This document shows, piece after piece, positions 1 to 64,000 of a DNA stretch of 64,000 nucleotides (within the stretch, counting starts at the first letter, position 1; each line of letters opens with the position of its first letter). Made by a program: the position numbers and the translations under genes. The stretch is taken from contig NZ_KQ948422.1 in the NCBI RefSeq assembly GCF_001514065.1, positions 868,001 through 932,000 on the forward strand. Reading direction: 5' to 3'. The DNA comes from Streptomyces antibioticus. GTDB taxonomy: Bacteria; Actinomycetota; Actinomycetes; Streptomycetales; Streptomycetaceae. The notes beneath the pieces were generated by a model. It saw only the letters and a program-made list of their open reading frames with translations, did not search any database and was not told the DNA's origin.

Positions 1-2
1 TG

Positions 3-221
3 CGCCGCAAGGACCACAAGAAGATCGTCCATCCCACGCTCGGCATCATCGAACTCGACTGCTACAACCTGCTCAGTGAGGACGGACGCCAACGCCTGCT
101 GTGGTTCACCGCGCCGCCCGGAAGCCGGGGAGCCGAGCAGCTGGAACTGCTGTCCGTCATAGGCGCGCAGGACCTGAGCGTCACCGAGGGCACGGCACCC
201 GAGGGGGCGTCCCAGCGCTGA
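3..221 (+). CDS. C-terminal fragment of an XRE-type regulator with MmyB-like domain (partial)
   Basis: Only the last 72 codons are present; the gene enters from the left edge. The frame begins RRKDHKKIVHPTLG and contains LDCYNLL, QRLLWFTAPPGS and a variable tail before TGA. A basic stretch followed by HP.LG, a buried LxC and a closing LLxFTAxPGS is the pattern of the MmyB-like ligand-binding domain found after an N-terminal Cro/CI helix-turn-helix in many actinobacterial regulators. The DNA-binding half lies outside the window, so target and ligand are unknown. Family call is by pattern only. Confidence 0.7.
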   Translation, partial: RRKDHKKIVHPTLGIIELDCYNLLSEDGRQRLLWFTAPPGSRGAEQLELLSVIGAQDLSVTEGTAPEGASQR

Positions 222-366
222 CCCGCCCCTCCCAGGACGCCGGCTGATCCGATGGGCCTCCGTTTCCTGCGAGGTCGGGCGGGTACCCGGCTGCCTCGGC
301 AGACACCCCGAGCCCTTGCGGGCACAGCCGCGCGGCGCGGTCCGGGACCGCGGGGAAGGAGTCACC

Positions 367-1485
367 GTGTCGGCAGGAGACGTCGGCCCGGTCCTGGTGG
401 CCGACGCGGGCTCGTCCAGCCTGAGGCTGACCGTGTTCGGCGACGACGGGCAGGTCCTGGCCGAACACCACAGCACCTCCGCACCCGGCGAAGACGTCTC
501 CGGCCCGCTGCGGCAACTGCTGGCCCGAACGCCGTCGCCCACCGCCGTGGGTCACCGCATCGTCCACGGCGGACCTGAACTGCGCAGCCACGTCCTGGTC
601 GACGACAAGGTCAGGGCCGCCCTCGGGAAGGTGGCCGACCTGGCACCGCTGCACCTCCCGCCGGCCCTCACTGTCCTGGACACCGCTCGGGACCTGCTGC
701 CCGACCTCCCGCACGCGGCCTGCTTCGACACCGTCTTCCACGCCGGCCTGCCCGCCGCCGCCCGTGAGTACGCGGTGCCCGCCACCTGGCGCGAGGAGTA
801 CGGGATGCGCCGTTACGGCTTCCACGGACTGTCCTACGCCTGGGCACTCGGCCGGACGGCCGAGCTGCTCGGTCAGCGCCCCGAGCAGTTGCATCTGGTG
901 ATGGCCCACCTGGGCGGCGGCTGCTCCGCCTGTGCGGTACGCGACGGGACCAGCGTCGACACCACCATGGGCTTCACACCGCTGGAGGGGCTGGTGATGT
1001 GCCGCCGCAGCGGAAGCGTGGACCCCGGCGCCCTGACCTGGCTGCAGACGCGGCACGGTCTGCCTGCCGGCGACATCGAGGACGTACTGCATCACCATTC
1101 CGGTCTGCTGGGCCTCTCCGGCAGCTCCGACGACACTCGCGACCTCGTCCGCAGCCGGGCTGCGGGCGACGAGCGTGCCGCTCTCGCCCTGGACGTCTTC
1201 ACTCATCACTGCCGACGCGGCGTCGCCGCGATGGCCGCGTCCCTCGACCGGCTCGACGCCCTGGTCTTCACCGGGGAGATCGGCGAGGACCAGCCCGAGG
1301 TCCGCGAAGAGGTGTGCACCCGGCTCACCGCACTCGGCCTGACCGGCGGTCTGCGCACACCCGATGACGTGAGCCGTCCGGCCATCGTCAGCGGGCCGGG
1401 GGCGAACATACCGGTCGTGGTCGTGCCCACCGGAGAGGCCCAGCAGATCGACCACGAGACCCGCACCCTTCTCCGGCGCTCCTGA
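367..1485 (+). CDS. ackA: Acetate/propionate kinase
   Basis: Interconverts acetate plus ATP and acetyl phosphate plus ADP, allowing substrate-level phosphorylation when carbon overflows or oxygen is low. At 372 aa it is slightly short for the family (about 400). Family motifs occur in order: N-terminal phosphate-binding ADAGSSSLRLTVFG, GHRIVHGG, YGFHGLSY, the HLGGGCSA loop with SVDTTMGFTPLEGLVM and RSGSVDPG, and FTGEIGEDQPEVR near the end. The usual HLGNG is HLGGG here. The GTG at 367 is preferred over the earlier in-frame TTG at 316 because a GGAAGGAG-like ribosome site sits about 6 nt upstream. No phosphotransacetylase gene is adjacent. It converges on the next gene with only 13 nt between them. 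The neighbouring chaperone and redox genes suggest a stress or micro-aerobic role (inference). Confidence 0.88.
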   Translation: MSAGDVGPVLVADAGSSSLRLTVFGDDGQVLAEHHSTSAPGEDVSGPLRQLLARTPSPTAVGHRIVHGGPELRSHVLVDDKVRAALGKVADLAPLHLPPALTVLDTARDLLPDLPHAACFDTVFHAGLPAAAREYAVPATWREEYGMRRYGFHGLSYAWALGRTAELLGQRPEQLHLVMAHLGGGCSACAVRDGTSVDTTMGFTPLEGLVMCRRSGSVDPGALTWLQTRHGLPAGDIEDVLHHHSGLLGLSGSSDDTRDLVRSRAAGDERAALALDVFTHHCRRGVAAMAASLDRLDALVFTGEIGEDQPEVREEVCTRLTALGLTGGLRTPDDVSRPAIVSGPGANIPVVVVPTGEAQQIDHETRTLLRRS

Positions 1486-1498
1486 AGCGTCTCCGGGG

Positions 1499-3259
1499 TC
1501 AGCGCCGCCCGCCCAGGATGATCTTCCAGACGCGCGTTGCCACCTGCAGATTGAGCCGGGTGTCCACATCCGCCAGATCACGGTCGCTGATCTCACGGAT
1601 GCGCTGCAACCGGTAGCGCAGGGTGCTGCGGTGGACCGTCAGCGCGGCGGCCGCGTCGTCGTAGTTGCCCCCGCAGTCGAAGTAGCGCGAGAGCGTTTCC
1701 ACCAACTGCGAGTCGTGCTCTGCGTCGTAGTCGATCAGCCGGCCGAGCCACTCTCGTACGAAGCCTTCGAGTTCCCGGAGATCGTTGCCGGGTCCCAGGA
1801 TCCGGTACAGCCCGAGGTCGTCGAAGAACGTCGTCCCGCTGCGCTGGCGGGAGTTCTGCCGCACCTCCAAGGCCCGCAGCGCCTCCTGATAACAGCGGGG
1901 CACGCCGTCCGGGGAGTCGCAGCGGGTGCTCACCCCGATCGCTCCGCCGGGCGTCCCCAGCTGATGGGCCAGCGCCGTGTGCACGGCGTCGTCGTCGGGC
2001 CTTGCTTCGGTCAGCAGGACCACCCGGTCACCGCGACGGGTGATCAGCGGACGGGCCGCGGTGGTGGCCGTCGCTTGCTCGACGGCCCGGGTGAAGGAGT
2101 CGTCCGCGGCATTGCCCGGCCAGTGCACCACGACCACGTAATGGCTGCGTTGCAGGTCGTGGCCGAGGGCTTCGGCCCGGGCGTAGGCGCTCGTCCCGTC
2201 CGTGCCCTCCAGCAGGTCGTCGATCAGCTGGCGGCGCAGCCGCAGTTCGACCCCGGTGAGCTCGCGCACATGCAGGAGCTCCTGAGCGAGCGAGCGCAGG
2301 GCGTGATCCAAGGCGAACAGGGTGTGCTCGTCGGCCGTCGCCTCGGGGTCCTCGAGGGCGAGCACGCCGAGGAGGTCGCCGCGCGGCCGGGCCAGGGCGA
2401 TCAGCCGGGCCTTGACCCTGACCATGCCCCCTTCTCGCGCGACCTGCCGCAGCATCTCTTGCTGGCGGGTGGCGGACCGCACCGGATACGGGTCGGGCCG
2501 GTTGGGACCGGCCCAGGACCTCAGGTTGCCGAACGGGTCCTCGATGAGCGCCGACAGGCCGGTGAGCTCGTACAGCGCTTGGGTGATGGCGTCCTCGCCG
2601 CCGCCCTGGGCCGCCACACGGGCGAGGGTCTCGTGCACGGTCTTCTGCAGGCGTACCTCGGAGCGCATCGCCTCCAGCTGCCGCAGTGCGGTGTCCCGTT
2701 CGGTGCGGAGTCGGCTCAGTTCGCCGGCGTTGTGGTGCTGCGAGGCGCGCGCGGCCGCCAGTGCCAGGGCCGCCGCTGTGAGTCCCACGAGGTTCGAGAG
2801 GAGGAAGTGCCCCTCCTCATCGGGTCCGGAGAGGGAGGAGATCACGAGGTAGCCGAGCAGGCCGTCGGCCCCCCGCAGGCCGAACGCCCAGGCCCAGGAG
2901 CGCTCCGGAAGGGATACGGAGCAGTCGGCCTCGCTCAACTCCTTCATGCGTGCGTCGTCGACCGCCGGTGCTCCCGCGTCCTGGCCGGGGACGCGGGACA
3001 AGCCGTCGCCCGTCGCGAGGTATCCGGCCTCGGCGCTGTAGGGACCGAGGGCACTGACATGCCTCATGGCCAGACGCACGATCTCACTCTGCTCCGTGCA
3101 GGTGAACAGGGCACGGGACAGCACCAGCAGCCCGTGCGGATCCAGCGCCGCAAGTGGGCGGGGGGCGCGCGGTTCGGTGCCCGCGGTGTCGCTGGGGAGG
3201 CGGGGGATCTCCTGGCCGGAGATGTCGGAGGACAACCGCTGTGACGGACGGTGGGCCAT
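1499..3259 (-). CDS. PucR/CdaR-type transcriptional regulator with GAF-like sensor
   Basis: About 586 aa. The C-terminal 60 residues carry the PucR helix-turn-helix pattern (YFDCGGNYDDAAAAL, HRSTLRYRLQRIREI, DTRLNLQVATRVW). The central part looks GAF-like (GLSALIEDPFGNLRSWAG), preceded by a coiled-coil-like stretch and another sensor-like region. The start is placed at ATG 3259 (MAHRPSQR), which has a GGAG about 8 nt upstream; the in-frame GTG at 3313 has no visible ribosome site. It is convergent with the acetate kinase and divergent from the chaperone operon across a 249-bp gap, so either could be a target. PucR-family members usually respond to small metabolites; the effector cannot be read from sequence. 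Confidence 0.82.
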   Translation of the reverse strand: MAHRPSQRLSSDISGQEIPRLPSDTAGTEPRAPRPLAALDPHGLLVLSRALFTCTEQSEIVRLAMRHVSALGPYSAEAGYLATGDGLSRVPGQDAGAPAVDDARMKELSEADCSVSLPERSWAWAFGLRGADGLLGYLVISSLSGPDEEGHFLLSNLVGLTAAALALAAARASQHHNAGELSRLRTERDTALRQLEAMRSEVRLQKTVHETLARVAAQGGGEDAITQALYELTGLSALIEDPFGNLRSWAGPNRPDPYPVRSATRQQEMLRQVAREGGMVRVKARLIALARPRGDLLGVLALEDPEATADEHTLFALDHALRSLAQELLHVRELTGVELRLRRQLIDDLLEGTDGTSAYARAEALGHDLQRSHYVVVVHWPGNAADDSFTRAVEQATATTAARPLITRRGDRVVLLTEARPDDDAVHTALAHQLGTPGGAIGVSTRCDSPDGVPRCYQEALRALEVRQNSRQRSGTTFFDDLGLYRILGPGNDLRELEGFVREWLGRLIDYDAEHDSQLVETLSRYFDCGGNYDDAAAALTVHRSTLRYRLQRIREISDRDLADVDTRLNLQVATRVWKIILGGRR

Positions 3260-3389
3260 GGACCACTCCGTTCTCCGGTCATCGGAGGCGATCGGGCACA
3301 TCGCGGGATCCACGCCTGTGCGGGCCCCGCGTACCCAGCCCCGGCAAGGTCATCCGGCTTGTCAGGGTTTGGCCTTGTTCTCGTGGAGT

Positions 3390-3402
3390 GACCCACTGGG
3401 TC
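3390..3402. promoter_or_regulatory. Short inverted repeat in the divergent PucR/GSP17M intergenic region
   Basis: GACCCA-C-TGGGTC is an uninterrupted 6-bp-arm inverted repeat with a single central base. It lies in the 249-bp gap 3260-3508 between two divergent genes, the usual place for a regulator's operator. I see no convincing -10/-35 pair next to it. An operator for the PucR-type regulator is only a possibility. Confidence 0.3.
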
Positions 3403-3508
3403 GTTTTCTGACCTGCCGGGCGCAGGCGGAGCCCGCTGCCCTCTTGCCACTCTAAGCCTTTCAGGGATCGCCGGGTGCACCGGTAGCCGCAGCAGGAAGG
3501 ACTGGCCG

Positions 3509-4045
3509 ATGAACGAGCAGGCCCGCAGGGCCATCGCCTCGTACCCGACCTATCAGGAGGCGGAACGCGCCGTCGATCACCTATCCGATCAGGGTTTCCC
3601 CGTCGAGAGGGTGGCCATCGTCGGGCAGGACGTGCGCCTGGTCGAGCAGGTGACCGGCCGCATGGGACCCGGCGGCGCCGCACTGCGCGGCGCGGCGAAC
3701 GGCGCACTGCCCGGCGCACTGATCGGATGGATCTTCGGGCTGCTGAACTGGCTGGACCCGGTCGTGTCGGGGCTGCTCCTTGCCTTGTACGGGCTGGTTT
3801 TCGGAGCACTGGTCGGCGCACTGTTCGGCCTTCTGGTGCACGCGGCCCAGGGGGGCCGCCGGGACTTCGCCTCGGTGAGCTTCATGCAGCCCAGCCGGTA
3901 CGACGTCGTCGCCGACGACGCGGTCGCCGACGAGGCGGTGCGGCTGCTGGCCGAGCTGCCCAGCGGTGCCGGCACCGGCACCGGCACAAGCAGCGGGGCA
4001 TGGAAGGGCAGCAGCAGCCCGCGGAGCGGTCCCGCCGTCACTTGA
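3509..4045 (+). CDS. GSP17M-like (YflT-type) general stress membrane protein
   Basis: 178 aa. The N-terminal 45 residues ([34 protein letters not shown]) match the pattern of the general stress protein 17M domain, followed by EQVTGRM. The middle is a glycine/alanine/leucine-rich hydrophobic stretch of about 65 residues, enough for two membrane passes, then [27 protein letters not shown], the usual end of these proteins. The C-terminus is low-complexity Gly/Ser/Thr. ATG 3509 has a strong AGGAAGGA site 7-8 nt upstream. It precedes dnaK by 67 bp on the same strand and may share its transcript. Function of the family is unknown beyond association with the general stress response. Confidence 0.78.
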
Positions 4046-4112
4046 GCGATTGCGGAAGACGGGCGCGACTCCGACGGCGCACGTGGACCGCCCCTCGCGG
4101 AAGGAATTCCTC

Positions 4113-6029
4113 ATGGCCAAGGCAGTAGGCATCGACCTGGGCACCACGAACTCGGTGATCGCCGTCTGGGAGGGCGGCGAGCCGACCGTCGTCCCCAACA
4201 GCGAAGGCAACCGCACGACGCCGTCCGTGGTGGCCTTCACCGACACCGGAGAGCGCCTGGTGGGCCAGCTGGCCCGGCGGCAGGCGATCCTCAACCCCAA
4301 GGGCACCATCTACTCGGCCAAGCGGTTCATCGGCCGGCACTTCGACGAGATCTCCGAAGAGGCCAAGGCCGTCGCGTACGACGTGGTCGAGGGAGACGGG
4401 GGCGCGGCCCGCTTCAAGGTGCGCGACAAGCTCTACGCGCCGGAGGAGATCAGCGCGCAGGTGCTGCGCAAGCTCGCCGACGACGCCTCCAAGCAGCTGG
4501 GAGAGCGAGTCACGGAAGCGGTCATCACGGTGCCCGCCTACTTCAACGACGCCCAGCGCACCGCCACCAAGGACGCCGGACGGATCGCCGGCCTGGAAGT
4601 ACTGCGGATCATCAACGAGCCGACCGCGGCCGCCCTCGCCTACGGCATGGACAAGAAGGAGCACGAGACCGTTCTCGTCTTCGACCTGGGCGGCGGCACC
4701 TTCGACGTCAGCATCCTCGACGTCGGAGACGGTGTGGTGGAGGTGCGGTCCACGGCGGGCGACAGCCATCTGGGCGGCGACGACTTCGACCGCCGGCTGG
4801 TCGACCAGCTCGCCGACGGCTTCCAGAAGGAGAACGGCATCGACCTGCGCAAGGACCCGCAAGCCCTGCAACGCCTCTTCGAGGCCGCCGAGAAGGCCAA
4901 GACCGAGCTCAGCTCGGTGACCCAGACACAGGTCAGCCTGCCGTTCATCACCGCCGACGCCTCCGGGCCCAAGCATCTGACCACGACGATCATGCGGTCC
5001 ACGTTCGAACAGATCACCGGTGACCTGGTGGAGCGCTGCCTGGGCCCGGTGCGCCAGGCCATGGACGACGCCAAGGTCAGCGACAAGGACATCGACGAGG
5101 TCATCCTCGTCGGCGGCTCCACCCGCATCCCCGCCGTCCAGGCCCTGGTGCGCAGGCTGACCGGCGGCAAGGACCCCAACATGAGCGTCAACCCCGACGA
5201 GGTCGTGGCGATGGGCGCCGCGATCCAGGCCGGGGTCCTCAAGGGCGAGGTCAAGGACGTCCTGCTGCTCGATGTCACTCCGCTGTCGCTGGGCGTGGAG
5301 ACACGCGGCGGCGTGATGACGAAGATCATCGAGCGGAACACCACCATCCCGGTGCGCCGCTCCGAGACCTTCTCCACCGCCGAGGACAACCAGCCCGCCG
5401 TCGACGTGGTCGTGCTTCAGGGCGAGCGGGAGAGGGCCGCCGACAACCGGGTCCTGGGGCGCTTCCAGCTCACCGACATCCGCCCCGCGCCGCGCGGAGA
5501 GCCGCAGATCGAGGTCATCTTCGACATCGACGCCAACGGCATCCTCAACGTCACCGCGCGGGACAAGGACACCGGCAAGGAGCAGGGCATCACCATCAGC
5601 GAGAGCTCCAACCTCGACCGCACCGAGGTCGAGCGGATGGTCCAGGAGGCCGAGCGCAACCAGGGCGAGGACAAGGCCCTGCGCGAGGCGGTCGACGCCC
5701 GCAACGAACTGGACGCCATCGCCTACCAGGTCGAAAAGCGCCTCGGCGAACTCGGCGACGCCGCCCCCGCCCACGAGAAGGCCCGCGCCGAGATGCTGGT
5801 GTCCGAGGCCCGCGAGGCGGTCAAGAACGAGGTCGGCGCGGACAAGGCCCGGCCCCTGGCGTCCGAGCTCCAGCAGGTCTACGCGGGGCTCGCGGCCCAC
5901 CAGGCGGGAGCCGCCGCAGGCGGTCCGGCAGGTACCGGCTCACCGAACGGATCCGGTCCTGACGGAGCCGCACCGGGCGACACCGGGGCCGACGACGACG
6001 TGATCGACGCCGAGTTCGACAAGGGCTGA
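4113..6029 (+). CDS. dnaK: Chaperone DnaK (Hsp70)
   Basis: 638 aa ATP-dependent Hsp70, the normal length. The ATPase domain starts at [17 protein letters not shown], with [36 protein letters not shown] and [11 protein letters not shown], all intact. The substrate-binding domain follows ([36 protein letters not shown]) and then a helical lid. The C-terminal tail is Gly/Pro-rich and ends [12 protein letters not shown], close to the usual actinobacterial tail. ATG 4113 is chosen over upstream in-frame starts because it begins the family N-terminus and has GGAAGGAA about 8 nt before it. grpE follows after 1 nt and dnaJ after it, so nucleotide exchange factor and co-chaperone are made together. 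No canonical HspR box is visible upstream. Confidence 0.97.
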
Positions 6030-6030
6030 G

Positions 6031-6624
6031 GTGCCCACCATGCCCATCTCACCCCGGGGCCCAGAGCCCGATCCGCCGCCGGAAGGCGCCGTACAGCCGC
6101 CGCGCGGGGACCTTGAGCAACCCGGACCGCCGACCGACCAGGCCGAGCCGGGGCCCGACGCCGCGACCGGCACCACCGCACCCGACGACGCGTACGCGGC
6201 CGCGCTGCGCGTGGCCGAGGACGGCTGGCGCCGTGCCCTGGCCGACCTCGACAACCTGCGCAAACGCCATACCAGGGAGCTGACGGGACAGGCCGCGTCC
6301 GAACGCGCCCGTACGGCTGCGGCCTTCCTGCCGGTCATCGACAACCTGGAGCTCGCCCTGAGCCACGCGGCCGCCGACCCCGGTGCGATCGTCGAAGGCG
6401 TCCGGGCCGTGCGGGACCAGGCCGTGAACGTCCTGGAGCGGCTGGGCTACCCACGCCATGCGGAGACCGGCGTGCCCTTCGACCCGGCCCGGCACGAGGT
6501 GGTCGGCGTCGTCCAGGAACCCGACGCCGATCCGAACACCGTGGTCCAGGTCCTGCGACCCGGCTACGGGGACGCGGAACGGCAGCTGCGGCCTGCCGCC
6601 GTGACCGTCGCCAAGCGGGAGTGA
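6031..6624 (+). CDS. grpE: Nucleotide exchange factor GrpE
   Basis: 197 aa. A disordered acidic/proline-rich N-terminus of about 50 residues is followed by the GrpE helix region (EDGWRRALADLDNLRKRHTREL) and the beta domain with the conserved ending FDPARHEVVGVV, VVQVLRPGYG and ERQLRPAAVTVAK. It releases ADP from DnaK. The start is uncertain: GTG 6031 sits 1 nt after the dnaK stop with AAGGG upstream; ATG 6040 is in frame and could use the GAGG overlapping the dnaK stop. Either way translation is probably coupled to dnaK. Confidence 0.93.
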   Translation: MPTMPISPRGPEPDPPPEGAVQPPRGDLEQPGPPTDQAEPGPDAATGTTAPDDAYAAALRVAEDGWRRALADLDNLRKRHTRELTGQAASERARTAAAFLPVIDNLELALSHAAADPGAIVEGVRAVRDQAVNVLERLGYPRHAETGVPFDPARHEVVGVVQEPDADPNTVVQVLRPGYGDAERQLRPAAVTVAKRE

Positions 6625-6630
6625 CCGCCC

Positions 6631-7578
6631 ATGGCACGTGACTTCTACGAGGTGCTCGGTGTTCCGCGCACCGCCGACCGGGACGAGATCCAGCGGGCTT
6701 ACCGCACCCTGGCCCGCAAGTACCACCCCGACGTCAACAAGGACCCGCAGGCGGAGGAGCGGTTCAAGGAGATCAACGAGGCGTTCAGCGTCCTGTCCGA
6801 TCCCGAGCAGCGAAAGCGCTACGACCGCTTCGGCGAGGACTTCCGGAAGGTCCCGGAGGACTGGGAGGAGCGCGTCGATGCCGGCGCCGGAGCGGGAGCG
6901 GGAGCGGGCGGCGGATTCCGGTGGTCCACCGGCGGCGGTCCCCGGGTGCGGTACTCCACGGCAGGCTTCGACGGCGAAGGGGTCGACGTCGAGGATCTGT
7001 TCGGCTCGCTGTTCGGCGGCGCCGGGCGGATGCGCGTGCCCGGCGCCGACCAGGAGGCCGAACTGCCTCTCACCGTCGAGGAGGCCTACCGGGGCGGCCG
7101 CCGTACGGTTACCCTCGCCGGGCCGACCGGGCAGCGGAGCTACCAGGTCGACGTGCCGCCCGGCACCACCGACGGGCAGCGCATCCGGCTGGCCGGCGAG
7201 GGCGGGCGCGGCAGCGGCGAGGACGCTCCCGCCGGCGACCTGTTCCTGAGGGTGCGGATCCAGCCGCACCCCGAGTTCCGCCTCGACGGCCGGGACGTCC
7301 ACGTGAGGCTCCCGGTCACCCCGTGGGAGGCGGCGCTGGGCGCGACCGTACCGGTGCGCACGCCGAGCGGTGCCACGGCGAAGGTGACCGTGCCCACCGG
7401 ATCGTCCAGCGGACGGCGCCTGCGGCTGCGCGGCGAGGGCATGCCGAACCCGCGCGGCGCGAACGGAGACCTGTACGCGGAGCTGCGGATCATGGTGCCG
7501 CCCCGGCTGAGCGACCGGGAGCGCGAGCTGATGGAGGAACTTGCCGCTGTCTCCTCGTTCGACCCCAGGAGGACCTGA
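6631..7578 (+). CDS. DnaJ/CbpA-type co-chaperone lacking the zinc finger
   Basis: 315 aa. Residues 1-70 are a J domain ([26 protein letters not shown] with the catalytic HPD, then [14 protein letters not shown]). A Gly/Ala repeat linker at about residues 84-97 ([14 protein letters not shown]) follows, then the two C-terminal beta domains ([59 protein letters not shown]). There is no CxxCxGxG cysteine repeat, so it is of the CbpA class rather than a full DnaJ. It stimulates the ATPase of the adjacent DnaK. The stop overlaps the next start (TGATG), which codes for a CbpM-like modulator, the partner usually encoded with CbpA. Confidence 0.93.
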
Positions 7579-7946
7579 TGAGCGACCGACCGGCCGAGGC
7601 CCGCCCGTCCCCCGCAGGCACGCACGAGGCGGGCGTGCAGTACGCGATCGTGCCCGTGCCCGTGCTGTCCCTGGAGACCGTCGCCCGCCGCACGGGCCTG
7701 CATCCCGACCTGATCCGTCGGTTCGTCGCCCTCGGACTGGTGGACGCCGGCCGTGACGCTTCCGAACGGCTGGTGTTCGCCCCGACGGCCCCGGCCGCCC
7801 TGGCCCGCGTCCAGCGGTTGCGTACCGGGCTGTGCCTGAACTACGCGTCCCTCGGTCTGGTGCTCGACCTGCTCGACCGCATCAGCCTGCTCGAAGCCGC
7901 GCTGCGGCATGCAGGCGTGAGGAGTGATCTACCCCCATGGACATGA
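7578..7946 (+). CDS. CbpM-like MerR-type chaperone modulator
   Basis: 122 aa. Residues 30-70 contain a MerR-like helix-turn-helix ([29 protein letters not shown]) followed by a helical region ([33 protein letters not shown]). This is the layout of CbpM, which binds the J domain of CbpA and inhibits it; related small MerR proteins include HspR, the repressor encoded in the same position of the main Streptomyces dnaK operon. It lacks the long C-terminal tail of HspR. ATG 7578 overlaps the dnaJ stop by 1 nt and its own 3' end overlaps clpB by 10 nt. Whether it binds DNA, the J domain or both cannot be decided here. Confidence 0.75.
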
Positions 7947-10576
7947 ACCGCCTGACCCAGAAGTCACAGGAAGCCCTGCAGGAGGCCCAGAGCGCCGCCG
8001 GCCGCCTCGGCCACACCGAAGTCGACGGCGAGCATCTGCTGCTCGCCCTCCTCGAACAGGAGGAGGGCCTGATCCCTCGGCTGCTGCAACAGGCGGGCAC
8101 CGATCCCGAGCAGGTGCGCGCGGCCGTACGCGAGGACCTGTCCCGCCGGCCCAAAGTGACCGGCCCGGGCGCGGCGCCTGGGCAGGTCTACGTCACCCAG
8201 CGCCTGGCCCGGCTGCTGGACGCGGCCGAGCGGGAGGCCAAACGCCTCAAGGACGAGTACGTGTCCGTGGAGCACCTGCTGCTGGCGCTGGCCGAGGAGG
8301 GCTCGGCGACGTCCGCGGGGCGGCTGCTGAAGGAGCACGGCGTGACCCGGGACTCCTTCCTCGGCACGCTCACCCAGGTACGCGGCAACCAGCGCGTGAC
8401 CTCCGCCAACCCGGAGGTGGCCTACGAGGCCCTGGAGAAGTACGGCCGCGACCTCGTCGTCGAGGCCCGGTCCGGGCGGCTGGACCCCGTCATCGGCCGG
8501 GACGCCGAGATCCGCCGCGTCACCCAGATCCTCAGCCGCAAGTCCAAGAACAACCCCGTCCTGATCGGCGACCCCGGCGTCGGCAAGACCGCCATCGTCG
8601 AGGGCCTCGCCCAGCGCATCGTCCGCGGCGACGTGCCCGAGGGCCTGCGCGACAAGGTCGTGTTCGCTCTCGACATGGGCTCCCTGGTCGCCGGCGCCAA
8701 GTACCGCGGTGAGTTCGAAGAGCGCCTCAAGGCCGTACTGAGCGAGGTGAAGGCCGCCCAGGGCCGGATCCTGCTCTTCGTCGACGAACTGCACACCGTC
8801 GTCGGCGCGGGCGCCGCCGAAGGGGCCATGGACGCGGGCAACATGCTCAAGCCCATGCTGGCCCGCGGCGAACTCCACATGATCGGCGCGACCACCCTGG
8901 ACGAGTACCGCACGCACATCGAGAAGGACGCCGCGCTCGAACGCCGCTTCCAGCAGGTCCTGGTCGACGAACCCAGCGTGGAGGACACCATCTCCATCCT
9001 GCGCGGGCTGCGCGAACGCCTGGAGGTCTTCCACGGCGTCAAGATCCAGGACAACTCGCTGGTCGCGGCGGCGACCCTCTCCCACCGCTACATCACCGAC
9101 CGTTTCCTGCCCGACAAGGCGATCGACCTCGTCGACGAGGCGTGCGCCCGGCTGCGTACCGAGATCGACTCCATGCCCGCCGAACTCGACGAGATCACCC
9201 GGCGGGTGACCCGCCTGGAGATCGAGGAGGCGGCCCTGTCCAAGGAGACCGATCCCGCGAGCAAGGCCCGTCTGGAGGAACTGCGCAGGGAACTGGCCGA
9301 CCTGCGGGGCGAGGCCGACGCCAAGCACGCCCAGTGGGAGGCCGAACGGCAGGCGATCCGCCGGGTGCAGGAGCTGCGCCAGGAACTGGAGCAGGTCCGC
9401 CTCGAAGCGGAGGAGGCCGAGCGCGCCTACGACCTCAATCGCGCCGCCGAACTCCGGTACGGGCGCCTTCAGGACCTGGAGCGCCGTCTCGCCGCGGAGG
9501 AGGAGCAACTGGCCGCCAAACAAGGGCAGAACCGGCTGCTGCGCGAGGTCGTCACCGAGGAGGAGATCGCCGAGATCGTCGCGGCCTGGACCGGCATCCC
9601 CGTCGCCCGCCTCCAGGAGGGCGAACGCGAGAAGCTGCTGCGCCTGGACGAGATCCTGCGCGAGCGCGTGATCGGTCAGGACGATGCCGTCAAGCTCGTC
9701 GCCGACGCCATCATCCGGGCCCGCTCCGGCATCCGCGACCCGCGCCGCCCCATCGGTTCGTTCATCTTCCTCGGCCCCACCGGTGTCGGGAAGACCGAGC
9801 TGGCCAAGACCCTCGCCCGGGCCCTGTTCGACTCCGAGGAGAACATGGTCCGCCTCGACATGAGCGAGTACCAGGAGCGGCACACCGTCAGCCGGCTCAT
9901 GGGGGCCCCGCCCGGATACGTCGGCTACGAGGAGGGCGGCCAGCTCACCGAGGCCGTACGCCGCAAGCCGTACTCGGTCGTGCTGTTCGACGAGATCGAG
10001 AAGGCGCACACCGACGTCTTCAACACCCTGCTGCAGGTCCTCGACGACGGCCGCATCACCGACTCCCAGGGCCGCACCGTCGACTTCCGCAACACCGTGA
10101 TCATCATGACGTCCAACATCGGCTCCGAGCACCTCCTCGACGGCGCCACCGCCGACGGCGACATCAAGCCGGACGCCCGCGCCCTGGTGATGGGCGAGCT
10201 GCGCGGGCACTTCCGTCCTGAGTTCCTCAACCGCGTCGACGACATCGTGCTGTTCAAGCCGCTGGGTGAGCGGCAGATCGAGCGGATCGTGGAGCTGCAG
10301 TTCGAGGAGCTGCGCCGGCGACTCGCCGAACGCCGTATATCCGTCGAACTCACCGACGCCGCCCGCGAGTTGATTGCCCATCAGGGCTACGACCCGGTGT
10401 ACGGGGCCCGGCCGCTGCGGCGTTACATCTCCCACGAGGTCGAGACGCTGGTCGGGCGCGCCCTGCTGCGCGGCGACGTCCAGGACGGGGCGACGGTCCG
10501 CGTGGACGCCGAGCACGGAGAACTGGTGGTCACCTACGACCAGCCCGAGGACGTGAAGGAGGCGAGGGCGGCATGA
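7937..10576 (+). CDS. clpB: ATP-dependent disaggregase ClpB
   Basis: 879 aa, typical ClpB length. N-terminal Clp repeats occupy residues 1-150 ([34 protein letters not shown]). The first AAA+ module has Walker A GDPGVGKT near residue 210 and Walker B LLFVDELH. The coiled-coil middle domain, specific to ClpB/Hsp104, covers about residues 410-530. The second AAA+ module has [12 protein letters not shown] near 613, [13 protein letters not shown] and [10 protein letters not shown], with sensor residues [10 protein letters not shown]. It extracts proteins from aggregates together with DnaK/DnaJ/GrpE, all encoded just upstream. Its start lies inside cbpM and its stop overlaps the thioredoxin start (ATGA), so expression is tightly coupled. 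Confidence 0.96.
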
Positions 10577-11019
10577 GCACCCTGCAGGCCACCAACGTCA
10601 CCTGTCCGCACTGCGGGCGCACCAACCGGGTGCCGGCGGTCGCCGAGGGCCGCCCCCGGTGCGGCAACTGCAAGCAGCCGCTGCCGTGGATGGCCGACGC
10701 GGGCGACGACGACTTCGCCGAGGTCGTGGAGCAGTCCACCGTGCCCGTCGTCGTCGACCTGTGGGCCACCTGGTGCGGCCCCTGCCGCATGGTGAGCCCC
10801 GCGCTGGAGAAGGTCGCCACCGACCTCGCGGGAAAGATCAAACTGGTCAAGGTCGACATAGACAAGAACCCGCGCCTGGCACAGCGGTTCGAGGTCCAGG
10901 CGGTACCGACGCTGCTGGTCCTCGACCACGGCGTGACCGTCGCCCGGCAGGCGGGGGCGGCGCCCGCCCCCGTGCTGCGCCAGTGGGTGGAAGAGTCGAT
11001 CACTGCCCGGAAAGGATGA
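10573..11019 (+). CDS. Thioredoxin 2 (TrxC-type) with N-terminal zinc ribbon
   Basis: 148 aa. Residues 10-40 hold paired cysteines CPHC and CGNC, the zinc-binding N-terminus that distinguishes TrxC from TrxA. The thioredoxin fold follows, with [10 protein letters not shown] (redox Cys68 and Cys71), VDIDKNP and the cis-proline loop [11 protein letters not shown] protein-disulfide reductant, usually linked to oxidative or heat stress. The ATG overlaps the clpB stop by 4 nt. The reductase-like protein encoded two genes downstream lacks the classic redox cysteines, so how this thioredoxin is recharged is open. Confidence 0.94.
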
Positions 11020-11024
11020 TCCGG

Positions 11025-11288
11025 ATGACCCTGCACGCAGACCCCCACCTCGCGCTTGTGCGGCCGGTCCAGCCGCAGACCTCAGAAGGCTGTCAGGAGT
11101 GCCTGCTGCTCGGCTCCCCATGGGTCCACCTCAGGCTCTGCCTGACCTGCGGCCACGTCGGCTGCTGCGATTCCTCGCCGAACCGGCACGCCCGCCTGCA
11201 CGCCGCCGCCGACGGCCATCCGATCGTGGCGTCGCTGGAGCCCGGCGAGGACTGGCGCTGGTGCTTCGTCCATGAGGCGTTCGTGTGA
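11025..11288 (+). CDS. UBP-type zinc-finger protein
   Basis: 87 aa, essentially a single ZnF-UBP domain. The cysteine/histidine pattern GCQECLLLGSPWVHLRLC, CGHVGCCDSS, NRHARLHAAADGHPIV and WRWC matches the domain that in eukaryotic deubiquitinases binds the ubiquitin C-terminus. Bacteria of this type have no ubiquitin, so the ligand is unknown. ATG 11025 is chosen because AAAGGA lies 8 nt upstream; ATG 11016, overlapping the thioredoxin stop, is also in frame. The stop overlaps the next start (TGATG), placing it physically between a thioredoxin and a reductase-like protein. Confidence 0.85.
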   Translation: MTLHADPHLALVRPVQPQTSEGCQECLLLGSPWVHLRLCLTCGHVGCCDSSPNRHARLHAAADGHPIVASLEPGEDWRWCFVHEAFV

Positions 11289-13069
11289 TGCCCGGCGACG
11301 AGAAGCGGCCCGGCGCAGCACCCGTGCCGGACGAGACGGAGCGGAGCGTCCCCTTCGAGACTCCCGACCTCTACGGTGCCTATCCCCGCTTGTCGGACGA
11401 CCAGACGGCCCGCCTGGCGGAGCATGGCCGGCGGCGCGCTGCCGACGCCGGTGAGGTGCTGATCCGGGAGGGCGAGCCGTGCGAGACGTTCTACGTCGTC
11501 CTCAGCGGTTCGGTCGCCATCGTCGAGGGCTACGGCACGCCCGAGGAGCACCTGCTGCGTGTGCACGGCCCGGGCCGCTTCATCGGCGAACTCGGCCTCC
11601 TGAACGGACAGGTGGCCTTCTACACCGCCGTGGTCAGGGAACCCGGCGAGATCCTCGCCCTGTCCATGGACCAGCTGCGTCACCTGGTGACCCGCGACTC
11701 GACCCTGGGTGATCTGGTGCTGCGCGCCTGCCTGGGCCGCCGGGCTCTGCTCGTCGGGCAGGGGGCCGGTTTCCGCATCATCGGCTCGCGCTACTCGCCC
11801 GACACGCGGCGGCTGCGCGAGTTCGCCGCCCGCAACCGGCTGCCGCACCGCTGGATCGACCTGGAGACGGACGAGGAGGCCGAGGCGCTGCTGCGGCGCT
11901 TCGGCGTCGGTCCGGAGCAGACACCCCTCGTCATCTGGCGGGACACGACCCTGCTGCGCAATCCGAGCAACGCCGAACTGGCCCGTTTCATCGGCCTGCC
12001 GTCCTTGGAGCCGGGCAACGGCCGCGGCGATCTCCTCATCGTCGGCTCCGGTCCGGCCGGTCTCGCCGCCGCGGTGAACGCCGCCTCGGAGGGCCTCGGC
12101 ACGACCGTGGTCGAGTCGCTCGCCACCGGCGGCCAGGCCGGGACGTCGTCCCGCATCGAGAATCTGCTCGGCTTCCCTTCAGGCATCTCCGGCGCCGAAT
12201 TCACCGAGCGAGCCGTGCTCCAGGCAGAGAAATTCGGCGCCCGGATCAGCGTCCCGGCGGAGGCGGCCCGGCTCGAACGGCGGGACGACCACTACGCCGT
12301 CGGGTTCGCCGACGGAAGCGAGGTCACCGCCCGTACCGTCGTGCTGGCCACCGGCGCCCGCTACCGCCGCCTCCATGTGCCCGGCATCGAGCCGTTGGAG
12401 GGCACGAGCGTCCACTACTCGGCGACCCTTTACGAGGCCCAGCAGTGCCAGGCCGACCCGGTGGCGGTGGTCGGCGGCGGCAACTCCGCGGGCCAGGCCG
12501 TGCTCTTCCTCGCCGGATACGCACCGCAGGTGTATCTGCTCGTCCGCGGGCCGAGCCTCGAAGCGCACATGTCCCGCTACCTGATCGATCAGATCGAGCG
12601 CCACCCCCGAGTGCGGGTCCTGCTGCACACCGAGGTGACCGAGGCACACGGCGACAAGACGCTCGAGGGGGTCACCGTGGTCGACCACCGTACGGGCGAG
12701 CATCGCCACCTCGAGGTGCGGGCCCTGTTCGTCTTCACCGGCGCCGACCCGCACACCGATTGGCTGTCCGGCGCGCTCGCTCTCGACGCGCGCGGCTTCG
12801 TGCTCACCGGGGCGGAGGCGCAGGCCTGTTCCGTTCCCGAAGTGTGGCAGAGCCAGGGCCGCGACTGCCTGACGCTGGAGACCAGCCTGCCCGGCGTCTT
12901 CGCCGCCGGCGATCTGCGCAGCGGCTCGGTGAAGCGCGTGGCCTCCGCGGTCGGCGAAGGCGCGATGAGCATCCACTTCGTGCACCGCTACCTGGGCCAC
13001 ACGGCCGCACCCGGCGGCACCGACAGCTCCCCGCACACCCGTCCGAAGCAGTCCGCCTGGCTCGCATGA
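11288..13069 (+). CDS. Cyclic-nucleotide-binding domain fused to a thioredoxin-reductase-like flavoprotein
   Basis: 593 aa in three parts. Residues about 35-150 form a Crp-type cyclic-nucleotide-binding fold (AGEVLIREGEPCETFYVVLSG, GRFIGELGLLNGQ). Residues 155-235 look like a thioredoxin/glutaredoxin fold without cysteines (SRYSPDTRRLREFAARNRLPHRWIDL). From about 245 there is a TrxR-like FAD/NADPH enzyme: VGSGPAGLAAAV binds FAD, VVGGGNSAGQA binds NAD(P)H, and GVFAAGDLRSGSVKR closes the FAD site. The redox motif CxxC that normally precedes the GGGxSA loop is replaced by SATL (after SVHY); only one cysteine (QQC) is nearby. It may therefore pass electrons directly, as ferredoxin-NADP reductases of this fold do. 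Related fusions are common in actinobacteria. ATG 11288 overlaps the UBP-finger stop. Confidence 0.85.
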   Translation: MPGDEKRPGAAPVPDETERSVPFETPDLYGAYPRLSDDQTARLAEHGRRRAADAGEVLIREGEPCETFYVVLSGSVAIVEGYGTPEEHLLRVHGPGRFIGELGLLNGQVAFYTAVVREPGEILALSMDQLRHLVTRDSTLGDLVLRACLGRRALLVGQGAGFRIIGSRYSPDTRRLREFAARNRLPHRWIDLETDEEAEALLRRFGVGPEQTPLVIWRDTTLLRNPSNAELARFIGLPSLEPGNGRGDLLIVGSGPAGLAAAVNAASEGLGTTVVESLATGGQAGTSSRIENLLGFPSGISGAEFTERAVLQAEKFGARISVPAEAARLERRDDHYAVGFADGSEVTARTVVLATGARYRRLHVPGIEPLEGTSVHYSATLYEAQQCQADPVAVVGGGNSAGQAVLFLAGYAPQVYLLVRGPSLEAHMSRYLIDQIERHPRVRVLLHTEVTEAHGDKTLEGVTVVDHRTGEHRHLEVRALFVFTGADPHTDWLSGALALDARGFVLTGAEAQACSVPEVWQSQGRDCLTLETSLPGVFAAGDLRSGSVKRVASAVGEGAMSIHFVHRYLGHTAAPGGTDSSPHTRPKQSAWLA

Positions 13070-13135
13070 CGCCCAGCGGGCCACGACATCACGTGAACAA
13101 GTCATCACGAGAAGAAGAAGAAGGAGGCGATGGCC

Positions 13136-13633
13136 ATGGCCACGCCCGTCCGGCGTCACCGCGGTGGCGCACTGCAGGACAGGCCCGTCGGCTGGGCGCG
13201 CAATCCACTGACGGAGTTCGATCAACTGCTCAGCGAGATGAGCGGGCTGATGGAATCCACGGTGGGAAGCGCGGCGACCGCAGTCGCGTGGACGCCCCTG
13301 GCGGATGTCACGGAGTCCGACGGCGCCTTCCATATCGAGATCGAGCTTCCCGGCGTCAAGAAGAAGGACATCGACGTCGAAGCGAACGGTCAGGAGCTGG
13401 TGGTCACCGGAGACATCAAGAAGAAGGAACGCAAAGGCGTCCTGCGCCGGAGCACCCGCCGCACCGGGTCCTTCGAGTACCGGTTGCGGCTGCCAGGAGA
13501 GATCGACACCGAAAAGATCAATGCGCGGATCTCGGACGGGATGCTCGACATCACCGTCCCCAAGGCCGAGGTCGCAAGGCCCCGGCAGATCGAGATCAGC
13601 GAGACGAGTGAAAGCGCCGGGAGCAGCGGCTGA
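13136..13633 (+). CDS. Hsp20 / alpha-crystallin small heat-shock protein
   Basis: 165 aa. The alpha-crystallin domain spans about residues 50-145: WTPLADVTESDGAFHIEIELPGVKKKDIDVE, GQELVVTGD, the A-x-x-x-n-G-v-L equivalent ARISDGMLDITVPKAE, with a short N-terminal arm and a C-terminal tail. An ATP-independent holdase that keeps unfolding proteins accessible to DnaK/ClpB. The AAGGAGG ribosome site ends 8 nt before ATG 13136 but only 2 nt before ATG 13130, so 13136 is preferred. It lies 66 bp after the flavoprotein gene and could be on the same transcript or have its own promoter. Confidence 0.93.
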   Translation: MATPVRRHRGGALQDRPVGWARNPLTEFDQLLSEMSGLMESTVGSAATAVAWTPLADVTESDGAFHIEIELPGVKKKDIDVEANGQELVVTGDIKKKERKGVLRRSTRRTGSFEYRLRLPGEIDTEKINARISDGMLDITVPKAEVARPRQIEISETSESAGSSG

Positions 13634-13641
13634 GTCGCGAA

Positions 13642-13678
13642 CGCCGTGGGACCGGACACACCGTTCGGCCCCACGGCG
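13642..13678. terminator. Intercistronic hairpin after hsp20
   Basis: CGCCGTGGG (13642-13650) pairs perfectly with CCCACGGCG (13670-13678) around a 19-nt loop that can pair further. It starts 8 nt after the hsp20 stop and ends 19 nt before the next ATG. No T-run follows, so it could terminate, attenuate or protect the hsp20 mRNA end. Confidence 0.6.
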
Positions 13679-13697
13679 GAGCCTGAGGGAGGCAGCG

Positions 13698-14090
13698 ATG
13701 AAATACGACGGATTCCTCGCCCGGGTGCGCGAACGAGGCGAGTACAACAACCTGGAAGAGGCCGCGGACGTCTCCCACTCCGTGCTGCAAGTCCTGGCCC
13801 AGCGCATCAGCCCGGGAGAGATCAAGGACCTCGCATCGCAGCTGCCCGATCCGCTGGGACAAGTTCTGCACGATGCCCTACCTCAACAGGCGCGGAGCTT
13901 CGGAATCGAAGAGTTCTACCGCCGGGTCGCCGTGCGCACCGGTGCCCGGCCGCGCACGGCGCAGTGGGACGCCTCCGCTGTCCTGACCACCGTCGCCGAC
14001 GCTGTCACCGGCGGAGAACTGAACCAGATCATCAGCCAACTCCCCTCCGGTTACGCGCTCCTGTTCGGCAAGGCCGACCTCGCGGACTGA
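13698..14090 (+). CDS. DUF2267 family protein
   Basis: 130 aa. Two similar halves: EEAADVSHSVLQVLAQRISPGEIKDLASQLPDPLGQVL and a second one ending TTVADAVTGGELNQIISQLPSGYALLFG. This paired A..V...L...I...E...L..QLP..... pattern is DUF2267, a small helical family of unknown function often found next to Hsp20 or universal stress genes. ATG 13698 has GAGGGAGG 7-8 nt upstream. Its 3' end faces the DUF1931 gene with 19 nt between stops. Confidence 0.82.
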   Translation: MKYDGFLARVRERGEYNNLEEAADVSHSVLQVLAQRISPGEIKDLASQLPDPLGQVLHDALPQQARSFGIEEFYRRVAVRTGARPRTAQWDASAVLTTVADAVTGGELNQIISQLPSGYALLFGKADLAD

Positions 14091-14109
14091 GCCTGTGAAG
14101 CGCTGTCAC

Positions 14110-14559
14110 TCACAGCAGGAGGTCGAAGACGGCTCGGGCCTCGTCCCAGTGCTGGGTCTGCGGGTTCTTCAGGTCGGGATGGAGAACCTTGAAGCACTTG
14201 GCCAGGGCCAGGCTGAGTCCGCCGACGATGTCCGGATAGGCCGCCTCGGTCTCGTCGTCGGGCGCGCGGTCCAGAGCGGGGTGCGCGGCGAGCTGTTCCA
14301 GGATCGGCTTGAGTTCCACTTCCTGGTCGATCTTCCGGAAGTGGTGAATGCTCTCCTGCAGGCCTTTCGTGATCGGCAGGTCACAGGTCCGGATGATGTC
14401 GCGCCCGTTGGCCTTGGCAGTGGCCTGGGCGACGGTCAGCAGGTCGTAGAGCTTGGCGTCGACGAAATCGCTGTAGCGCTTGAGATCGTTCTTGTCGACG
14501 TCCAGCCCGGCGGCCGCCCGGAAGAACTTTTCGAACCTGGCGATGGACATCACGGTCAT
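14110..14559 (-). CDS. DUF1931 (pseudo-dimeric histone-fold) protein
   Basis: 149 aa. The sequence shows two successive helical units: FEKFFRAAAGLDVDKNDLKRYSDFVDAKLYDLLTVAQATAKANGRDIIRTCDLPIT and a second one around LEQLAAHPALDRAPDDETEAAYPDIVGGLSLALAKCFKVL. This is DUF1931, whose solved thermophile members (Aquifex and Thermus) have two histone folds in one chain. The A.A.GR..I...D.P order in the first half resembles helix 2, loop and helix 3 of a histone. DNA binding is not established for the family. ATG 14559 has GGAGG 7 nt upstream. It is transcribed towards the chaperone operon and may be a monocistronic stress gene. Confidence 0.8.
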   Translation of the reverse strand: MTVMSIARFEKFFRAAAGLDVDKNDLKRYSDFVDAKLYDLLTVAQATAKANGRDIIRTCDLPITKGLQESIHHFRKIDQEVELKPILEQLAAHPALDRAPDDETEAAYPDIVGGLSLALAKCFKVLHPDLKNPQTQHWDEARAVFDLLL

Positions 14560-14680
14560 GACGGCAACCTCCGTCTGCGGGCGCCGGGGTGGCTCCCGGC
14601 TCTCTGGGATTCCCCGTCAGCCTGGCCGACGGAGGCGCGCAACCGCATGCGCACGTCGGGCCCAATTAGTTTTTGCGTAT

Positions 14681-14695
14681 TGCCCTGCCAGGGCA
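14681..14695. promoter_or_regulatory. Perfect 7-bp-arm inverted repeat in the divergent gap before the membrane protein
   Basis: TGCCCTG-C-CAGGGCA sits in the 284-bp gap 14560-14843 between divergent genes, just after an unusually AT-rich patch (CAATTAGTTTTTGCGTAT at 14663-14680). The position fits an operator or promoter region for either gene. No adjacent regulator gene is an obvious owner. Confidence 0.35.
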
Positions 14696-14843
14696 GGCCC
14701 TTGCCGGCCTCCGAAGCGGGGTGGCAGGTGGCGCGGCGTGCGAGTGCGGGCCAAGCTGGGTCGGAGCGGGTGCGCACGTTGTTACCTCGGCGGCACCTCT
14801 GGGCACTTGCGATCGAGGGGCAGCCGACGAGAAGGGCCCAGTC

Positions 14844-15950
14844 ATGCGGGTGTCGTCCGAGGGCGTTACGGTCGTGGCTCTCCTGGCAGATCCGGACGCG
14901 CCGACGGAGATCGCGCAGCGCATGGCCGGGACACTTCCGGCTCGGCTCGCCGACAAGTCGGGCCAAGGGCGACGGTTCGACGTCGAGGTGGTCAGTGAGC
15001 CCTTCACCTCGGGGACGGAGGACCCGCCCACCTTGATGCGCCGGATCATGGACCGTGGGCGTGCGGAGAACTGGGACATCGTCGTTGCCCTCACCGACCT
15101 CCCACTGCACTCGAACGGGCGCAGGCTCGCTGTGAACCTCAATCACGAACACGGCCTGGCGCTGCTCTCCCTTCCGTCACTGGGGGGCCTGCGGCTGCAG
15201 TCGAGGGCCCTGCGGGCCGTCGTGGAAGCCGTGCTGGGCTTGACGGGCCCGCAGACCACTGGGGCTGAAGAACCTCCGCGAAGCCGGCCGCTCGCGGGGC
15301 CCTCGGGCACAGTCAGTGAGAAGGAGACCGACGATCTTCGGTACGTCGTCAGCGGACCGCGCGGTTATCTGCGGGTGCTCGTCGGGATGGTCCGCGCCAA
15401 CCGGCCATGGCGGTTGGTGCCGGGTTTGTCGAAAGCCCTGGCGGCCGCACTCGCCACGGGAGCGGTCGCCACCGTGAACTCCACCGTCTGGGGCCTGGCC
15501 GCGTCCCAGAGCACCCCACGCCTCGTGATCGCCACGGTCGGGTCTGTCGCGATCATGATCGGCTGGCTGATCGTGGACGCGGAGCTGTGGCATCGATCGC
15601 CGGAGAGCTCACCGGAGGCGAGGCAGCGGGCACGGCTCTACAACGCCTCGACGGTCATGACCGTGGGGATCGGGGTGCTCGTCTGCTACGTGGGTCTGCT
15701 GGTCATCAACTGGGTGTGGGCGCTGTTCATCCTCAACGACCAGCTCTTCGCCTCCGTGACACGAAACCCACTGCACGCCGAGGAGTACTGGACGCTCGCC
15801 TGGTTCGTCGCTTCGGTCGCCACCGTCGGCGGGGCGCTGGGATCGGGCCTGGAGAGCGACGAGGCGATCCGGGCGGCCGCCTATTCCAAGCGCGAACAGG
15901 AACGTCGCCTCGCCCTCCTGGGCGATCAAGACGACCAGTCCTCGAAGTGA
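14844..15950 (+). CDS. Membrane protein of unknown function
   Basis: 368 aa. I do not recognise the family. The N-terminal half (about 150 residues) is soluble and begins GVTVVALLADPDAPTEIA, with a central NWDIVVALTDLPLH and NHEHGLALLSLPSLGG; the alternation of short hydrophobic strands suggests an alpha/beta domain. The C-terminal half has four predicted membrane segments (around LAAALATGAVATV, LVIATVGSVAIMIGWLIV, VGIGVLVCYVGLLVINWVWALFIL, WFVASVATVGGALGSGL). ATG 14844 has AGAAGGG about 9 nt upstream. The FUSC-family transporter starts 4 nt after its stop, so the two are probably co-translated and work together. Confidence 0.7.
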   Translation: MRVSSEGVTVVALLADPDAPTEIAQRMAGTLPARLADKSGQGRRFDVEVVSEPFTSGTEDPPTLMRRIMDRGRAENWDIVVALTDLPLHSNGRRLAVNLNHEHGLALLSLPSLGGLRLQSRALRAVVEAVLGLTGPQTTGAEEPPRSRPLAGPSGTVSEKETDDLRYVVSGPRGYLRVLVGMVRANRPWRLVPGLSKALAAALATGAVATVNSTVWGLAASQSTPRLVIATVGSVAIMIGWLIVDAELWHRSPESSPEARQRARLYNASTVMTVGIGVLVCYVGLLVINWVWALFILNDQLFASVTRNPLHAEEYWTLAWFVASVATVGGALGSGLESDEAIRAAAYSKREQERRLALLGDQDDQSSK

Positions 15951-15954
15951 ACCG

Positions 15955-18213
15955 ATGAACCCGGGCGCGGTGCCGTCAGGAGGTGGCGGCTCTGCCGACG
16001 CCACCCGGCAGAGCGTTCCGGCCGGGCTCGCGCCCATGACGTGGCTGCGGGCCTTCCGGGAGGTCGTGCGATCCGGGCTCACGATCGAGGAGACGCGGCT
16101 GGAGCCTCTGCTCGCGTTGCGCACGGCCGCCGGCGTGGCGATCGTCATCGGGCCGACGCTGTGGCTGGTCTCCCCTGCGTATGCCGCGTCCGCCGCCCTC
16201 GGTGCCTACTCCGCGGGTGGGGCCACCTTCCAGCGCACGTGGCGTCCGCGCAAGGTGATCGCGCTCGGCGCGGGCGCCGGGCTGGCCCTCAGCACCTTCG
16301 TGGGCTACCTGGCGGCAGGACGACTCGTGACGTTCCTCCCGCTGCTGGCCGTGTGGGCCTTCGCCGCGGGCATGGCGTGGGCCGTCGGATCGACCGCCGG
16401 GATCGTCGCAGCTACGACCGTGGGCAGCATGCTGGTGACCGTCACCCTGCCCACGAGCGTCGGGCGAGCCCTGGAGCACACCGGGATCATCGCGCTCGGG
16501 GGCGTGGTGCAGGCCGTGCTGATCCTGCTGTTCCCGATCCGCCGCTGGGGTGCGCATCGTGACGCGCTCGCCGACGCCCTGGCCGCCGTCGCGGACTACG
16601 CCCGCCGGCTGAGGCACGACCCGACCGCCCCGTTCGACCCGGAGCCACTGATGACGGCCCGGGACGCGGCCGCCGTGACGCCATCACAGGCCCGAACCCG
16701 TCCGCCCGTCCTCCACGGCCCCCGGGGCCTCGCCGAGCGTATTCGGCCGGTCGTCGCCGTGCTCGCCGACCCGGACGTCGGCGCCCCAGCGGAGGGACCC
16801 GGGCGGGACCGCGCGCGGGAGCTGCTCAACGCGGCCGCCGACGTCCTGGACGCGGCCGCCCGTTCGATTCGCCGCGGCACTCCCGCCGGCGTGCCGCCCG
16901 GGAGCACGGACGCCCTTCGTGTCGGCGACGAGCACGAGGTACTGGAAGGGCCCGCCCGGCTGGCCGCCGAGCGTCTCGTGGAACTGCTCGGCGAGGCGCT
17001 GGAGATCGCCGGGAGCGGCGGCGCGCCCGGAACGGCGCCCACACCGCCCGACCCCGCGGACGCCGCCCGGTTCCTGGTGCGCCCGACGATGTTCCGGCTG
17101 GTCCCGGTCATCGTCCGGGCGGTGCGCCAGGAGCTCCGCTGGGACTCCCCGGTGTTCCGGCACGCCGTCCGCCTGGCGGCCGTGGCCACGGCCGGCTATC
17201 TGATCGCCGCCCGGCTGCCCCTCGGCCACGGCTACTGGGCGCCCATCGCCTCGGTGATGGTGATGCGGCCGGACTTCCACCGGACGTACGCGCGTGCGGT
17301 GGCCCGCCTCGCCGGGACCCTGGCGGGGGTCGCGCTCGCCACCGGCATGGTGCGGGCCCTGGGCCCGGACGCCCAGGTGTTCGGCGCGCTGGCGGTGGTC
17401 TCGGTGGGCTTGTCGTACACGCTGATCCGTACCGGCTACGCCTACTCCCAGTGCTTCACCGCCGCCTATGTCGTCTTCCTGCTCGGCATGGGCGGCCAAG
17501 GGTGGGAGCAGACGGTCCCGGAGCGGGTGGTGCTCACCCTGCTCGGCGGGGCCCTGGCGATGCTGGCATACGTGGTGTTCCCCGCATGGGAGACGCCCCG
17601 GCTGTCGGGCCGGCTCGCGGACTGGCTCGCCGCCAACGGCCGCTACGCGGCCGCGGTGCTCCGTGGCTACGCCGAACCGACCCGGGAGCGTCGTGCCGAC
17701 ATGCGGAAGGCTCTCCTGGAGAGCAGAGAGGCACGTGCCGCCTGGCAGGAGGCCTACGACCAGGCACAGCATGAACCGGTGCGCCCCAGGGGGTTGACGT
17801 CGCGCGAGGCGGAGGAGGCGCAGGAGGCGCTCAAGGGGTTCGGCCGGGCGGCCATGCTCATGGAGAGCCACGTCCCGCGGGGTGACAGCGGTCTCGTCCC
17901 CGAGGCGGAGCGGTTCGCCGAGGCCTTGGAGGCCGACACCGCGCAGGCGGCGGTCGACCTGCGGGAGCACAGGAATCCGGACTGGGGGCGCGTGGAGGAA
18001 GCGCTCGAAGCGTGGGAGGACGCCGCCGGCAACCGGAGCCCGGTCGTGCGGCGGGAGGCGGAACTGCAGAAACGGGCCTTGGAAGACCTCGCGACGGCCG
18101 TGAGCCGCACCCCCCTGGAACGGGACGTCGGTTCTGCTCGCGAGGAGCAGCGGGTGTGGGCCGCCGTCGCGGCGGAAGGTGACGGATCGGGACCCGCCCC
18201 TCGGGATGGGTGA
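15955..18213 (+). CDS. FUSC family (aromatic-acid efflux type) membrane protein
   Basis: 752 aa. Two blocks of transmembrane helices separated and followed by soluble regions: one at residues about 60-200 (IVIGPTLWLVSPAYAAS, VTFLPLLAVWAFAAGMAWAVG) and a second at about 395-545 containing the FUSC signature region (GHGYWAPIASVMVMRPDFHRTYARAVARLAGTLAGVALATGMV). The C-terminal 200 residues are charged and helical. Relatives such as fusaric-acid resistance proteins and AaeB export aromatic acids. No membrane-fusion protein is nearby, as expected for an actinobacterium. The substrate cannot be inferred. Confidence 0.82.
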   Translation: MNPGAVPSGGGGSADATRQSVPAGLAPMTWLRAFREVVRSGLTIEETRLEPLLALRTAAGVAIVIGPTLWLVSPAYAASAALGAYSAGGATFQRTWRPRKVIALGAGAGLALSTFVGYLAAGRLVTFLPLLAVWAFAAGMAWAVGSTAGIVAATTVGSMLVTVTLPTSVGRALEHTGIIALGGVVQAVLILLFPIRRWGAHRDALADALAAVADYARRLRHDPTAPFDPEPLMTARDAAAVTPSQARTRPPVLHGPRGLAERIRPVVAVLADPDVGAPAEGPGRDRARELLNAAADVLDAAARSIRRGTPAGVPPGSTDALRVGDEHEVLEGPARLAAERLVELLGEALEIAGSGGAPGTAPTPPDPADAARFLVRPTMFRLVPVIVRAVRQELRWDSPVFRHAVRLAAVATAGYLIAARLPLGHGYWAPIASVMVMRPDFHRTYARAVARLAGTLAGVALATGMVRALGPDAQVFGALAVVSVGLSYTLIRTGYAYSQCFTAAYVVFLLGMGGQGWEQTVPERVVLTLLGGALAMLAYVVFPAWETPRLSGRLADWLAANGRYAAAVLRGYAEPTRERRADMRKALLESREARAAWQEAYDQAQHEPVRPRGLTSREAEEAQEALKGFGRAAMLMESHVPRGDSGLVPEAERFAEALEADTAQAAVDLREHRNPDWGRVEEALEAWEDAAGNRSPVVRREAELQKRALEDLATAVSRTPLERDVGSAREEQRVWAAVAAEGDGSGPAPRDG

Positions 18214-18259
18214 CGGCTCCGGCGGCGGACGGATCCTCGGCGTGCGGCGGCTCCCGGAT

Positions 18260-18282
18260 CGGCCCGGCCGCACACCGGGCCG
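18260..18282. terminator. Bidirectional hairpin between convergent FUSC and ABC genes
   Basis: CGGCCCGG (18260-18267) pairs perfectly with CCGGGCCG (18275-18282) over a 7-nt loop. It lies between two facing stop codons (18213 and 18290), the position expected of a shared terminator. No T-tract is present. Confidence 0.6.
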
Positions 18283-18289
18283 ACGGGAT

Positions 18290-19792
18290 TCACGCGGGGC
18301 CGATCGCGGCGAAGAACCGTTCCAGGCGCGGTTCGCCGGAGTGGTCGAAGACCGTCTCGGACGGGCCCTGGGCCAGAATGCGGCCCTGGTTCATGAAGAC
18401 CACCCAGTCCGCGACCTCGCGGGCGAAGCGCATCTCGTGGGTGACGACGACCATGGTCGTGCCGTCGGCGGCGAGGTCGCTCATCACCGACAGCACCTCC
18501 CCCACCAGCTCGGGGTCGAGGGCCGAGGTCGGTTCGTCGAAGAGCAGCACGCTGGGGTCCATGGCCAGGGCGCGGGCGATGGCGACCCGTTGCTGCTGGC
18601 CGCCGGAGAGCTGGTGGGGGTATTTGTGCGCATGGGCGTCCAGGCCCACCTTGCCGAGCAGTTCGTGTGCCCGGCGTTCGGCGTCCGCCCGGCCGGACAG
18701 CCGCTGCTGGAGGGGCGCGAGGGTGATGTTCTGGAGCACGGTCCGGTGCGGGAAGAGGTTGAACCGCTGGAAGACCATGCCTACGTGACGACGCTGGGCG
18801 GCGAGTTCGCGGTCCTTGCCGCCCATGAGCCGGCCGTCGATCTCCACCCTGCCCTGGTCGGGCTGTTCCAGGTGGTTGAGTGTGCGGACGAGAGTGGTCT
18901 TGCCCGAGCCCGAGGGTCCGATGACGGCCACCACTTCACCGCGGTGCACATCGAGGTCCACGCCGTCCAGGACGGTCACCGGGCCGAACGATTTCCGCAG
19001 GCCCCGGGCCCGTACCACCACTTCGCCCTCGTGGGGGGTGCGGGGCCGGGTCCGCGTCGGGGCGGCGGGGACGGCCTCGTTCTCCGGGGCGGGTTCGGCC
19101 CCCGCCTTCGTACGGCGTCTGCGGACGTCGAGGCGGCGTTCGAGCACGGCCCGCAGCCGGTCGAAGACGGTGACCAGCATGACGTAGTAGAGGGCGACGG
19201 CCAGCAGCGTCTCCAGGACCAGGAAGTTCTGGGTGTACAGGCGCTGGCCGACCAGCAGCAGCTCGGCCAGGGAGATGGAGCTGACCAGCGAGGTCAGCTT
19301 GAGGATGCTGATGAACTCGTTGCCCAGCGCGGGAAGCGCGACGCGGAACGCCTGCGGCACCACCACGTGCCGCTGCACGCCCGCGTACGGGATGCCCAGC
19401 GCCTGTGCGGCCTCGCCCTGTTCCTTGCCCACGGCCAGCAGACCGCCGCGGTGGATCTCGGCGATGTACGCGGTCTCGCTGAGCACGAGCGCGACCAGGC
19501 CCGCGGTGAAGGGGCTCGACAACAGGGGCCGGAGCTCGGGGAAGAGCTGCGGCGAGTTGTAGACGAAGATCAGCAGGACCAGCAGGGGCAGGCTGCGGAA
19601 GAACCAGACGTACGCGGAGGCGAGCAGCCGGAGCGGATGCAGCCGCGACTGCTGGGCGAGGGCGACGAGCAGGCCCAGCGCGGTGGACAGGGCCCAGGCG
19701 GCGACGGCCAGTTCGACGACGAGCAGGGCTGCCCGCCACAGGTCGGCGTCGGCGAGCAGGCCGATGGTGTAGTGCCAGTCGAAGCTGCCCAT
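18290..19792 (-). CDS. Amino-acid-type ABC transporter: permease fused to ATPase
   Basis: 500 aa single chain. Residues 1-230 are a polar-amino-acid (HisM/GlnP) permease with five hydrophobic segments and the cytoplasmic coupling loop (EQGEAAQALGIPYAGVQRHVVVPQAFR). A Pro/Glu/Arg-rich linker (about 230-263) leads into an ATPase with Walker A GPSGSGKT near residue 292, signature LSGGQQQR, Walker B LLFDEPTSAL and switch VVVTHEMRF. These are normally separate proteins; one gene gives a 1:1 ratio and a homodimeric importer. Start ATG 19792 begins MGSFDWHY, 2 nt after the stop of the lipoprotein gene, so translation is coupled. The substrate is probably an amino acid or related amine. Confidence 0.92.
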   Translation of the reverse strand: MGSFDWHYTIGLLADADLWRAALLVVELAVAAWALSTALGLLVALAQQSRLHPLRLLASAYVWFFRSLPLLVLLIFVYNSPQLFPELRPLLSSPFTAGLVALVLSETAYIAEIHRGGLLAVGKEQGEAAQALGIPYAGVQRHVVVPQAFRVALPALGNEFISILKLTSLVSSISLAELLLVGQRLYTQNFLVLETLLAVALYYVMLVTVFDRLRAVLERRLDVRRRRTKAGAEPAPENEAVPAAPTRTRPRTPHEGEVVVRARGLRKSFGPVTVLDGVDLDVHRGEVVAVIGPSGSGKTTLVRTLNHLEQPDQGRVEIDGRLMGGKDRELAAQRRHVGMVFQRFNLFPHRTVLQNITLAPLQQRLSGRADAERRAHELLGKVGLDAHAHKYPHQLSGGQQQRVAIARALAMDPSVLLFDEPTSALDPELVGEVLSVMSDLAADGTTMVVVTHEMRFAREVADWVVFMNQGRILAQGPSETVFDHSGEPRLERFFAAIGPA

Positions 19793-19794
19793 GA

Positions 19795-20634
19795 TCAGCT
19801 TGCCTCGGCCTGGCCGAGGTTGTACTTCTTCAGCAGCTTGGCGTAGGCGCCGTTCTTCTTCAGCTCGGCGAACGCGTCGGTGAGGGTCTTCTTCAGGGCG
19901 GTGTCGCCCCGCTTGACCGCGAGCCCGGACTGGACGGGGTAGATCAGCTCCTTGCTGGAGATGGTGAGCTTCCCGCCGGTCTTGTCGGCGGCGGCCTTGG
20001 CGACCGCGCCGTCGGTGACCTGTGCGTCCACCTGGCCGGACAGCAGCGCCTGGGTGCCTTCGGGATCGGTGCCGAACTCCCTTACGTCGATGGCCTTGCC
20101 GCCCTTGGCCTCGCACTCCTTGCTCGCCTCGTCGCGCAGTTTCCCGACGATCTGACCACCTTTGATCACCGCGACGGTCTTTCCGCACAGGCCGGTGACC
20201 CCGGTGGGCCGCAGGCTGCCCGAGGCCTGCACCACGATCGAGTTGCCGGTGGTGAAGTACGGGATGAAGTCGACCTGCTTCTTGCGCTCGTCGGTGATGT
20301 AGAGGTCGGACGCGATCACGTCGAAGTGGCCGGTGCCGAGGCCGGCTATGAGCTGCTCGAAGCGCGTGTCGACAAAGGTGGCCTTCAGCCCGGAGGCCTT
20401 GGCCAGGGCCCGGGAGATGTCCGGGTCGAAGCCCGCCGGTGTCTTGCCGGCCAGATAGGCGTACGGCGGATACGTCAGATCCGAGCCGACGGTCAGGGTG
20501 CCGACGGTCATGGTGCCCGAAGCGTCCGCCTCGGCCGTCGAGGAACCGCCGGAGCAGCCGGACAGGGCGAGGAGTACGCCGATGGCCCCGAGGGCCGTGG
20601 TGGAGCGGATGAGGGCGGGGACGGGGACGCGCAT
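19795..20634 (-). CDS. ABC transporter substrate-binding lipoprotein (amino-acid type)
   Basis: 279 aa. The signal peptide ends in lipobox LSGC with the lipidated Cys27. The mature part follows the family-3 solute-binding pattern: VGSDLTYPPYAYLAGKTPAGFDPDISRALAK, FDVIASDLYITDERKKQVDFIPYF, and LLSGQVDAQVTDG near the hinge. The start is ATG 20634 with GAGAGG upstream; the longer frame to 20700 would place the signal peptide too far inside. It delivers ligand to the fused permease-ATPase encoded downstream. The gene is divergent from a FadR-type regulator whose likely operators lie in the shared gap. Confidence 0.92.
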   Translation of the reverse strand: MRVPVPALIRSTTALGAIGVLLALSGCSGGSSTAEADASGTMTVGTLTVGSDLTYPPYAYLAGKTPAGFDPDISRALAKASGLKATFVDTRFEQLIAGLGTGHFDVIASDLYITDERKKQVDFIPYFTTGNSIVVQASGSLRPTGVTGLCGKTVAVIKGGQIVGKLRDEASKECEAKGGKAIDVREFGTDPEGTQALLSGQVDAQVTDGAVAKAAADKTGGKLTISSKELIYPVQSGLAVKRGDTALKKTLTDAFAELKKNGAYAKLLKKYNLGQAEAS

Positions 20635-20660
20635 GGGAGGCCTCTCGACCGGAGCTGAGA

Positions 20661-20672
20661 CTGTTGAACAAT
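20661..20672. promoter_or_regulatory. FadR-type operator, site 1
   Basis: CTGTTGAACAAT contains TGTT-G-AACA, an inverted repeat matching the FadR-subfamily pattern TNGTNNNACNA except for its first base; on the other strand it reads TTGTTCAACAG. It lies 27 nt upstream of the lipoprotein start and repeats, with one change, the site at 20782-20792 next to the GntR start. Confidence 0.55.
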
Positions 20673-20779
20673 CTGGTTGCCGATGATGGTGGCGCCTCAT
20701 TGTTTCAGCCAGGTAAAAGGCCGAAATTTCCCTGAATGCTGCTTGTCAGCAGGTCTCATCAAGCCACCATCCGAGCCTT

Positions 20780-20813
20780 TTTTGTTCAACAAATGCTGCG
20801 CTAGGGTGTGGCC
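20780..20813 (+). promoter_or_regulatory. GntR promoter with overlapping FadR-type operator (site 2); probable leaderless start
   Basis: TTTGTTCAACAAA (20781-20793) is a perfect inverted repeat around one base and matches TNGTNNNACNA exactly. A -10 element TAGGGT lies at 20802-20807, only 6 nt before ATG 20814, and no Shine-Dalgarno sequence is present, so transcription probably begins at or next to the start codon. The operator covers the -35/spacer region, which fits autorepression. Confidence 0.6.
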
Positions 20814-21503
20814 ATGTCGACTCAGAACAGTGCGGCGGCGGGGCGGCCCGTCCTGGTGACCGATGTGCTGCGCGAACGCATCGTCGAGGGGGACCTGCCG
20901 CCGGGCACCCCGCTGCGGGACGTGGCGCTCTCCGCCGAGCTCGGGGTGTCCCGCAACACCCTGCGGGAGGCCCTGCGCACCCTGCACGACGAGGGCCTGG
21001 TGACTCAGCGGCTGCACAAAGGGACAGCGGTGAAGACCCTGTCCGCCGAGGACGTGACGGACATCTACATCGCCCGCCGGACACTCGAACTCAGCGCCGT
21101 CGACGCGAGCCCACTCGCCCCGGAACCGCTGCTCGACGCGATGGAGGCCAAGGTCGCCGCCGCCGAACTGGCCGTGTCCGCCGAGGCATGGGACAAGGTC
21201 GGCACCGCGTCCCTGCGCTTCCACCAGTCGTTGGTGGCGCTGTTGTGCAGCGCCCGGCTGGACGGGTTCTTCCGGGTGACGATCGCCCAACTGCGGCTGG
21301 CCTTCGCCGTCATGGCGGACGAGGGCGCCTTCCAGGCCCCCTGGGTCGCCCGCGACCGCGAGATCTGCGACCTGGTCCGCGGCGGCCGACGCACGGACGC
21401 CGCGGCCGCACTGCGGCTCTACCTCGACGACTCGGAGCGCACGGTGCTCGACGCCGTACGCGCCAACTCCCGTACGACCACAGCACCGAAGGGCAAGCGA
21501 TGA
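20814..21503 (+). CDS. GntR-family regulator, FadR (FCD) subfamily
   Basis: 229 aa from ATG 20814 (a GTG at 20808 is also in frame). N-terminal winged helix: VLRERIVEGDLPPGTPLRDVALSAELGVSRNTLREALRTLHDEGLV. The C-terminal FCD ligand domain contains IYIARRTLELSAVD and the FHQSLVALL motif that usually supplies metal or ligand contacts. The flanking FadR-type operators suggest it represses itself, the coupled DUF1989 gene and the divergent amino-acid importer. Its stop overlaps the DUF1989 start (ATGA). The inducer is likely the imported compound or a derivative (inference). Confidence 0.9.
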   Translation: MSTQNSAAAGRPVLVTDVLRERIVEGDLPPGTPLRDVALSAELGVSRNTLREALRTLHDEGLVTQRLHKGTAVKTLSAEDVTDIYIARRTLELSAVDASPLAPEPLLDAMEAKVAAAELAVSAEAWDKVGTASLRFHQSLVALLCSARLDGFFRVTIAQLRLAFAVMADEGAFQAPWVARDREICDLVRGGRRTDAAAALRLYLDDSERTVLDAVRANSRTTTAPKGKR

Positions 21504-22369
21504 CCTCCCCCACCGCATCCACGGCGTCCAAGGCGGCGGCCGCCTACCAGAGCACCAAGGGCGGCGCCCTCGATGTCGACCGAGCCTTCTACGACCGCTT
21601 CGCCGGAGTGGACCATGAGCTGGTGGACTCCTTCGAGATCCCGATACGCTCCGGCCGCGCCTGGACCGTCCCCCAGGGCCACCTGTGCCGGATCGTCACC
21701 GTCGACGGCCCCCAGGTCGGCGACCTCAACGTGTGGAACCTGGGCGACCCGCGCGAGCGCATGTGGGCCGCCCGCACCCGCCAGTTGCAGCGCGCGCACA
21801 TCTCGACGTACGACCGGATCTGGTCCAACCTGCCGTTCCTGCGCCCGATGCTGACCGTCACCGCCGACTCGCTCGCGGGCTACGGCGTGGACGCCGACGG
21901 CGGACGCGTCCACGACCTGCTGGGCACCCGCTGCGACCCGTACGTCAACCGCATGCTCACCGGCGAGGACTTCGACTTCCACTGTCACTCGAACCTGGTC
22001 CGGGCCGTACTGCCGTACGGGCTGACCGAGTTCGACGTGCACGACGTGCTCAACGTCTTCCAGTGCACCGGCCTCAACGACGCCGACCAGTACTTCATGA
22101 AGGACTGCCCCGCGCGCCCCGGCGACCACTTCGAGTTCTTCGCCGAGGCCGACCTGCTCTGCGCCCTCTCCACCTGCCCCGGCGGCGACCTGTCCGTACC
22201 GCTGTGGGGCCCGGACGCCCGCGACCCCCTGGACGTCTGCCGCCCCCTGGGCGTCGAGGTCTACCGCCCCGACGCCGCCCTGCTGGACGGCTGGACCCCA
22301 CCCGCGAGGGCCGCCTACCGCAACCTCCACGGCCTGCGCCTGCCCGACCACACCGAGGCCGCCGGCTGA
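21500..22369 (+). CDS. DUF1989 / urea-carboxylase-associated family protein
   Basis: 289 aa. The core has the DUF1989 pattern: EIPIRSGRAWTVPQGHLCRIVTVDGPQVGDLNVWN, TYDRIWSNLPFLRPMLTV, DLLGTRCDPYVNRMLTG and the Cys-containing NVFQCTGL, KDCPARPGDHFEFFAEADLLCALSTCPGGDLS. The conserved Cys/His residues probably bind metal. Members are encoded beside urea carboxylase/allophanate hydrolase or amino-acid transporters, and some act in guanidine or urea-amide metabolism; the reaction of this one is unknown. ATG 21500 overlaps the GntR stop by 4 nt. It completes a unit of regulator, enzyme and importer for one nitrogenous compound. Confidence 0.82.
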   Translation: MTSPTASTASKAAAAYQSTKGGALDVDRAFYDRFAGVDHELVDSFEIPIRSGRAWTVPQGHLCRIVTVDGPQVGDLNVWNLGDPRERMWAARTRQLQRAHISTYDRIWSNLPFLRPMLTVTADSLAGYGVDADGGRVHDLLGTRCDPYVNRMLTGEDFDFHCHSNLVRAVLPYGLTEFDVHDVLNVFQCTGLNDADQYFMKDCPARPGDHFEFFAEADLLCALSTCPGGDLSVPLWGPDARDPLDVCRPLGVEVYRPDAALLDGWTPPARAAYRNLHGLRLPDHTEAAG

Positions 22370-22570
22370 ACCGGCATCGCGCCATGGGGCGGGCCAAGAA
22401 GCCCGGGTCGTGCTCCACCTCGGCCAGCGGATAGCGGGTGACCGGGCCGCCCATGCCGAAGCCACCCGCGAGCTGCGCTGCCTGGCCTCTCCCTGGAGAG
22501 GTTGTCCAGCGTCAGGGCCCACGGTCCAGGTGGTGTCTTCAGTTCGCCACCGTCTGCTCGACTCCGGCTG
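22370..22570. other. 201-bp gap between convergent genes; possible gene remnant
   Basis: No complete gene is seen. On the minus strand a short frame around 22370-22470 reads GGFGMGGPVTRYPLAEVEH then DPGFLARPMAR, with coding-like composition but no credible start and no match that I can name. It may be the degraded end of a lost gene. Confidence 0.25.
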
Positions 22571-23569
22571 TCACGAGGCCACCGTCAGCACGATCTTGCC
22601 CTGGATGTGGCCTCGCGCGGCTCGCGCGTGGGCGTCGGCCGCCTCGGACAGCGGGTAGGTGCTGTCCACCCCGACCGTGAGTGCGCCCTCGTCGAACAGG
22701 CACCCGATCTCGGCGAGTTGAGGGCCGTTGGAACGTACCTGAATGTTCGAGACGGTGATGTCCAGACGTGCCGTCTCTTCCGGGTCGTACGCGGCGAAGA
22801 ACACCGGGAGCATTGTGCCTCCGCGCTTGAGCACGGTCAGGAAGCGTGCGCTGTCCGGGCCGCCGACGGTGTCGATCACCAGGTCGGCACCGTTGACCAC
22901 GTCCGTGGCCTGTGTCGTGGTGTAGTCGATGAACTCATCGGCGCCGAGCTTGCGCAGGAACTGCTCGTGCCGGCCGGAGGCCACCGCGATGACGTGTGCC
23001 CCCTTCCATTTCGCCAACTGCACCGCGAAGTGGCCCACTCCACCGGCGGCCCCGTTGACCAGCACGGTCATCCCTGGCGTGATCGGCACCGGCTGGTGCA
23101 CCTGGCCGGTGAACGGAGACGGCACGTCGTGGCCGAGATCGACCAGGTACTGCCAAGCCGTGAGCACGGCCATCGGCGCCCCAGCCGCCTGCACGTGGTC
23201 GACACCGGCCGGCTTGTGAGCCAGGTCAGACGCCGGCGCGGCCACGTACTGGGCGTACGTCCGGCCGTCGAAGCCGGGGAAGCGCAGCATGCCGAAGACC
23301 TCGTCACCAACGGCGAACCCCCGCACGTCCGGAGCGACCGCCTCGACCACGCCCGACATGTCCGTTCCAGGGATCAGGGGACATTCCAGCACCGGCCTCA
23401 TCTCGGCCGGCATGACCGTCATCCCCTCACGCAGGTACCAGTCCGGCGGGTTGATGCCCGCCGCGTGCACCCGGACGAGCACCTCGCCCGGGCCGATCCC
23501 GGGAACCGGCACCTCGTCGTACCGCAGAACTTCCGGCCCGCCCGCCGCATGGAACTGAATCGCCTTCAT
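22571..23569 (-). CDS. NADP-dependent quinone-oxidoreductase-type MDR protein
   Basis: 332 aa zinc-independent medium-chain dehydrogenase/reductase. An N-terminal GroES-like domain (MKAIQFHAAGGPEVLRYDEVPVPGIGPGEVLVRVHAAGINPPDWYLR) is followed by a Rossmann domain with VLVNGAAGGVGHFAVQLAK and a GADEFIDY loop. There are no zinc-ligand cysteines in the usual catalytic position, consistent with quinone or enone reductases that use NADPH. A weak AGG lies upstream of ATG 23569. It is divergent from a LysR regulator 122 bp away that probably controls it. Confidence 0.88.
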   Translation of the reverse strand: MKAIQFHAAGGPEVLRYDEVPVPGIGPGEVLVRVHAAGINPPDWYLREGMTVMPAEMRPVLECPLIPGTDMSGVVEAVAPDVRGFAVGDEVFGMLRFPGFDGRTYAQYVAAPASDLAHKPAGVDHVQAAGAPMAVLTAWQYLVDLGHDVPSPFTGQVHQPVPITPGMTVLVNGAAGGVGHFAVQLAKWKGAHVIAVASGRHEQFLRKLGADEFIDYTTTQATDVVNGADLVIDTVGGPDSARFLTVLKRGGTMLPVFFAAYDPEETARLDITVSNIQVRSNGPQLAEIGCLFDEGALTVGVDSTYPLSEAADAHARAARGHIQGKIVLTVAS

Positions 23570-23679
23570 CGCGCCTGTCGCTTTCTCGGGGAAACGTTGC
23601 TTCTTGAGTCAAAGCCCGGGGCGGCTCCGCCGTCCAAGACCGGTCCGGCAACCGGATCATTCCGAAACGGCATGACGCG

Positions 23680-23691
23680 TACCCTGCCAGG
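23680..23691 (+). promoter_or_regulatory. -10 element for a probable leaderless LysR transcript
   Basis: TACCCT (23680-23685) is followed by 6 nt and then GTG 23692, with no Shine-Dalgarno sequence. The TANNNT hexamer at this distance is the arrangement of leaderless actinobacterial mRNAs. No clear -35 hexamer is seen. Confidence 0.4.
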
Positions 23692-24567
23692 GTGAACGAC
23701 CTCGGACAGGACCTGGAACTGCGGCTCGTGCGGTACTTCACCGTCGTGGCGGCGCACCAGCACTTCGGCCGGGCCGCCGCCGACCTGCACGTGGCCCAGC
23801 CGGCGCTGAGCCGCCAGATCCAACGGCTCGAGAGATACCTCGGCACACGGCTGCTGGACCGCACCCCCCGGGGAGCCCGGCTCACGCCGGCCGGCCAGGC
23901 CTTCCTCCCCCGCGCCCAAGCCCTGCTGCAAGCAGCCCGCCAGGCCGAACAGGCCGTTCGGGAACAAGCCCAGACCGAACGCATCGCCATCGGTTACGTC
24001 GAAGACCTGGTGATCACTGCCGCCGTACGGGAACTGCGCCACCGCCACCCCAACGCCGAGATCACCACCCGGCATCTGAACTGCCGCGACGTCGGGGCAC
24101 TGGCTGACAAGCGCGTCGACGCCCTGATCGCGCGGGCCCCGCTGCCGCTCGCCGCCGACGACATGTCCACCACCCCGCTGTACGAGGAGCCCCGGATGCT
24201 CGTCGTCCCTCACGACCATCCCCTGGCCGACCGCGCGTCGGTGACCGCGGAAGAACTGGCCGGCGCAGAGGTGGCGCCGTGCGCGTTCGAGACCGCTGAC
24301 TGGGTTTCCTACCGGATCCTCGGGGCCGGCGTGCCGCCGATCGAGAGCTACGAGGACAAGCTCGAACTCGTCGCGAGCGGCAGGGCCATCGCCGTGCTTC
24401 CGGTCGGCGATCGGCGGAGCTCACTGCGTCCCGATCTCGTCACCGTCCCGGTCGAGGGCGCTCCCCCCAGCCGGGTCGTCCTGGTCAGCCGTAAGGGCGA
24501 CCCGAATCCGATGATCGGGAATCTCCGGCTGGCCGCCAAGGCCGTCCTGACCGCCCCGGCATCCTGA
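23692..24567 (+). CDS. LysR-family transcriptional regulator
   Basis: 291 aa. N-terminal HTH: LVRYFTVVAAHQHFGRAAADLHVAQPALSRQIQRLERYLGTRLLDRTPRGARLTPAG, followed by a short linker helix and a periplasmic-binding-type effector domain (RIAIGYVEDLVITAAVRELRHRHPNAEI, PLYEEPRMLVVPHDHPLA). It starts at GTG 23692. The divergent oxidoreductase gene is the obvious target; LysR proteins normally repress themselves and activate the divergent gene when the effector binds. Confidence 0.93.
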   Translation: MNDLGQDLELRLVRYFTVVAAHQHFGRAAADLHVAQPALSRQIQRLERYLGTRLLDRTPRGARLTPAGQAFLPRAQALLQAARQAEQAVREQAQTERIAIGYVEDLVITAAVRELRHRHPNAEITTRHLNCRDVGALADKRVDALIARAPLPLAADDMSTTPLYEEPRMLVVPHDHPLADRASVTAEELAGAEVAPCAFETADWVSYRILGAGVPPIESYEDKLELVASGRAIAVLPVGDRRSSLRPDLVTVPVEGAPPSRVVLVSRKGDPNPMIGNLRLAAKAVLTAPAS

Positions 24568-24640
24568 CCGGCACCGGCTCGGGCAACTGGTCACGAACGC
24601 CCTGGTGTTGGGCGTGGTCAGTGAAGGGCTTGACTACGTT

Positions 24641-24678
24641 GGCTAATCGGAATAGCTTTTTGGCTATCGCTATTAGCC
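24641..24678. promoter_or_regulatory. Two tandem TetR-type operators GGCTA-N7-TAGC(C/T)
   Basis: Site A is GGCTA (24641-24645), 7 bp, then TAGCT (24653-24657). Site B is GGCTA (24662-24666), 7 bp, then TAGCC (24674-24678). The two begin exactly 21 bp apart, two helical turns, so two dimers would bind the same face. The outer arms also form GGCTAAT/ATTAGCC over the whole element. Site B ends just before the ribosome site of the hydrolase gene, whose operon encodes a TetR regulator. Confidence 0.7.
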
Positions 24679-24690
24679 GTGGAGGTCGAC

Positions 24691-25518
24691 ATGACCGAGT
24701 TCCTGAACGTGGAAGGCGGGGCCCTCGCCTACGAGGTGACCGGCTCCGGGCCGCTGATGGTGCTTGCGCACGGGATCGGTCAGAGTCGCGACGCCTATCG
24801 GTTCATGGTCCCGGAGCTGGTGGCCGCCGGTTACCGGGTCGCGGCCGTGGACCTGCGAGGCAGCGGCGAGTCGACCGCGACGTGGCCGTCCTACACCCGC
24901 ACCGACATCGCCGGCGACCTGATCGCACTGATCCAGCACCTCGGCGGCCCCGCGGTGCTGGTCGGCCACTCCATCTCCGGCGGAGCCGCGACGATCGCCG
25001 CCGCCAAGGCGCCGACGCTCGTGAACGCCGTCGTCGAACTGACGCCGTTCACCCGCAAGGTCGAGTACTCGCTGAGTGCCCTGGGGCTGTCCCGCTACCG
25101 CAGGGGCGCGACAGCGATCGCGGCCGTCGCGCTGCTCGGCAGCCACAAGCAGTGGCGGAAGTACCTGGAGATCGCGACCCCGGAACCGCGCCCGGCGGAC
25201 TGGGCCGCGAGCCTGGAGCGCACCGACGCGATGCTGCGCGAACCGGGCCGCATGAAGGCCCTGCGGAAGCAGATGAACAGCGCCGCCGACGCCGGCGCTC
25301 AACTGCCCAACGTGCACTGCCCGGTTCTGGTCGTCATGGGCGCCCTCGATCCCGACTGGGGTGACCCGAAGGCCGAGGGAGAGGCCATCGTGGACGCGCT
25401 GCCCGAGGGCGTCGGCCGACTTGAGACGCTCCCGGGGGCCGGCCACTATCCACACGTCCAGTTCCCGTCGGAAGTGGTCGGCCTGGTGCGCTCGTTCCTG
25501 GAGACTGCCCGTGCCTAG
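24691..25518 (+). CDS. Alpha/beta hydrolase
   Basis: 275 aa. Nucleophile elbow GHSISGG, oxyanion loop LAHGIGQSRDAY, acid in VVMGALDPDWG and histidine in LPGAGHYPHV: a complete Ser-Asp-His set. The family covers esterases, lactonases and haloperoxidase-like proteins; substrate unknown. ATG 24691 is preferred over the in-frame GTG at 24679 because GGAGG lies 5 nt before it. A TetR gene overlaps its end and two tandem operators precede it, so it forms a self-regulated detoxification-type pair. Confidence 0.88.
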   Translation: MTEFLNVEGGALAYEVTGSGPLMVLAHGIGQSRDAYRFMVPELVAAGYRVAAVDLRGSGESTATWPSYTRTDIAGDLIALIQHLGGPAVLVGHSISGGAATIAAAKAPTLVNAVVELTPFTRKVEYSLSALGLSRYRRGATAIAAVALLGSHKQWRKYLEIATPEPRPADWAASLERTDAMLREPGRMKALRKQMNSAADAGAQLPNVHCPVLVVMGALDPDWGDPKAEGEAIVDALPEGVGRLETLPGAGHYPHVQFPSEVVGLVRSFLETARA

Positions 25519-26122
25519 GGCCGGACTCGACCGGGCCACGCTCATCGCGGCCGCGTCCGAACTCGCCGACGAGGTCGGCTTCGCCGGCCTGACCATGGGC
25601 CTGCTCGCCGAGCGGGTCGGCGTGCGTACACCGTCGCTGTACAAGCACGTCGATTCGCTGGACGCCCTCCAGCGGGGCGTCGGCCTCCAGGCCGTCCGCG
25701 ACATCGGCGCCGTCCTGACCCGGGCCGCCGTCGGCCGGTCCGGTCCGGAAGCCGTCCACGCGATCGCCGAGACGTTCCGGAAGTGGGCTCTCGACCACCC
25801 CGGCCGGTACGCCGCCAGCGTGCGCGCCCCGCGTGCCGAAGACGACGAATACCAGGCCGTGGCCCGGGAAACGGTGCAGATCCTGTTCGACGTGGTCGCC
25901 GGCTTCGGGCTGACCGACGAGCGCGCCATCGACGCGGTCCGAGCCCTGCGCACCGTCATCCACGGCTTCCTCGGCCTCGAAAGCGACGGCGCCTTCCAGA
26001 TGGAACGCGACCCCTCCGACAGCTACCGGTTCGTCATCGACACGCTCATCAACGGCATGCGGGCCGAGGCCGCCACCGGAGGGTCCGACACCTCGCCGCT
26101 CCGCGCCGGGCAGGGTTCATGA
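25511..26122 (+). CDS. TetR-family regulator of the preceding hydrolase
   Basis: 203 aa. HTH: ATLIAAASELADEVGFAGLTMGLLAERVGVRTPSLYKHVDSLDAL. The C-terminal domain (VRALRTVIHGFLGLESDGAF) has the pattern of TetR regulators with a WHG-type ligand domain. GTG 25511 overlaps the hydrolase by 8 nt and has GGAG upstream, so the two are co-translated. The tandem GGCTA-N7-TAGC sites at 24641-24678 are the likely targets, giving autorepression relieved by the hydrolase substrate or product (inference). Confidence 0.9.
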   Translation: MPRAGLDRATLIAAASELADEVGFAGLTMGLLAERVGVRTPSLYKHVDSLDALQRGVGLQAVRDIGAVLTRAAVGRSGPEAVHAIAETFRKWALDHPGRYAASVRAPRAEDDEYQAVARETVQILFDVVAGFGLTDERAIDAVRALRTVIHGFLGLESDGAFQMERDPSDSYRFVIDTLINGMRAEAATGGSDTSPLRAGQGS

Positions 26123-26215
26123 CCCGGCCCGCCGCCCCGGCGGCTCCTCCGGGGCACTGACGGCGCCGGCAAAGGGAAGGGCCGCCTCGAAGGTGGCGTA
26201 GGGGCGCGCTGAAGC

Positions 26216-27007
26216 TCAGGCGCTGATGTCCGTGGCGGTCCCGGTGGGCAGCCAGCGGAAGCGGTTGCGGATGTCTGCGGGGGCGCGGGCGAGTTCGTGC
26301 TCGATGGCCTCGCGGCCCTCATGGAAGTGGTGCCAGCCCTCGTAGTGGACGGGAATGGCGGTGCGGGGGCGCAGCACGCTGCACAGGCTCACGGCCTGGG
26401 CGGCGGTCATGGTGTAGCGGACCGGTCCGGTGATCGGGAAGCGCACGCCGCCGACATGCAGCAGCGCGGTGCCCACCGTCAGGCGTTGGGCCACCTCGCG
26501 CACCCCGCCGTACAGGACGGTGTCCCCGGAGATCCACAGCGCGCCGTGCTGCTGGCCCTCCCAGGTGAGGGCGAAGCCCGTGACCTGTCCGGTCAGGGGC
26601 CGGGACAGGGGTGGGCCGTGGCGGGCCGGGGTCGCGGTGACGGTGAGGGCGGGGCGGCCCGGGGCGTGCAGGTGGGTCACGGTCCACGGGGCGAGGCCGC
26701 GGGCCGTCGAGCCGAGCCGGCGGGCGCCGGCGGGAGTGGTGAGAACGGTCCGGGCGGTGCGCAGGACGTCGCGTCCGGTGCGGTCGAGGTTGTCGCCGTG
26801 CTGGTCGTGGCTGAGCAGGACGGCGTCGATCGGCGGCAGGTCGGCGGCGGCGAGGGCGGGGCCGGTGGACTTGTGGGAGGAGGTGCCCCAGCCGAAGGTG
26901 TAGCGCTGCCCGGGCGGGTCGAAGGTGGGGTCGGTCAACAGCCGCCAGCCGCCCGTCTCGATGAGGGTGGTCGGGCCGCCGATGTGGGTGATCCGCAGGT
27001 CGCTCAT
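26216..27007 (-). CDS. MBL-fold metal-dependent hydrolase (UlaG-like)
   Basis: 263 aa. Begins RITHIGGPTTLIETGGWRLLTDPTFD, with the metal motif LSHDQHGDNLD, then a second metal His region (ATPARHGPP), ISGDTVLYGG and IPVHYEGWHHF. This is the L-ascorbate-6-phosphate-lactonase/UlaG-like branch of the metallo-beta-lactamase fold. ATG 27007 has GGAAG upstream. It is the last gene of a minus-strand run of three alpha/beta hydrolases, 61 nt downstream of the previous stop. Substrate unknown. Confidence 0.85.
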   Translation of the reverse strand: MSDLRITHIGGPTTLIETGGWRLLTDPTFDPPGQRYTFGWGTSSHKSTGPALAAADLPPIDAVLLSHDQHGDNLDRTGRDVLRTARTVLTTPAGARRLGSTARGLAPWTVTHLHAPGRPALTVTATPARHGPPLSRPLTGQVTGFALTWEGQQHGALWISGDTVLYGGVREVAQRLTVGTALLHVGGVRFPITGPVRYTMTAAQAVSLCSVLRPRTAIPVHYEGWHHFHEGREAIEHELARAPADIRNRFRWLPTGTATDISA

Positions 27008-27068
27008 GAGGCTGCTTCCTTCCAGGTCCGGGACGCGCGCCGTCCGTCCCGGACCTGGCGACGAGGGC

Positions 27069-27863
27069 TCAGGCGTGGGCGAGGGCCCAGTCCAGGGCGT
27101 GATCGGCGACCTCTTCCCAACCCTCCTGGGCAGGCATCAGATGGGAGCGGCCGGGGAACACCGTGACCTCGGTGACGGTGCCCTCGGCCTTGTAGTGCTT
27201 CGCGTTGGACTGCTGCACCTTGGGCGGCATCAGGTGGTCGTTCTCACCCGCACAGAACAGCAGCGGTGCCCGCCCCGTGTTGTGGTAGTCGACGTAGGTG
27301 TCGGTGTGGCCGGGGTGGATGTTGGCCAGCGCGCTGCCCCAGACGATGCTGCCGGGAGCGGGGATGTGGTAGCGCTCGTACGTGGCGTGGGCCTGCTCCT
27401 CGGGGAAGGTGTTGGTGAAGGCGTAGCGCCAGTGGTCGTAGTCGAAACCGACGGCGCGGTGGCGGTTGGCCGGGTTCTTCAGCACCGGGAAGGTCGAGCG
27501 GACCTGGGACAGCGGTACGACGGCCACGCCTTCGGTGGGTGCGGAGTTGATCGCCACTCCGGCGGCACCGAAGCCGCGGTCGAGCAGGAGCTGGGTGAAC
27601 GCGCCGCCCGCGGAGTGCCCCATGATGACCGGCGGCCGGTCCAGCTCGGTGATGACCTTCTCCAGGCCGGCGATGATGGCGGGGACGGTCACGGTCTCGA
27701 TCGGGGTCGGGTCGGCGTTGAGGGCCTCGACCTCCACCTCGAAACCGGGGTAGGCCGGGGCGATGACGCGGAAGCCCTTGCTCTGGTAGTGGGCGATCCA
27801 GTGCTCCCAGGCGCGCGGTGTCACCCAGAAGCCGTGGACGAGGACGATGGTGTCGGGTTGCAT
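27069..27863 (-). CDS. Alpha/beta hydrolase (cytoplasmic)
   Basis: 264 aa. Starts MQPDTIVLVHGFWVTPRAWEHW; nucleophile elbow GHSAGGAF, acid in FCAGENDHLMPP and histidine in FPGRSHLMP. There is no signal peptide. ATG 27863 has GAGGAG 7 nt upstream and follows the neighbouring hydrolase stop by 11 nt, so the two are one transcript. The similarity of length and core order to the next two genes suggests an expanded set of hydrolases acting on related esters or halogenated compounds (inference). Confidence 0.88.
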   Translation of the reverse strand: MQPDTIVLVHGFWVTPRAWEHWIAHYQSKGFRVIAPAYPGFEVEVEALNADPTPIETVTVPAIIAGLEKVITELDRPPVIMGHSAGGAFTQLLLDRGFGAAGVAINSAPTEGVAVVPLSQVRSTFPVLKNPANRHRAVGFDYDHWRYAFTNTFPEEQAHATYERYHIPAPGSIVWGSALANIHPGHTDTYVDYHNTGRAPLLFCAGENDHLMPPKVQQSNAKHYKAEGTVTEVTVFPGRSHLMPAQEGWEEVADHALDWALAHA

Positions 27864-27874
27864 CGGTGTGCTCC

Positions 27875-28714
27875 TCAGCGGGTGGCCTGGTGGGCAGCCT
27901 GGATCTGGCGGACCACGATGTCGGGGTGGGACATCATCACGACGTGGGACGATCCCTTGACCTCGACCGAGCGGCTGTGGGCGCGCTCGGCCATGTAGCG
28001 CTGCACGGCGGCCGGGATGACGTTGTCGTCGGTGGGGATGACGTACCAGGACGGCAGGGTCTTCCATGCCGGTGCGCCGCTGGGTCCGGCCAGCCCGCCG
28101 ACGCTGCCGGGGCGTTGTGCGGCCGCCATCAGCCGGGTCTGGGAGGAGGGCAGGTCGGCGGCGAACACCTCGCGGAACTTGGCCGGGTCGATGTAGCCGT
28201 CCTGGCCGGTGCTGCCGTCCGGCAGCGGGTAGTCGCGGGCGACCAGCGCGTCCGGCAGCTTGCTGCCGGGGAACTTGCCGGCCAGTTGCAGCGCGCTCTC
28301 GCCCTGGTCGGGGGCGAACGCGGCGACGTAGACGAGGGCCTTGACGTTGGCGTGGCCGCGGGCGGCGTTGGTGATGACCTCGCCGCCGTAGGAGTGGCCG
28401 ACCAGGATGACCGGGCCCTTGATCGAGTCGAGGACGCTGGAGGCATAGGCCGAGTCGCCGCCCAGGTCGCGCAGCGGGTTGGCCGGAGCGATGACCGGGT
28501 AGCCGGCCTTCTGCAGGGCGGCGATGGTCCGGTACCAGCCGGAGGCGTCGGCGAAGACACCGTGGACGAGCACGACGGTCGGCTTGGGGCCGCTCGTGTG
28601 CGCCGTGTGGGCGGAGACGGGGGCGACTGCTCCGCCCACACCGGCCACGAGGGCGGCGGCGAGCAGGCACGCGCTGACGGTACGGCGGCGAGGCCGCTGA
28701 CCTCTGAAGATCAT
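27875..28714 (-). CDS. Secreted alpha/beta hydrolase
   Basis: 279 aa with an N-terminal export signal: arginine-rich RPRRRTVSACLLAAALVAGVGG then a probable cleavage site after VSAH. The mature enzyme has VVLVHGVFADASGWYRTI, nucleophile GHSYGGEV, acid region IPTDDNVIP and histidine KGSSHVVMMSHP. The paired arginines could mark Tat export, but the motif is not the strict one. It lies upstream of the cytoplasmic hydrolase in the same operon, so one may act outside and the other inside on the same compound. Confidence 0.87.
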   Translation of the reverse strand: MIFRGQRPRRRTVSACLLAAALVAGVGGAVAPVSAHTAHTSGPKPTVVLVHGVFADASGWYRTIAALQKAGYPVIAPANPLRDLGGDSAYASSVLDSIKGPVILVGHSYGGEVITNAARGHANVKALVYVAAFAPDQGESALQLAGKFPGSKLPDALVARDYPLPDGSTGQDGYIDPAKFREVFAADLPSSQTRLMAAAQRPGSVGGLAGPSGAPAWKTLPSWYVIPTDDNVIPAAVQRYMAERAHSRSVEVKGSSHVVMMSHPDIVVRQIQAAHQATR

Positions 28715-28774
28715 GTGTTGGCTCCGGTGCTCGGGCGGCCCCGACGGACGGCCGGGGACGCGGGCGTCACTCCG

Positions 28775-29599
28775 TCAGGAGCTGAGGAAGTCCAGCAGGT
28801 CGGCGCTGAGCTGCTCTTTGTGGGTGTCCGTGATGCCGTGCGGGGCGCCGGGGTAGACCTTGAGCGTCGCGTTCTTGATCCGGTCGGCCGACGCCTTGCC
28901 CCCGACCTCGAAGGGCACCACCTGGTCGTCGTCCCCGTGGATCACCAGCGTGGGCACGTCGATCGCGTCCAGGTCGGCGCGGAAGTCGGTCGCGGAGAAG
29001 GCCGCGATGCACTCGTAGGCGTTGCGGTGCCCGGCCTGCAGGCCCTGGCGCCAGAACGCGTCGCGGGTTCCCTGCGAGACGTCGGCGCCGGGACGGTTGT
29101 TGCCGAAGAACGGCCCGTCGGCCAGGTCACGGTAGACCTGGGAGCGGTCGGCCAGCGAGCCGGCGCGGATCTCGTCGAAGACCCCGACCGGAACGCCGCC
29201 GGGGTTGTCGTCGGTCTTGAGCATGAACGGCGGCACGGCGGAGACGAGCACGACCTGGGCCAGGCGGGACGTGCCGTGCCGGCCGATGTAGCGGACGACC
29301 TCGCCGCCACCGGTGGAGAACCCGACCAGGGTGGCCTCGTTCAGGTCGAGTGTGTCGATGAGCGTGGCGAGGTCGTCGGCGTAGGTGTCCATCTCGTTGC
29401 CGTCCCACGTCTGGGTGGAACGGCCGTGCCCGCGCCGGTCGTGTGCGATGACCCGGTAGCCGTTCTCGGCCAGGAACAGCTGCTGCGCCTCCCAGCTGTC
29501 GGAGTTCAGCGGCCAGCCGTGGCTGAGCACGACCGGACGGCCGGCACCCCAGTCCTTGTAGAAGATCTGGGCGTCGTCGGATGCGGTGACGAAGGGCAT
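28775..29599 (-). CDS. Non-heme chloroperoxidase-like alpha/beta hydrolase
   Basis: 274 aa. [18 protein letters not shown] and [15 protein letters not shown] are the usual start of cofactor-free haloperoxidases/arylesterases; the nucleophile elbow is GFSTGGGEV, the acid is in [11 protein letters not shown] and the histidine in [15 protein letters not shown] 29599 has GGAGAAG about 5 nt upstream; the frame is open to 29704 but without a ribosome site. First gene of the minus-strand hydrolase/MBL run and divergent from an AraC regulator, its probable controller. Confidence 0.9.
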
Positions 29600-29908
29600 G
29601 GGCTTCTCCCAACCGGTGGCCGGGGCGCCGCATGAACCCGTCCTCCCTGCCGCACCCCGTAGTCGTGAAGGACTGGTGCGCGAGCCTGGCACGGGCACGA
29701 TCACTCGGATTGACCCTGCGTGTCAGGGCCTGTCCCCTGCCTGCCACACCTCCGGCCGCAGCCCTCACACACCTCTGCAGCATCGCGAGCCACAGCAGAC
29801 ATGTACGCATGCCTGTGTGTTGTGCATGCATCTTTGCCCGGAAAGCTCCGCACCGCGGACACTCGCACCCTGGGCGGCGGTCTGACGCCGCCGGGAACGG
29901 GAGGCGCA
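29600..29908. other. 309-bp divergent intergenic region (hydrolase operon / AraC)
   Basis: No gene is seen. The region contains GCATGC twice (29808-29813 and 29825-29830) with the AT-richer GTGTGTTGT between them, an arrangement that could be an AraC-type binding region. I could not identify a confident promoter pair. Confidence 0.3.
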
Positions 29909-30889
29909 GTGCTCGTCCTCGACACCAACGACCTTCGGGTCGGTGACCGGATCGCGGCCTTCGAGGCGGTGGCCGCCGGTGAAGGCGGCGTCTCCTCCGT
30001 CCAGGAGGAGCAGCCCGAGGCCACGACCTGGAAACGACTCGAACTCTGGCACCTCGGCCCGCTCACGCTCTTCCACACCCAGGGCACAGGGATGCGCATC
30101 ACGCGCTCACTCCGGCAGGCGCGGCGCGATGTGATGGACAGCGTCGCGATCAATATTCACCGCCAGGGAGTCGGCGGTTTCGCCTGGGCCGACCATCGTC
30201 AGCACATCGGCCCGGACAGCGCGACCCTGCACCACATGCCGGCCGGATACGAGTACTGGTGGTCCGGCCTCGGCAGCACGCTGGCCCTGATGTTCGACAC
30301 CGAACGCCTCAGCCTGCCCGAGGAGACGATCCGCGCGTCCATCCCGACGCTCGAGCACAGCCCCATCGGACGGCTGCTGATCAACCACGTTCTCGGCATG
30401 CACCGCATCGCCGACCAGATCACCATGGGCCCCGAAGCCGATGCCCTCGCCTCCGCCACCATGGAACTCGTCCGAGCCTGGGTGGTGTCCGTCGCCGGCG
30501 ACGATCCCACCCGCCGGGCCGTCGCACGGGAAACCCTCCTCACCCGTGTCCTGGCCTACGCCCGCGCCCACCTCAGGGAACCCGACCTCACCCCGCAGCG
30601 GATCGCCTGGGCCCACAACACCTCCGTGCGGACGCTGTACCGGTTGTGCGACGACGGCGGAGTCAGTCTCGAGAAGTGGATCATCCGCCGCCGGCTGGAG
30701 GGCGCCCGTGCCGACCTCGCGGCCCTTCGACACGCGCACCGCACGATCGACACCATCGCCCGCAGCTGGGGCTTCACCAACCCCGCGTTCTTCTCCCGCC
30801 GCTTCCGCCAGACTTACGGCACCACGCCCAGCCAATGGCGGAGAGTCTCTCAGCAGGGCCGGCTCCTGCTCCCACCGGACGATCTCTGA
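29909..30889 (+). CDS. AraC-family transcriptional regulator
   Basis: 326 aa from GTG 29909, which has GGGAGG about 5 nt upstream; the frame is open further but without support. The N-terminal 170 residues match the AraC_binding_2 sensor type (WKRLELWHLGPLTLFHTQGTGMRITRS, SATLHHMPAGYEYWWSG). The C-terminal 100 residues have two HTH units: LTPQRIAWAHNTSVRTLYRLCDDGGVSLEKWI and TIDTIARSWGFTNPAFFSRRFRQTYGTTPSQWR. Divergent from the three-hydrolase/MBL operon, which it most likely activates. Confidence 0.92.
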   Translation: MLVLDTNDLRVGDRIAAFEAVAAGEGGVSSVQEEQPEATTWKRLELWHLGPLTLFHTQGTGMRITRSLRQARRDVMDSVAINIHRQGVGGFAWADHRQHIGPDSATLHHMPAGYEYWWSGLGSTLALMFDTERLSLPEETIRASIPTLEHSPIGRLLINHVLGMHRIADQITMGPEADALASATMELVRAWVVSVAGDDPTRRAVARETLLTRVLAYARAHLREPDLTPQRIAWAHNTSVRTLYRLCDDGGVSLEKWIIRRRLEGARADLAALRHAHRTIDTIARSWGFTNPAFFSRRFRQTYGTTPSQWRRVSQQGRLLLPPDDL

Positions 30890-30953
30890 CCAACCTCCCC
30901 GGCCGACGCCGCCGAAGGGCCGACCAAGCGCGCCCGTGTCCGGGCCCTGCGGG

Positions 30954-31130
30954 TCACGGTGCCGGAACCGTGCCCCCGGCCGGTTCCAGGGCCTGCCGGT
31001 TCTCCCCCGTCGCCCCGCGCGCGTCGAGACCGCGCGAGGCGTTCCCGGGGCCGCGGGTGAGGGCCTGGACCAACCACTGGTGAATCTCGTTCATGCTCGG
31101 CAGTGCGGGCAGCTCGGTGTTCTCCGGCAC
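30954..31130 (-). CDS. Small hypothetical protein (58 aa) at the end of the KAS III operon
   Basis: Reading frame VPENTELPALPSMNEIHQWL, then VQALTRGPGNASRG and a low-complexity tail ending AGGTVPAP. The GTG is preceded at 5 nt by a strong AGGAGG (minus strand, 31136-31141), which makes translation likely. It begins 72 nt after the KAS III stop on the same strand. The segment MNEIHQWLVQALTR resembles the opening helix of an acyl carrier protein, but no DSL phosphopantetheine site follows, so a truncated carrier protein is only a guess. The rest of the gap 30890-31202 shows nothing else. Confidence 0.45.
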   Translation of the reverse strand: MPENTELPALPSMNEIHQWLVQALTRGPGNASRGLDARGATGENRQALEPAGGTVPAP

Positions 31131-31202
31131 GGTGACCTCCTCGGACAGGAATGCTGATGCACGGACAGGGGTGGTGGACCCGACTCCAGTGGTGCCCAGC
31201 CC

Positions 31203-32216
31203 CTACGGCAGGGTGACGACCTGCCCGGCGTAGGACAGGCCGGCGCCGAAGCCGATGGTGAGGGCCAGGCCACCGCTGGAGGCCTCGCCGGCCGCGAGAA
31301 CCTCCTCGATGGCCAACGGGATCGAGGCCGCCGAGGTGTTGCCCTGGCGCACCACGCTGTGGGCCACGGCCACGTGGGGCGGCAGTTCGAGGGTTCTGGC
31401 GAGTGCGTCGACAATGCGGAGGTTGGCCTGGTGCGGGATGAAGGCGGCGAGTTGGCCGGCGGTGACACCGGCCGCCTCCAGCGCCTGCCGGGCGGCCTGG
31501 GCCATCTGGTAGACGGCCCAGCGGAAGACGGTCTGTCCCTGCATGGACAGGGCGGGGAAGCGTTCGGGCCGACCGGTTCGTAAGTCGAGCCAGGACGAGG
31601 TCTGGTCGATGGCCGTGCGCTGGGAGCCGTCGGCGCCCCAGACCACGGGGCCGACGCCTGGCACGGTGGAAGGGCCGACCACCGCCGCGCCGGCGCCGTC
31701 GCCGAAGAGGAAGGCGGTCGCACGGTCGTCGAGGTCGATGAGATCGGACATCCGCTCGGTGCCTACCAGCAGTACGTGCTCGGCGCTGCCGCCTCGGACC
31801 AGGTCGCCGGCCAGCGCGAGGCCGTGGGTGAAGCCGGCGCAGGCCGCGGACAGGTCGAATGCGGCGGCCCGTTCCGCCCCCACGAGGTGGGCGATCTCGG
31901 TGGCGGCGGCCGGGAGTTGACGGAAATGCGTGGAGGTCGCGACGATCACACAGCCGATCCGGTCAGGGGTGACCCCGGCCATGGCCAGGGCCTTGCCGGC
32001 GGCCGCCACGCCCATGGACGCGATCGTCTCCTGCGGACCTGCCCAGCGGCGTTCGGCGATACCGGAGCGGTCCCGTATCCACTGGTCGCTGGAGTCGATC
32101 CTGGGCGCTATCTCGTCGTTGGTCACCACGCGGGACGGCAGGTAGCCGCCCACGCCGAGGATGCGGGCGTGTGCCGGTGCGACCGGCTGGCGAAGCACTG
32201 AGGCGGTGGCGGACAC
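31203..32216 (-). CDS. 3-oxoacyl-ACP synthase III (KAS III, FabH-like)
   Basis: 337 aa. Cys126 in LSAACAGFTHGL, His262 in IPHQANLRI and Asn293 in VRQGNTSAASIPLA form the KAS III Cys-His-Asn set; the N-terminus ILGVGGYLPSRVVTNDEI, ERRWAG and FLFGDGAGAAVV are standard. It condenses an acyl-CoA (or other acyl donor) with malonyl-ACP. GTG 32216 has GGAG 7 nt upstream and gives the usual length; the frame is open to 32306. It is not in a fab operon: neighbours are SRPBCC, SDR, PlsC-like and RibB genes, so a secondary-metabolism role is likely. Confidence 0.93.
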   Translation of the reverse strand: MSATASVLRQPVAPAHARILGVGGYLPSRVVTNDEIAPRIDSSDQWIRDRSGIAERRWAGPQETIASMGVAAAGKALAMAGVTPDRIGCVIVATSTHFRQLPAAATEIAHLVGAERAAAFDLSAACAGFTHGLALAGDLVRGGSAEHVLLVGTERMSDLIDLDDRATAFLFGDGAGAAVVGPSTVPGVGPVVWGADGSQRTAIDQTSSWLDLRTGRPERFPALSMQGQTVFRWAVYQMAQAARQALEAAGVTAGQLAAFIPHQANLRIVDALARTLELPPHVAVAHSVVRQGNTSAASIPLAIEEVLAAGEASSGGLALTIGFGAGLSYAGQVVTLP

Positions 32217-32326
32217 TGCGGAGCTCCGGGGGTGGGGACGGTCAGGGGCGGCGGACGCGGTGGGCCCGTGGTGGCGTGGGGCGCCGACCGGAGGGGGCGG
32301 GCCCACCGCGGGGAGCGCGGTGCTGC

Positions 32327-32485
32327 TCAGTCCAGGCCGCGCAGGATGTGTGGTTCACCGGGCTCGCCGGCGCAATCGGCCAGGTGCAGGGGCATCGGCT
32401 GCGACCAGTCGTCGTCGACTACCGAGGGGACGGAGACCGGCGGGGCCGTTGTCGGCGGCGGCGCGGGGTGTGCGGCCGGCTCCAT
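32327..32485 (-). CDS. Small translationally coupled protein (52 aa), unknown
   Basis: ATG 32485 lies 1 nt after the stop of the SRPBCC gene (TGACATG). The frame reads MEPAAHPAPPPTTAPP, then VSVPSVVDDDWSQPMPLHL and ADCAGEPGEPHILRGLD. Forty-five of 52 third codon positions are G or C, as expected of real genes here. A proline-rich N-terminus and acidic C-terminus are all that can be seen; no family is recognised. There is no strong ribosome site, so translation would depend on re-initiation. Confidence 0.45.
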   Translation of the reverse strand: MEPAAHPAPPPTTAPPVSVPSVVDDDWSQPMPLHLADCAGEPGEPHILRGLD

Positions 32486-32486
32486 G

Positions 32487-32909
32487 TCACACCGTCCCGG
32501 CCGGCGCGCCGCGGCCCTCCGCCCGCACCGCCAGCCGGCCGAGCCGCAGCTCGGCGACTCCCGCGAAGGCCGGCCGGAGCACGGCCGCCAGCGCCCCCCG
32601 GTGCTCGAAGGTGTGCCGGACGTGGGCACCCCCGTGATGGGCGGTCAGCTCCCAGCTGTGGTCCTCACGGAAGCCGACCGTCTCCCAGTGGGCCTCGATC
32701 AGCGGGCCCGTGATCGAGCGGTACTCCAGGAAGCCCGACAGGCCGCCTTTGACCTTGACGGGGTAACGCTGGCCGACGGCTGCGGTCCGCGGTGCCTCGA
32801 TCGACAGGAACGCGGGGTTCCAGTCGGCGAGGGCCGCGGGTTCGAGCAGGACCTGCCGGACCACGTCCACGGGGGCGTTGATCAGTACATGCGCGCTGTG
32901 AACGGTCAT
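32487..32909 (-). CDS. SRPBCC (START-like) family protein
   Basis: 140 aa. VLINAPVDVVRQVLLEPAALADWNPAFLSIE, then YPVKVKGGLSGFLEYRSI and VRHTFEHRGALAAVL follow the START/SRPBCC fold, a hydrophobic-cavity domain used by polyketide cyclases, lipid carriers and stress proteins. With KAS III and a ketoreductase beside it, binding or cyclising an acyl or ketide intermediate is plausible (inference). It starts 3 nt after the SDR stop. Confidence 0.8.
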   Translation of the reverse strand: MTVHSAHVLINAPVDVVRQVLLEPAALADWNPAFLSIEAPRTAAVGQRYPVKVKGGLSGFLEYRSITGPLIEAHWETVGFREDHSWELTAHHGGAHVRHTFEHRGALAAVLRPAFAGVAELRLGRLAVRAEGRGAPAGTV

Positions 32910-32912
32910 CGC

Positions 32913-33686
32913 TCAGTACCTGACCCCTCCGTCGGCATGGACCGTGGTGGCGTTGATGTAGTCGGCCGCGGGGCCGGCCAGGAAAGCGATGGTGTCCGCC
33001 ACCTGCTGGCCGTCGCCCAGCCCCATCAGGGCACGGTTGGCCATGTAGCTGCGCCGCTCGGGGTCCACGGCCGTACCCATACCGGTGTCCAGGATCCCCG
33101 GCGCGAGGGTGACGGTACGGACGTTGTAGGCGGCGTATTCCTGAGCGACGCTCAGGGCGAGGCCGTGCAGACCGGCCTTGGAGGACGCGTAGGCGGCCTG
33201 GCCGGCGTTGCCCATCGTGGCAGCGAGCGAGGACACGTAGACGATCCGCCCGTAGCGGCCCCGCATCATGACCTTCAGGGCGTGCTTGGTGGCGAGGAAC
33301 GCGCCGCGCAGGTTGACCCGGTGGACCTCGTCCCAGTCCTCCACCGGCATCTGGACCAGGAGTTGGTCGCGGGCGATGCCGGCGTTGTAGACGAGCACGT
33401 GGAGCCGGCCGAGCCGGCGGGCCGTGGCGGCGAGGTTTTCGGCGGTGTCGCCCTCGGCCACATCGCCGGCGACGAGATGCAGCCGGTCACCGTACTTGTC
33501 GGCGAGCCGTGCCAGGTCCTCCGACGGGGAGCGGTGGTTGGCGACCACCCGGGCGCCCTGCCTCAGCAGGGTCTCTGTGGTCAGCAGCCCCAGCCCCCGC
33601 CCTGCACCGGTGACGATGACCACCCGCCCGTCATGGGCGCCGGGCGGGACGACCGGGGTGTCGGCCGTTTCGTGGCCACTGTTCAT
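32913..33686 (-). CDS. FabG-like SDR (3-oxoacyl-ACP reductase type)
   Basis: 257 aa. Cofactor motif VTGAGRGLGLLT, NAGIARDQL, and the catalytic set Ser in VYVSSLAAT with YASSK (Tyr-x-x-x-Lys), then PGILDTGM. NADP preference is suggested by the basic HRS after the second strand. ATG 33686 overlaps the stop of the preceding gene (ATGA) and is favoured over ATG 33701 because GGAGA lies at the right distance. It should reduce the beta-keto product of the KAS III. Confidence 0.92.
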   Translation of the reverse strand: MNSGHETADTPVVPPGAHDGRVVIVTGAGRGLGLLTTETLLRQGARVVANHRSPSEDLARLADKYGDRLHLVAGDVAEGDTAENLAATARRLGRLHVLVYNAGIARDQLLVQMPVEDWDEVHRVNLRGAFLATKHALKVMMRGRYGRIVYVSSLAATMGNAGQAAYASSKAGLHGLALSVAQEYAAYNVRTVTLAPGILDTGMGTAVDPERRSYMANRALMGLGDGQQVADTIAFLAGPAADYINATTVHADGGVRY

Positions 33687-34243
33687 GAGGAGGTCTCCCA
33701 TTCGGATGGCGAGGCGGAGGCCGCCGGGGCGAAGAAGTGGTTGCTGAGCGGGAGGATCCGGTCCTCGGTGAGGGTGCGTACCGTGCGCAGCCGGCCGAAG
33801 CGCAGGTTCGACGCCTCGGAATCCGGCTCCTCCAGCAGCAGGGGCGGCAGGAGGGCGTCCGGAAGGCTGGCGAGCATCCGGTCGGTGTCGCGCAGGAAGC
33901 GCAGTCCGCGCCGGCGGAGGTCGTCCGGCAGCCAGTCGAGAGCGGTCAGGTGGAGGTACGCCAGGGCACCGTCAGTGGTGACCTTGATCCGGTCCGCGAG
34001 CTCGGCCGGGATGGAGGCGGCTTCCTCGACGTACATCGGGATGGTGGTGTCCTCCTCGCCCAGCATGACGAGGACGTTCCCGCCGTCGGCGAGGTGGTCG
34101 AGCACAGAGGCTGCCTCGGCTGGGGAGGGCCACAGCCCGGAAGGGACATAGTGTCCCGGGTCCGCGGCGGACCAGAGGAGCCGGGGAGGTCCGTCGAAGA
34201 CCACCAGGGTGTTGCCGTGTCTCAGGATCGGGGACGAATGCAT
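33683..34243 (-). CDS. Protein of unknown function in the ribB-KAS III operon
   Basis: 186 aa. I do not recognise it. It has an alpha/beta look (NTLVVFDGPPRLLWSAADPGHYVPSG, VLDHLADGGNVLVMLGEEDTTIP, ALAYLHLTALDWLP) without a signal peptide or membrane segment. A row of Asp/Glu-rich loops and no conserved Cys are seen. It is locked into the operon: 7 nt after the acyltransferase stop and overlapping the SDR start by 4 nt, so a role in the same pathway is very likely. Confidence 0.7.
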   Translation of the reverse strand: MHSSPILRHGNTLVVFDGPPRLLWSAADPGHYVPSGLWPSPAEAASVLDHLADGGNVLVMLGEEDTTIPMYVEEAASIPAELADRIKVTTDGALAYLHLTALDWLPDDLRRRGLRFLRDTDRMLASLPDALLPPLLLEEPDSEASNLRFGRLRTVRTLTEDRILPLSNHFFAPAASASPSEWETSS

Positions 34244-34250
34244 GAGGATG

Positions 34251-35492
34251 TCACCCCACCGGAGTCGAGTCAGTGCTGTGGTCCGCAGTCAGCCGGGAGA
34301 GAAGGGCGGCGGCCCGGCTCTTGCGGTCCTCGGTGCGTGTGTCGGGTGCGGGGGCGGCGACGATGCCGCGTAACTGGTCCACCGCGCCGGCGCTGTCGCC
34401 GGTCTTGATCAGCCCTTCGGCGTAGGCCATGGGGTAGCGGGTGTCAGGGGCCCCGATCCTGGCGGCGTGCTGCAGATGCCGCAGACCTTCCTCCGGCCGG
34501 CCGCCGAGCCTCCGGGGTGCCTCGAGGTACCAGCGACCCATGAGGTAGTTGCCCATCAGGTGGTCGGGGTTCGCGTCGATCACCCGCTGGGCTTCGCGGC
34601 GCAAGCGGGGCAGCAGCCGCAGCCGTCGTGGCAGGGAGGCGTCCATCATGCGTAGCCCGGTGAGCCGGGCTTCCACTGCCAGGGCGTCCACATTGCCCGG
34701 GTCCATTCGCTTGGCCAGGGTGACCAGGGACGCGGCCTGTTCCATCCGGTGGGCGGCCGGCTGGGTGTCGGTACGGCTGAGCATGGTCTCGACGGTTGCC
34801 CCGGCCCGGTCGGCCAGCTCCTGGGCCGCCTGCCGGTCGCGCTGCGGTGTGGGGTTACGGGCGGCGTCCACCAGCGACACCAGTGCCTCGCGGGCCGCCA
34901 CGGACAGAGCCGCCACGCGTTGGGGACGGGGCAGCGCGGAGTCGACGTCCAGGGGGGCGCCGAACACGACCCGTATCTCGGTCCGGCGGGGCAAGTACGC
35001 CCCCTTGGGCAGGACGTGCTGAACGCCCCACATGCCCACCGGGATCACCGGTACACCGGACCGGACGGCAAAACGGAACGCGCCGTCCTTGAAGGGCAGC
35101 AGCGGCCACCCGGGGCCGCGGGTCCCCTCCGGGTAGACCACGAGGATGCTGCCCTCGGTGAACACCCGCCCCACCGACGCGAGCAGGTCCCGGCCGGGCT
35201 GGTCGCGATCGACCGGTATGCCGCCCATCACGGTCGTCCACCTGCGGCGCACCGGATGGACGAACGCCTCCGCCTTGGTCAGGAAGTAGGACTTGGGCCT
35301 GTCGCGCAGGAGGTTCATCAGCGCGTCCTGCACGAAGTGGTCGGCGAAACTGCTGTGGTTGGGGACAAGGACGAAGGGTCCGTCCGCCGGTATGTGGTGA
35401 ACTCCTTCGACGCCGGCGAGGTACCGGTGCACGACTGCCGGCCGGGAGACGGCATGCGTGACACCGGTAATCAGCCGGTCAGTGCGGCTCAC
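34251..35492 (-). CDS. PlsC-like acyltransferase with C-terminal helical repeat region
   Basis: 413 aa. The N-terminal 215 residues are a PlsC/LPLAT domain: the HX4D motif is NHSSFADHF, followed by TKAEAF, GGIPVDRD, VVYPEGTRGPG and a VPVIPVGMWG block. The remaining 190 residues (from about GATVETMLSRTD) are helical with tandem ALA-like TPR-type signals (GNVDALAVEARLTGLRM, NPDHLMGNYLMGRWYLEAP), unusual for this family. It probably transfers an acyl chain to a small phosphorylated or hydroxylated acceptor. GTG 35492 overlaps the ribB stop (GTGA), so acceptor-forming and acylating enzymes would be translated together. Confidence 0.87.
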   Translation of the reverse strand: MSRTDRLITGVTHAVSRPAVVHRYLAGVEGVHHIPADGPFVLVPNHSSFADHFVQDALMNLLRDRPKSYFLTKAEAFVHPVRRRWTTVMGGIPVDRDQPGRDLLASVGRVFTEGSILVVYPEGTRGPGWPLLPFKDGAFRFAVRSGVPVIPVGMWGVQHVLPKGAYLPRRTEIRVVFGAPLDVDSALPRPQRVAALSVAAREALVSLVDAARNPTPQRDRQAAQELADRAGATVETMLSRTDTQPAAHRMEQAASLVTLAKRMDPGNVDALAVEARLTGLRMMDASLPRRLRLLPRLRREAQRVIDANPDHLMGNYLMGRWYLEAPRRLGGRPEEGLRHLQHAARIGAPDTRYPMAYAEGLIKTGDSAGAVDQLRGIVAAPAPDTRTEDRKSRAAALLSRLTADHSTDSTPVG

Positions 35493-36142
35493 TTCGCCTC
35501 TGCGGTCTGGCGCGCGGCGAACTCCCGCAGCTTCTCGATGCTGGTGAGGACCAGGCCCTCACGACGGGCGAACTCGGCCAGCTGAGGCAGGCGCGCCATC
35601 GTGCCGTCCTCAAGGATGATCTCGACGATGACGCCGGCCGGGGCGAGACCCGCGAAGCGGGCCAGGTCGACGGCCGCCTCGGTGTGGCCCGGGCGCTCCA
35701 GGACGCCGCCCGGCCGGGCGATCAGCGGGAAGATGTGGCCGGGGCGGCGCAGGTCCTCGCTGGTGCCGTTGAGCATCAGGTCGATCGTCTTGGCGCGGTC
35801 CGGGGCGGATATACCGGTGGTGACACCGTGCTCCGGGCCCGCGTCGACGCTGACGGTGAAGGCGGTGCCGTTGTGGTCCTCGTTGCGTTCCACCATCGGA
35901 GGCAGCCGCAGTTCGGCGGCGCGCTCCTCGGTGACGGACACGCATACCAGGCCGCGGCCGTGCGTGATCATGTAGTTGATGGCGGCGGCGTCGGCGAACT
36001 CGGCCGCGACGATCAGGTCGCCTTCGTTCTCCCTGTCTTCGTCGTCCACTACGACGATCAGCTCGCCGCGGGCGATGGCCGCGACCGCCTTCTCGGCTTC
36101 GTCGAGAACGATCGAGGGGGCGTCCAGGGGCTGCACGGTCAT
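35489..36142 (-). CDS. ribB: 3,4-dihydroxy-2-butanone-4-phosphate synthase (RibB), stand-alone
   Basis: 217 aa. Converts ribulose 5-phosphate to 3,4-dihydroxy-2-butanone 4-phosphate (DHBP) plus formate. Active-site motifs are intact: VVDDEDRENEGDL near the N-terminus, ITHGRGLVCVSV, GISAPDRAKTI, and GHTEAAVDLARFAG. There is no fused GTP cyclohydrolase II, and no ribA, ribD, ribE or ribH nearby. Its first-gene position in an operon with KAS III, SDR and PlsC-like genes is unusual for riboflavin synthesis. ATG 36142 has AAAGGAAG upstream. No FMN riboswitch is recognisable in the leader; instead there are inverted repeats shared with the MMPL gene. Confidence 0.93.
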   Translation of the reverse strand: MTVQPLDAPSIVLDEAEKAVAAIARGELIVVVDDEDRENEGDLIVAAEFADAAAINYMITHGRGLVCVSVTEERAAELRLPPMVERNEDHNGTAFTVSVDAGPEHGVTTGISAPDRAKTIDLMLNGTSEDLRRPGHIFPLIARPGGVLERPGHTEAAVDLARFAGLAPAGVIVEIILEDGTMARLPQLAEFARREGLVLTSIEKLREFAARQTAEAK

Positions 36143-36213
36143 GGGACTTCCTTTGGTCGCAGGTGCGGTGGGGAACGCAGGTGCGTGAGCGGTGCCGTAC
36201 TCGTGCCCGGGAT

Positions 36214-36231
36214 TCGATGACTCAACATCGA
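36214..36231. promoter_or_regulatory. Perfect operator TCGATG-N6-CATCGA upstream of ribB
   Basis: TCGATG (36214-36219), ACTCAA, CATCGA (36226-36231). The identical arms and spacing recur upstream of the MMPL exporter at 40855-40872. It lies in the ribB/marR divergent region, 72 nt upstream of the ribB start. Confidence 0.7.
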
Positions 36232-36240
36232 TACCTCGTC

Positions 36241-36385
36241 ACTGATGTCAGAGCATGCATGTTATGACATCGGTGATGCAACACCATCTTGTTAAAGTTT
36301 TGAGTAAAGCTGCGGGATTTTCATTGGGCGGAAGGGGTGACAACCCCCTGGGACCCGAGGTATTCATGACGTATCATCGAATGAT
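36241..36385. promoter_or_regulatory. Further operator-like repeats between ribB and marR
   Basis: Within the 318-bp gap 36143-36460, ACTGATGTCA (36241-36250) and TGACATCGGT (36265-36274) form a 9/10 inverted repeat with a 14-bp spacer. TCGGTG-ATGCAA-CACCAT (36270-36287) and TTCATG-ACGTAT-CATCGA (36363-36380) keep the 6-6-6 layout of the perfect site with looser arms, and ATCAT-CGA-ATGAT (36373-36385) is a perfect short palindrome. I could not assign -10/-35 elements with confidence. Confidence 0.5.
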
Positions 36386-36460
36386 GTTGCATTGATGTTT
36401 CCTCATCGGCATATGCGAACGATGAGCGAGCCGAATCTCTCCACGATCGTGAGGTGTCGC

Positions 36461-36955
36461 ATGCCCCCGACCACGCCCGCCCCAGCCGCGGCGCGCACGC
36501 AGGAAGACACGGAACTGCGCTATCTGATCCTGGCGGCCCAGCGGGAAGGCGCCCGGTACCTGGCCGCCCAGCTCAGGCCGCTGAACCTGACGCCGGCGCA
36601 GGCAGAAATCCTGCTCGTGCTGTCGGAGCGGGCCCCGCTCACGCTCGCCGAGGTGGGGCGCCTCATCGTGTGCGAGAGCGGCAGTCCGAGCCGCATCGTG
36701 GACACGCTGGTCAAGGGCGGGCTGGTCAGTCGGGAGCCGGGACAGGTGGACCGCCGAGTGGTGTACCTGGGCCTCACGGCCGAGGGCGAGGACCTGCTGC
36801 CGGTTCTGCGGGGCATCGACGCGGCGGTGGACGCGGCGGCGGGTGACCAGCTGAGCGCCAACGAGAAGCGCGTGATGATCGGCGCCCTGCGCCGGGCCAT
36901 CGACGGTACCGTCAGCGGCGACGCCCTGGCGGCCCGCTTCCCGCGCAACGGGTGA
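36461..36955 (+). CDS. MarR-family transcriptional regulator
   Basis: 164 aa from ATG 36461 (GAGG 6 nt upstream; earlier in-frame starts lack a site). Winged helix: LNLTPAQAEILLVLSERAPLTLAEVGRLIVCESGSPSRIVDTLVKGGLVSREPGQVDRRVVYLGLTAEG. The N-terminal and C-terminal helices for dimerisation are present. It is divergent from the ribB operon, and inverted repeats occur before both genes and before the MMPL exporter, making it the leading candidate for the regulator of that regulon. MarR proteins usually release DNA on binding phenolic or lipidic ligands. Confidence 0.88.
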   Translation: MPPTTPAPAAARTQEDTELRYLILAAQREGARYLAAQLRPLNLTPAQAEILLVLSERAPLTLAEVGRLIVCESGSPSRIVDTLVKGGLVSREPGQVDRRVVYLGLTAEGEDLLPVLRGIDAAVDAAAGDQLSANEKRVMIGALRRAIDGTVSGDALAARFPRNG

Positions 36956-37219
36956 ACCACGGCAGAACCTCTGGGCGGGACCTCTCAACTGATACGGACG
37001 GCACAGCGCGTACACCCCCATCTGTATCGCCTCGGAGAGGCACGCAAAATCTAGAGGCCCCACAGAACGATCACAAGCACGCGGAGTTAAGGCTCGATTA
37101 CGGGTCGGTACGACAGCAGTGCAGTTGCCCCGTGTGACCTGCTCCAGCGGCCCTCGGACACGGTCTCTCGCAGCAAGCCGATCTTGTCACCAGCTCGACA
37201 CGACTGGAGTATCTGCGCC

Positions 37220-37882
37220 ATGAACGCGATCCGCACGGCCAGGGCGCGCGCCCGCGAGGAGCTGATCGACAAGATCAAAATGTCGGCCCGCGGGCAACTC
37301 GCGCTCCAGGGGGCCGCGTCCCTGTCGCTGCGCGCAGTGGCGCGTGAGCTTGGCATGACCTCGTCGGCCGTCTACCGGTACTTCCCCAGCCGCGACGACC
37401 TGCTCACCGCGCTCATCGTGGACGGCTTCGACGCGCTCGGCGAGTGCGCGGAAGACGCGGCGGCCGACGCGCCGTCACACAGCACGCCGGCCGCCCGTTG
37501 GCAGGTCGTCTGGGAGGCCGTACGGGCCTGGGCGGTGGCGAACCCGCACGAGTACGCGCTGCTCTACGGCTCCCCCGTGCCCGACTATGCGGCCCCTGAG
37601 AACACCGTGGGCCCAGCGGCCCGGGTCGGCCTGGTGCTCATCGCCCTGGCCGGCGAGGCCCTGTCACAAGGCACCCTGCAGCCGGTGCAACGGACGGTCC
37701 CGGTGGTGGAGTCCGCGGCGGGCGGACTGCCGAACTGGGCAGCTGCGCGCCTGGTGGAGTGCTGGACCCAGCTCTTCGGCCTCATCAGCTTCGAGTTGTT
37801 CGGGCATCTACGGGGCGTGGTCGAGGAGCCGGGCGAGTTCTTCGCTCAGACGGTGCGCGAGACCGGCGCGTGGCTGGGCTGA
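37220..37882 (+). CDS. TetR-family transcriptional regulator
   Basis: 220 aa. HTH: SARGQLALQGAASLSLRAVARELGMTSSAVYRYFPSRDDLLTALI. The C-terminal domain contains RAWAVANPHEYALLYGSPVPDY, a pattern of TetR regulators with a WHG-type ligand domain, and ends QLFGLISFELFGHLRG. ATG 37220 has GGAG about 10 nt upstream. It lies 264 bp after marR; that gap (36956-37219) shows GTCG-GTA-CGAC near 37111 but nothing conclusive. It converges on and overlaps the next gene by 37 nt. Confidence 0.87.
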   Translation: MNAIRTARARAREELIDKIKMSARGQLALQGAASLSLRAVARELGMTSSAVYRYFPSRDDLLTALIVDGFDALGECAEDAAADAPSHSTPAARWQVVWEAVRAWAVANPHEYALLYGSPVPDYAAPENTVGPAARVGLVLIALAGEALSQGTLQPVQRTVPVVESAAGGLPNWAAARLVECWTQLFGLISFELFGHLRGVVEEPGEFFAQTVRETGAWLG

Positions 37883-38280
37883 GCGTCCGCCGCCCAGTCG
37901 CGTATCGCCGCGGTGTGCGCCGACATCAGCAGAGCGATGGTCTGGGCCCGGCTGCGTGAAGGCGTGTCGTTCCAGGCGCACAACAGCTCCCAGTCGTCGA
38001 AATGCGCTGTGCCGTGGGGGTCGACCCGGCTGCGGATGACCGACAGGGCCAGCCGGGAGGTCCCGTTCTGCGCTCTCGCGTCGCCGGTCGCCGCCCACAG
38101 CAGGGCGCCGGTCAGGCTGGCCGCCTCCGGCCGGTGCGGGGAACCCACGTACAGCAGCCCCTCGCCGCGGCACCAGCCGCGCTCGGCGATCAACCGGGCT
38201 CCGCGCCGGAAGATGCCGCTCACCAGCGGCAGGACCGCGACGGGCTGCTGGAGGAGGGGAGGCACGGATGACGTCGTCAT
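37846..38280 (-). CDS. DUF6197-like hypothetical protein
   Basis: 144 aa. The sequence RRGARLIAERGWCRGEGLLYVGSPHRPEAASLTGALLWAATGD, then DWELLCAWNDTPSRSRAQTIALLMSAHTAAI resembles the small actinobacterial DUF6197 family (helical, with the RGWC motif), of unknown function. The last 37 nt overlap the 3' end of the TetR gene on the opposite strand. The start at ATG 38280 has only weak ribosome-site support. The call rests on pattern memory, not on a search. Confidence 0.6.
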   Translation of the reverse strand: MTTSSVPPLLQQPVAVLPLVSGIFRRGARLIAERGWCRGEGLLYVGSPHRPEAASLTGALLWAATGDARAQNGTSRLALSVIRSRVDPHGTAHFDDWELLCAWNDTPSRSRAQTIALLMSAHTAAIRDWAADAQPSHAPVSRTV

Positions 38281-38285
38281 GTCGG

Positions 38286-38400
38286 TCAGCTCGCTTTCCG
38301 GAGGAGCAGGTTGAGCGGGAACGGGGTGTGGTGGTTCGGATGCGGGTCGTGCCAGTACGCCGTGTCGTCAGGCTCTGTCTCACATCGCCCTGACGCGGAG
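38286..38400 (-). pseudogene. Possible C-terminal remnant of a small gene
   Basis: A coding-looking minus-strand tail, CETEPDDTAYWHDPHPNHH then TPFPLNLLLRKAS, ends at a TGA 5 nt before the next ATG, exactly where an operon partner would end. No start codon with a ribosome site is found upstream, and the same frame runs back into the MMPL gene. It may be a decayed gene or a small protein with an unusual start. The rest of 38281-38505 shows nothing else. Confidence 0.3.
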
Positions 38401-38505
38401 GCGGAGGCCGAATCGCCCTCGTCGAGGGGGTGACCGCTTACGGCGCACCGCTGCGCCGCACGGCCGAGGAGCGGGCCGGGCGGCGCAGCGACGGGGTGGG
38501 TCAGC

Positions 38506-40773
38506 TCACCGCAGCAGGCTGCCGGAGGCGGGCAATTCCGAGCCGGTGGGCGGCAGTTCGGTGTCCGCGCCGGACGGCCCCTGAGCGTCGGTGACCGTCG
38601 CGCTGTCGGCGACCGGTGCCGCGGGGCGGACCTTGCGGCCCCACACGCGGTCACCCAACAGCAGCAGCGTGGCCGGCATGACCAACAGCCGGATCACGAG
38701 GGCGTCCAGCACGACGGCGGCGGCGAGGCTGATGCCCAGTTCGCGCACGATGCTGATCTGGGCGCTGGTGAAGGAGAGGAAGACGGCGACCATGATGGCG
38801 GCGGCGCCGTTCACCAGCCCGGCGGTACGGGCCAAGCCGCCTAGCACCGCATCGCGGTGGCCGGCGCCGTCCAGCCGCATCTCCCGCATCCGGCCGATCA
38901 TGATCACCATGTAGTCCATGCTCAGGCCGAACATGACGGCGAAGAGCATCAGCGGGGTGACGCTGTTGATGGAGTGGTCCGTGCCGCTGGCCACGAGGGT
39001 CAGGAAGCCCAGACTGGCGCCGACGACCAGCACGTTGAAGGCGAGGGCGAGCAGCGGCAGCACCATCGAGCGGAAGGCCAGGTAGAGGATCAGGAAGCTC
39101 AGCAGGGCGACGGTCAGGACCACCAGCGGGATGGAGTGGAGGACCAGGCTGTCGAAGTCGGAGCCGGTGGCGGTGGCACCGGCGAGTTCCGCGGTGACCC
39201 CGGGGCCGGTCTCGCTCTTCAGCTGCGAGCGCAGGTCGCTGACCAGGTGGTGGGCCGCCGAACTGTCCGGATCGGCATCCGGAGTGACCACGACGCGGGT
39301 GACCAGGGTGTCGCCGACCTGAGTCCACAACTGCCCGACCGCCGCCTTGCCCGCGGCGTCCAGCCCGGTGCCGTCGGCGAGCGCCTGGGGCAGCGAACCG
39401 GCGGGCAGGCCCAGGGTGCTGACCGCTTGCACACCGTCGGCGCCCTTGGCGCTCCCCGCGTGGTCCGCGATGCTCGTGGCGCTCTTGAGCAGCGCGGCGG
39501 AATCCTTGGCGTCGGCGGTCAGGACCACCTGGACAGGGAACATGGCACGGATGCCGATGTCCTGCTTGATGCGCTCCATACCGACCCGGGCACTGTCATC
39601 GGAGGGCAGGATGCTCGCACTGGCCACCGGTACGCGCAGCGTCAGCTGAGTGGCCGGCCACGCCAGGGCGGCGAACCCGACGACGAGTGCGGCGAGGATC
39701 AATCCCGGACGCCGGGAGAACCGGCCGGGTCGCGGCGGAGCGGCCGCAGCGGCTGCGTCCTTCTTCTTGCGGCGGCGCAGCGTACCGGCGTTGATGCGGT
39801 GTCCGAGCAGGCTCAGCACCGCGGGCAGGAGCGTCATCGCCATGGCGACGGCCACGACCGCCACGGCCGTGCCGCCGAGGGCGATGCTGGTGAAGGACAT
39901 GGCGCGGGGGATGAAGAGCGCGGACAGCGCGACCACCACGGCCAGGCCGCTGAACAACACCGAGTGCCCCACGGTACGCATGGAGCGCTCCACGGCGGCC
40001 GGCACGTCCTGCCCCTCGGCGAGTTCCTCACGGAAGCGTTTGATGATGAACAGCGAGTAGTCCACGGCTACGGCCAGGCCGACCATGGAGACGATGTTGG
40101 TGAAGAGGCTGTTGACGTCGGTGACTTGCGCCATTCCGTAGCCGAGGGCCTGGGTCACGACCAGCGTGAAACCGGCCAGGACCAGGGGCACCACCATCGC
40201 GACCACGGATCGGAAGACCAGCAGGAGCACGACGAAGAGGACCGGGAAGGCGATCATCTCGGCCCGCGTGACGTCCTCCTTGGAGTGGACGTTCAGCGCG
40301 TAGTCCAGGGCCGGGGCGCCGGTCACGTCCACCTCCACGTCCTTGCCGACCGCGGCCCGCACATCGCTCTGCACGTCGGGTACGACGTTCTGCACCGTCG
40401 TGCTGTCACCGCTGAAGCCGACCTGCAGAAAGGTCGTCCGGCCGTCCTTGGACACCCACTCGGGGTGGGTGCGCTCGTCCGTGACGGTGACGACACCGGG
40501 ACGCTGTACCGCCTGACGTGCCTCGGCGACCGCGCCCTGCACCGAGCCGCTGGAGTCGTGCAGGACGACCAGGAGGGAGTTGGGCGCTTCCTTGAATGCC
40601 CGCTCAAGTGTGTGCTGCGCCTGCACCGACTCACCGCGCGGATCGGAGAAGCCGCCGGCCTTCAACGCCCCTTCGAGCTGGAGGGCGAAGGGCGCGGCCA
40701 GGACGAGCAGCAGCAGCCAAGCAGCGATCACCGCCTTCGGCCTGCGCACGGACAGGGAAATCGGATTCTTCAT
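38506..40773 (-). CDS. MMPL-family transporter (RND superfamily)
   Basis: 755 aa. One N-terminal helix, an extracytoplasmic porter domain, helices 2-6 (including IAFPVLFVVLLLVFRSVVAMVVPLVLAG, DYSLFIIKRFREEL), a basic cytoplasmic linker, a second porter domain and helices 8-12 with the partner motif DYMVIMIGRMREM. This is the actinobacterial MMPL layout used for exporting lipids and polyketides, and the proton-relay Asp-Tyr pairs are present in both halves. ATG 40773 has AGGAG 7 nt upstream. Perfect and near-perfect copies of the ribB-operon operator lie 82-155 nt upstream, so the likely cargo is the product of that operon. Confidence 0.93.
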   Translation of the reverse strand: MKNPISLSVRRPKAVIAAWLLLLVLAAPFALQLEGALKAGGFSDPRGESVQAQHTLERAFKEAPNSLLVVLHDSSGSVQGAVAEARQAVQRPGVVTVTDERTHPEWVSKDGRTTFLQVGFSGDSTTVQNVVPDVQSDVRAAVGKDVEVDVTGAPALDYALNVHSKEDVTRAEMIAFPVLFVVLLLVFRSVVAMVVPLVLAGFTLVVTQALGYGMAQVTDVNSLFTNIVSMVGLAVAVDYSLFIIKRFREELAEGQDVPAAVERSMRTVGHSVLFSGLAVVVALSALFIPRAMSFTSIALGGTAVAVVAVAMAMTLLPAVLSLLGHRINAGTLRRRKKKDAAAAAAPPRPGRFSRRPGLILAALVVGFAALAWPATQLTLRVPVASASILPSDDSARVGMERIKQDIGIRAMFPVQVVLTADAKDSAALLKSATSIADHAGSAKGADGVQAVSTLGLPAGSLPQALADGTGLDAAGKAAVGQLWTQVGDTLVTRVVVTPDADPDSSAAHHLVSDLRSQLKSETGPGVTAELAGATATGSDFDSLVLHSIPLVVLTVALLSFLILYLAFRSMVLPLLALAFNVLVVGASLGFLTLVASGTDHSINSVTPLMLFAVMFGLSMDYMVIMIGRMREMRLDGAGHRDAVLGGLARTAGLVNGAAAIMVAVFLSFTSAQISIVRELGISLAAAVVLDALVIRLLVMPATLLLLGDRVWGRKVRPAAPVADSATVTDAQGPSGADTELPPTGSELPASGSLLR

Positions 40774-40854
40774 GGAGTGCTCCTAGGGGTCGAGACCGTG
40801 TCCCTCGGGCAACCACGTGACCGCAGCCCGGCCGGAAGAGGGCAGCTCGGAAGC

Positions 40855-40886
40855 TCGATGACAGGACATCGATGACTCATCATTGA
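40855..40886. promoter_or_regulatory. Two overlapping TCGATG-N6-CATCGA operators upstream of the MMPL gene
   Basis: TCGATG-ACAGGA-CATCGA (40855-40872) is identical in arms and spacing to the site before ribB. TCGATG-ACTCAT-CATTGA (40869-40886) matches at 5 of 6 arm positions and shares CATCGATG with the first site, so the two are offset by 14 bp. Confidence 0.7.
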
Positions 40887-40896
40887 TTTGTCATCA

Positions 40897-40928
40897 TGCA
40901 TGGTGGAACATCGATGACGCAACACTCA
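40897..40928. promoter_or_regulatory. Two looser copies of the same operator
   Basis: TGCATG-GTGGAA-CATCGA (40897-40914) and TCGATG-ACGCAA-CACTCA (40911-40928) each keep one perfect arm and the 6-bp spacer. With the two sites to their left they make a cluster of four in 74 bp, all in the 356-bp gap 40774-41129 between the divergent MMPL and GH16 genes. Confidence 0.45.
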
Positions 40929-41036
40929 TGTGGGCGACTTCTTGCCAAACTGGGGAGTCGCATCGCGCCCGAGCACCAAGGGGCCCGCCCGCAGCGTTCA
41001 AGTACCAAAGGAATGCATGGATTTATGCGCCGTGTC

Positions 41037-41065
41037 TTGTCAAAGGTCAAACGGACTCCTACAGT
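41037..41065 (+). promoter_or_regulatory. Promoter of the GH16 gene
   Basis: -35 TTGTCA (41037-41042), 17-bp spacer, -10 TACAGT (41060-41065), predicting a start near 41072 and a leader of about 58 nt. CGGACT-CCTAC-AGTCCG (41052-41068), a perfect inverted repeat, overlaps the -10. Confidence 0.65.
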
Positions 41066-41082
41066 CCGCAACAAGTGGAGCG

Positions 41083-41096
41083 TGGGATCGCTCCCA
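41083..41096. promoter_or_regulatory. CebR-like (LacI-type) operator in the GH16 leader
   Basis: TGGGATCGCTCCCA differs at one base from TGGGAGCGCTCCCA, the established Streptomyces CebR box for cello-oligosaccharide control. It lies about 11-24 nt downstream of the predicted transcription start, a position suited to blocking elongation. Confidence 0.6.
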
Positions 41097-41129
41097 ACCC
41101 CCCTCATTCATCCAAGCAATGGAGCTGCG

Positions 41130-41864
41130 ATGACCCTCCCCTCTCGCCGGCCCAGCCGCAGACACATACTCGGTGCCGCACTGGCTGTGCCTCCCGCGCT
41201 GATGCTGGGTGCGCAGACCGCACGGGCCGCATCCTGGGGCAGCCCGGTGAGCGTCAACTCCTGGACCAAGATCAACGCTCGATGGACCGCCAACAACGAG
41301 CTGGAGACGTACCGGCCGGACTGCGTCTGGTACGAGGGCAACACGCTCGTGATCAAGGCGTACAACGCCGGGGGCGGCACTTACTACTCAGGCCGAGTGG
41401 AGTCGACGGCGCGGTACGGGTACGGCACGTACAGCTTCACCGCCAACATGCCCAACGGGCGGGGGCTGTTGCCGGCGGTATGGGCGGCAGCCCTGAATCC
41501 GTGGCTGCCCGAGTTCGACGCCGCTGAGATCGTGGGACAGAACCCGGGGGTCGTCTACCAGACGTCGCACGACATGAACAACGCCCAGCAGCAGTTCTCG
41601 AGGACGAACTCCTCCGGCTGGACGAACGCGTACCACACCTACTCGTTCAGCTGGTTCCCGGACCACATCGACTTCGCCGTGGACGGCAACATCACGGGCA
41701 CCACTTGGTACAGCACCCCGGCCGGGACGGCCCTGCGGTTCATCGCCAACATCGCGGTCGGCGGTGACTGGCCCGGTAACCCGGACTCCTCCACCTGGGC
41801 CACCTCCGACGGCGCCCGCTACCTCAAGATCTCCTCGATCACCCACACGCCGTACAACCCCTGA
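41130..41864 (+). CDS. Secreted glycoside hydrolase family 16 enzyme (Tat signal)
   Basis: 244 aa. The signal SRRHILGAALAVPPALMLG, ending in a TARA cleavage site, has twin arginines followed by H-I-L, a Tat-type signal. The catalytic segment is EFDAAEIVG, with nucleophile Glu128 and acid/base Glu133 in the E-x-D-x-x-E layout of GH16; WTANNELETYRPDCVWYEGNTLVI, GYGTYSFTANMPNGRGLLPAVW and FAVDGNITGTTWYS form the jelly-roll framework. GH16 cuts internal beta-1,3/1,4-glucans or galactans; subfamily cannot be set by eye. ATG 41130 has GGAG 5 nt upstream; the frame is open to 40896 but the signal peptide decides the start. It has its own promoter and a CebR-like operator. Confidence 0.9.
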   Translation: MTLPSRRPSRRHILGAALAVPPALMLGAQTARAASWGSPVSVNSWTKINARWTANNELETYRPDCVWYEGNTLVIKAYNAGGGTYYSGRVESTARYGYGTYSFTANMPNGRGLLPAVWAAALNPWLPEFDAAEIVGQNPGVVYQTSHDMNNAQQQFSRTNSSGWTNAYHTYSFSWFPDHIDFAVDGNITGTTWYSTPAGTALRFIANIAVGGDWPGNPDSSTWATSDGARYLKISSITHTPYNP

Positions 41865-41877
41865 GGTGAACTCGTCG

Positions 41878-41910
41878 GGCCCCCTGGCTGGTTGGCGGAT
41901 TCAGGGGGCC
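41878..41910. terminator. Hairpin between convergent GH16 and GH95 genes
   Basis: GGCCCCCTG (41878-41886) pairs perfectly with CAGGGGGCC (41902-41910) across a 15-nt loop. It lies between facing stops at 41864 and 41934, fitting a bidirectional terminator. Confidence 0.7.
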
Positions 41911-41933
41911 GGCGTTCATCTGCACAAGGGCCG

Positions 41934-44834
41934 TCACAGGCCCACAGGCTGCCATTCCTGGTTGGAGCCGCCGTTGGCGGGCCACTGGATGATCTTGGCG
42001 CCGTTGGCGGTGGAACCGCTCTGCACGTCTGCGCACAGCCCGCTCTTGATGTTGACGAGGCGGTAGTAGCCGCTGGTGGCCGCCGGAACGAGCTTCCACC
42101 ACTGGTGAGTGCCGTCGGTGTCCGCCGACTGGTCCAGGGCTGTGCCGTTGCTGGTGGAGCCGGCCGGGACGTCGAGCACCTTGCCGCTGTTGACGTTGGA
42201 CAGGCGGAACGAGCCGTCGTGGTCGGGGAGCAGCTTCCACTGCTGGTTCGCGCCGCCGGACGACGTGTACTGGATGACGGCCCCGCCGTCGGCGGTGGAG
42301 GAGCCGGAGACGTCCATGACCTTGCCGCTCTTGCGGTTGACCAGCTTGAAGAGGCCGGTCAGCAGGCCGATCGTGATCGTGGTGCTCGTTCCTGCTGTCA
42401 GCGACACCCTGCGGGCGTGGTTGCCCAGCGACGACGTGGTGACGGTCGCACTGGTGCTGAGGGACGTGATGCCGCGTCGGCAGATGAAGGTGATGTTCTG
42501 GTCGATGTCGGAGGTGAGCGTGACGGTGGCCGTGCGGGCCGCCGTGTCCCAGGTCAGGGACTGGACGGTGATGCGGTTGCGGCCGCGGACGCCGCTGATG
42601 GTGCCCTTGGTGAGCTGGTCGGGAAGGGCGGGGAGGATCTCCAGGACACCGGGGCGGGTGTAGACGAGTGCTTCGCCGAGGACGGCGGGGATGGCGTTGG
42701 CGGCGTCGCAGTTGTAGGTGGTCAGGTCCGGGTTGTGGGAGGTCATCAGGGACCGCCACACCATGTTCTTGCCGTAGATCCTCAGCAGGTTGCCGTAGAC
42801 GCCGGGGCCGTCCTTCAGGCGGGCGCAGGCCAGTGCCCGGTGGAGGCTGCCGTGGGCGGCATAGTTCGGGTCGACTCTCTTGTCCAGCGCCTTGGCCGCG
42901 TACTTGACCAGGTCGGGCTTCTCCTCGGGATTGATCTCGTGCAGCGGCCAGGCGCCGTACAGGTGCTGGACGTGCCGGTGGTTGTAGCGGTCGGTCAGGC
43001 CCGGCCAGGACCACTCGGCGAGCGCCCCGTCGCTGTTGACGGTGTAGTCGGGCAGCTTGGCGAGCAGGGCGGTCCAGCGGGCCACCCCCTTGCCGCTGCC
43101 CTGCTCCAGGCCGAGTTCGTTGGCGGCATCGATCGCGGCCTGGATGGCGTGCCGGCCGGCCATGATGTCGCCGGTCGCGTTGACGGAGAACGCCTGGCCG
43201 GTGCTGAGCGGGGAGTTCTCCATGGAGTAGGAGGGGACGAAGACGGCCTTGCCGCCGGCGTCGGTGCGGGTGAGGAAGTCCTCGTAGAACAGGGCCAGTT
43301 CCATCAGGGCCGGACCGAGCTTGTTCTTCAGGAAGGCGCTGTCGCCGGTGACCTGGTAGTACTCCAGAAGCGGGTGGAGCAGCCAGTCGGCGCCGCCGGT
43401 CCAGGCCTCGCCGGGGAAGCTGGTGTTGTTGAAGTGCAGCATGTGCCCGTACTCGCCGTCGGTCCGGGTCGGGGCGAGGAAGCCGCGGGCGCCGTAGAGG
43501 TTGGTGGCGTTGTCGCGCCAGTGGGCGAGCTGGCCGAGGATGAGGTCGAAGTAGCCCTGCATGGCGTCGGTGAGGTCGAGGATGTTGCCGCCGGCGACCT
43601 GGAGGTTGACGTTGGCGTCGGTGGTGAAGTCGTCGGCCCAGGAGCCGTTCCAGGTGCCTGTCCAGATGCCGGTCAGGCGTGGTGGCAGAACACCACTGGA
43701 GCTGACGAAGAGGTAGCGGCCGGAGTCGTACATCCGCTCCAGCAGTGCGACGTCGATGGCGGACGCGTCGCTGTTCTGGCGGGCGATGAGTTCGCTGGTG
43801 GCCAACTGGCGGTCGGCGGCGGAGACGTTGAGGTCGATGCTGGAGCGGTCGTACATGGCCTGGTGCTTCGGGGCGTGGCGGCCCAGGAGGGTGGCGTAGT
43901 CGGCCGTCAGCGCGGCGAGGGCGGTGTGCAGGGGCTGGCTGTTCCAGCCGGTTGAGGTCTCGTACCGGCCGAGCTTGGTCAGCAGCAGCACCTTGGTGGC
44001 CTTGGCGACCACCAGGGTCTGCCCGTCGGCCGTGACGGAGGAGCCGCTGCCCAAGGCCACGACGCGGGTGACGCCCTCGTAGCCGAAGGCGCCCTTCCCG
44101 GAGGGGTAGGTGCCGCGCAGGTTCAGATAACCGTCGCCGCTGGTGACGGTGGCGGTGGTGGAGAAGGCCACGCTGGTCGGCACGCCCGTAAGAGCGGTGT
44201 TGACGCTGATGGTGGTGTCCACGGTGCGGCCGGTGGCGGGCAGCAGCTCGTGGACGATGACCTGGTCGGCACGGGAGACGAAGACGCGGCGCTTCCAGGT
44301 GCCGTACTGGTCGGTCCAGGTGTGGGTGATCTCGCCGGTGCGGAAGTCGGTGATGCGGGCGAAGTCGTTGACGGTGGTCATGCCCGGGGTGCTGAGCTGG
44401 AGTTCGTAGCCGGGGTGGAAGGTCTGGGTCCAGCGCAGGCTCCAGCCGTGGGCGAAGGTGGTGGAGGCACCGGAGTAGTCGCCGGCCAGCGCCTGGTCCC
44501 GGGCGGCGTCGAGATACGGCGAGAGCACGGGGGGCAGGACGCTCCGGCTGCCGTTGGGCAGCACGAACCGGTGATGATTGACGATCACCTTCTCGAGCGT
44601 CGGCTCCCCGTAGTAGACGGCCCCGTACTCGCCGTTTCCGGTCAGGAACCCGTCGGTCCAGACGGAGGCGGTGGCGTTGTCCCAGATGCCGCGGTCGGGC
44701 AGGGTGACCTGGGGCGGTACGGCCGCGGCGGCCCGGTCGGCGAAGACGAGTCCGGGCAGGGTCGCGGCGCCGGCGGCGAGGGCGGCCGTGGTGAGGAAAC
44801 GCCGGCGGTTGAGGGGCAGGTCGGGCAGTGACAT
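41934..44834 (-). CDS. Secreted GH95 glycosidase (alpha-L-fucosidase type) with ricin lectin domain
   Basis: 966 aa. Tat signal NRRRFLTTAALAAGAATLPG. The GH95 body runs from ASVWTDGFLTGNGEYGAVYYG through GIWTGTWNGSWADDFTTDANVNLQ, GGADWLLHPLLEYYQVTGDSAFL and EWSWPGLTDRYNHRHVQHLYGAWP. The segments TDANVNLQ and NHRHVQHLYG are the usual catalytic-centre landmarks. The last about 135 residues are a ricin-type beta-trefoil with three QxW units (ANQQW, HQWW, NQEW). GH95 removes alpha-1,2-L-fucose or L-galactose from side chains; the lectin would hold it on polymer. It is 82 nt downstream of a beta-helix enzyme gene on the same strand, with a hairpin between. Confidence 0.9.
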   Translation of the reverse strand: MSLPDLPLNRRRFLTTAALAAGAATLPGLVFADRAAAAVPPQVTLPDRGIWDNATASVWTDGFLTGNGEYGAVYYGEPTLEKVIVNHHRFVLPNGSRSVLPPVLSPYLDAARDQALAGDYSGASTTFAHGWSLRWTQTFHPGYELQLSTPGMTTVNDFARITDFRTGEITHTWTDQYGTWKRRVFVSRADQVIVHELLPATGRTVDTTISVNTALTGVPTSVAFSTTATVTSGDGYLNLRGTYPSGKGAFGYEGVTRVVALGSGSSVTADGQTLVVAKATKVLLLTKLGRYETSTGWNSQPLHTALAALTADYATLLGRHAPKHQAMYDRSSIDLNVSAADRQLATSELIARQNSDASAIDVALLERMYDSGRYLFVSSSGVLPPRLTGIWTGTWNGSWADDFTTDANVNLQVAGGNILDLTDAMQGYFDLILGQLAHWRDNATNLYGARGFLAPTRTDGEYGHMLHFNNTSFPGEAWTGGADWLLHPLLEYYQVTGDSAFLKNKLGPALMELALFYEDFLTRTDAGGKAVFVPSYSMENSPLSTGQAFSVNATGDIMAGRHAIQAAIDAANELGLEQGSGKGVARWTALLAKLPDYTVNSDGALAEWSWPGLTDRYNHRHVQHLYGAWPLHEINPEEKPDLVKYAAKALDKRVDPNYAAHGSLHRALACARLKDGPGVYGNLLRIYGKNMVWRSLMTSHNPDLTTYNCDAANAIPAVLGEALVYTRPGVLEILPALPDQLTKGTISGVRGRNRITVQSLTWDTAARTATVTLTSDIDQNITFICRRGITSLSTSATVTTSSLGNHARRVSLTAGTSTTITIGLLTGLFKLVNRKSGKVMDVSGSSTADGGAVIQYTSSGGANQQWKLLPDHDGSFRLSNVNSGKVLDVPAGSTSNGTALDQSADTDGTHQWWKLVPAATSGYYRLVNIKSGLCADVQSGSTANGAKIIQWPANGGSNQEWQPVGL

Positions 44835-44876
44835 GGGGCGACTCCGTTGTCGGTGGTGAGTGCACCTGGGCAGCAG

Positions 44877-44909
44877 AGGCCGGCCCGCCCCGCCGGGACG
44901 GACCGGCCT
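44877..44909 (-). terminator. Hairpin between beta-helix enzyme gene and GH95 gene
   Basis: AGGCCGG (44877-44883) pairs perfectly with CCGGCCT (44903-44909). It begins 8 nt after the stop of the upstream gene (minus strand) and could cut back transcription into the GH95 gene. Confidence 0.5.
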
Positions 44910-44916
44910 GGAGTGG

Positions 44917-47709
44917 CTACGGGGTCACGGTCACCCCGGGCGCCATCTCGGCGGTCCCGTTGGTGAGCTTTGCGGAGCCGGTGGCGCCTTCGGAGCTGAC
45001 GAAGCGCAGCTCGTGGTTGGTGCCCCCCGCATTGCCGACGGCGAGCAGCAGCGTCGACTGGTTGGCCGCGTAGGCGCTCTGGACGAAGGAGGTGATGTCG
45101 ACGGTGATGTCACGGCCGTCGATGGCGTTGCCCTGGTGGGTCCCGCCGCCCTCGGGGACGAGGGTCGAACCGAGGGTGAAGGTGGCCGACTTGGCGACGG
45201 AGGAGGCCGTGGCGGTGAAGCTCGGCCGGTTCTGCCAGGTCATGGTGGTGACGGGGCAGGACGCGCCGCCGTCGGTGCAGGTGGTGTCGCTGACGGGCTG
45301 TACGAGGAGCTGGTCGGTGTCGGTCGACGGCACCGACGAGTAGCGGTGGCCGACGTAGGTGAGGTGGAGCGTCGCCTGGCTGGGTGCCCTGGTGAGGCTG
45401 CTGAGGGGGAACTGGAGGTAGGAGAGCTTTCCGTCCCCTGATCCTGTGGTGTACTGCTCCCCCATCAGGCCGGTCCCGGTGTTGCGGGTGATGAGGGTCA
45501 GGTCCGAGGAGTTGTTCCTGGTCTGGTCACCGGTCCACGCACCCACCCAGGTGTCACCGTTGGTGGGGGCACCGGCCTTGACGTTCTGGGTCTGGCCGTT
45601 GGCGTCCGTGTAGGTACTGGTCAGCGCGCCGACCCCGCTCGTCGTCAGCGGGAACTGGCTGGTGTATCTGACGAGTTGGCCCCCGACGCGAAGGTTCTTG
45701 AGCGTCGCGTTCGTGACGCCGGTTATCGAACTGCTCGTGTTCTGCCGTGAGAACCAGACGTTGTCGAGGGTGAACGTGCCGATCGGGGCCCTGGTGTACG
45801 TGTAGGTGCTGCCCGAGCCGTCGGGGTTGGGGGCGAGTCCGTAGGTCGCCTGGTCCTCGGCGGTGATGGTCTGGGTGGACCCGTTGCCGCCATTGATCGC
45901 GACCGGTCCCTGGTTGAACCGGGAGTTGTCGATCGAACTGTTCTTCACCACGATGCTCTGGACGCGCGGGTACGGCTTGGGGCTGTTGTGCGTGAAGATG
46001 CCGCCGGCCAAGGGTGACACGGAGTTGAAGTTGTCGAAGGTGTAGTTGGTGAGCCGGTATCCGTACGCGTTCCATCCGATCCGGATCGCGTTTCCGGCGG
46101 CGACGGACCAGTTGAGCGTGTTGCTGACCGAGATGTTCTTCGAGTCCGCTTGGTCCCAGTGGTAGTTGTCGAACCCGAGCTCGTCGACGAGGCTGTCGTG
46201 GGCGCCGACCGCGTTGACATAGCCCTGGACGTCGGGGGTGGAGGTGCCGAGCTGGAAGTTGTTCCACACGCCGGAGGCCAGCGGGGTGAAGCCGTCGCTG
46301 GGGTTGTAGTGGCCGGAGGCGAACGCGTCGTCGTTGCCGAGGGTGAAGACGCCGTTGGCGGTGATGTCCTGGCCGCTCGCGAAGTCCGTTCCGTCGATCC
46401 ACGGCTGCCGGTACGGGGTGAGGGCCTTGATGTTGTTGAACGTCACCCTGCTGGCCGTGTGGGTCTCGTAGTTCCACTGCTTCGCGTCGCGCACGTAGGT
46501 GTCGTTGAACGTGATGTCCGACGAGTGCATGACCATGACGCCGCCCTGGTGCTGGCTGCGGTAGGCGTCGTGCGAGTCGCTGCGGTAGTTCGCCACGCCG
46601 TTGCCGTCGAAGACGCCGCGGCCGTCGATCTCGATGTCGCTGGAGTCGATGATCCCGACCGCCGGCTCGAACGCCTCCATGTACGCCTGGACGCGGTTCT
46701 TCAGCAGGGCCCCTTCGGCGGTGTATATCTTCAGCTTGCCGCCCTTGAGCTTGCTGCCGTCCAGACCGTTGACCAGGAGACCGGACCACACGTATGTGCC
46801 GTTCGGGAAGTAGAGGGTGTTGAGCGCCGTGGGGTTGGCCTTGATGGTGTCGAGGGCGGCCTGCAGGGCGTAGGTGACGTCGCCTGCGGCCATCCCCCGC
46901 ACGTTCGGGTACCGCACGTTGGCGCTGCTCGCGCTCACCAGGCTCCCGGCCGAGGTCTTCTGACCGGCGGGGATGGCGGTGCCGTTCACCGTCTTGCCGG
47001 CCATGGAGCTCGTCGTCGCGGCGGGAGCCTTCTGGGCTGCGCTGTTGGGATGCGCCGCGAGGTACTTCGCGGCGAACTCCTGGAAGTTGAGGACACCGGT
47101 CTGCAGGTTGATGCCGGAACCGTCCGGTGCGCTCGTGGTGTCCGGACGCTGCGCCGGGTCCTCCAGCGGGTCGTTGACGACCGCCAGGTAGGGCTGTCCC
47201 GTGGCGTTGGTCGAGTCGCCGTTGACCATCACGATCGCCTGGTTCAACCCGGCGGCGGCTGACATCTGGAACGTCAGGGTGTGCTTGTCGCCGCTCACCG
47301 AGACACTGCCGGCGGGGTAGTAGCGGGCCGGATAGATGTTCACGGTGTCGATCGTGGTGCTGGGGAGCGTGACCGTGATCGTCGGCGTCCGGGAGTCCGA
47401 GGCGAAGCGCGCGATGTCGAAGTTGTGGCCGTTCTGGGTGTACTGGACAGCCTGGACGGGCGTGCCGGCGACCTGCACCTGGTATTTGGTGGACGCCACG
47501 TCCGGGGAGGTCGTCGTAGCGCCTCCCACTCCCGTCGGTGCGTACGTGTGCACGGTGGTGGCGGCGTGTGCGGGGACGGTACCGGTGAGCATGAGGCTCG
47601 CCGCCGCGAGGGTGGCACCGGCAGCGGCCGCGATGAAGCGCTGCACGCGCGATCTGCGTCGCGCCGGGACGGGGTTCGGGTCGGCGTCGCCGCCGGCCGG
47701 TCGGTTCAT
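44917..47709 (-). CDS. Secreted right-handed beta-helix glycan-active enzyme with C-terminal DNRLRE domain
   Basis: 930 aa. An N-terminal signal (basic stretch, then AAAAGATLAAASLMLTGT and a PAHA cleavage site). An Ig-like N-terminal domain with VNIYPARYYP leads into a parallel beta-helix at about residues 260-640 (YFPNGTYVWSGLLVNGLD, IIDSSDIEIDGRGVFDGNG, MVMHSSDITFNDTYVRDA, GVFTLGNDDAFASGHY). GNDDAFASGH resembles the paired-Asp catalytic strand of GH28- and GH49-type enzymes. The last about 170 residues (LSYLQFPLSSL, TMTWQNRPSF, DITSFVQSAY) look like a DNRLRE/CBM96-type module. Precise family and substrate are not decidable by eye; an endo- or exo-acting galactan, dextran or pectin enzyme fits. 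Confidence 0.78.
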   Translation of the reverse strand: MNRPAGGDADPNPVPARRRSRVQRFIAAAAGATLAAASLMLTGTVPAHAATTVHTYAPTGVGGATTTSPDVASTKYQVQVAGTPVQAVQYTQNGHNFDIARFASDSRTPTITVTLPSTTIDTVNIYPARYYPAGSVSVSGDKHTLTFQMSAAAGLNQAIVMVNGDSTNATGQPYLAVVNDPLEDPAQRPDTTSAPDGSGINLQTGVLNFQEFAAKYLAAHPNSAAQKAPAATTSSMAGKTVNGTAIPAGQKTSAGSLVSASSANVRYPNVRGMAAGDVTYALQAALDTIKANPTALNTLYFPNGTYVWSGLLVNGLDGSKLKGGKLKIYTAEGALLKNRVQAYMEAFEPAVGIIDSSDIEIDGRGVFDGNGVANYRSDSHDAYRSQHQGGVMVMHSSDITFNDTYVRDAKQWNYETHTASRVTFNNIKALTPYRQPWIDGTDFASGQDITANGVFTLGNDDAFASGHYNPSDGFTPLASGVWNNFQLGTSTPDVQGYVNAVGAHDSLVDELGFDNYHWDQADSKNISVSNTLNWSVAAGNAIRIGWNAYGYRLTNYTFDNFNSVSPLAGGIFTHNSPKPYPRVQSIVVKNSSIDNSRFNQGPVAINGGNGSTQTITAEDQATYGLAPNPDGSGSTYTYTRAPIGTFTLDNVWFSRQNTSSSITGVTNATLKNLRVGGQLVRYTSQFPLTTSGVGALTSTYTDANGQTQNVKAGAPTNGDTWVGAWTGDQTRNNSSDLTLITRNTGTGLMGEQYTTGSGDGKLSYLQFPLSSLTRAPSQATLHLTYVGHRYSSVPSTDTDQLLVQPVSDTTCTDGGASCPVTTMTWQNRPSFTATASSVAKSATFTLGSTLVPEGGGTHQGNAIDGRDITVDITSFVQSAYAANQSTLLLAVGNAGGTNHELRFVSSEGATGSAKLTNGTAEMAPGVTVTP

Positions 47710-47848
47710 GCCTGTCTCTCCTCCGGACGAGACCTTTCCAGGTCTGTTCAGGCGCTCGCCGCCTGCTGGGGACGGCGCGGAAGATTCGCGATGCTGCGGC
47801 CGGACCGGGGCCGTTGAGGCCGTCGCGGCCGAGAGGACTACGTTGACC

Positions 47849-47861
47849 GATCCATGGGATC
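47849..47861. promoter_or_regulatory. Inverted repeat GATCC-ATG-GGATC in the beta-helix gene leader
   Basis: Perfect 5-bp arms around ATG, placed about 7-19 nt downstream of the transcription start predicted from the adjacent minus-strand promoter, so it could act as an operator. A GGATC also occurs at 48045-48049 near the LacI start. Confidence 0.35.
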
Positions 47862-47874
47862 AGGCGTGGCGGGG

Positions 47875-47904
47875 ACGTTACTGCCGCATTTCCGGAGCCG
47901 TCAA
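47875..47904 (-). promoter_or_regulatory. Promoter of the beta-helix enzyme gene
   Basis: On the minus strand -35 TTGACG (47904-47899), 18-bp spacer, -10 TAACGT (47880-47875), predicting a start near 47868 and a leader of about 160 nt. It shares TTGAC and TAACGT with the promoter pair at 60.9 and 61.9 kb. Confidence 0.6.
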
Positions 47905-48001
47905 TGCTCCGTGCACGCCAAGTCGCGAAAACAATCATGACCTGCCCAGGGCTCCCCTGCCTTGCTCCGTAAAGGCTGGATCATCGTCATGACGCGAAGT
48001 C

Positions 48002-48030
48002 TTGCCCTGTCGCGAGAGTCGTCCTACAGT
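48002..48030 (+). promoter_or_regulatory. Promoter of the lacI gene
   Basis: -35 TTGCCC (48002-48007), 17-bp spacer, -10 TACAGT (48025-48030), predicting a start near 48037. CGTCATGACG (47988-47997), a perfect 10-bp palindrome, lies just upstream. The 363-bp divergent gap 47710-48072 holds this promoter and the opposing one. Confidence 0.55.
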
Positions 48031-48072
48031 GACGCCACTTTCGTGGATCGATAAATGTTTCGGGGAGACTAC

Positions 48073-49077
48073 GTGGTGACAATGGCGGACGTGGCCGCGA
48101 GGGCGGGCGTCACCAAACAGACCGTCTCCAACGTGGTGTCGGGCAAGAAGGTACGGCCGGAGACCCTGGCGAAGGTGAACAAGGCGATCGCCGAACTCGG
48201 CTACAAGCCGAACCTGGTGGCGCGCTCGCTGCGCACCGGCAGCACGTCGACGGTGGGGCTGTTCGTGCCGTCGGTGGCCAACGCCTTCTATTCGGAGGTG
48301 GTCGAGGAGGTGGAGAACCTCCTGGTCGGCCACGGATACAACCTGCTGCTCGCCACGACGCGCGACGATCCCGACTACACCCGGGCCCACCTGGAGAACC
48401 TCACGGCCCGCTCGGTGGACGCACTGCTGGTCGCCGGGGACAGCGGTGTCGAACAGCAGCTGCCGATGCTCGCCGCGGCCAACTTCCCGGTCGCGCTGTT
48501 CGCCTGGGAGGGCGAACCGCCGACCACACTCCCGGTGGTGTCCATCGACTACCAGCACGCAGGCTTTCTCGCCGGGTCCCACCTGCGCGATCTCGGCCAC
48601 CGGAACGTCGCGGTGATCGCCGACCTCCCCGCACACACACCGCGCGTCGAGGGGTTGCGCCGGGCGTTCGCCGCCGACGGGCTGGACGACCGCAAGGTGT
48701 TCGCCTGCACCAGCGACGACGCCGCCGGCGGCTTCGCCGCGGCATACGCGGCACTGGAGGCGGATCCGGAGCTGACGGCGATCTTCGCCACCCACGACGT
48801 CCTGGCCGTCGGTGCCATAGAAGCGGTGGTCCGCTCCGGTCGGCGGGTCCCCGAAGACGTCAGCGTCGTCGGCTTCGACGACATCGCCCAAGTCGGGCGG
48901 ATCCGACCGGCACTGACCACGGTCACCTTCCCCAAACGCGAGATGGCCCAGCAGGCCGTCGAACTCCTGCTGCGAGCCGTCGACTCCGGTCGGCCGCCGA
49001 CCAACGTCGTGTCGCTGCTGCGCCCGACCCTGACCGTCCGGGACAGCAGCGGGCCCCCGCCCGGGGCGACCGCTTAG
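48073..49077 (+). CDS. LacI-family repressor
   Basis: 334 aa. The HTH and hinge read MADVAARAGVTKQTVSNVVSGKK, then VRPETLAKVNKAIAELGYKPN and LVARSLRTGST; the periplasmic-binding-type effector domain follows (TVGLFVPSVANAFYSEVVEEVE, IFATHDVLAVGAIEAV, VPEDVSVVGFDD). GTG 48073 is chosen because GGGGAG lies 6 nt upstream; ATG 48055 and ATG 48082 are alternatives. It heads a same-strand series with the GH2 enzyme and the sugar importer and is divergent from the beta-helix gene, so it most likely senses an oligosaccharide released by the secreted enzymes. Confidence 0.92.
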   Translation: MVTMADVAARAGVTKQTVSNVVSGKKVRPETLAKVNKAIAELGYKPNLVARSLRTGSTSTVGLFVPSVANAFYSEVVEEVENLLVGHGYNLLLATTRDDPDYTRAHLENLTARSVDALLVAGDSGVEQQLPMLAAANFPVALFAWEGEPPTTLPVVSIDYQHAGFLAGSHLRDLGHRNVAVIADLPAHTPRVEGLRRAFAADGLDDRKVFACTSDDAAGGFAAAYAALEADPELTAIFATHDVLAVGAIEAVVRSGRRVPEDVSVVGFDDIAQVGRIRPALTTVTFPKREMAQQAVELLLRAVDSGRPPTNVVSLLRPTLTVRDSSGPPPGATA

Positions 49078-49087
49078 CGCCCGGTAG

Positions 49088-52126
<3,039 letters not shown>

Positions 52127-52193
52127 GCGGGCCTGGCCGCCCGCCCACCGACAGTCCAGCAAGTCAGTCCCCGTTACGAAGGGTTTCGCTCAC

Positions 52194-53501
52194 ATGGACA
52201 GCACCACCATACGCACCCGCAGACTCCTGGCGCTCGCCACCGCGGCGGTCATCGCGTTCGGCGCCGGCGCGTGCAGCAGCGACAAGGACGACTCGGCCGG
52301 GGAATCGGGCCAGGCCGGGCCGGTGAACATGGAGTTCTGGGGTTGGGCCGGCTACGAGAAGATCGTCGACCGGTGGAACTCCGCCCACCCGAACACCAAG
52401 GTCACCTTCAAGAAGATCCCGTCGGGCCCCAAGGGCGGTTACACCCAGATCAGCAACGCGCTCACCGCCGGCAAGGGCCCGTGCCTGGCACAGATCGAGT
52501 ACCAGAACATCCCGTCGATGCTCGTGAAGAACTCGGTCATGGACATCACGCAGTACGCGAACGGGAGCATGGACAAGTACATCCCGTCGGCCGTCTCCGC
52601 CTCCAGCGTCGGCGGCAAGATCTACGGGGTTCCGGTGGACGTCGGCCCCATGGTCCTCTTCTACCGCAAGGACCTGTTCGCCAAGTACGGCCTCAGCAAG
52701 CCGCCGGCCACCTGGGCCCAGTACAAGGCCGACGCCGAGAAGGTCACCGCCGCCGACCCCGGCGTGAAGTTCGGCACCGTACTCGGCGACGCCGGCGGTT
52801 TGGCGTCCTTCACCTTGCAGACCGGTCAGTCCTGGTACTCGACCAAGGGCGACAGCTGGACCGTCAGCATCGACAACCCCGGCACCCGCAAAGTGGCCTC
52901 CTACTGGCAGGACCTGAAGGACCAGGGCCTGGTGGCCAAGCACGGCAACGCCTGGGACCCGCAGTTCAACAAGGCCTCCGAAGCCGGCAAGGTGCTGACG
53001 TTCGTCGGTGCGGCCTGGGCCGCCGGCGGTCTGAAGTCGGACCTGCAGAACCTGTCCGGCAAGTGGCGAGTTGCCCCGATGCCGACCTGGGAGGCCGGCG
53101 ACGGCAGGAGCGCCAGCAGCGGCGGCTCGGCCACCTCGGTGATGACCGGGTGCAAGGCGCCCAAGGAAGCAGTGCAGTTCGCCGATTTTCTGTCCAGTGA
53201 CCCGCAGGCCGTGAAGTTGGGCATCGAGGGCGGGCTGTACCCCGCTTCGAAGGCCGGGCAGGACGACCCGTCGCTCACCGGGGGCGACCCGTACTTCGGC
53301 GGCCAGAAGGTCGGTGACGTGTACAAGGCCTCCGCCGCGGAGGTGCCCAGCACCTGGACCAACGGCCCGACCTTCCAGCAGGTCGAGACGGACTTCACCG
53401 GTGCCATCGGCAAGGGCACCCTGCCGGACGCGGTCACCTCGGTCCAGGCCTCGACGGTCGCCGCGATCAAGAAGCTCGGACTGTCGGTGACGAACGGCTG
53501 A
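52194..53501 (+). CDS. ABC transporter sugar-binding lipoprotein
   Basis: 435 aa. Signal TTIRTRRLLALATAAVIAFG followed by the lipobox GAGAC, lipidated Cys27, then an acidic/Gly linker. The mature protein shows the family-1 solute-binding pattern: VNMEFWGWAGYEKIVDRWNSAHPNTKV, KGPCLAQIEYQNIPSMLVKNSV, GKIYGVPVDVGPMVLFYRKDLF and KEAVQFADFLSSDPQA. It presents oligosaccharides to the two permeases encoded next. A stable hairpin follows the stop. The neighbouring beta-galactosidase implies a beta-galactoside ligand (inference). Confidence 0.93.
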   Translation: MDSTTIRTRRLLALATAAVIAFGAGACSSDKDDSAGESGQAGPVNMEFWGWAGYEKIVDRWNSAHPNTKVTFKKIPSGPKGGYTQISNALTAGKGPCLAQIEYQNIPSMLVKNSVMDITQYANGSMDKYIPSAVSASSVGGKIYGVPVDVGPMVLFYRKDLFAKYGLSKPPATWAQYKADAEKVTAADPGVKFGTVLGDAGGLASFTLQTGQSWYSTKGDSWTVSIDNPGTRKVASYWQDLKDQGLVAKHGNAWDPQFNKASEAGKVLTFVGAAWAAGGLKSDLQNLSGKWRVAPMPTWEAGDGRSASSGGSATSVMTGCKAPKEAVQFADFLSSDPQAVKLGIEGGLYPASKAGQDDPSLTGGDPYFGGQKVGDVYKASAAEVPSTWTNGPTFQQVETDFTGAIGKGTLPDAVTSVQASTVAAIKKLGLSVTNG

Positions 53502-53530
53502 GGCAGCGGAACTCCAGCAGCCCCGAAGGA

Positions 53531-53564
53531 TTCCCGCGGCCGCCCGTGTCCGGCGCCGCGGGAA
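53531..53564 (+). other. Intercistronic stem-loop after the sugar-binding protein gene
   Basis: TTCCCGCGGC (53531-53540) pairs perfectly with GCCGCGGGAA (53555-53564) over a 14-nt loop. It lies 30 nt after the stop and 37 nt before the first permease start. Such structures after binding-protein genes usually stabilise the upstream mRNA or thin out transcription, giving excess binding protein. Confidence 0.65.
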
Positions 53565-53601
53565 CCCGCTCCCTGACGACGAACCGCCCAGCGAGGTTTC
53601 C

Positions 53602-54582
53602 ATGAGCAGCCCCAGCAGCACCCGGACCGCGTCACCGCCGCGACCGGCGCCCGCGGCCACTCGCCGCGTCTCCCCCGCCGGTCGGCCGCGGCGCACCGGC
53701 CGCCGCAGCGCGCTCACCGCGTCGGGCTTCCTGGCGCCGTTCGCGGTGCTCTTCCTGACCATGATGGTCGCGCCGATCTGTTACGCGATCTACCAGAGCT
53801 TCTTCACCGTCCACCGCGCGGGACTGTTCGGCGGTGCGCAGACCACGGAGTTCGCGGGACTGTCCAACTACGCCGACGCCTTCAAAGATCACGACTTCAT
53901 CGCATCGATCGTCCGGGTCGTGCTGCTGGGCTGCGTCCAGGTCCCGGTCATGCTCGGCCTCGCCCTGCTGCTCGCGCTCCTGCTGGACTCCCGCTCGGCC
54001 CGGCTGCGGAAGACCTACCGGCTCACGTTCTTCCTGCCCTACGCGCTGCCGGGTGCGATCGCCGCGGTGATGTGGTCCTTCCTCCTGGTGAAAGACCTCT
54101 CGCCGTTCACCGGACCGCTGTCCCACCTCGGGATCCACACCGACTTCCTGTCGCCGCCGTGGGTTCCGGTCTCGATCGGGAACATGATCACGTGGGGCTG
54201 GACCGGCTACAACATGCTGATCATCTACTCCGCGCTGCAGACGATCCCGGCCGAGGTGATGGAGGCCGCCGCGCTCGACGGCTGCACCGGATGGCGCCTG
54301 GCGTGGGCTGTGAAGATCCCGCTGGTACGTCCCGCGCTGGTGCTGACGACGGTCTTCTCCATCATCGGGACGGCGCAGATGTACACCGAGCCGGCAGTGC
54401 TGGTCGGCGCGCGCATCCCGGGCGTGGACCCGAAGTTCACCCCGATCATGAACACGACCCTGGGCATGGACGTGGGCGGCCAGAACCTGGCCGCCGCCGA
54501 GTCGGTCGTGCTCGCGCTGATCACCCTCGTGCTCTCGTTCGGATTCCTCAAGTACAACCAGCGCAAGGGAGCGATGGCATGA
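53602..54582 (+). CDS. Sugar ABC transporter permease (MalF type)
   Basis: 326 aa. A disordered basic/proline-rich N-terminus of about 35 residues precedes six membrane segments (GFLAPFAVLFLTMMVAPICYAIYQSF and others). The cytoplasmic coupling loop EAAALDGCTGWRLAWAVKIPLVRPAL is the EAA motif that docks on the ATPase. Its stop overlaps the second permease start (ATGA). No ATPase gene follows; in Streptomyces such importers are commonly served by the shared ATPase MsiK (established for cellobiose and maltose systems). Confidence 0.92.
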   Translation: MSSPSSTRTASPPRPAPAATRRVSPAGRPRRTGRRSALTASGFLAPFAVLFLTMMVAPICYAIYQSFFTVHRAGLFGGAQTTEFAGLSNYADAFKDHDFIASIVRVVLLGCVQVPVMLGLALLLALLLDSRSARLRKTYRLTFFLPYALPGAIAAVMWSFLLVKDLSPFTGPLSHLGIHTDFLSPPWVPVSIGNMITWGWTGYNMLIIYSALQTIPAEVMEAAALDGCTGWRLAWAVKIPLVRPALVLTTVFSIIGTAQMYTEPAVLVGARIPGVDPKFTPIMNTTLGMDVGGQNLAAAESVVLALITLVLSFGFLKYNQRKGAMA

Positions 54583-55457
54583 GCGTGATCCGGGCCGACC
54601 GACCGACCCGACCGCCCCGCCGCGGCACCGACGTCGCGAGCAAGGCCGTCGTCAACGGCGTGCTGGGCCTGATGGCCCTGTACACGCTGATCCCGCTGTG
54701 GTGGCTGTTCGTCTCCTCGACCAAGGCCTCGGGCTACCTCTACACCGGTACGCCGCTGTGGTTCTCCCACTTCGACCTGGTCACCAACATCAAGAACGTG
54801 TTCACCTTCGAGGGCGGCATCTTCTCCACCTGGCTCGCCAACAGCGCGCTGTACAGCCTCGTGGGCGCCACCGTAGGCACCCTGCTGTCCGCGATGGCCG
54901 GCTACGCGCTGTCCAAGTTCACCTTCCGCGGCCGTGAAAGCGTGTTCAACGTCATCCTCGCCTCGGTTCTCATCCCGGCGCCGATGTTCGCCCTGCCGTT
55001 GTTCCTGCTCATGGCCAAGCTGGACATCACCGACTCCTACTGGTCGGTGCTGCTGCCCAGCTGTGTCAGTCCGTTCGGCGTCTACCTGTGCCGGATCTTC
55101 GCCGCGTCGTCCGTCCCGGACGAACTCCTCGAGGCCGCACGGATCGACGGAGCAGGCGAACAGCGCACCTTCTTCCGGATCGCCCTGCCGCTGATGTCCC
55201 CGGCGCTGGTGACCGTCTTCCTGTTCCAGTTCGTCGCCATCTGGAACAACTATCTGCTGCCCTCGCTCATGCTCAACACCCCCTCTCTGCAGCCCGTCAC
55301 GGTGGGCCTGGTGCAGTGGCGCTCGGAGTTCGCCAACGGAGTACCGCCGCTGCTGCCGATCACCGGTGCGTTCCTGTCGCTGGTCCCCCTGCTCGTCGCC
55401 TTCGTCAGCCTCCAGCGGTTCTGGCGCAGGGGCCTGACGGCGGGCGCCGTCAAGTAA
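54579..55457 (+). CDS. Sugar ABC transporter permease (MalG type)
   Basis: 292 aa. Six membrane segments, starting VVNGVLGLMALYTLIPLWWLFVSSTKA; EAA loop ELLEAARIDGAGEQRTFFRIALPLMSPAL; the periplasmic loop contains LWFSHFDLVTNIKNVFTFEGG. It pairs with the preceding permease. ATG 54579 overlaps the upstream stop by 4 nt. Last gene of the importer operon; a perfect 42-bp palindrome begins 22 nt after its stop. Confidence 0.92.
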   Translation: MSVIRADRPTRPPRRGTDVASKAVVNGVLGLMALYTLIPLWWLFVSSTKASGYLYTGTPLWFSHFDLVTNIKNVFTFEGGIFSTWLANSALYSLVGATVGTLLSAMAGYALSKFTFRGRESVFNVILASVLIPAPMFALPLFLLMAKLDITDSYWSVLLPSCVSPFGVYLCRIFAASSVPDELLEAARIDGAGEQRTFFRIALPLMSPALVTVFLFQFVAIWNNYLLPSLMLNTPSLQPVTVGLVQWRSEFANGVPPLLPITGAFLSLVPLLVAFVSLQRFWRRGLTAGAVK

Positions 55458-55478
55458 CGCGTGCGCGGCTCCACGCCT

Positions 55479-55520
55479 AGCGGTGGGGCCGGAAAGCGAT
55501 CGCTTTCCGGCCCCACCGCT
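55479..55520. terminator. Perfect 42-bp palindrome, bidirectional terminator
   Basis: AGCGGTGGGGCCGGAAAGCGA pairs base for base with the following TCGCTTTCCGGCCCCACCGCT, with no loop bases beyond those forced by folding. It lies between facing stop codons at 55457 and 55535. Confidence 0.8.
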
Positions 55521-55534
55521 TGCTGTTCGGGTCC

Positions 55535-57586
55535 CTATCCGGTGACGCGTCGGAAGGTCCATTGCTGGTTGGTGTTGCCCCTGTCGGTGTACTGGATCAG
55601 CGCGGCGCCGTCGGCCGTGCTGCCTGCGCTGACGTCGAGGACCTTTCCGCTGTTGCGGTTGACCACGACGAACGCGCCACCGGCCAGCGGGCGCAGTTGC
55701 CATTGCTGGCTGGTGCGGCCGTCGGCGGTCGACTGTACGATCCGCGCGCCGTCCGCGGTCGAGGAGCCTGATACGTCGAGGACCTTGCCGCTGCGGACGC
55801 AGGTGATGGTGTGGTAGCCGTCCGCTGTGGACTGGAAGGTCCACTGCTGGTTCGCTGCGCCGTTGTCGGGCCACTGGATCAGACCGGCGCCGTCCGCGGC
55901 CGACCCGCCGGCGACGTCGGCGACCTTGCCGCTGCGCACGCTGACGCACTTGTAGGCCCTGGTGGGCGCGATGGTGTACTGCACCGAGTCGAAGTCGACG
56001 TAGCCGGTGTTGTTGGGGTTGTAGGTGTACAGGCCGATCCGGTCGCCTCGGTATCCGCCCCAGGTGAGCTGGTAGGTGCCGCCGAACGACGTGAACGAGC
56101 CGCCGTCGAGGCTGTAGGAGAACTGGTTGACCCCGTTCACGTCCCAAGTGGTGCGCAGCCACACGGCGTTCTGCGTGATCGCCGGGCCGTTGGTGAGGGT
56201 GCCGCCGGCGTTGTGCGCGATCGTGGTGGTGGTCCCGGAGCGGCGGACGCCCAACCCGGCGTAGGTGGCGGCGTAGTGGCACAGTCCGGCGTGCTGGCCG
56301 TCGGCGAGACCGGCCAGTTCCAGGCGGACGGTCACCGTCCCCCCGCCCGCCGTGCGCAGCACCCGCTGGGTGAGGGTGTTGCCGATCTTGGTCAGGTTGT
56401 CCCCCGCCAGCGGTGCGAACGCCTTGAGCCGGAGGTAGCCGGGGCGGTCGGTCAGCGACCAGTAGCCCGCGCGGGGTTGGTAGTACCACTCCCACTGCGG
56501 CTTGAGCCGGGTGTCGGTGAACAGGTCGCTGGTCACGACGGAGGGCAGCGCGTCGACCGGCAGACCGGGCGTGCCGCCGGCGGGCACCTGGCCGGTCCAC
56601 ACCATGGTGCCGATGCCGTCCGTGCCGACCTGGCCCAGGATGGGCCAGCCGTCGATCCAGGTCACGGGCAGCAGGGACAGCACGCGTCCCTCCCAGTCGC
56701 CGTGACCGTGATGGGTGACGAAGTACCAGGAACCGTCAGGGGTTTGCACGAGCCCGCCCTGGTTGGGTTCGCGGTCCACCGAGGTGTTGACGTGTTCGAG
56801 CTGTTTGGTCTCGTAGGGGCCGTAGAGGTTGGAGCTGCGGTTCATCATCAGCACCCGGCCCTCGGACTTCACCTCGCTGTACAGGTGGTAGTAGAGGCCG
56901 TTGATCTTGTACAGCTTGTTGGCCTCGCTGCCGGACGACTGGTGGATGACCGTGGGCGAGCCGACCAGCGATCTGCCGTCCGCGGACAGCTTGAACAGGT
57001 TGATCTTGTAGCCGTCCGAGTAGTGCGAGGTGACCAGGTAGCCCTGTCCGTCGTCGTCCCAGAACGGGCACGGGTCGTCCCAGCCGGAGGTCCGCCAAAC
57101 CGAGGTCAGCGGATCCCACGGCCCTTCCGGCGACGCGGCCGAGGTCATGAAGAAGCCTTCGTCGGGGGTGTTGAAGTACACCCAGAACCGGCCCGCGTGG
57201 AAGCGGATGGCGCCGGCCCACACGCCGCGGCCGTAGCGGTTCATCCGGTCCCAGTTCAGCTCCGGTCCGATCTGGGTGACGTCAGCGACCGCGCCGCCGA
57301 GCGTGCGCCAGTTGACCAGGTCCTTCGAGTGCAGCACAGCAACGCCGGGCGAGTACCCGAACGTGCTGGTGATGCCGTAGTAGTCGTCGCCGACCCGGAT
57401 GCAGTCCCAGTCGCTGAAATCGGCCGGGAGGATGGGGTTGACGTAGGTGCCGTCGCCCTGGTCTCCCCACTTGCCTGCTGACAGAGGTGCTGCCGCTGCT
57501 CTGCCCGGTGACAGCAGGCCCGGCAGCAGGAGCGCCCCCGTGCCGACCGCGGCGAGTCGGCCGAGTTGTCGTCTGGTGATGTCCAC
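55535..57586 (-). CDS. Secreted GH43 glycosidase with ricin lectin domain
   Basis: 683 aa. Tat-like signal TRRQLGRLAAVGTGALLLPG. The five-bladed beta-propeller shows the GH43 triad: Asp in YVNPILPADFSDWD, Asp in DDPCPFWDDDGQGYL and Glu in SSGSEANKLYKING. A second beta-sandwich (about residues 350-520, SYSLDGGSFTSFGGTY, WGGYRGDRIGLYTYNPNNTGYVDFD) is the usual GH43 C-terminal module, and the last 145 residues form a ricin trefoil with three QxW units. GTG 57586 is chosen because AAGGGACGG lies before it and the signal starts there; an ATG at 57643 is in frame. GH43 members are beta-xylosidases, arabinofuranosidases or exo-galactanases. Confidence 0.88.
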   Translation of the reverse strand: MDITRRQLGRLAAVGTGALLLPGLLSPGRAAAAPLSAGKWGDQGDGTYVNPILPADFSDWDCIRVGDDYYGITSTFGYSPGVAVLHSKDLVNWRTLGGAVADVTQIGPELNWDRMNRYGRGVWAGAIRFHAGRFWVYFNTPDEGFFMTSAASPEGPWDPLTSVWRTSGWDDPCPFWDDDGQGYLVTSHYSDGYKINLFKLSADGRSLVGSPTVIHQSSGSEANKLYKINGLYYHLYSEVKSEGRVLMMNRSSNLYGPYETKQLEHVNTSVDREPNQGGLVQTPDGSWYFVTHHGHGDWEGRVLSLLPVTWIDGWPILGQVGTDGIGTMVWTGQVPAGGTPGLPVDALPSVVTSDLFTDTRLKPQWEWYYQPRAGYWSLTDRPGYLRLKAFAPLAGDNLTKIGNTLTQRVLRTAGGGTVTVRLELAGLADGQHAGLCHYAATYAGLGVRRSGTTTTIAHNAGGTLTNGPAITQNAVWLRTTWDVNGVNQFSYSLDGGSFTSFGGTYQLTWGGYRGDRIGLYTYNPNNTGYVDFDSVQYTIAPTRAYKCVSVRSGKVADVAGGSAADGAGLIQWPDNGAANQQWTFQSTADGYHTITCVRSGKVLDVSGSSTADGARIVQSTADGRTSQQWQLRPLAGGAFVVVNRNSGKVLDVSAGSTADGAALIQYTDRGNTNQQWTFRRVTG

Positions 57587-57664
57587 AAGTCCCGTCCCTT
57601 GATAGGCGTCATCACAGGTGAGGTGGTACTGCTCGATGCGCATGCGCAGTGCTGGAGGTACGCG

Positions 57665-57701
57665 GGGACGGTGCCGGTCCGGGTGGGGCCGGCACCGTCC
57701 C
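57665..57701 (-). terminator. 13-bp perfect stem terminator of the second beta-helix gene
   Basis: GGGACGGTGCCGG (57665-57677) pairs perfectly with CCGGCACCGTCCC (57689-57701) over an 11-nt loop, beginning 22 nt beyond the stop of the 57723-60818 gene (minus strand) and before the GH43 gene. Confidence 0.75.
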
Positions 57702-57722
57702 TCGCACCCTTTGCCGGACGGA

Positions 57723-60700
57723 TCAGTCGACGTTGACGACCTTCCACAGCTGGCTGTCGGCGCCCGTGTCCGTGTTCTGGACGAGCTGAGTGCCTCCCGA
57801 GGACACGTCGAGCACCTTGTCGCTGTTGACGTTCTTGATCTTGTAGTAGCCGTTTCCGGTGGCGGTCAGTGTCCAGTGCTGGTTCGCGGCGTTGGTGTCG
57901 GCCGACTGGATGACGGACGCGCCGTCCGCGGTGGAAGCACCGCTGACGTCCATGAGCAGGGCACTGTTCCGGGTGACGATCTCGTAGCTGCCGTCACCGA
58001 CCGGGACGAAGCGCCAGTTCTGGTTCCCGGCTCCGGAGTCCGTCCACTGGATGATGTTGGCTCCGGCGGTCAGCGATCCGCCTGACACATCGACGGCCTT
58101 GTTGCTGCCCCTGTTGACCACCTTGTAGTTGGCGTTCTTCGCGGGGAACTGGAGGGAGGCGAACGCGTCCAGCGCGCAGACGGTGCTGGAGGCGGCGGTG
58201 TTCTTCGTCCCCGTGCACACCACCTTGATGGTGTGCGGGCCTGCGGCCAGGTTCGTCTTCTCGAACAGCGGCACCTGCTTCGTCACCGTCGACGCGTAGG
58301 CGTCGATGCCCGCCTGGGCCAGGGTGCCGTCGATGTAGACGTCCACCTTGCCCATGTTGGGCTGCGTCATGCCGAGGTAGCGCACGCCCGTGCCGTTGAA
58401 CGAGAACTCGGCGTAGTTGCCGGCCGTGTTCGTGAACTTCTCGGACCCGTTCAGGTCCTTCGTGTCGTTCCAGTTCGACCAGGTCCCGGAGTAGGTCACG
58501 CCCGCGGCCTTGTCGTCGACGTGGTTCCAGCGCTGCCGCACCAGCGCCTTCGACGCGGCGGAGGCGTTGCCCTGGGCGTCCACGACGTAGAGCCGGTAGT
58601 CACCGGCCGTCTGCGGGACGGCGATGGTCGTCGCGGTTCCGGCCGCCTTCGTCATGGTGGGGCCGACGGCGAACGTCGACGTACCGGCGGGCGCCAGCCA
58701 CAGCGTCCTGGTCGCGTCCTTGGGGCTGCGCACCGGTACGGTCATCACGCCCGTGCCGGCGAACGTGCTCGCGGGCAGCGCGTAGTCCTGCGCAGCCGTG
58801 ACGGCGGCGGGCAGAAGGTTCTTGTAGGCCTCCTCCAGACCCGCGTTCAGGGCGATGCCGTACGCCTGCGAGGGCCACACGTTGTCCCCGTAGCCCTTCA
58901 CGTCCGTGATCGTGCTGTTCGGGACGTTCCTGCCGGCGATCTTGTTGACGGTGCCGTAGTTGTTGGTGATGGTCAGGTCGTGCTGACGGCCCCAGGTGCC
59001 GGAGTTGATGGTGTACGCCAGGCCCGGGTCGACGTCGAACACGTTGTCGTGCTCGTTGATGAAGGCAGAGCCTTCATCGGGGTGCAGACCGTACTTGTGG
59101 CCGGCCGGAACACCCTTGATGTAGTTGTTGCTGATCTCCGTCCCCGGCTGGCTGCCCAGCGTGTAGATGGGAGCGGAGTCGCCGAGCACCTGCATCGTGT
59201 CGAAGATCTCGTTGTACTTGACGGTGTTGTTCTTCGCCGTGGTGGTCGGGTTCCCGGGATTGATCGAGTTCGTCGAACCGTCGAAGTTCCACCAGCCCCA
59301 GCCGAGCGTGATGCCCGCCCACGGGGACTTCTCGATCCGGTTGTGCTGCACGGAAAGGGAATCGACGAAGTACGCCGACACCGGGCTTGAGCCCTGGAAC
59401 AGTACGGCACTGTCGTAGAGGTAGTTGTCGGTGATCGAGATGTTCTTGCAGAGTCCCTCGACGTTCACCGGGTACTTCTCGTGGTTGGTCGAGGTGTAGT
59501 CACCGATGTACGCGTGCTGGGGGTGGCCCACGGTGATGGCCGACCCGGCGATGTCGTTCGTGACGTTGCCGGTCAGCTGAGAGTCCGTCACGTCGTTGGC
59601 CAGGGTGATGCCGTCGGCGCCGGTGTGCTGCACCGTGTTGCCCTTGAGGACGATCCCGTCGGCGTTCTCGATCTGGACGGCCGCGGGCGGCAGGTCGACG
59701 TTGCGGTAGGTGTACGCGTGGAAGTTCTGTTTCGCGTACACGTTCGAGCTGGCGTTGCCCTGCGTTCCCTGCCGGACGACGGAGCCCGCGACCTTCACCA
59801 GGTTCCAGTCGGAGTGCTCGACCGTGAGCCCGGAGAACGTGATGTTCCGCGCGTGGTCGGTCGTGGACGTGCCGGCGACCTTCAGGAGGGTGGACACGTG
59901 GTTCGGCGCGAACACATCCGCCGTGCTCATGTTCTCGGCGCTGGACTTGTAGTAGTAGACCGTGTGCGTCGTCTTGTCGAAGTAGAACTCGCCCGGCTTG
60001 TCCAGGAATTCGTACGCGTTCATGAATGTGTGACTGCCGCTGGCTCTGAACGGGCCGTACGGCGGTGCCTGGGCGATGGCCGCACCCGGCTGCTGGAACA
60101 GGGCCACGCGGTTGGCGCCGTCCGAGCTCGTGGTGATCTGGCGGACGCCCACGATGGCCGTGGTCCAGGTCGTGGCCGACACGATCTCGACGTCGTCCTG
60201 GTTGGACGCGATGGCCGGCAGGTCGGAGAGACTGTATTTGGCCCCGTCGCACTGCGAACCCGACTCCCAGGCCCACGGAGCCTGGCCGGCCGTGACGGTG
60301 TAAGTCCCGTAGCATCCGGCCGTGTTGATGGTCTTCGAGGCCATCTCGGCGCGCTTGCCGTTGACGTAGAGGGCGCGGAGCTTGTCGTCCCGGTTGAGGC
60401 CGGCCTTCCAGATGTTCCCGCTGTGCTGGGTCCAGCCGGTCACCGGGACGCCGCCGTCCAGGACCGGCTTCTCGTTCTGGTAGGCGGCGTACACGATCTG
60501 GTGCCCGTTGGTGCCGGAGTCGGCCGAGGTGAAGTCGATGGTGCTGCTCACCGGGTATGTGCCGCCCCGGAGAAAGACGTTGATGTCCCCGGTCATGTCG
60601 TTGTTGACCGTGCGCACGACGTCCCGCGCGTGCTGGAGGGTCTTGAACGGCGCCGTGATGGTGCCTGGGTTGGTGTCGCTGCCGTCGGGGGCGACGTAGT

Positions 60701-60818
60701 ACGTCGCCTGGGTCGCGGCCGAGGCCGGGGTCGGCGTCGCGACGGAGGTCAGCAGCACGGCGGGGAGAGCCATCACAAGTACCGCTGACAGCTTGCGGTT
60801 TGAGGTGACGGGCTTCAT
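57723..60818 (-). CDS. Secreted right-handed beta-helix enzyme with ricin lectin domain
   Basis: 1031 aa. Signal LSAVLVMALPAVLLTSVA with a TPASA cleavage site. The mature protein opens YYVAPDGSDTNPGTITAPFKTLQHARDVVR, the classic start of NosD/GH120-like beta-helix proteins. Helix coils run to about residue 660 (ITFSGLTVEHSDW, IVLKGNTVQHTGADGITLANDV, ISITDNYLYDS, ISNNYIKGVPAGHKYGLHPDEG). An Ig-like segment, a carbohydrate-binding-like domain (AGVTYSGTWSNWNDTKDL, VDVYIDGTLAQAGI, FEKTNLAAGPHTIKVV) and a ricin trefoil with three QxW units follow. Catalytic residues are not assignable by eye; glycosidase or lyase activity is inferred from architecture. Its promoter module is duplicated before the racemase-fold gene. 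Confidence 0.8.
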   Translation of the reverse strand: MKPVTSNRKLSAVLVMALPAVLLTSVATPTPASAATQATYYVAPDGSDTNPGTITAPFKTLQHARDVVRTVNNDMTGDINVFLRGGTYPVSSTIDFTSADSGTNGHQIVYAAYQNEKPVLDGGVPVTGWTQHSGNIWKAGLNRDDKLRALYVNGKRAEMASKTINTAGCYGTYTVTAGQAPWAWESGSQCDGAKYSLSDLPAIASNQDDVEIVSATTWTTAIVGVRQITTSSDGANRVALFQQPGAAIAQAPPYGPFRASGSHTFMNAYEFLDKPGEFYFDKTTHTVYYYKSSAENMSTADVFAPNHVSTLLKVAGTSTTDHARNITFSGLTVEHSDWNLVKVAGSVVRQGTQGNASSNVYAKQNFHAYTYRNVDLPPAAVQIENADGIVLKGNTVQHTGADGITLANDVTDSQLTGNVTNDIAGSAITVGHPQHAYIGDYTSTNHEKYPVNVEGLCKNISITDNYLYDSAVLFQGSSPVSAYFVDSLSVQHNRIEKSPWAGITLGWGWWNFDGSTNSINPGNPTTTAKNNTVKYNEIFDTMQVLGDSAPIYTLGSQPGTEISNNYIKGVPAGHKYGLHPDEGSAFINEHDNVFDVDPGLAYTINSGTWGRQHDLTITNNYGTVNKIAGRNVPNSTITDVKGYGDNVWPSQAYGIALNAGLEEAYKNLLPAAVTAAQDYALPASTFAGTGVMTVPVRSPKDATRTLWLAPAGTSTFAVGPTMTKAAGTATTIAVPQTAGDYRLYVVDAQGNASAASKALVRQRWNHVDDKAAGVTYSGTWSNWNDTKDLNGSEKFTNTAGNYAEFSFNGTGVRYLGMTQPNMGKVDVYIDGTLAQAGIDAYASTVTKQVPLFEKTNLAAGPHTIKVVCTGTKNTAASSTVCALDAFASLQFPAKNANYKVVNRGSNKAVDVSGGSLTAGANIIQWTDSGAGNQNWRFVPVGDGSYEIVTRNSALLMDVSGASTADGASVIQSADTNAANQHWTLTATGNGYYKIKNVNSDKVLDVSSGGTQLVQNTDTGADSQLWKVVNVD

Positions 60819-60962
60819 CGTCTCCCTCTCCTGCTGGTACGGACGGTCGAGAGAGCATTCACGTGGCGACTCCGGGGGTTGTCACGCCCTGCGGGGCGGA
60901 AGCGGGTTGGGCGCCCTCATGGGGATACGCCTCTGCGGTGATTGCGGAGGTGCTACGGTGAC

Positions 60963-60993
60963 GTAACGTTAGTCGTCATACGTATGCTGTCAA
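60963..60993 (-). promoter_or_regulatory. Promoter/operator module, copy 1 (beta-helix gene)
   Basis: On the minus strand TTGACA (60993-60988), GCATACGTATGACGAC, then TAACGT (60971-60966) give a -35/-10 pair with a 16-bp spacer. The spacer contains CATACGTATG, a perfect 10-bp palindrome suited to a GntR-type dimer. The 31-bp block is repeated, with 2 differences, at 61909-61939. The predicted leader is about 140 nt. Confidence 0.7.
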
Positions 60994-61022
60994 TATGTGC
61001 CGCGGAAATAGATCTGCACCCC

Positions 61023-61064
61023 AAAAAGAAACCCGCCCTCGGCCTGACGGCTCGGGGGCGGGTT
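61023..61064 (-). terminator. Rho-independent-type terminator of the GntR gene
   Basis: AACCCGCC (61030-61037) pairs with GGCGGGTT (61057-61064), and the minus-strand exit of the stem is T-rich (TTTCTTTTTGG, 61031-61021). It starts 28 nt after the GntR stop and insulates the beta-helix promoter from it. Confidence 0.75.
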
Positions 61065-61092
61065 CCGGCGCATGCGAGCGCGCGGGATGCGC

Positions 61093-61857
61093 TCAACCGG
61101 CGGTTCCGGGGTGCGGAATGCGACGGCGGCTCCAGGCCTCTTCGATATGAGCTGTCATGGCCTGCGCCGCGCCCTGGGCGTCGCGGGCCAGAAGCCGCTC
61201 GACGATCCGGCGATGCTCGGCGTTCGCCTGCTCGCAGGAGTGGACGTCAGCGGCGCCGTTGTACCGGAACGTACTGCGGGCCTGGGTGTGGACGGTGCGG
61301 ATGATGGAACGGCCGAGCCGGTTCCGGGACGCCTGCATGATCCGGTCATGGAAGAGCACATCGGTCTCGAGGAACCGGGCGGGGGTGGCGGTGTCCTCGT
61401 CGAGGCGGCCGAGCAGCCGCTCGACCTCCCGGAGGTCGTCATCGGTGGCGAGTTCGGCGGCCTGGGCGGTCATCTGCGCCTCAAGGACCGAACGCACGCC
61501 GACCAGTTGGTCCAGCACAACGAGTTCGTCGTCATGCCGGACAGTGGTCGCCAGCACGACAGGATCCAGGAGATTCCACTCCTCGGACGGGGTGACCGTG
61601 GTACCGGAACCCTGCCGGGCCCGCACCAGCCCCTTGGCCTCCAGTGACTTGACCGCCTCACGGATCGTGATGCGGCTGACGCCGAACGTCTCGCACAGTT
61701 CGGGCTCGACGGGCAAGGTGGAGCCCGACGGGATGGCACCCGAGACGATGCTGTCAGTGAGGGACTCGACCACCGCATGGGCCAGCCGCGCAGGTCGCTT
61801 CGGCCACGGCTTCAGGGCCGATGGATCCTCGACGCCGCTTCGACCGCTCTTCGCCAT
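61093..61857 (-). CDS. GntR-family regulator, FadR (FCD) subfamily
   Basis: 254 aa. Winged helix: RLAHAVVESLTDSIVSGAIPSGSTLPVEPELCETFGVSRITIREAVKSLEAKGLVRARQGSGTTV. The FCD domain has the likely metal/ligand residues in LETDVLFHDRIMQASRN and ANAEHRRIVERLLARD. GAGGGGG precedes ATG 61857. It lies between the two copies of the 31-bp promoter/operator module, divergent from the racemase-fold gene, so it most likely controls both that gene and the beta-helix gene. FadR-type regulators of sugar-acid pathways commonly sense the sugar acid. Confidence 0.92.
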   Translation of the reverse strand: MAKSGRSGVEDPSALKPWPKRPARLAHAVVESLTDSIVSGAIPSGSTLPVEPELCETFGVSRITIREAVKSLEAKGLVRARQGSGTTVTPSEEWNLLDPVVLATTVRHDDELVVLDQLVGVRSVLEAQMTAQAAELATDDDLREVERLLGRLDEDTATPARFLETDVLFHDRIMQASRNRLGRSIIRTVHTQARSTFRYNGAADVHSCEQANAEHRRIVERLLARDAQGAAQAMTAHIEEAWSRRRIPHPGTAG

Positions 61858-61908
61858 ATGGGCCCCCTCACCGGTGTGGACGATCGCCGAGTCTACGCTC
61901 CGAACACC

Positions 61909-61939
61909 TTGACAGCATTCGTATGACGACTTACGTTAC
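61909..61939 (+). promoter_or_regulatory. Promoter/operator module, copy 2 (racemase-fold gene)
   Basis: TTGACA (61909-61914), 17-bp spacer, TACGTT (61932-61937). The spacer holds CATTCGTATG, one base off the palindrome of copy 1. Twenty-nine of 31 bases match copy 1 on the opposite strand. It lies 47 nt before the chosen GTG start. Confidence 0.7.
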
Positions 61940-61985
61940 ACGAAAATTACGCAGCGGTAGCTGCCATGGCAAGGGGTGGACGAAC

Positions 61986-63101
61986 GTGCGCATTGCCGAC
62001 GTGGAGAGCTGTCCAGTCCGGGTTCCGGGCGCCAATCCGCCGTTCGTATGGCGTGACGGGTTGCAGGGCAGCCCGCCGGACGGCGAGGCAGCCGTGCTGC
62101 GCATCTGCACCGACGAAGGGGTCGAGGGCATCGCGATGGCCCCCCGCCGGGGCAGCGCCGTCATCCTCGCGGATCTCCTGGACCGCTTCCTGCGCAAGGA
62201 GCTCGTTGGCCAGGACCCGCTCCAGCGGGAGTGGCTGTGGCACCGCATGTGGGAGCTGGACCGCACCGAGGAGCTGCCCCTCTACCTGCTCGGCCTCGTC
62301 GACATCGCGCTGTGGGACCTGGCCGGCAGACTCGCCGACCGGCCCACCTGGCAGCTGCTGGGCGGCTTCCGCACGTCGATCCCCGCCTACGCCTCGACCG
62401 TCACCTACTCCTCGGTGGCGGAGTACCTGGACATCGCCGACCAGGCCCTGGAGCTCGGATACCCGGCCATCAAGCTCCACGCCTGGGGTGACGCACGCCG
62501 CGACGCCCGGCTGTCGGTGGCCCTGCGGGAACACGTGGGGGACGATGTCCCCCTGATGTTCGACGGGTCCGCAGGCTTCGACCTCCCCGACGCGATCTAC
62601 CTCGGACGCGCCCTGTCCGACGCGGATTACCTCTGGTACGAGGAGCCGATGCGGGAGTTCAGCATCACCGCGTACAAGCGCCTCGCCGACGCGGTGGCGG
62701 TGCCCCTGCTGGTCGCCGAGACCTCCGACGGGGCCCACATGAACTCGGCCGACTTCATCCAGGCCGGCGCCGCCACCTTCGGCGTCCGCGCCTCCACCCA
62801 ACTGCGCGGCGGCTTCACGGGCGCCATGCGCACGGCCCATCTCGCCGACGCCTTCCGGCTGCGCGCCGAGGTGCACGGGCCGGAGATCCCCAACCGGCAC
62901 CTGTGCATGGCCATCTCGAACACCACCTACTACGAGTCCCTGGTCATGGGCAATCCGATCAGCCGCGAGAGCGGCATCGACGCCCAGGGACTCGTCCACG
63001 CCCCCACGGGGCCGGGCGTGGCACTGCCCGCCGGCCTGGACTACCCCCAGGTCCTTCAGCGGTTCGTCGACAAGGAGACTTCGACGCCGCCGAAGGCCTG
63101 A
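61986..63101 (+). CDS. Mandelate-racemase/enolase superfamily protein (sugar-acid dehydratase-like)
   Basis: 371 aa. From GTG 61986 the numbering falls in line with mandelate racemase: metal ligands Asp193 (MFDGSAG), Glu219 (YEEPMREF) and Glu245 (VAETSDG), catalytic His297 (VHGPEI) and a Lys163-x-His165 pair (KLHAW) where racemase has Lys-x-Lys. The Asp that normally partners His297 is Ser270 here. The fold (capping domain plus modified TIM barrel) is clear, the reaction is not: many relatives dehydrate sugar acids such as galactonate or fuconate, which would suit a galactose/fucose-rich glycan. The frame is open back to 61821, but AAGGGG before 61986 and the promoter position favour this start. 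Confidence 0.85.
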   Translation: MRIADVESCPVRVPGANPPFVWRDGLQGSPPDGEAAVLRICTDEGVEGIAMAPRRGSAVILADLLDRFLRKELVGQDPLQREWLWHRMWELDRTEELPLYLLGLVDIALWDLAGRLADRPTWQLLGGFRTSIPAYASTVTYSSVAEYLDIADQALELGYPAIKLHAWGDARRDARLSVALREHVGDDVPLMFDGSAGFDLPDAIYLGRALSDADYLWYEEPMREFSITAYKRLADAVAVPLLVAETSDGAHMNSADFIQAGAATFGVRASTQLRGGFTGAMRTAHLADAFRLRAEVHGPEIPNRHLCMAISNTTYYESLVMGNPISRESGIDAQGLVHAPTGPGVALPAGLDYPQVLQRFVDKETSTPPKA

Positions 63102-63117
63102 TCAGTCCAGTCCCGGG

Positions 63118-64000
63118 TCAGAGGGCGATGATCTGCCACTGCTGCTCGGGGGCCCGAGTGTAGGTGAACTGGTTGACGTTGGCTCCGTCGGCGGTCGAGC
63201 CCGAGTCGACGTTGAGCGCCAGGCCGCTGAACCGGTTGACGAGGTAGAAGTAGCCGTCGCCGGTGGGCGTGACCGCCCAGTGCTGCTGGGGAACGTTGCT
63301 GTCCGAGTAGATGGCGACGTTTCCGCCGTCCACCCGGGAGAGTCCGGCCACCTCCATCAGCTTGCCGCTGTTGACGTTCTTGATCTCGTAGTAGCCGTCG
63401 CCGGTGGAGGCGAAGGTCCACTTCTGGGCGGTGTTGTTCAGCCACGGCCACTGCTGGATGTTGGTGCCGTTGGCCTTGCCGAAGTTGTACACGTCGACGA
63501 CCTTGCCGCTCTTGCGGTTGACGATGCGGTAGACCGTGCCGTCCCCCGGCAGGACCCTCGACACCAGGGCCGGCTTGGCGGTCCGTCCGCCGATGTGCAG
63601 GCCGCCGATGTTGGCGTAGCCCCCGGTGGCCGCGGTGGCCTGGATCCGTACGAAGCCCACGTTCCGGGCGGGCCATTCGGCCACCTTGGTGGCGCGGTCC
63701 CCGGCCCAGGTCCCGGTGGCGACCTGGGTGAAGTTCGTGCCGTCGGTGCTGGTGGAGATGGTGTACGAGGTGATGTCTCCGTCGGTGGTGTTGGTGCGGT
63801 TCCACTGCTTGGGCAGGTACTCCAGGGTGGAGACGTTGCTCCACACCCCGCCCAGGTCGATCGTGATCGAGTGGGGCAGGGCCGGAGACAGTCCCCAAGT
63901 CGACCAGCAGGTCTCGTAGCCTCTGTCGCTCAGTCCGTCGATGGCGTTGAGCGGTCCCTCGCCGGCGCGGTATGCGGTCGCGTAGGCGCTGACCGGTGTG
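63118..64000 (-). CDS. Secreted-type protein with CBM32-like and ricin lectin domains (partial, 5' end outside window)
   Basis: The frame is open to the right edge (293 codons seen). From the edge inward it reads YRAGEGPLNAIDGLSDRGYE, TCWSTWGLSPALPHSITIDLGG, WSNVSTLEYLPKQWNRTNTTDG, DITSYTISTSTDGTNF and NVGFVRIQATAATGGYANIGGLHIGG: an F5/8-type C (CBM32-like) galactose-binding-fold domain. A ricin trefoil with three QxW units (AQKW, QQHW, EQQW) ends the protein. The catalytic part lies outside the window; alpha-L-fucosidases and other exo-glycosidases often carry this tail. It converges on the racemase-fold gene with 16 nt between stops. Confidence 0.82.
   Translation of the reverse strand, partial: TPVSAYATAYRAGEGPLNAIDGLSDRGYETCWSTWGLSPALPHSITIDLGGVWSNVSTLEYLPKQWNRTNTTDGDITSYTISTSTDGTNFTQVATGTWAGDRATKVAEWPARNVGFVRIQATAATGGYANIGGLHIGGRTAKPALVSRVLPGDGTVYRIVNRKSGKVVDVYNFGKANGTNIQQWPWLNNTAQKWTFASTGDGYYEIKNVNSGKLMEVAGLSRVDGGNVAIYSDSNVPQQHWAVTPTGDGYFYLVNRFSGLALNVDSGSTADGANVNQFTYTRAPEQQWQIIAL

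Follow-up and report, generated by a model that had tools for sequence, protein, structure and literature searches.

The window analysed here is a stretch of 64,000 nucleotides of Streptomyces DNA. It contains a minus-strand run of genes headed by ribB, with a regulator gene on the opposite strand. Corresponding loci were compared as eight clusters, which come from seven Streptomyces genomes and one plasmid; Ru72 (L013) and G144 (L016) are a single record and were counted once. The features of the locus are as follows.

30954..31130, minus strand: eighth ORF of the run, dN/dS about 0.96 against Ru72
31203..32306 (start perhaps 32216), minus strand: KAS III (FabH-like); TIGR00747, 357 bits, cut-off 292
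32327..32485, minus strand: small1, 52 aa, present in 8/8 clusters
32487..32909, minus strand: SRPBCC protein (Polyketide_cyc2); PF10604, 28.7 bits, barely over the cut-off of 27.4
32913..33701, minus strand: FabG-like SDR ketoreductase; PF00106; TIGR01830 at 207 bits, below the cut-off of 298
33683..34243, minus strand: hyp, an unnamed protein with nothing above cut-off in Pfam or NCBIfam
34251..35492, minus strand: PlsC-like acyltransferase with a helical TPR-like C-terminal region; PF01553, 80 bits
35489..36142, minus strand: solo RibB (DHBP synthase) lacking a GTP cyclohydrolase domain; PF00926, TIGR00506
36254..36282, minus strand: operator-like site before ribB, one of two genome-wide matches
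36461..36955 (start perhaps 36392), plus strand: divergent MarR regulator; PF01047; in 8/8 clusters
37220..37882 (start perhaps 37184), plus strand: TetR regulator of uncertain membership; PF00440, PF13305
37846..38265, minus strand: DUF6197 protein, probably accessory; PF19698; in 6/8 clusters
38506..40773, minus strand: MMPL-family transporter, probably an exporter; PF03176, 278 bits
40895..40923, minus strand: operator-like site before the MMPL gene, the second genome-wide match

The first-pass annotation had described the minus-strand run as an operon of eight ORFs joined by short gaps or overlaps through the first six, and its coordinates and family names agree with our ORFs and with the Pfam and NCBIfam matches. 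Among the window ORFs ribB and plsC share a GTGA overlap of 4 nt, plsC is followed after 7 nt by hyp, the SDR overlaps hyp (an alternative SDR start at 33686 would give an ATGA overlap), and gaps of 3 nt and 1 nt separate the SDR from SRPBCC and SRPBCC from small1. The eighth ORF is probably not a gene and was rejected on its dN/dS against Ru72, the only relative found; a family search made at this place, on the overlapping frame 30850-31077 and not on the frame of the ORF itself, gave nothing. A scan for promoters and terminators reached chance level only.

The operon is real and is conserved beyond chance. MarR, RibB, the PlsC-like protein, hyp, SDR, SRPBCC and small1 stand in the same order in all eight clusters, which bears out the expectation that the neighbourhood would be kept in relatives. 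The plasmid copy adjoins genes for SARP, ScbA and ScbR. Gene calls for the loci retrieved for comparison come from a custom script, so starts may be off and some genes missing; the AvrD of locus L090, for example, was absent from these calls and was found by a separate sequence search.

The system is larger than 30954-36142, since the operator-like sequence lies before both ribB and the MMPL gene. The pattern, which was written from these two sites and therefore has its two exact matches in the 10.1-Mb genome by construction, gave none in a reversed control, and there is no third site in that genome even when up to three mismatches are allowed. The half-site CATCGRTG occurred 18 times against a shuffle mean of 0.124, a figure biased by the half-site having been picked after the repeats were seen. 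The core motif is present in the marR-ribB intergenic region of every cluster and upstream of the MMPL gene in seven of the eight, Ru72 being without an exact motif there. The transporter itself occurs in 8/8 clusters, although the G325 copy is on another contig. We infer that the divergent MarR probably switches the system through an operator that the MMPL gene shares with the ribB operon. The TetR gene lies near the cluster only in the window and in Ru72, and G037 has a 49% match about 9 kb away.

RibB scores over both curated cut-offs (PF00926, 266 bits against 26.4; TIGR00506, 224 bits against 177), and its motif regions are intact in an alignment with host RibBA, as would be expected of a DHBP synthase. 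The cluster copies are 88-100% identical to each other and 56-60% identical to host RibBA. Judged from the coding sequences RibB is under strong constraint: its dN/dS is 0.105 and that of the other cluster genes 0.20-0.39, as obtained from one genome pair by a simple counting script with small1 left out. A second, longer ribB match, in a frame of 657-679 aa, is found in all seven cluster genomes; in the genome of the window it is a RibBA adjoining RibE and RibH. That such a separate ribB might exist had been raised in the first-pass annotation, and its presence in 7/7 genomes rules out the cluster gene as the sole genomic copy and makes the cluster RibB a dedicated extra copy. The same annotation had seen no other riboflavin gene and no FMN riboswitch nearby, and the searches agree. 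A tblastn search with RibE, RibH and RibBA of this genome matched nothing in the 64-kb window except the cluster RibB, and the window has no GTP cyclohydrolase. No Rfam match at gathering score was obtained, so that there is no FMN riboswitch in it either. With neither other rib genes nor a riboswitch in the window, the locus is not a riboflavin operon.

The protein encoded next to RibB belongs to the LPLAT/PlsC superfamily; its PF01553 domain carries the HX4D and EGTR motifs, which are identical in the seven aligned cluster copies (G364 lies outside the alignment). It resembles PlsC, the lysophosphatidate acyltransferase, in these respects but differs in falling under the cut-off of TIGR00530 (69.5 against 102.95 bits), in its long helical C-terminus and in sharing an operon with RibB. 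Its predicted structure has a mean pLDDT of 46.2, with confident helices only at residues 291-400. The gene is rare, with seven near-full-length matches and one partial match among 392 Streptomyces genomes and one carrier among 394 genomes of a class sample; a phage collection gave 11 partial matches, none covering more than 80% of the query. The 4-nt overlap of ribB and plsC is kept in 8/8 clusters, and no other pair in the cluster is coupled as tightly as this one.

KAS III is present in 7/8 clusters, and all seven copies retain its Cys, His and Asn motifs; the YxxxK of the SDR is kept in 8/8. FabF accompanies them in six of the clusters and ACP in two; the cluster of the window and that of G364 have neither. 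A chain builder of the type II FAS/PKS-like kind would comprise KAS III, KR, ACP and KAS II; the window is therefore incomplete in this respect, and only G037 and G156 have all four together with an intact ACP. The C-terminus of small1 is conserved, ending in HI(L/V)RG(L/V)D, and a search with it returned only the plasmid copy and a match at E 9.

These observations suggest that the cluster product is probably an acylated small molecule derived from a four-carbon sugar phosphate. In our reading, to which we give a probability of about one half, the locus encodes a pathway for a specialised metabolite: DHBP would be formed by RibB and acylated by the PlsC-like enzyme, and the product exported by MMPL. 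RibB would convert ribulose 5-phosphate to L-3,4-dihydroxy-2-butanone 4-phosphate (DHBP). KAS III would make an acyl or beta-ketoacyl chain, using FabF and ACP where these are present and, in a cluster that lacks them, borrowing both from fatty acid synthesis, and the SDR may reduce this chain. The usual acceptor of PlsC is lysophosphatidic acid, and DHBP carries the phosphomethyl-carbinol found in PlsC acceptors. The PlsC-like enzyme would then esterify the free hydroxyl of DHBP, where DHBP resembles lysophosphatidic acid. With a beta-keto chain, closure of the ester onto the neighbouring ketone could yield a 4-methyl butenolide phosphate, in a C4 version of the A-factor step, and MMPL would export the product. 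We infer DHBP as the acceptor, the chain, the ring closure and export, as well as the roles of hyp, SRPBCC and small1. The use of DHBP as a building block is supported by the dedicated RibB coupled to the PlsC-like enzyme; it is possible that the product is a plain acyl-DHBP lipid instead of a butenolide. An acyl chain joined to DHBP, giving a lipid, furanone or butenolide-like signal, was already proposed in the first-pass annotation. The extra RibB and the conserved neighbourhood speak for that proposal, while the lack of AfsA and AvrD in the clusters and of ACP and FabF in the window does not.

It is also conceivable, if somewhat unlikely, that DHBP is a C4 building block without being the PlsC acceptor. 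SRPBCC or hyp would link it to what KAS III makes, through carbon-carbon or ring chemistry, and PlsC would acylate a different alcohol or an intermediate formed later. All eight clusters retain both SRPBCC and hyp, with no step assigned to either, and hyp occurs both with and without PlsC, but the tight coupling of RibB to PlsC and the phosphomethyl-carbinol of DHBP argue for direct acylation. The main rival is that RibB is a resistance copy. The product would mimic the substrate or intermediate of RibB and inhibit host RibBA while the cluster RibB sustained riboflavin synthesis, and the other cluster genes would make this inhibitor from other precursors. We regard this reading as unlikely, although the low identity to host RibBA and the housekeeping ribB in 7/7 genomes are what such a copy would lead one to expect, and there are precedents. 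Phosphonothrixin is described in PMC12268802 as inhibiting DHBP synthase. PMC12871164 reports that the flavophos clusters of Burkholderia likewise hold a spare riboflavin-pathway enzyme, a lumazine synthase which gives resistance, lies on the opposite strand and is dispensable for production. Here, in contrast, RibB leads its operon and overlaps the next gene in 8/8 clusters, as is seen for coupled enzymes, and no phosphonate gene was found in the eight clusters with the queries used, among which PEP mutase was not included. Quite improbable is a membrane- or stress-lipid operon in which PlsC, KAS III, SDR and MMPL, each of which resembles lipid genes, would remodel the envelope and RibB would merely raise flavin supply, given the patchy distribution of the PlsC-like gene, the plasmid-borne copy beside SARP, ScbA and ScbR genes, and a window without RibE, RibH or GTP cyclohydrolase.

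Two known routes to butenolides invite comparison. In the A-factor (GBL) pathway AfsA acts with DHAP. Our proposal resembles it in that a small ketose phosphate would be acylated before aldol closure, whereas the eight clusters have no AfsA homologue and ScbA is merely a neighbour of the plasmid cluster. For the second route, that of the syringolides and methylenomycin, PMC12593393 describes the condensation of beta-ketoacyl thioesters with xylulose by AvrD and a proposed use of a pentulose by MmyD. Shared with it are KAS III, an ACP in two relatives and a ketose as proposed partner, in our case its C4 derivative; AvrD had no match in any of the eight clusters, which have RibB and the PlsC-like enzyme instead. 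A further likeness is the position of hyp next to an AvrD butenolide synthase in four genomes besides these, three of Streptomyces and one of another genus, and the butenolide idea gains indirect support from this.

However, hyp is not bound to butenolides. Its homologues occur in 14 of 392 Streptomyces genomes, also in phosphonate and other settings. In a set of 199 genomes, 17 of which carry AvrD, hyp and AvrD are neighbours in two, and no hyp was found in two other AvrD loci or in the methylenomycin-like cluster. A profile search against the PDB gave best matches of only E 0.59 and 0.69, and the structure predicted from a two-row alignment has a mean pLDDT of 40.5.

It might tentatively be suggested, with less confidence than the pathway as a whole, that the cluster represents a third route to acyl-ketose-phosphate (butenolide-like) molecules, in which RibB supplies DHBP for a co-translated PlsC-type acylation, a 4-methyl butenolide or acyl-DHBP lipid results, and MMPL export is placed under one switch. 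Among the matches listed from the open-licence PMC literature there was no cluster joining RibB to PlsC and KAS III, which is no proof of novelty. If the suggestion is correct, DHBP, an intermediate of a vitamin pathway, would be a building block for specialised metabolites, a phospholipid-type acyltransferase would replace AfsA or AvrD, and genome mining based on AfsA homologues would overlook clusters of this kind. As the cluster is small, seemingly has one switch and is present on a plasmid as well as in several species, it is amenable to deletion and heterologous expression.

The genome of the window does have one AvrD of its own, about 127 kb beyond the window. We do not favour this region as part of the system, as the operator-like motif is absent there. 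An ACP-FabF pair lies about 14 kb on from it, and its FabF is 63% identical to that of Ru72.

The DHBP synthase (RibB) of the cluster is not the only one in this genome. The first-pass annotation had raised the question of a separate ribB elsewhere, and a second match was found in all seven Streptomyces genomes with the cluster, this one included (7/7), each holding exactly two: the cluster copy and another whose frame spans 657-679 aa. In the S. antibioticus genome itself the long copy is a RibBA (432 aa) on contig C9, with RibE and RibH close by, and those of the other six are known from frame length and identity only. The cluster RibBs are 88-100% identical among themselves and 56-60% identical to the long copies. 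A spare ribB on its own is not unusual, since RibB has matches at E<=1e-50 in 176 plasmid records; many of these are of Rhizobium (e.g. NC_020060.1), whose RibB shares about 55-61% identity with the cluster protein.

The features of the window discussed here are:
30954-31130, minus strand, eighth ORF
32327-32485, minus strand, small1, a protein of 52 residues
33683-34243, minus strand, hyp, an unnamed protein
36254-36282, operator-like site
40895-40923, operator-like site

What the first-pass annotation had observed is confirmed in nearly all respects. ORF coordinates reproduce its eight-ORF layout: ribB and plsC share a 4-nt GTGA overlap, hyp follows plsC after 7 nt, hyp and SDR overlap (by ATGA with the SDR start at 33686), and gaps of 3 nt and 1 nt precede SRPBCC and small1; the gap from small1 to KAS III is 20 or 110 nt, depending on which KAS III start holds. 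Pfam and NCBIfam agree with its DHBP synthase, acyltransferase, SDR, SRPBCC and KAS III assignments. As it had stated, other riboflavin genes and an FMN riboswitch are lacking nearby: RibE and RibH of this genome have no match in the window, and an Rfam scan of the window gave nothing at gathering score. The eighth ORF, which it had included in the operon, is probably not a gene, as its protein sites vary as freely as silent sites.

The PlsC-like protein has matches at E<=1e-40 in eight of 392 Streptomyces genomes, this one included; seven are near full length with 60-100% identity, and that of G253 is partial (40%). In a class-level sample only this genome has it (1/394). Together with a copy on an S. 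coelicoflavus plasmid (63% identity), the seven make up our set of eight clusters. The neighbourhood is conserved in these relatives: MarR, ribB, plsC, hyp, SDR, SRPBCC and small1 each occur in 8/8, as does MMPL, with KAS III in 7/8 and FabF and DUF6197 in 6/8. In genome G325 the contig ends directly past small1, FabF and MMPL lie on a different contig, and the best KAS III match genome-wide is 60%. An intact ACP lies between KAS III and FabF in G037 and G156; that of Ru72 is decayed, and none was found in the remaining five clusters. Relative to Ru72, the window lacks about 1.6 kb at the ACP/FabF position. Small1 keeps a HILRGLD-type C-terminus in 8/8 clusters. In three relatives a different small protein, ending DIM(A/G)RIF(Q/S)AV, follows KAS III (L014:19470-19616, L017:13221-13445, L046:4375-4569), in the place of the G037 and G156 ACP.

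The GTGA overlap of ribB and plsC is kept in 8/8 clusters. Compared with Ru72, ribB has a dN/dS of 0.105, and the values of plsC, hyp, SDR, SRPBCC, KAS III, MarR, TetR, DUF6197 and MMPL lie at 0.20-0.39. With the two-copy pattern, the overlap and the low ribB value argue that this RibB is functional and coupled to the acyltransferase. The operator-like sequence between marR and ribB is repeated upstream of MMPL; its core occurs in every marR-ribB intergenic region (8/8) and ahead of MMPL in 7/8, Ru72 having only a related sequence there. A pattern built from the two window sites found no third match in the 10.1-Mb genome at up to 3 mismatches (reversed control, 0). Because they share a site that has no third match, the ribB operon and MMPL look, at the sequence level, like one regulon, and MarR may, from its position, be the binder.

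AfsA acylates DHAP. Around the free hydroxyl beside its phosphomethyl group, (S)-DHBP is arranged in space like sn-lysophosphatidate. RibB would supply DHBP, KAS III the chain, with its own or borrowed FabF and ACP, and PlsC would acylate DHBP; the beta-ketoacyl ester could then close to a 4-methyl butenolide phosphate for export by MMPL. Acceptor, chain and ring closure are all inferred. In PMC12593393, AvrD condenses beta-ketoacyl thioesters with xylulose, a pentulose is the proposed substrate of MmyD, and an mmyD mutant lacks methylenomycin; KAS III, ACP and AvrD also occur together on an island of Streptomyces ambofaciens, interpreted in PMC11195616 as a metabolite cluster. This chemistry and this island support the proposed mechanism. 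The favoured interpretation, with about even odds, is a novel form of acyl-ketose-type specialised metabolism. The pathway proposed in the first-pass annotation is partly supported: the conserved neighbourhood and the second ribB favour it. Against the interpretation favoured here count the absence of FabF and ACP from the cluster in the window and in G364, the absence of AfsA and AvrD from the eight clusters, the occurrence of hyp elsewhere, and a PlsC-like protein scoring under the equivalog cut-off for lysophosphatidate acyltransferase. It is unlikely, although it deserves some weight, that DHBP is used in a way other than acylation by PlsC. That the cluster RibB is a self-resistance copy is rather doubtful; precedents are described in PMC12871164 and PMC12268802, but the strict ribB-plsC overlap better fits an enzyme partner. 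A lipid role for the operon is improbable.

A profile search found hyp in 14/392 Streptomyces genomes and 3/394 of the class sample, two already counted and the third, G429, of another genus. Of 15 loci, seven are the ribB clusters and four adjoin AvrD (G151, G058, G211, G429). Other hyp loci contain:
G253, PlsC-type genes, SDR and a ketosynthase protein
G133, KAS III-like gene, SDR, FabF and P450
G262, PlsC, fatty acid hydroxylase, KAS III and class V aminotransferase
G294, PEP mutase, TPP enzyme and SDR, with a PlsC-like match about 7 kb away

AvrD occurs in only 17/199 Streptomyces genomes (16 above cut-off), yet stands beside hyp at 4/15 loci, so that chance adjacency is unlikely. Within the same 199 genomes, however, hyp is beside AvrD in only two, G151 and G058, and at three annotated AvrD loci, of which one is methylenomycin-like, no match to hyp was better than E 3; hyp is therefore not specific to butenolides.

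An AAA_28-type gene is adjacent in all four AvrD operons with hyp (L020, L022, L087, L090), and an SDR adjoins in L020 and L087. Hyp also adjoins PEP mutase and TPP enzyme genes (L089:2661-9569) and PlsC, fatty acid hydroxylase and class V aminotransferase genes (L088:3147-12439), possibly phosphonate or lipid clusters. The genome of the window itself has an AvrD gene adjoining an AAA_28-type gene (G000:C1:1059123-1060103, L095), and within about 15 kb of it lie an ACP-FabF pair (G000:C1:1073826-1075353, L055), an MMPL gene and a TetR sharing 54% identity with that of the window.
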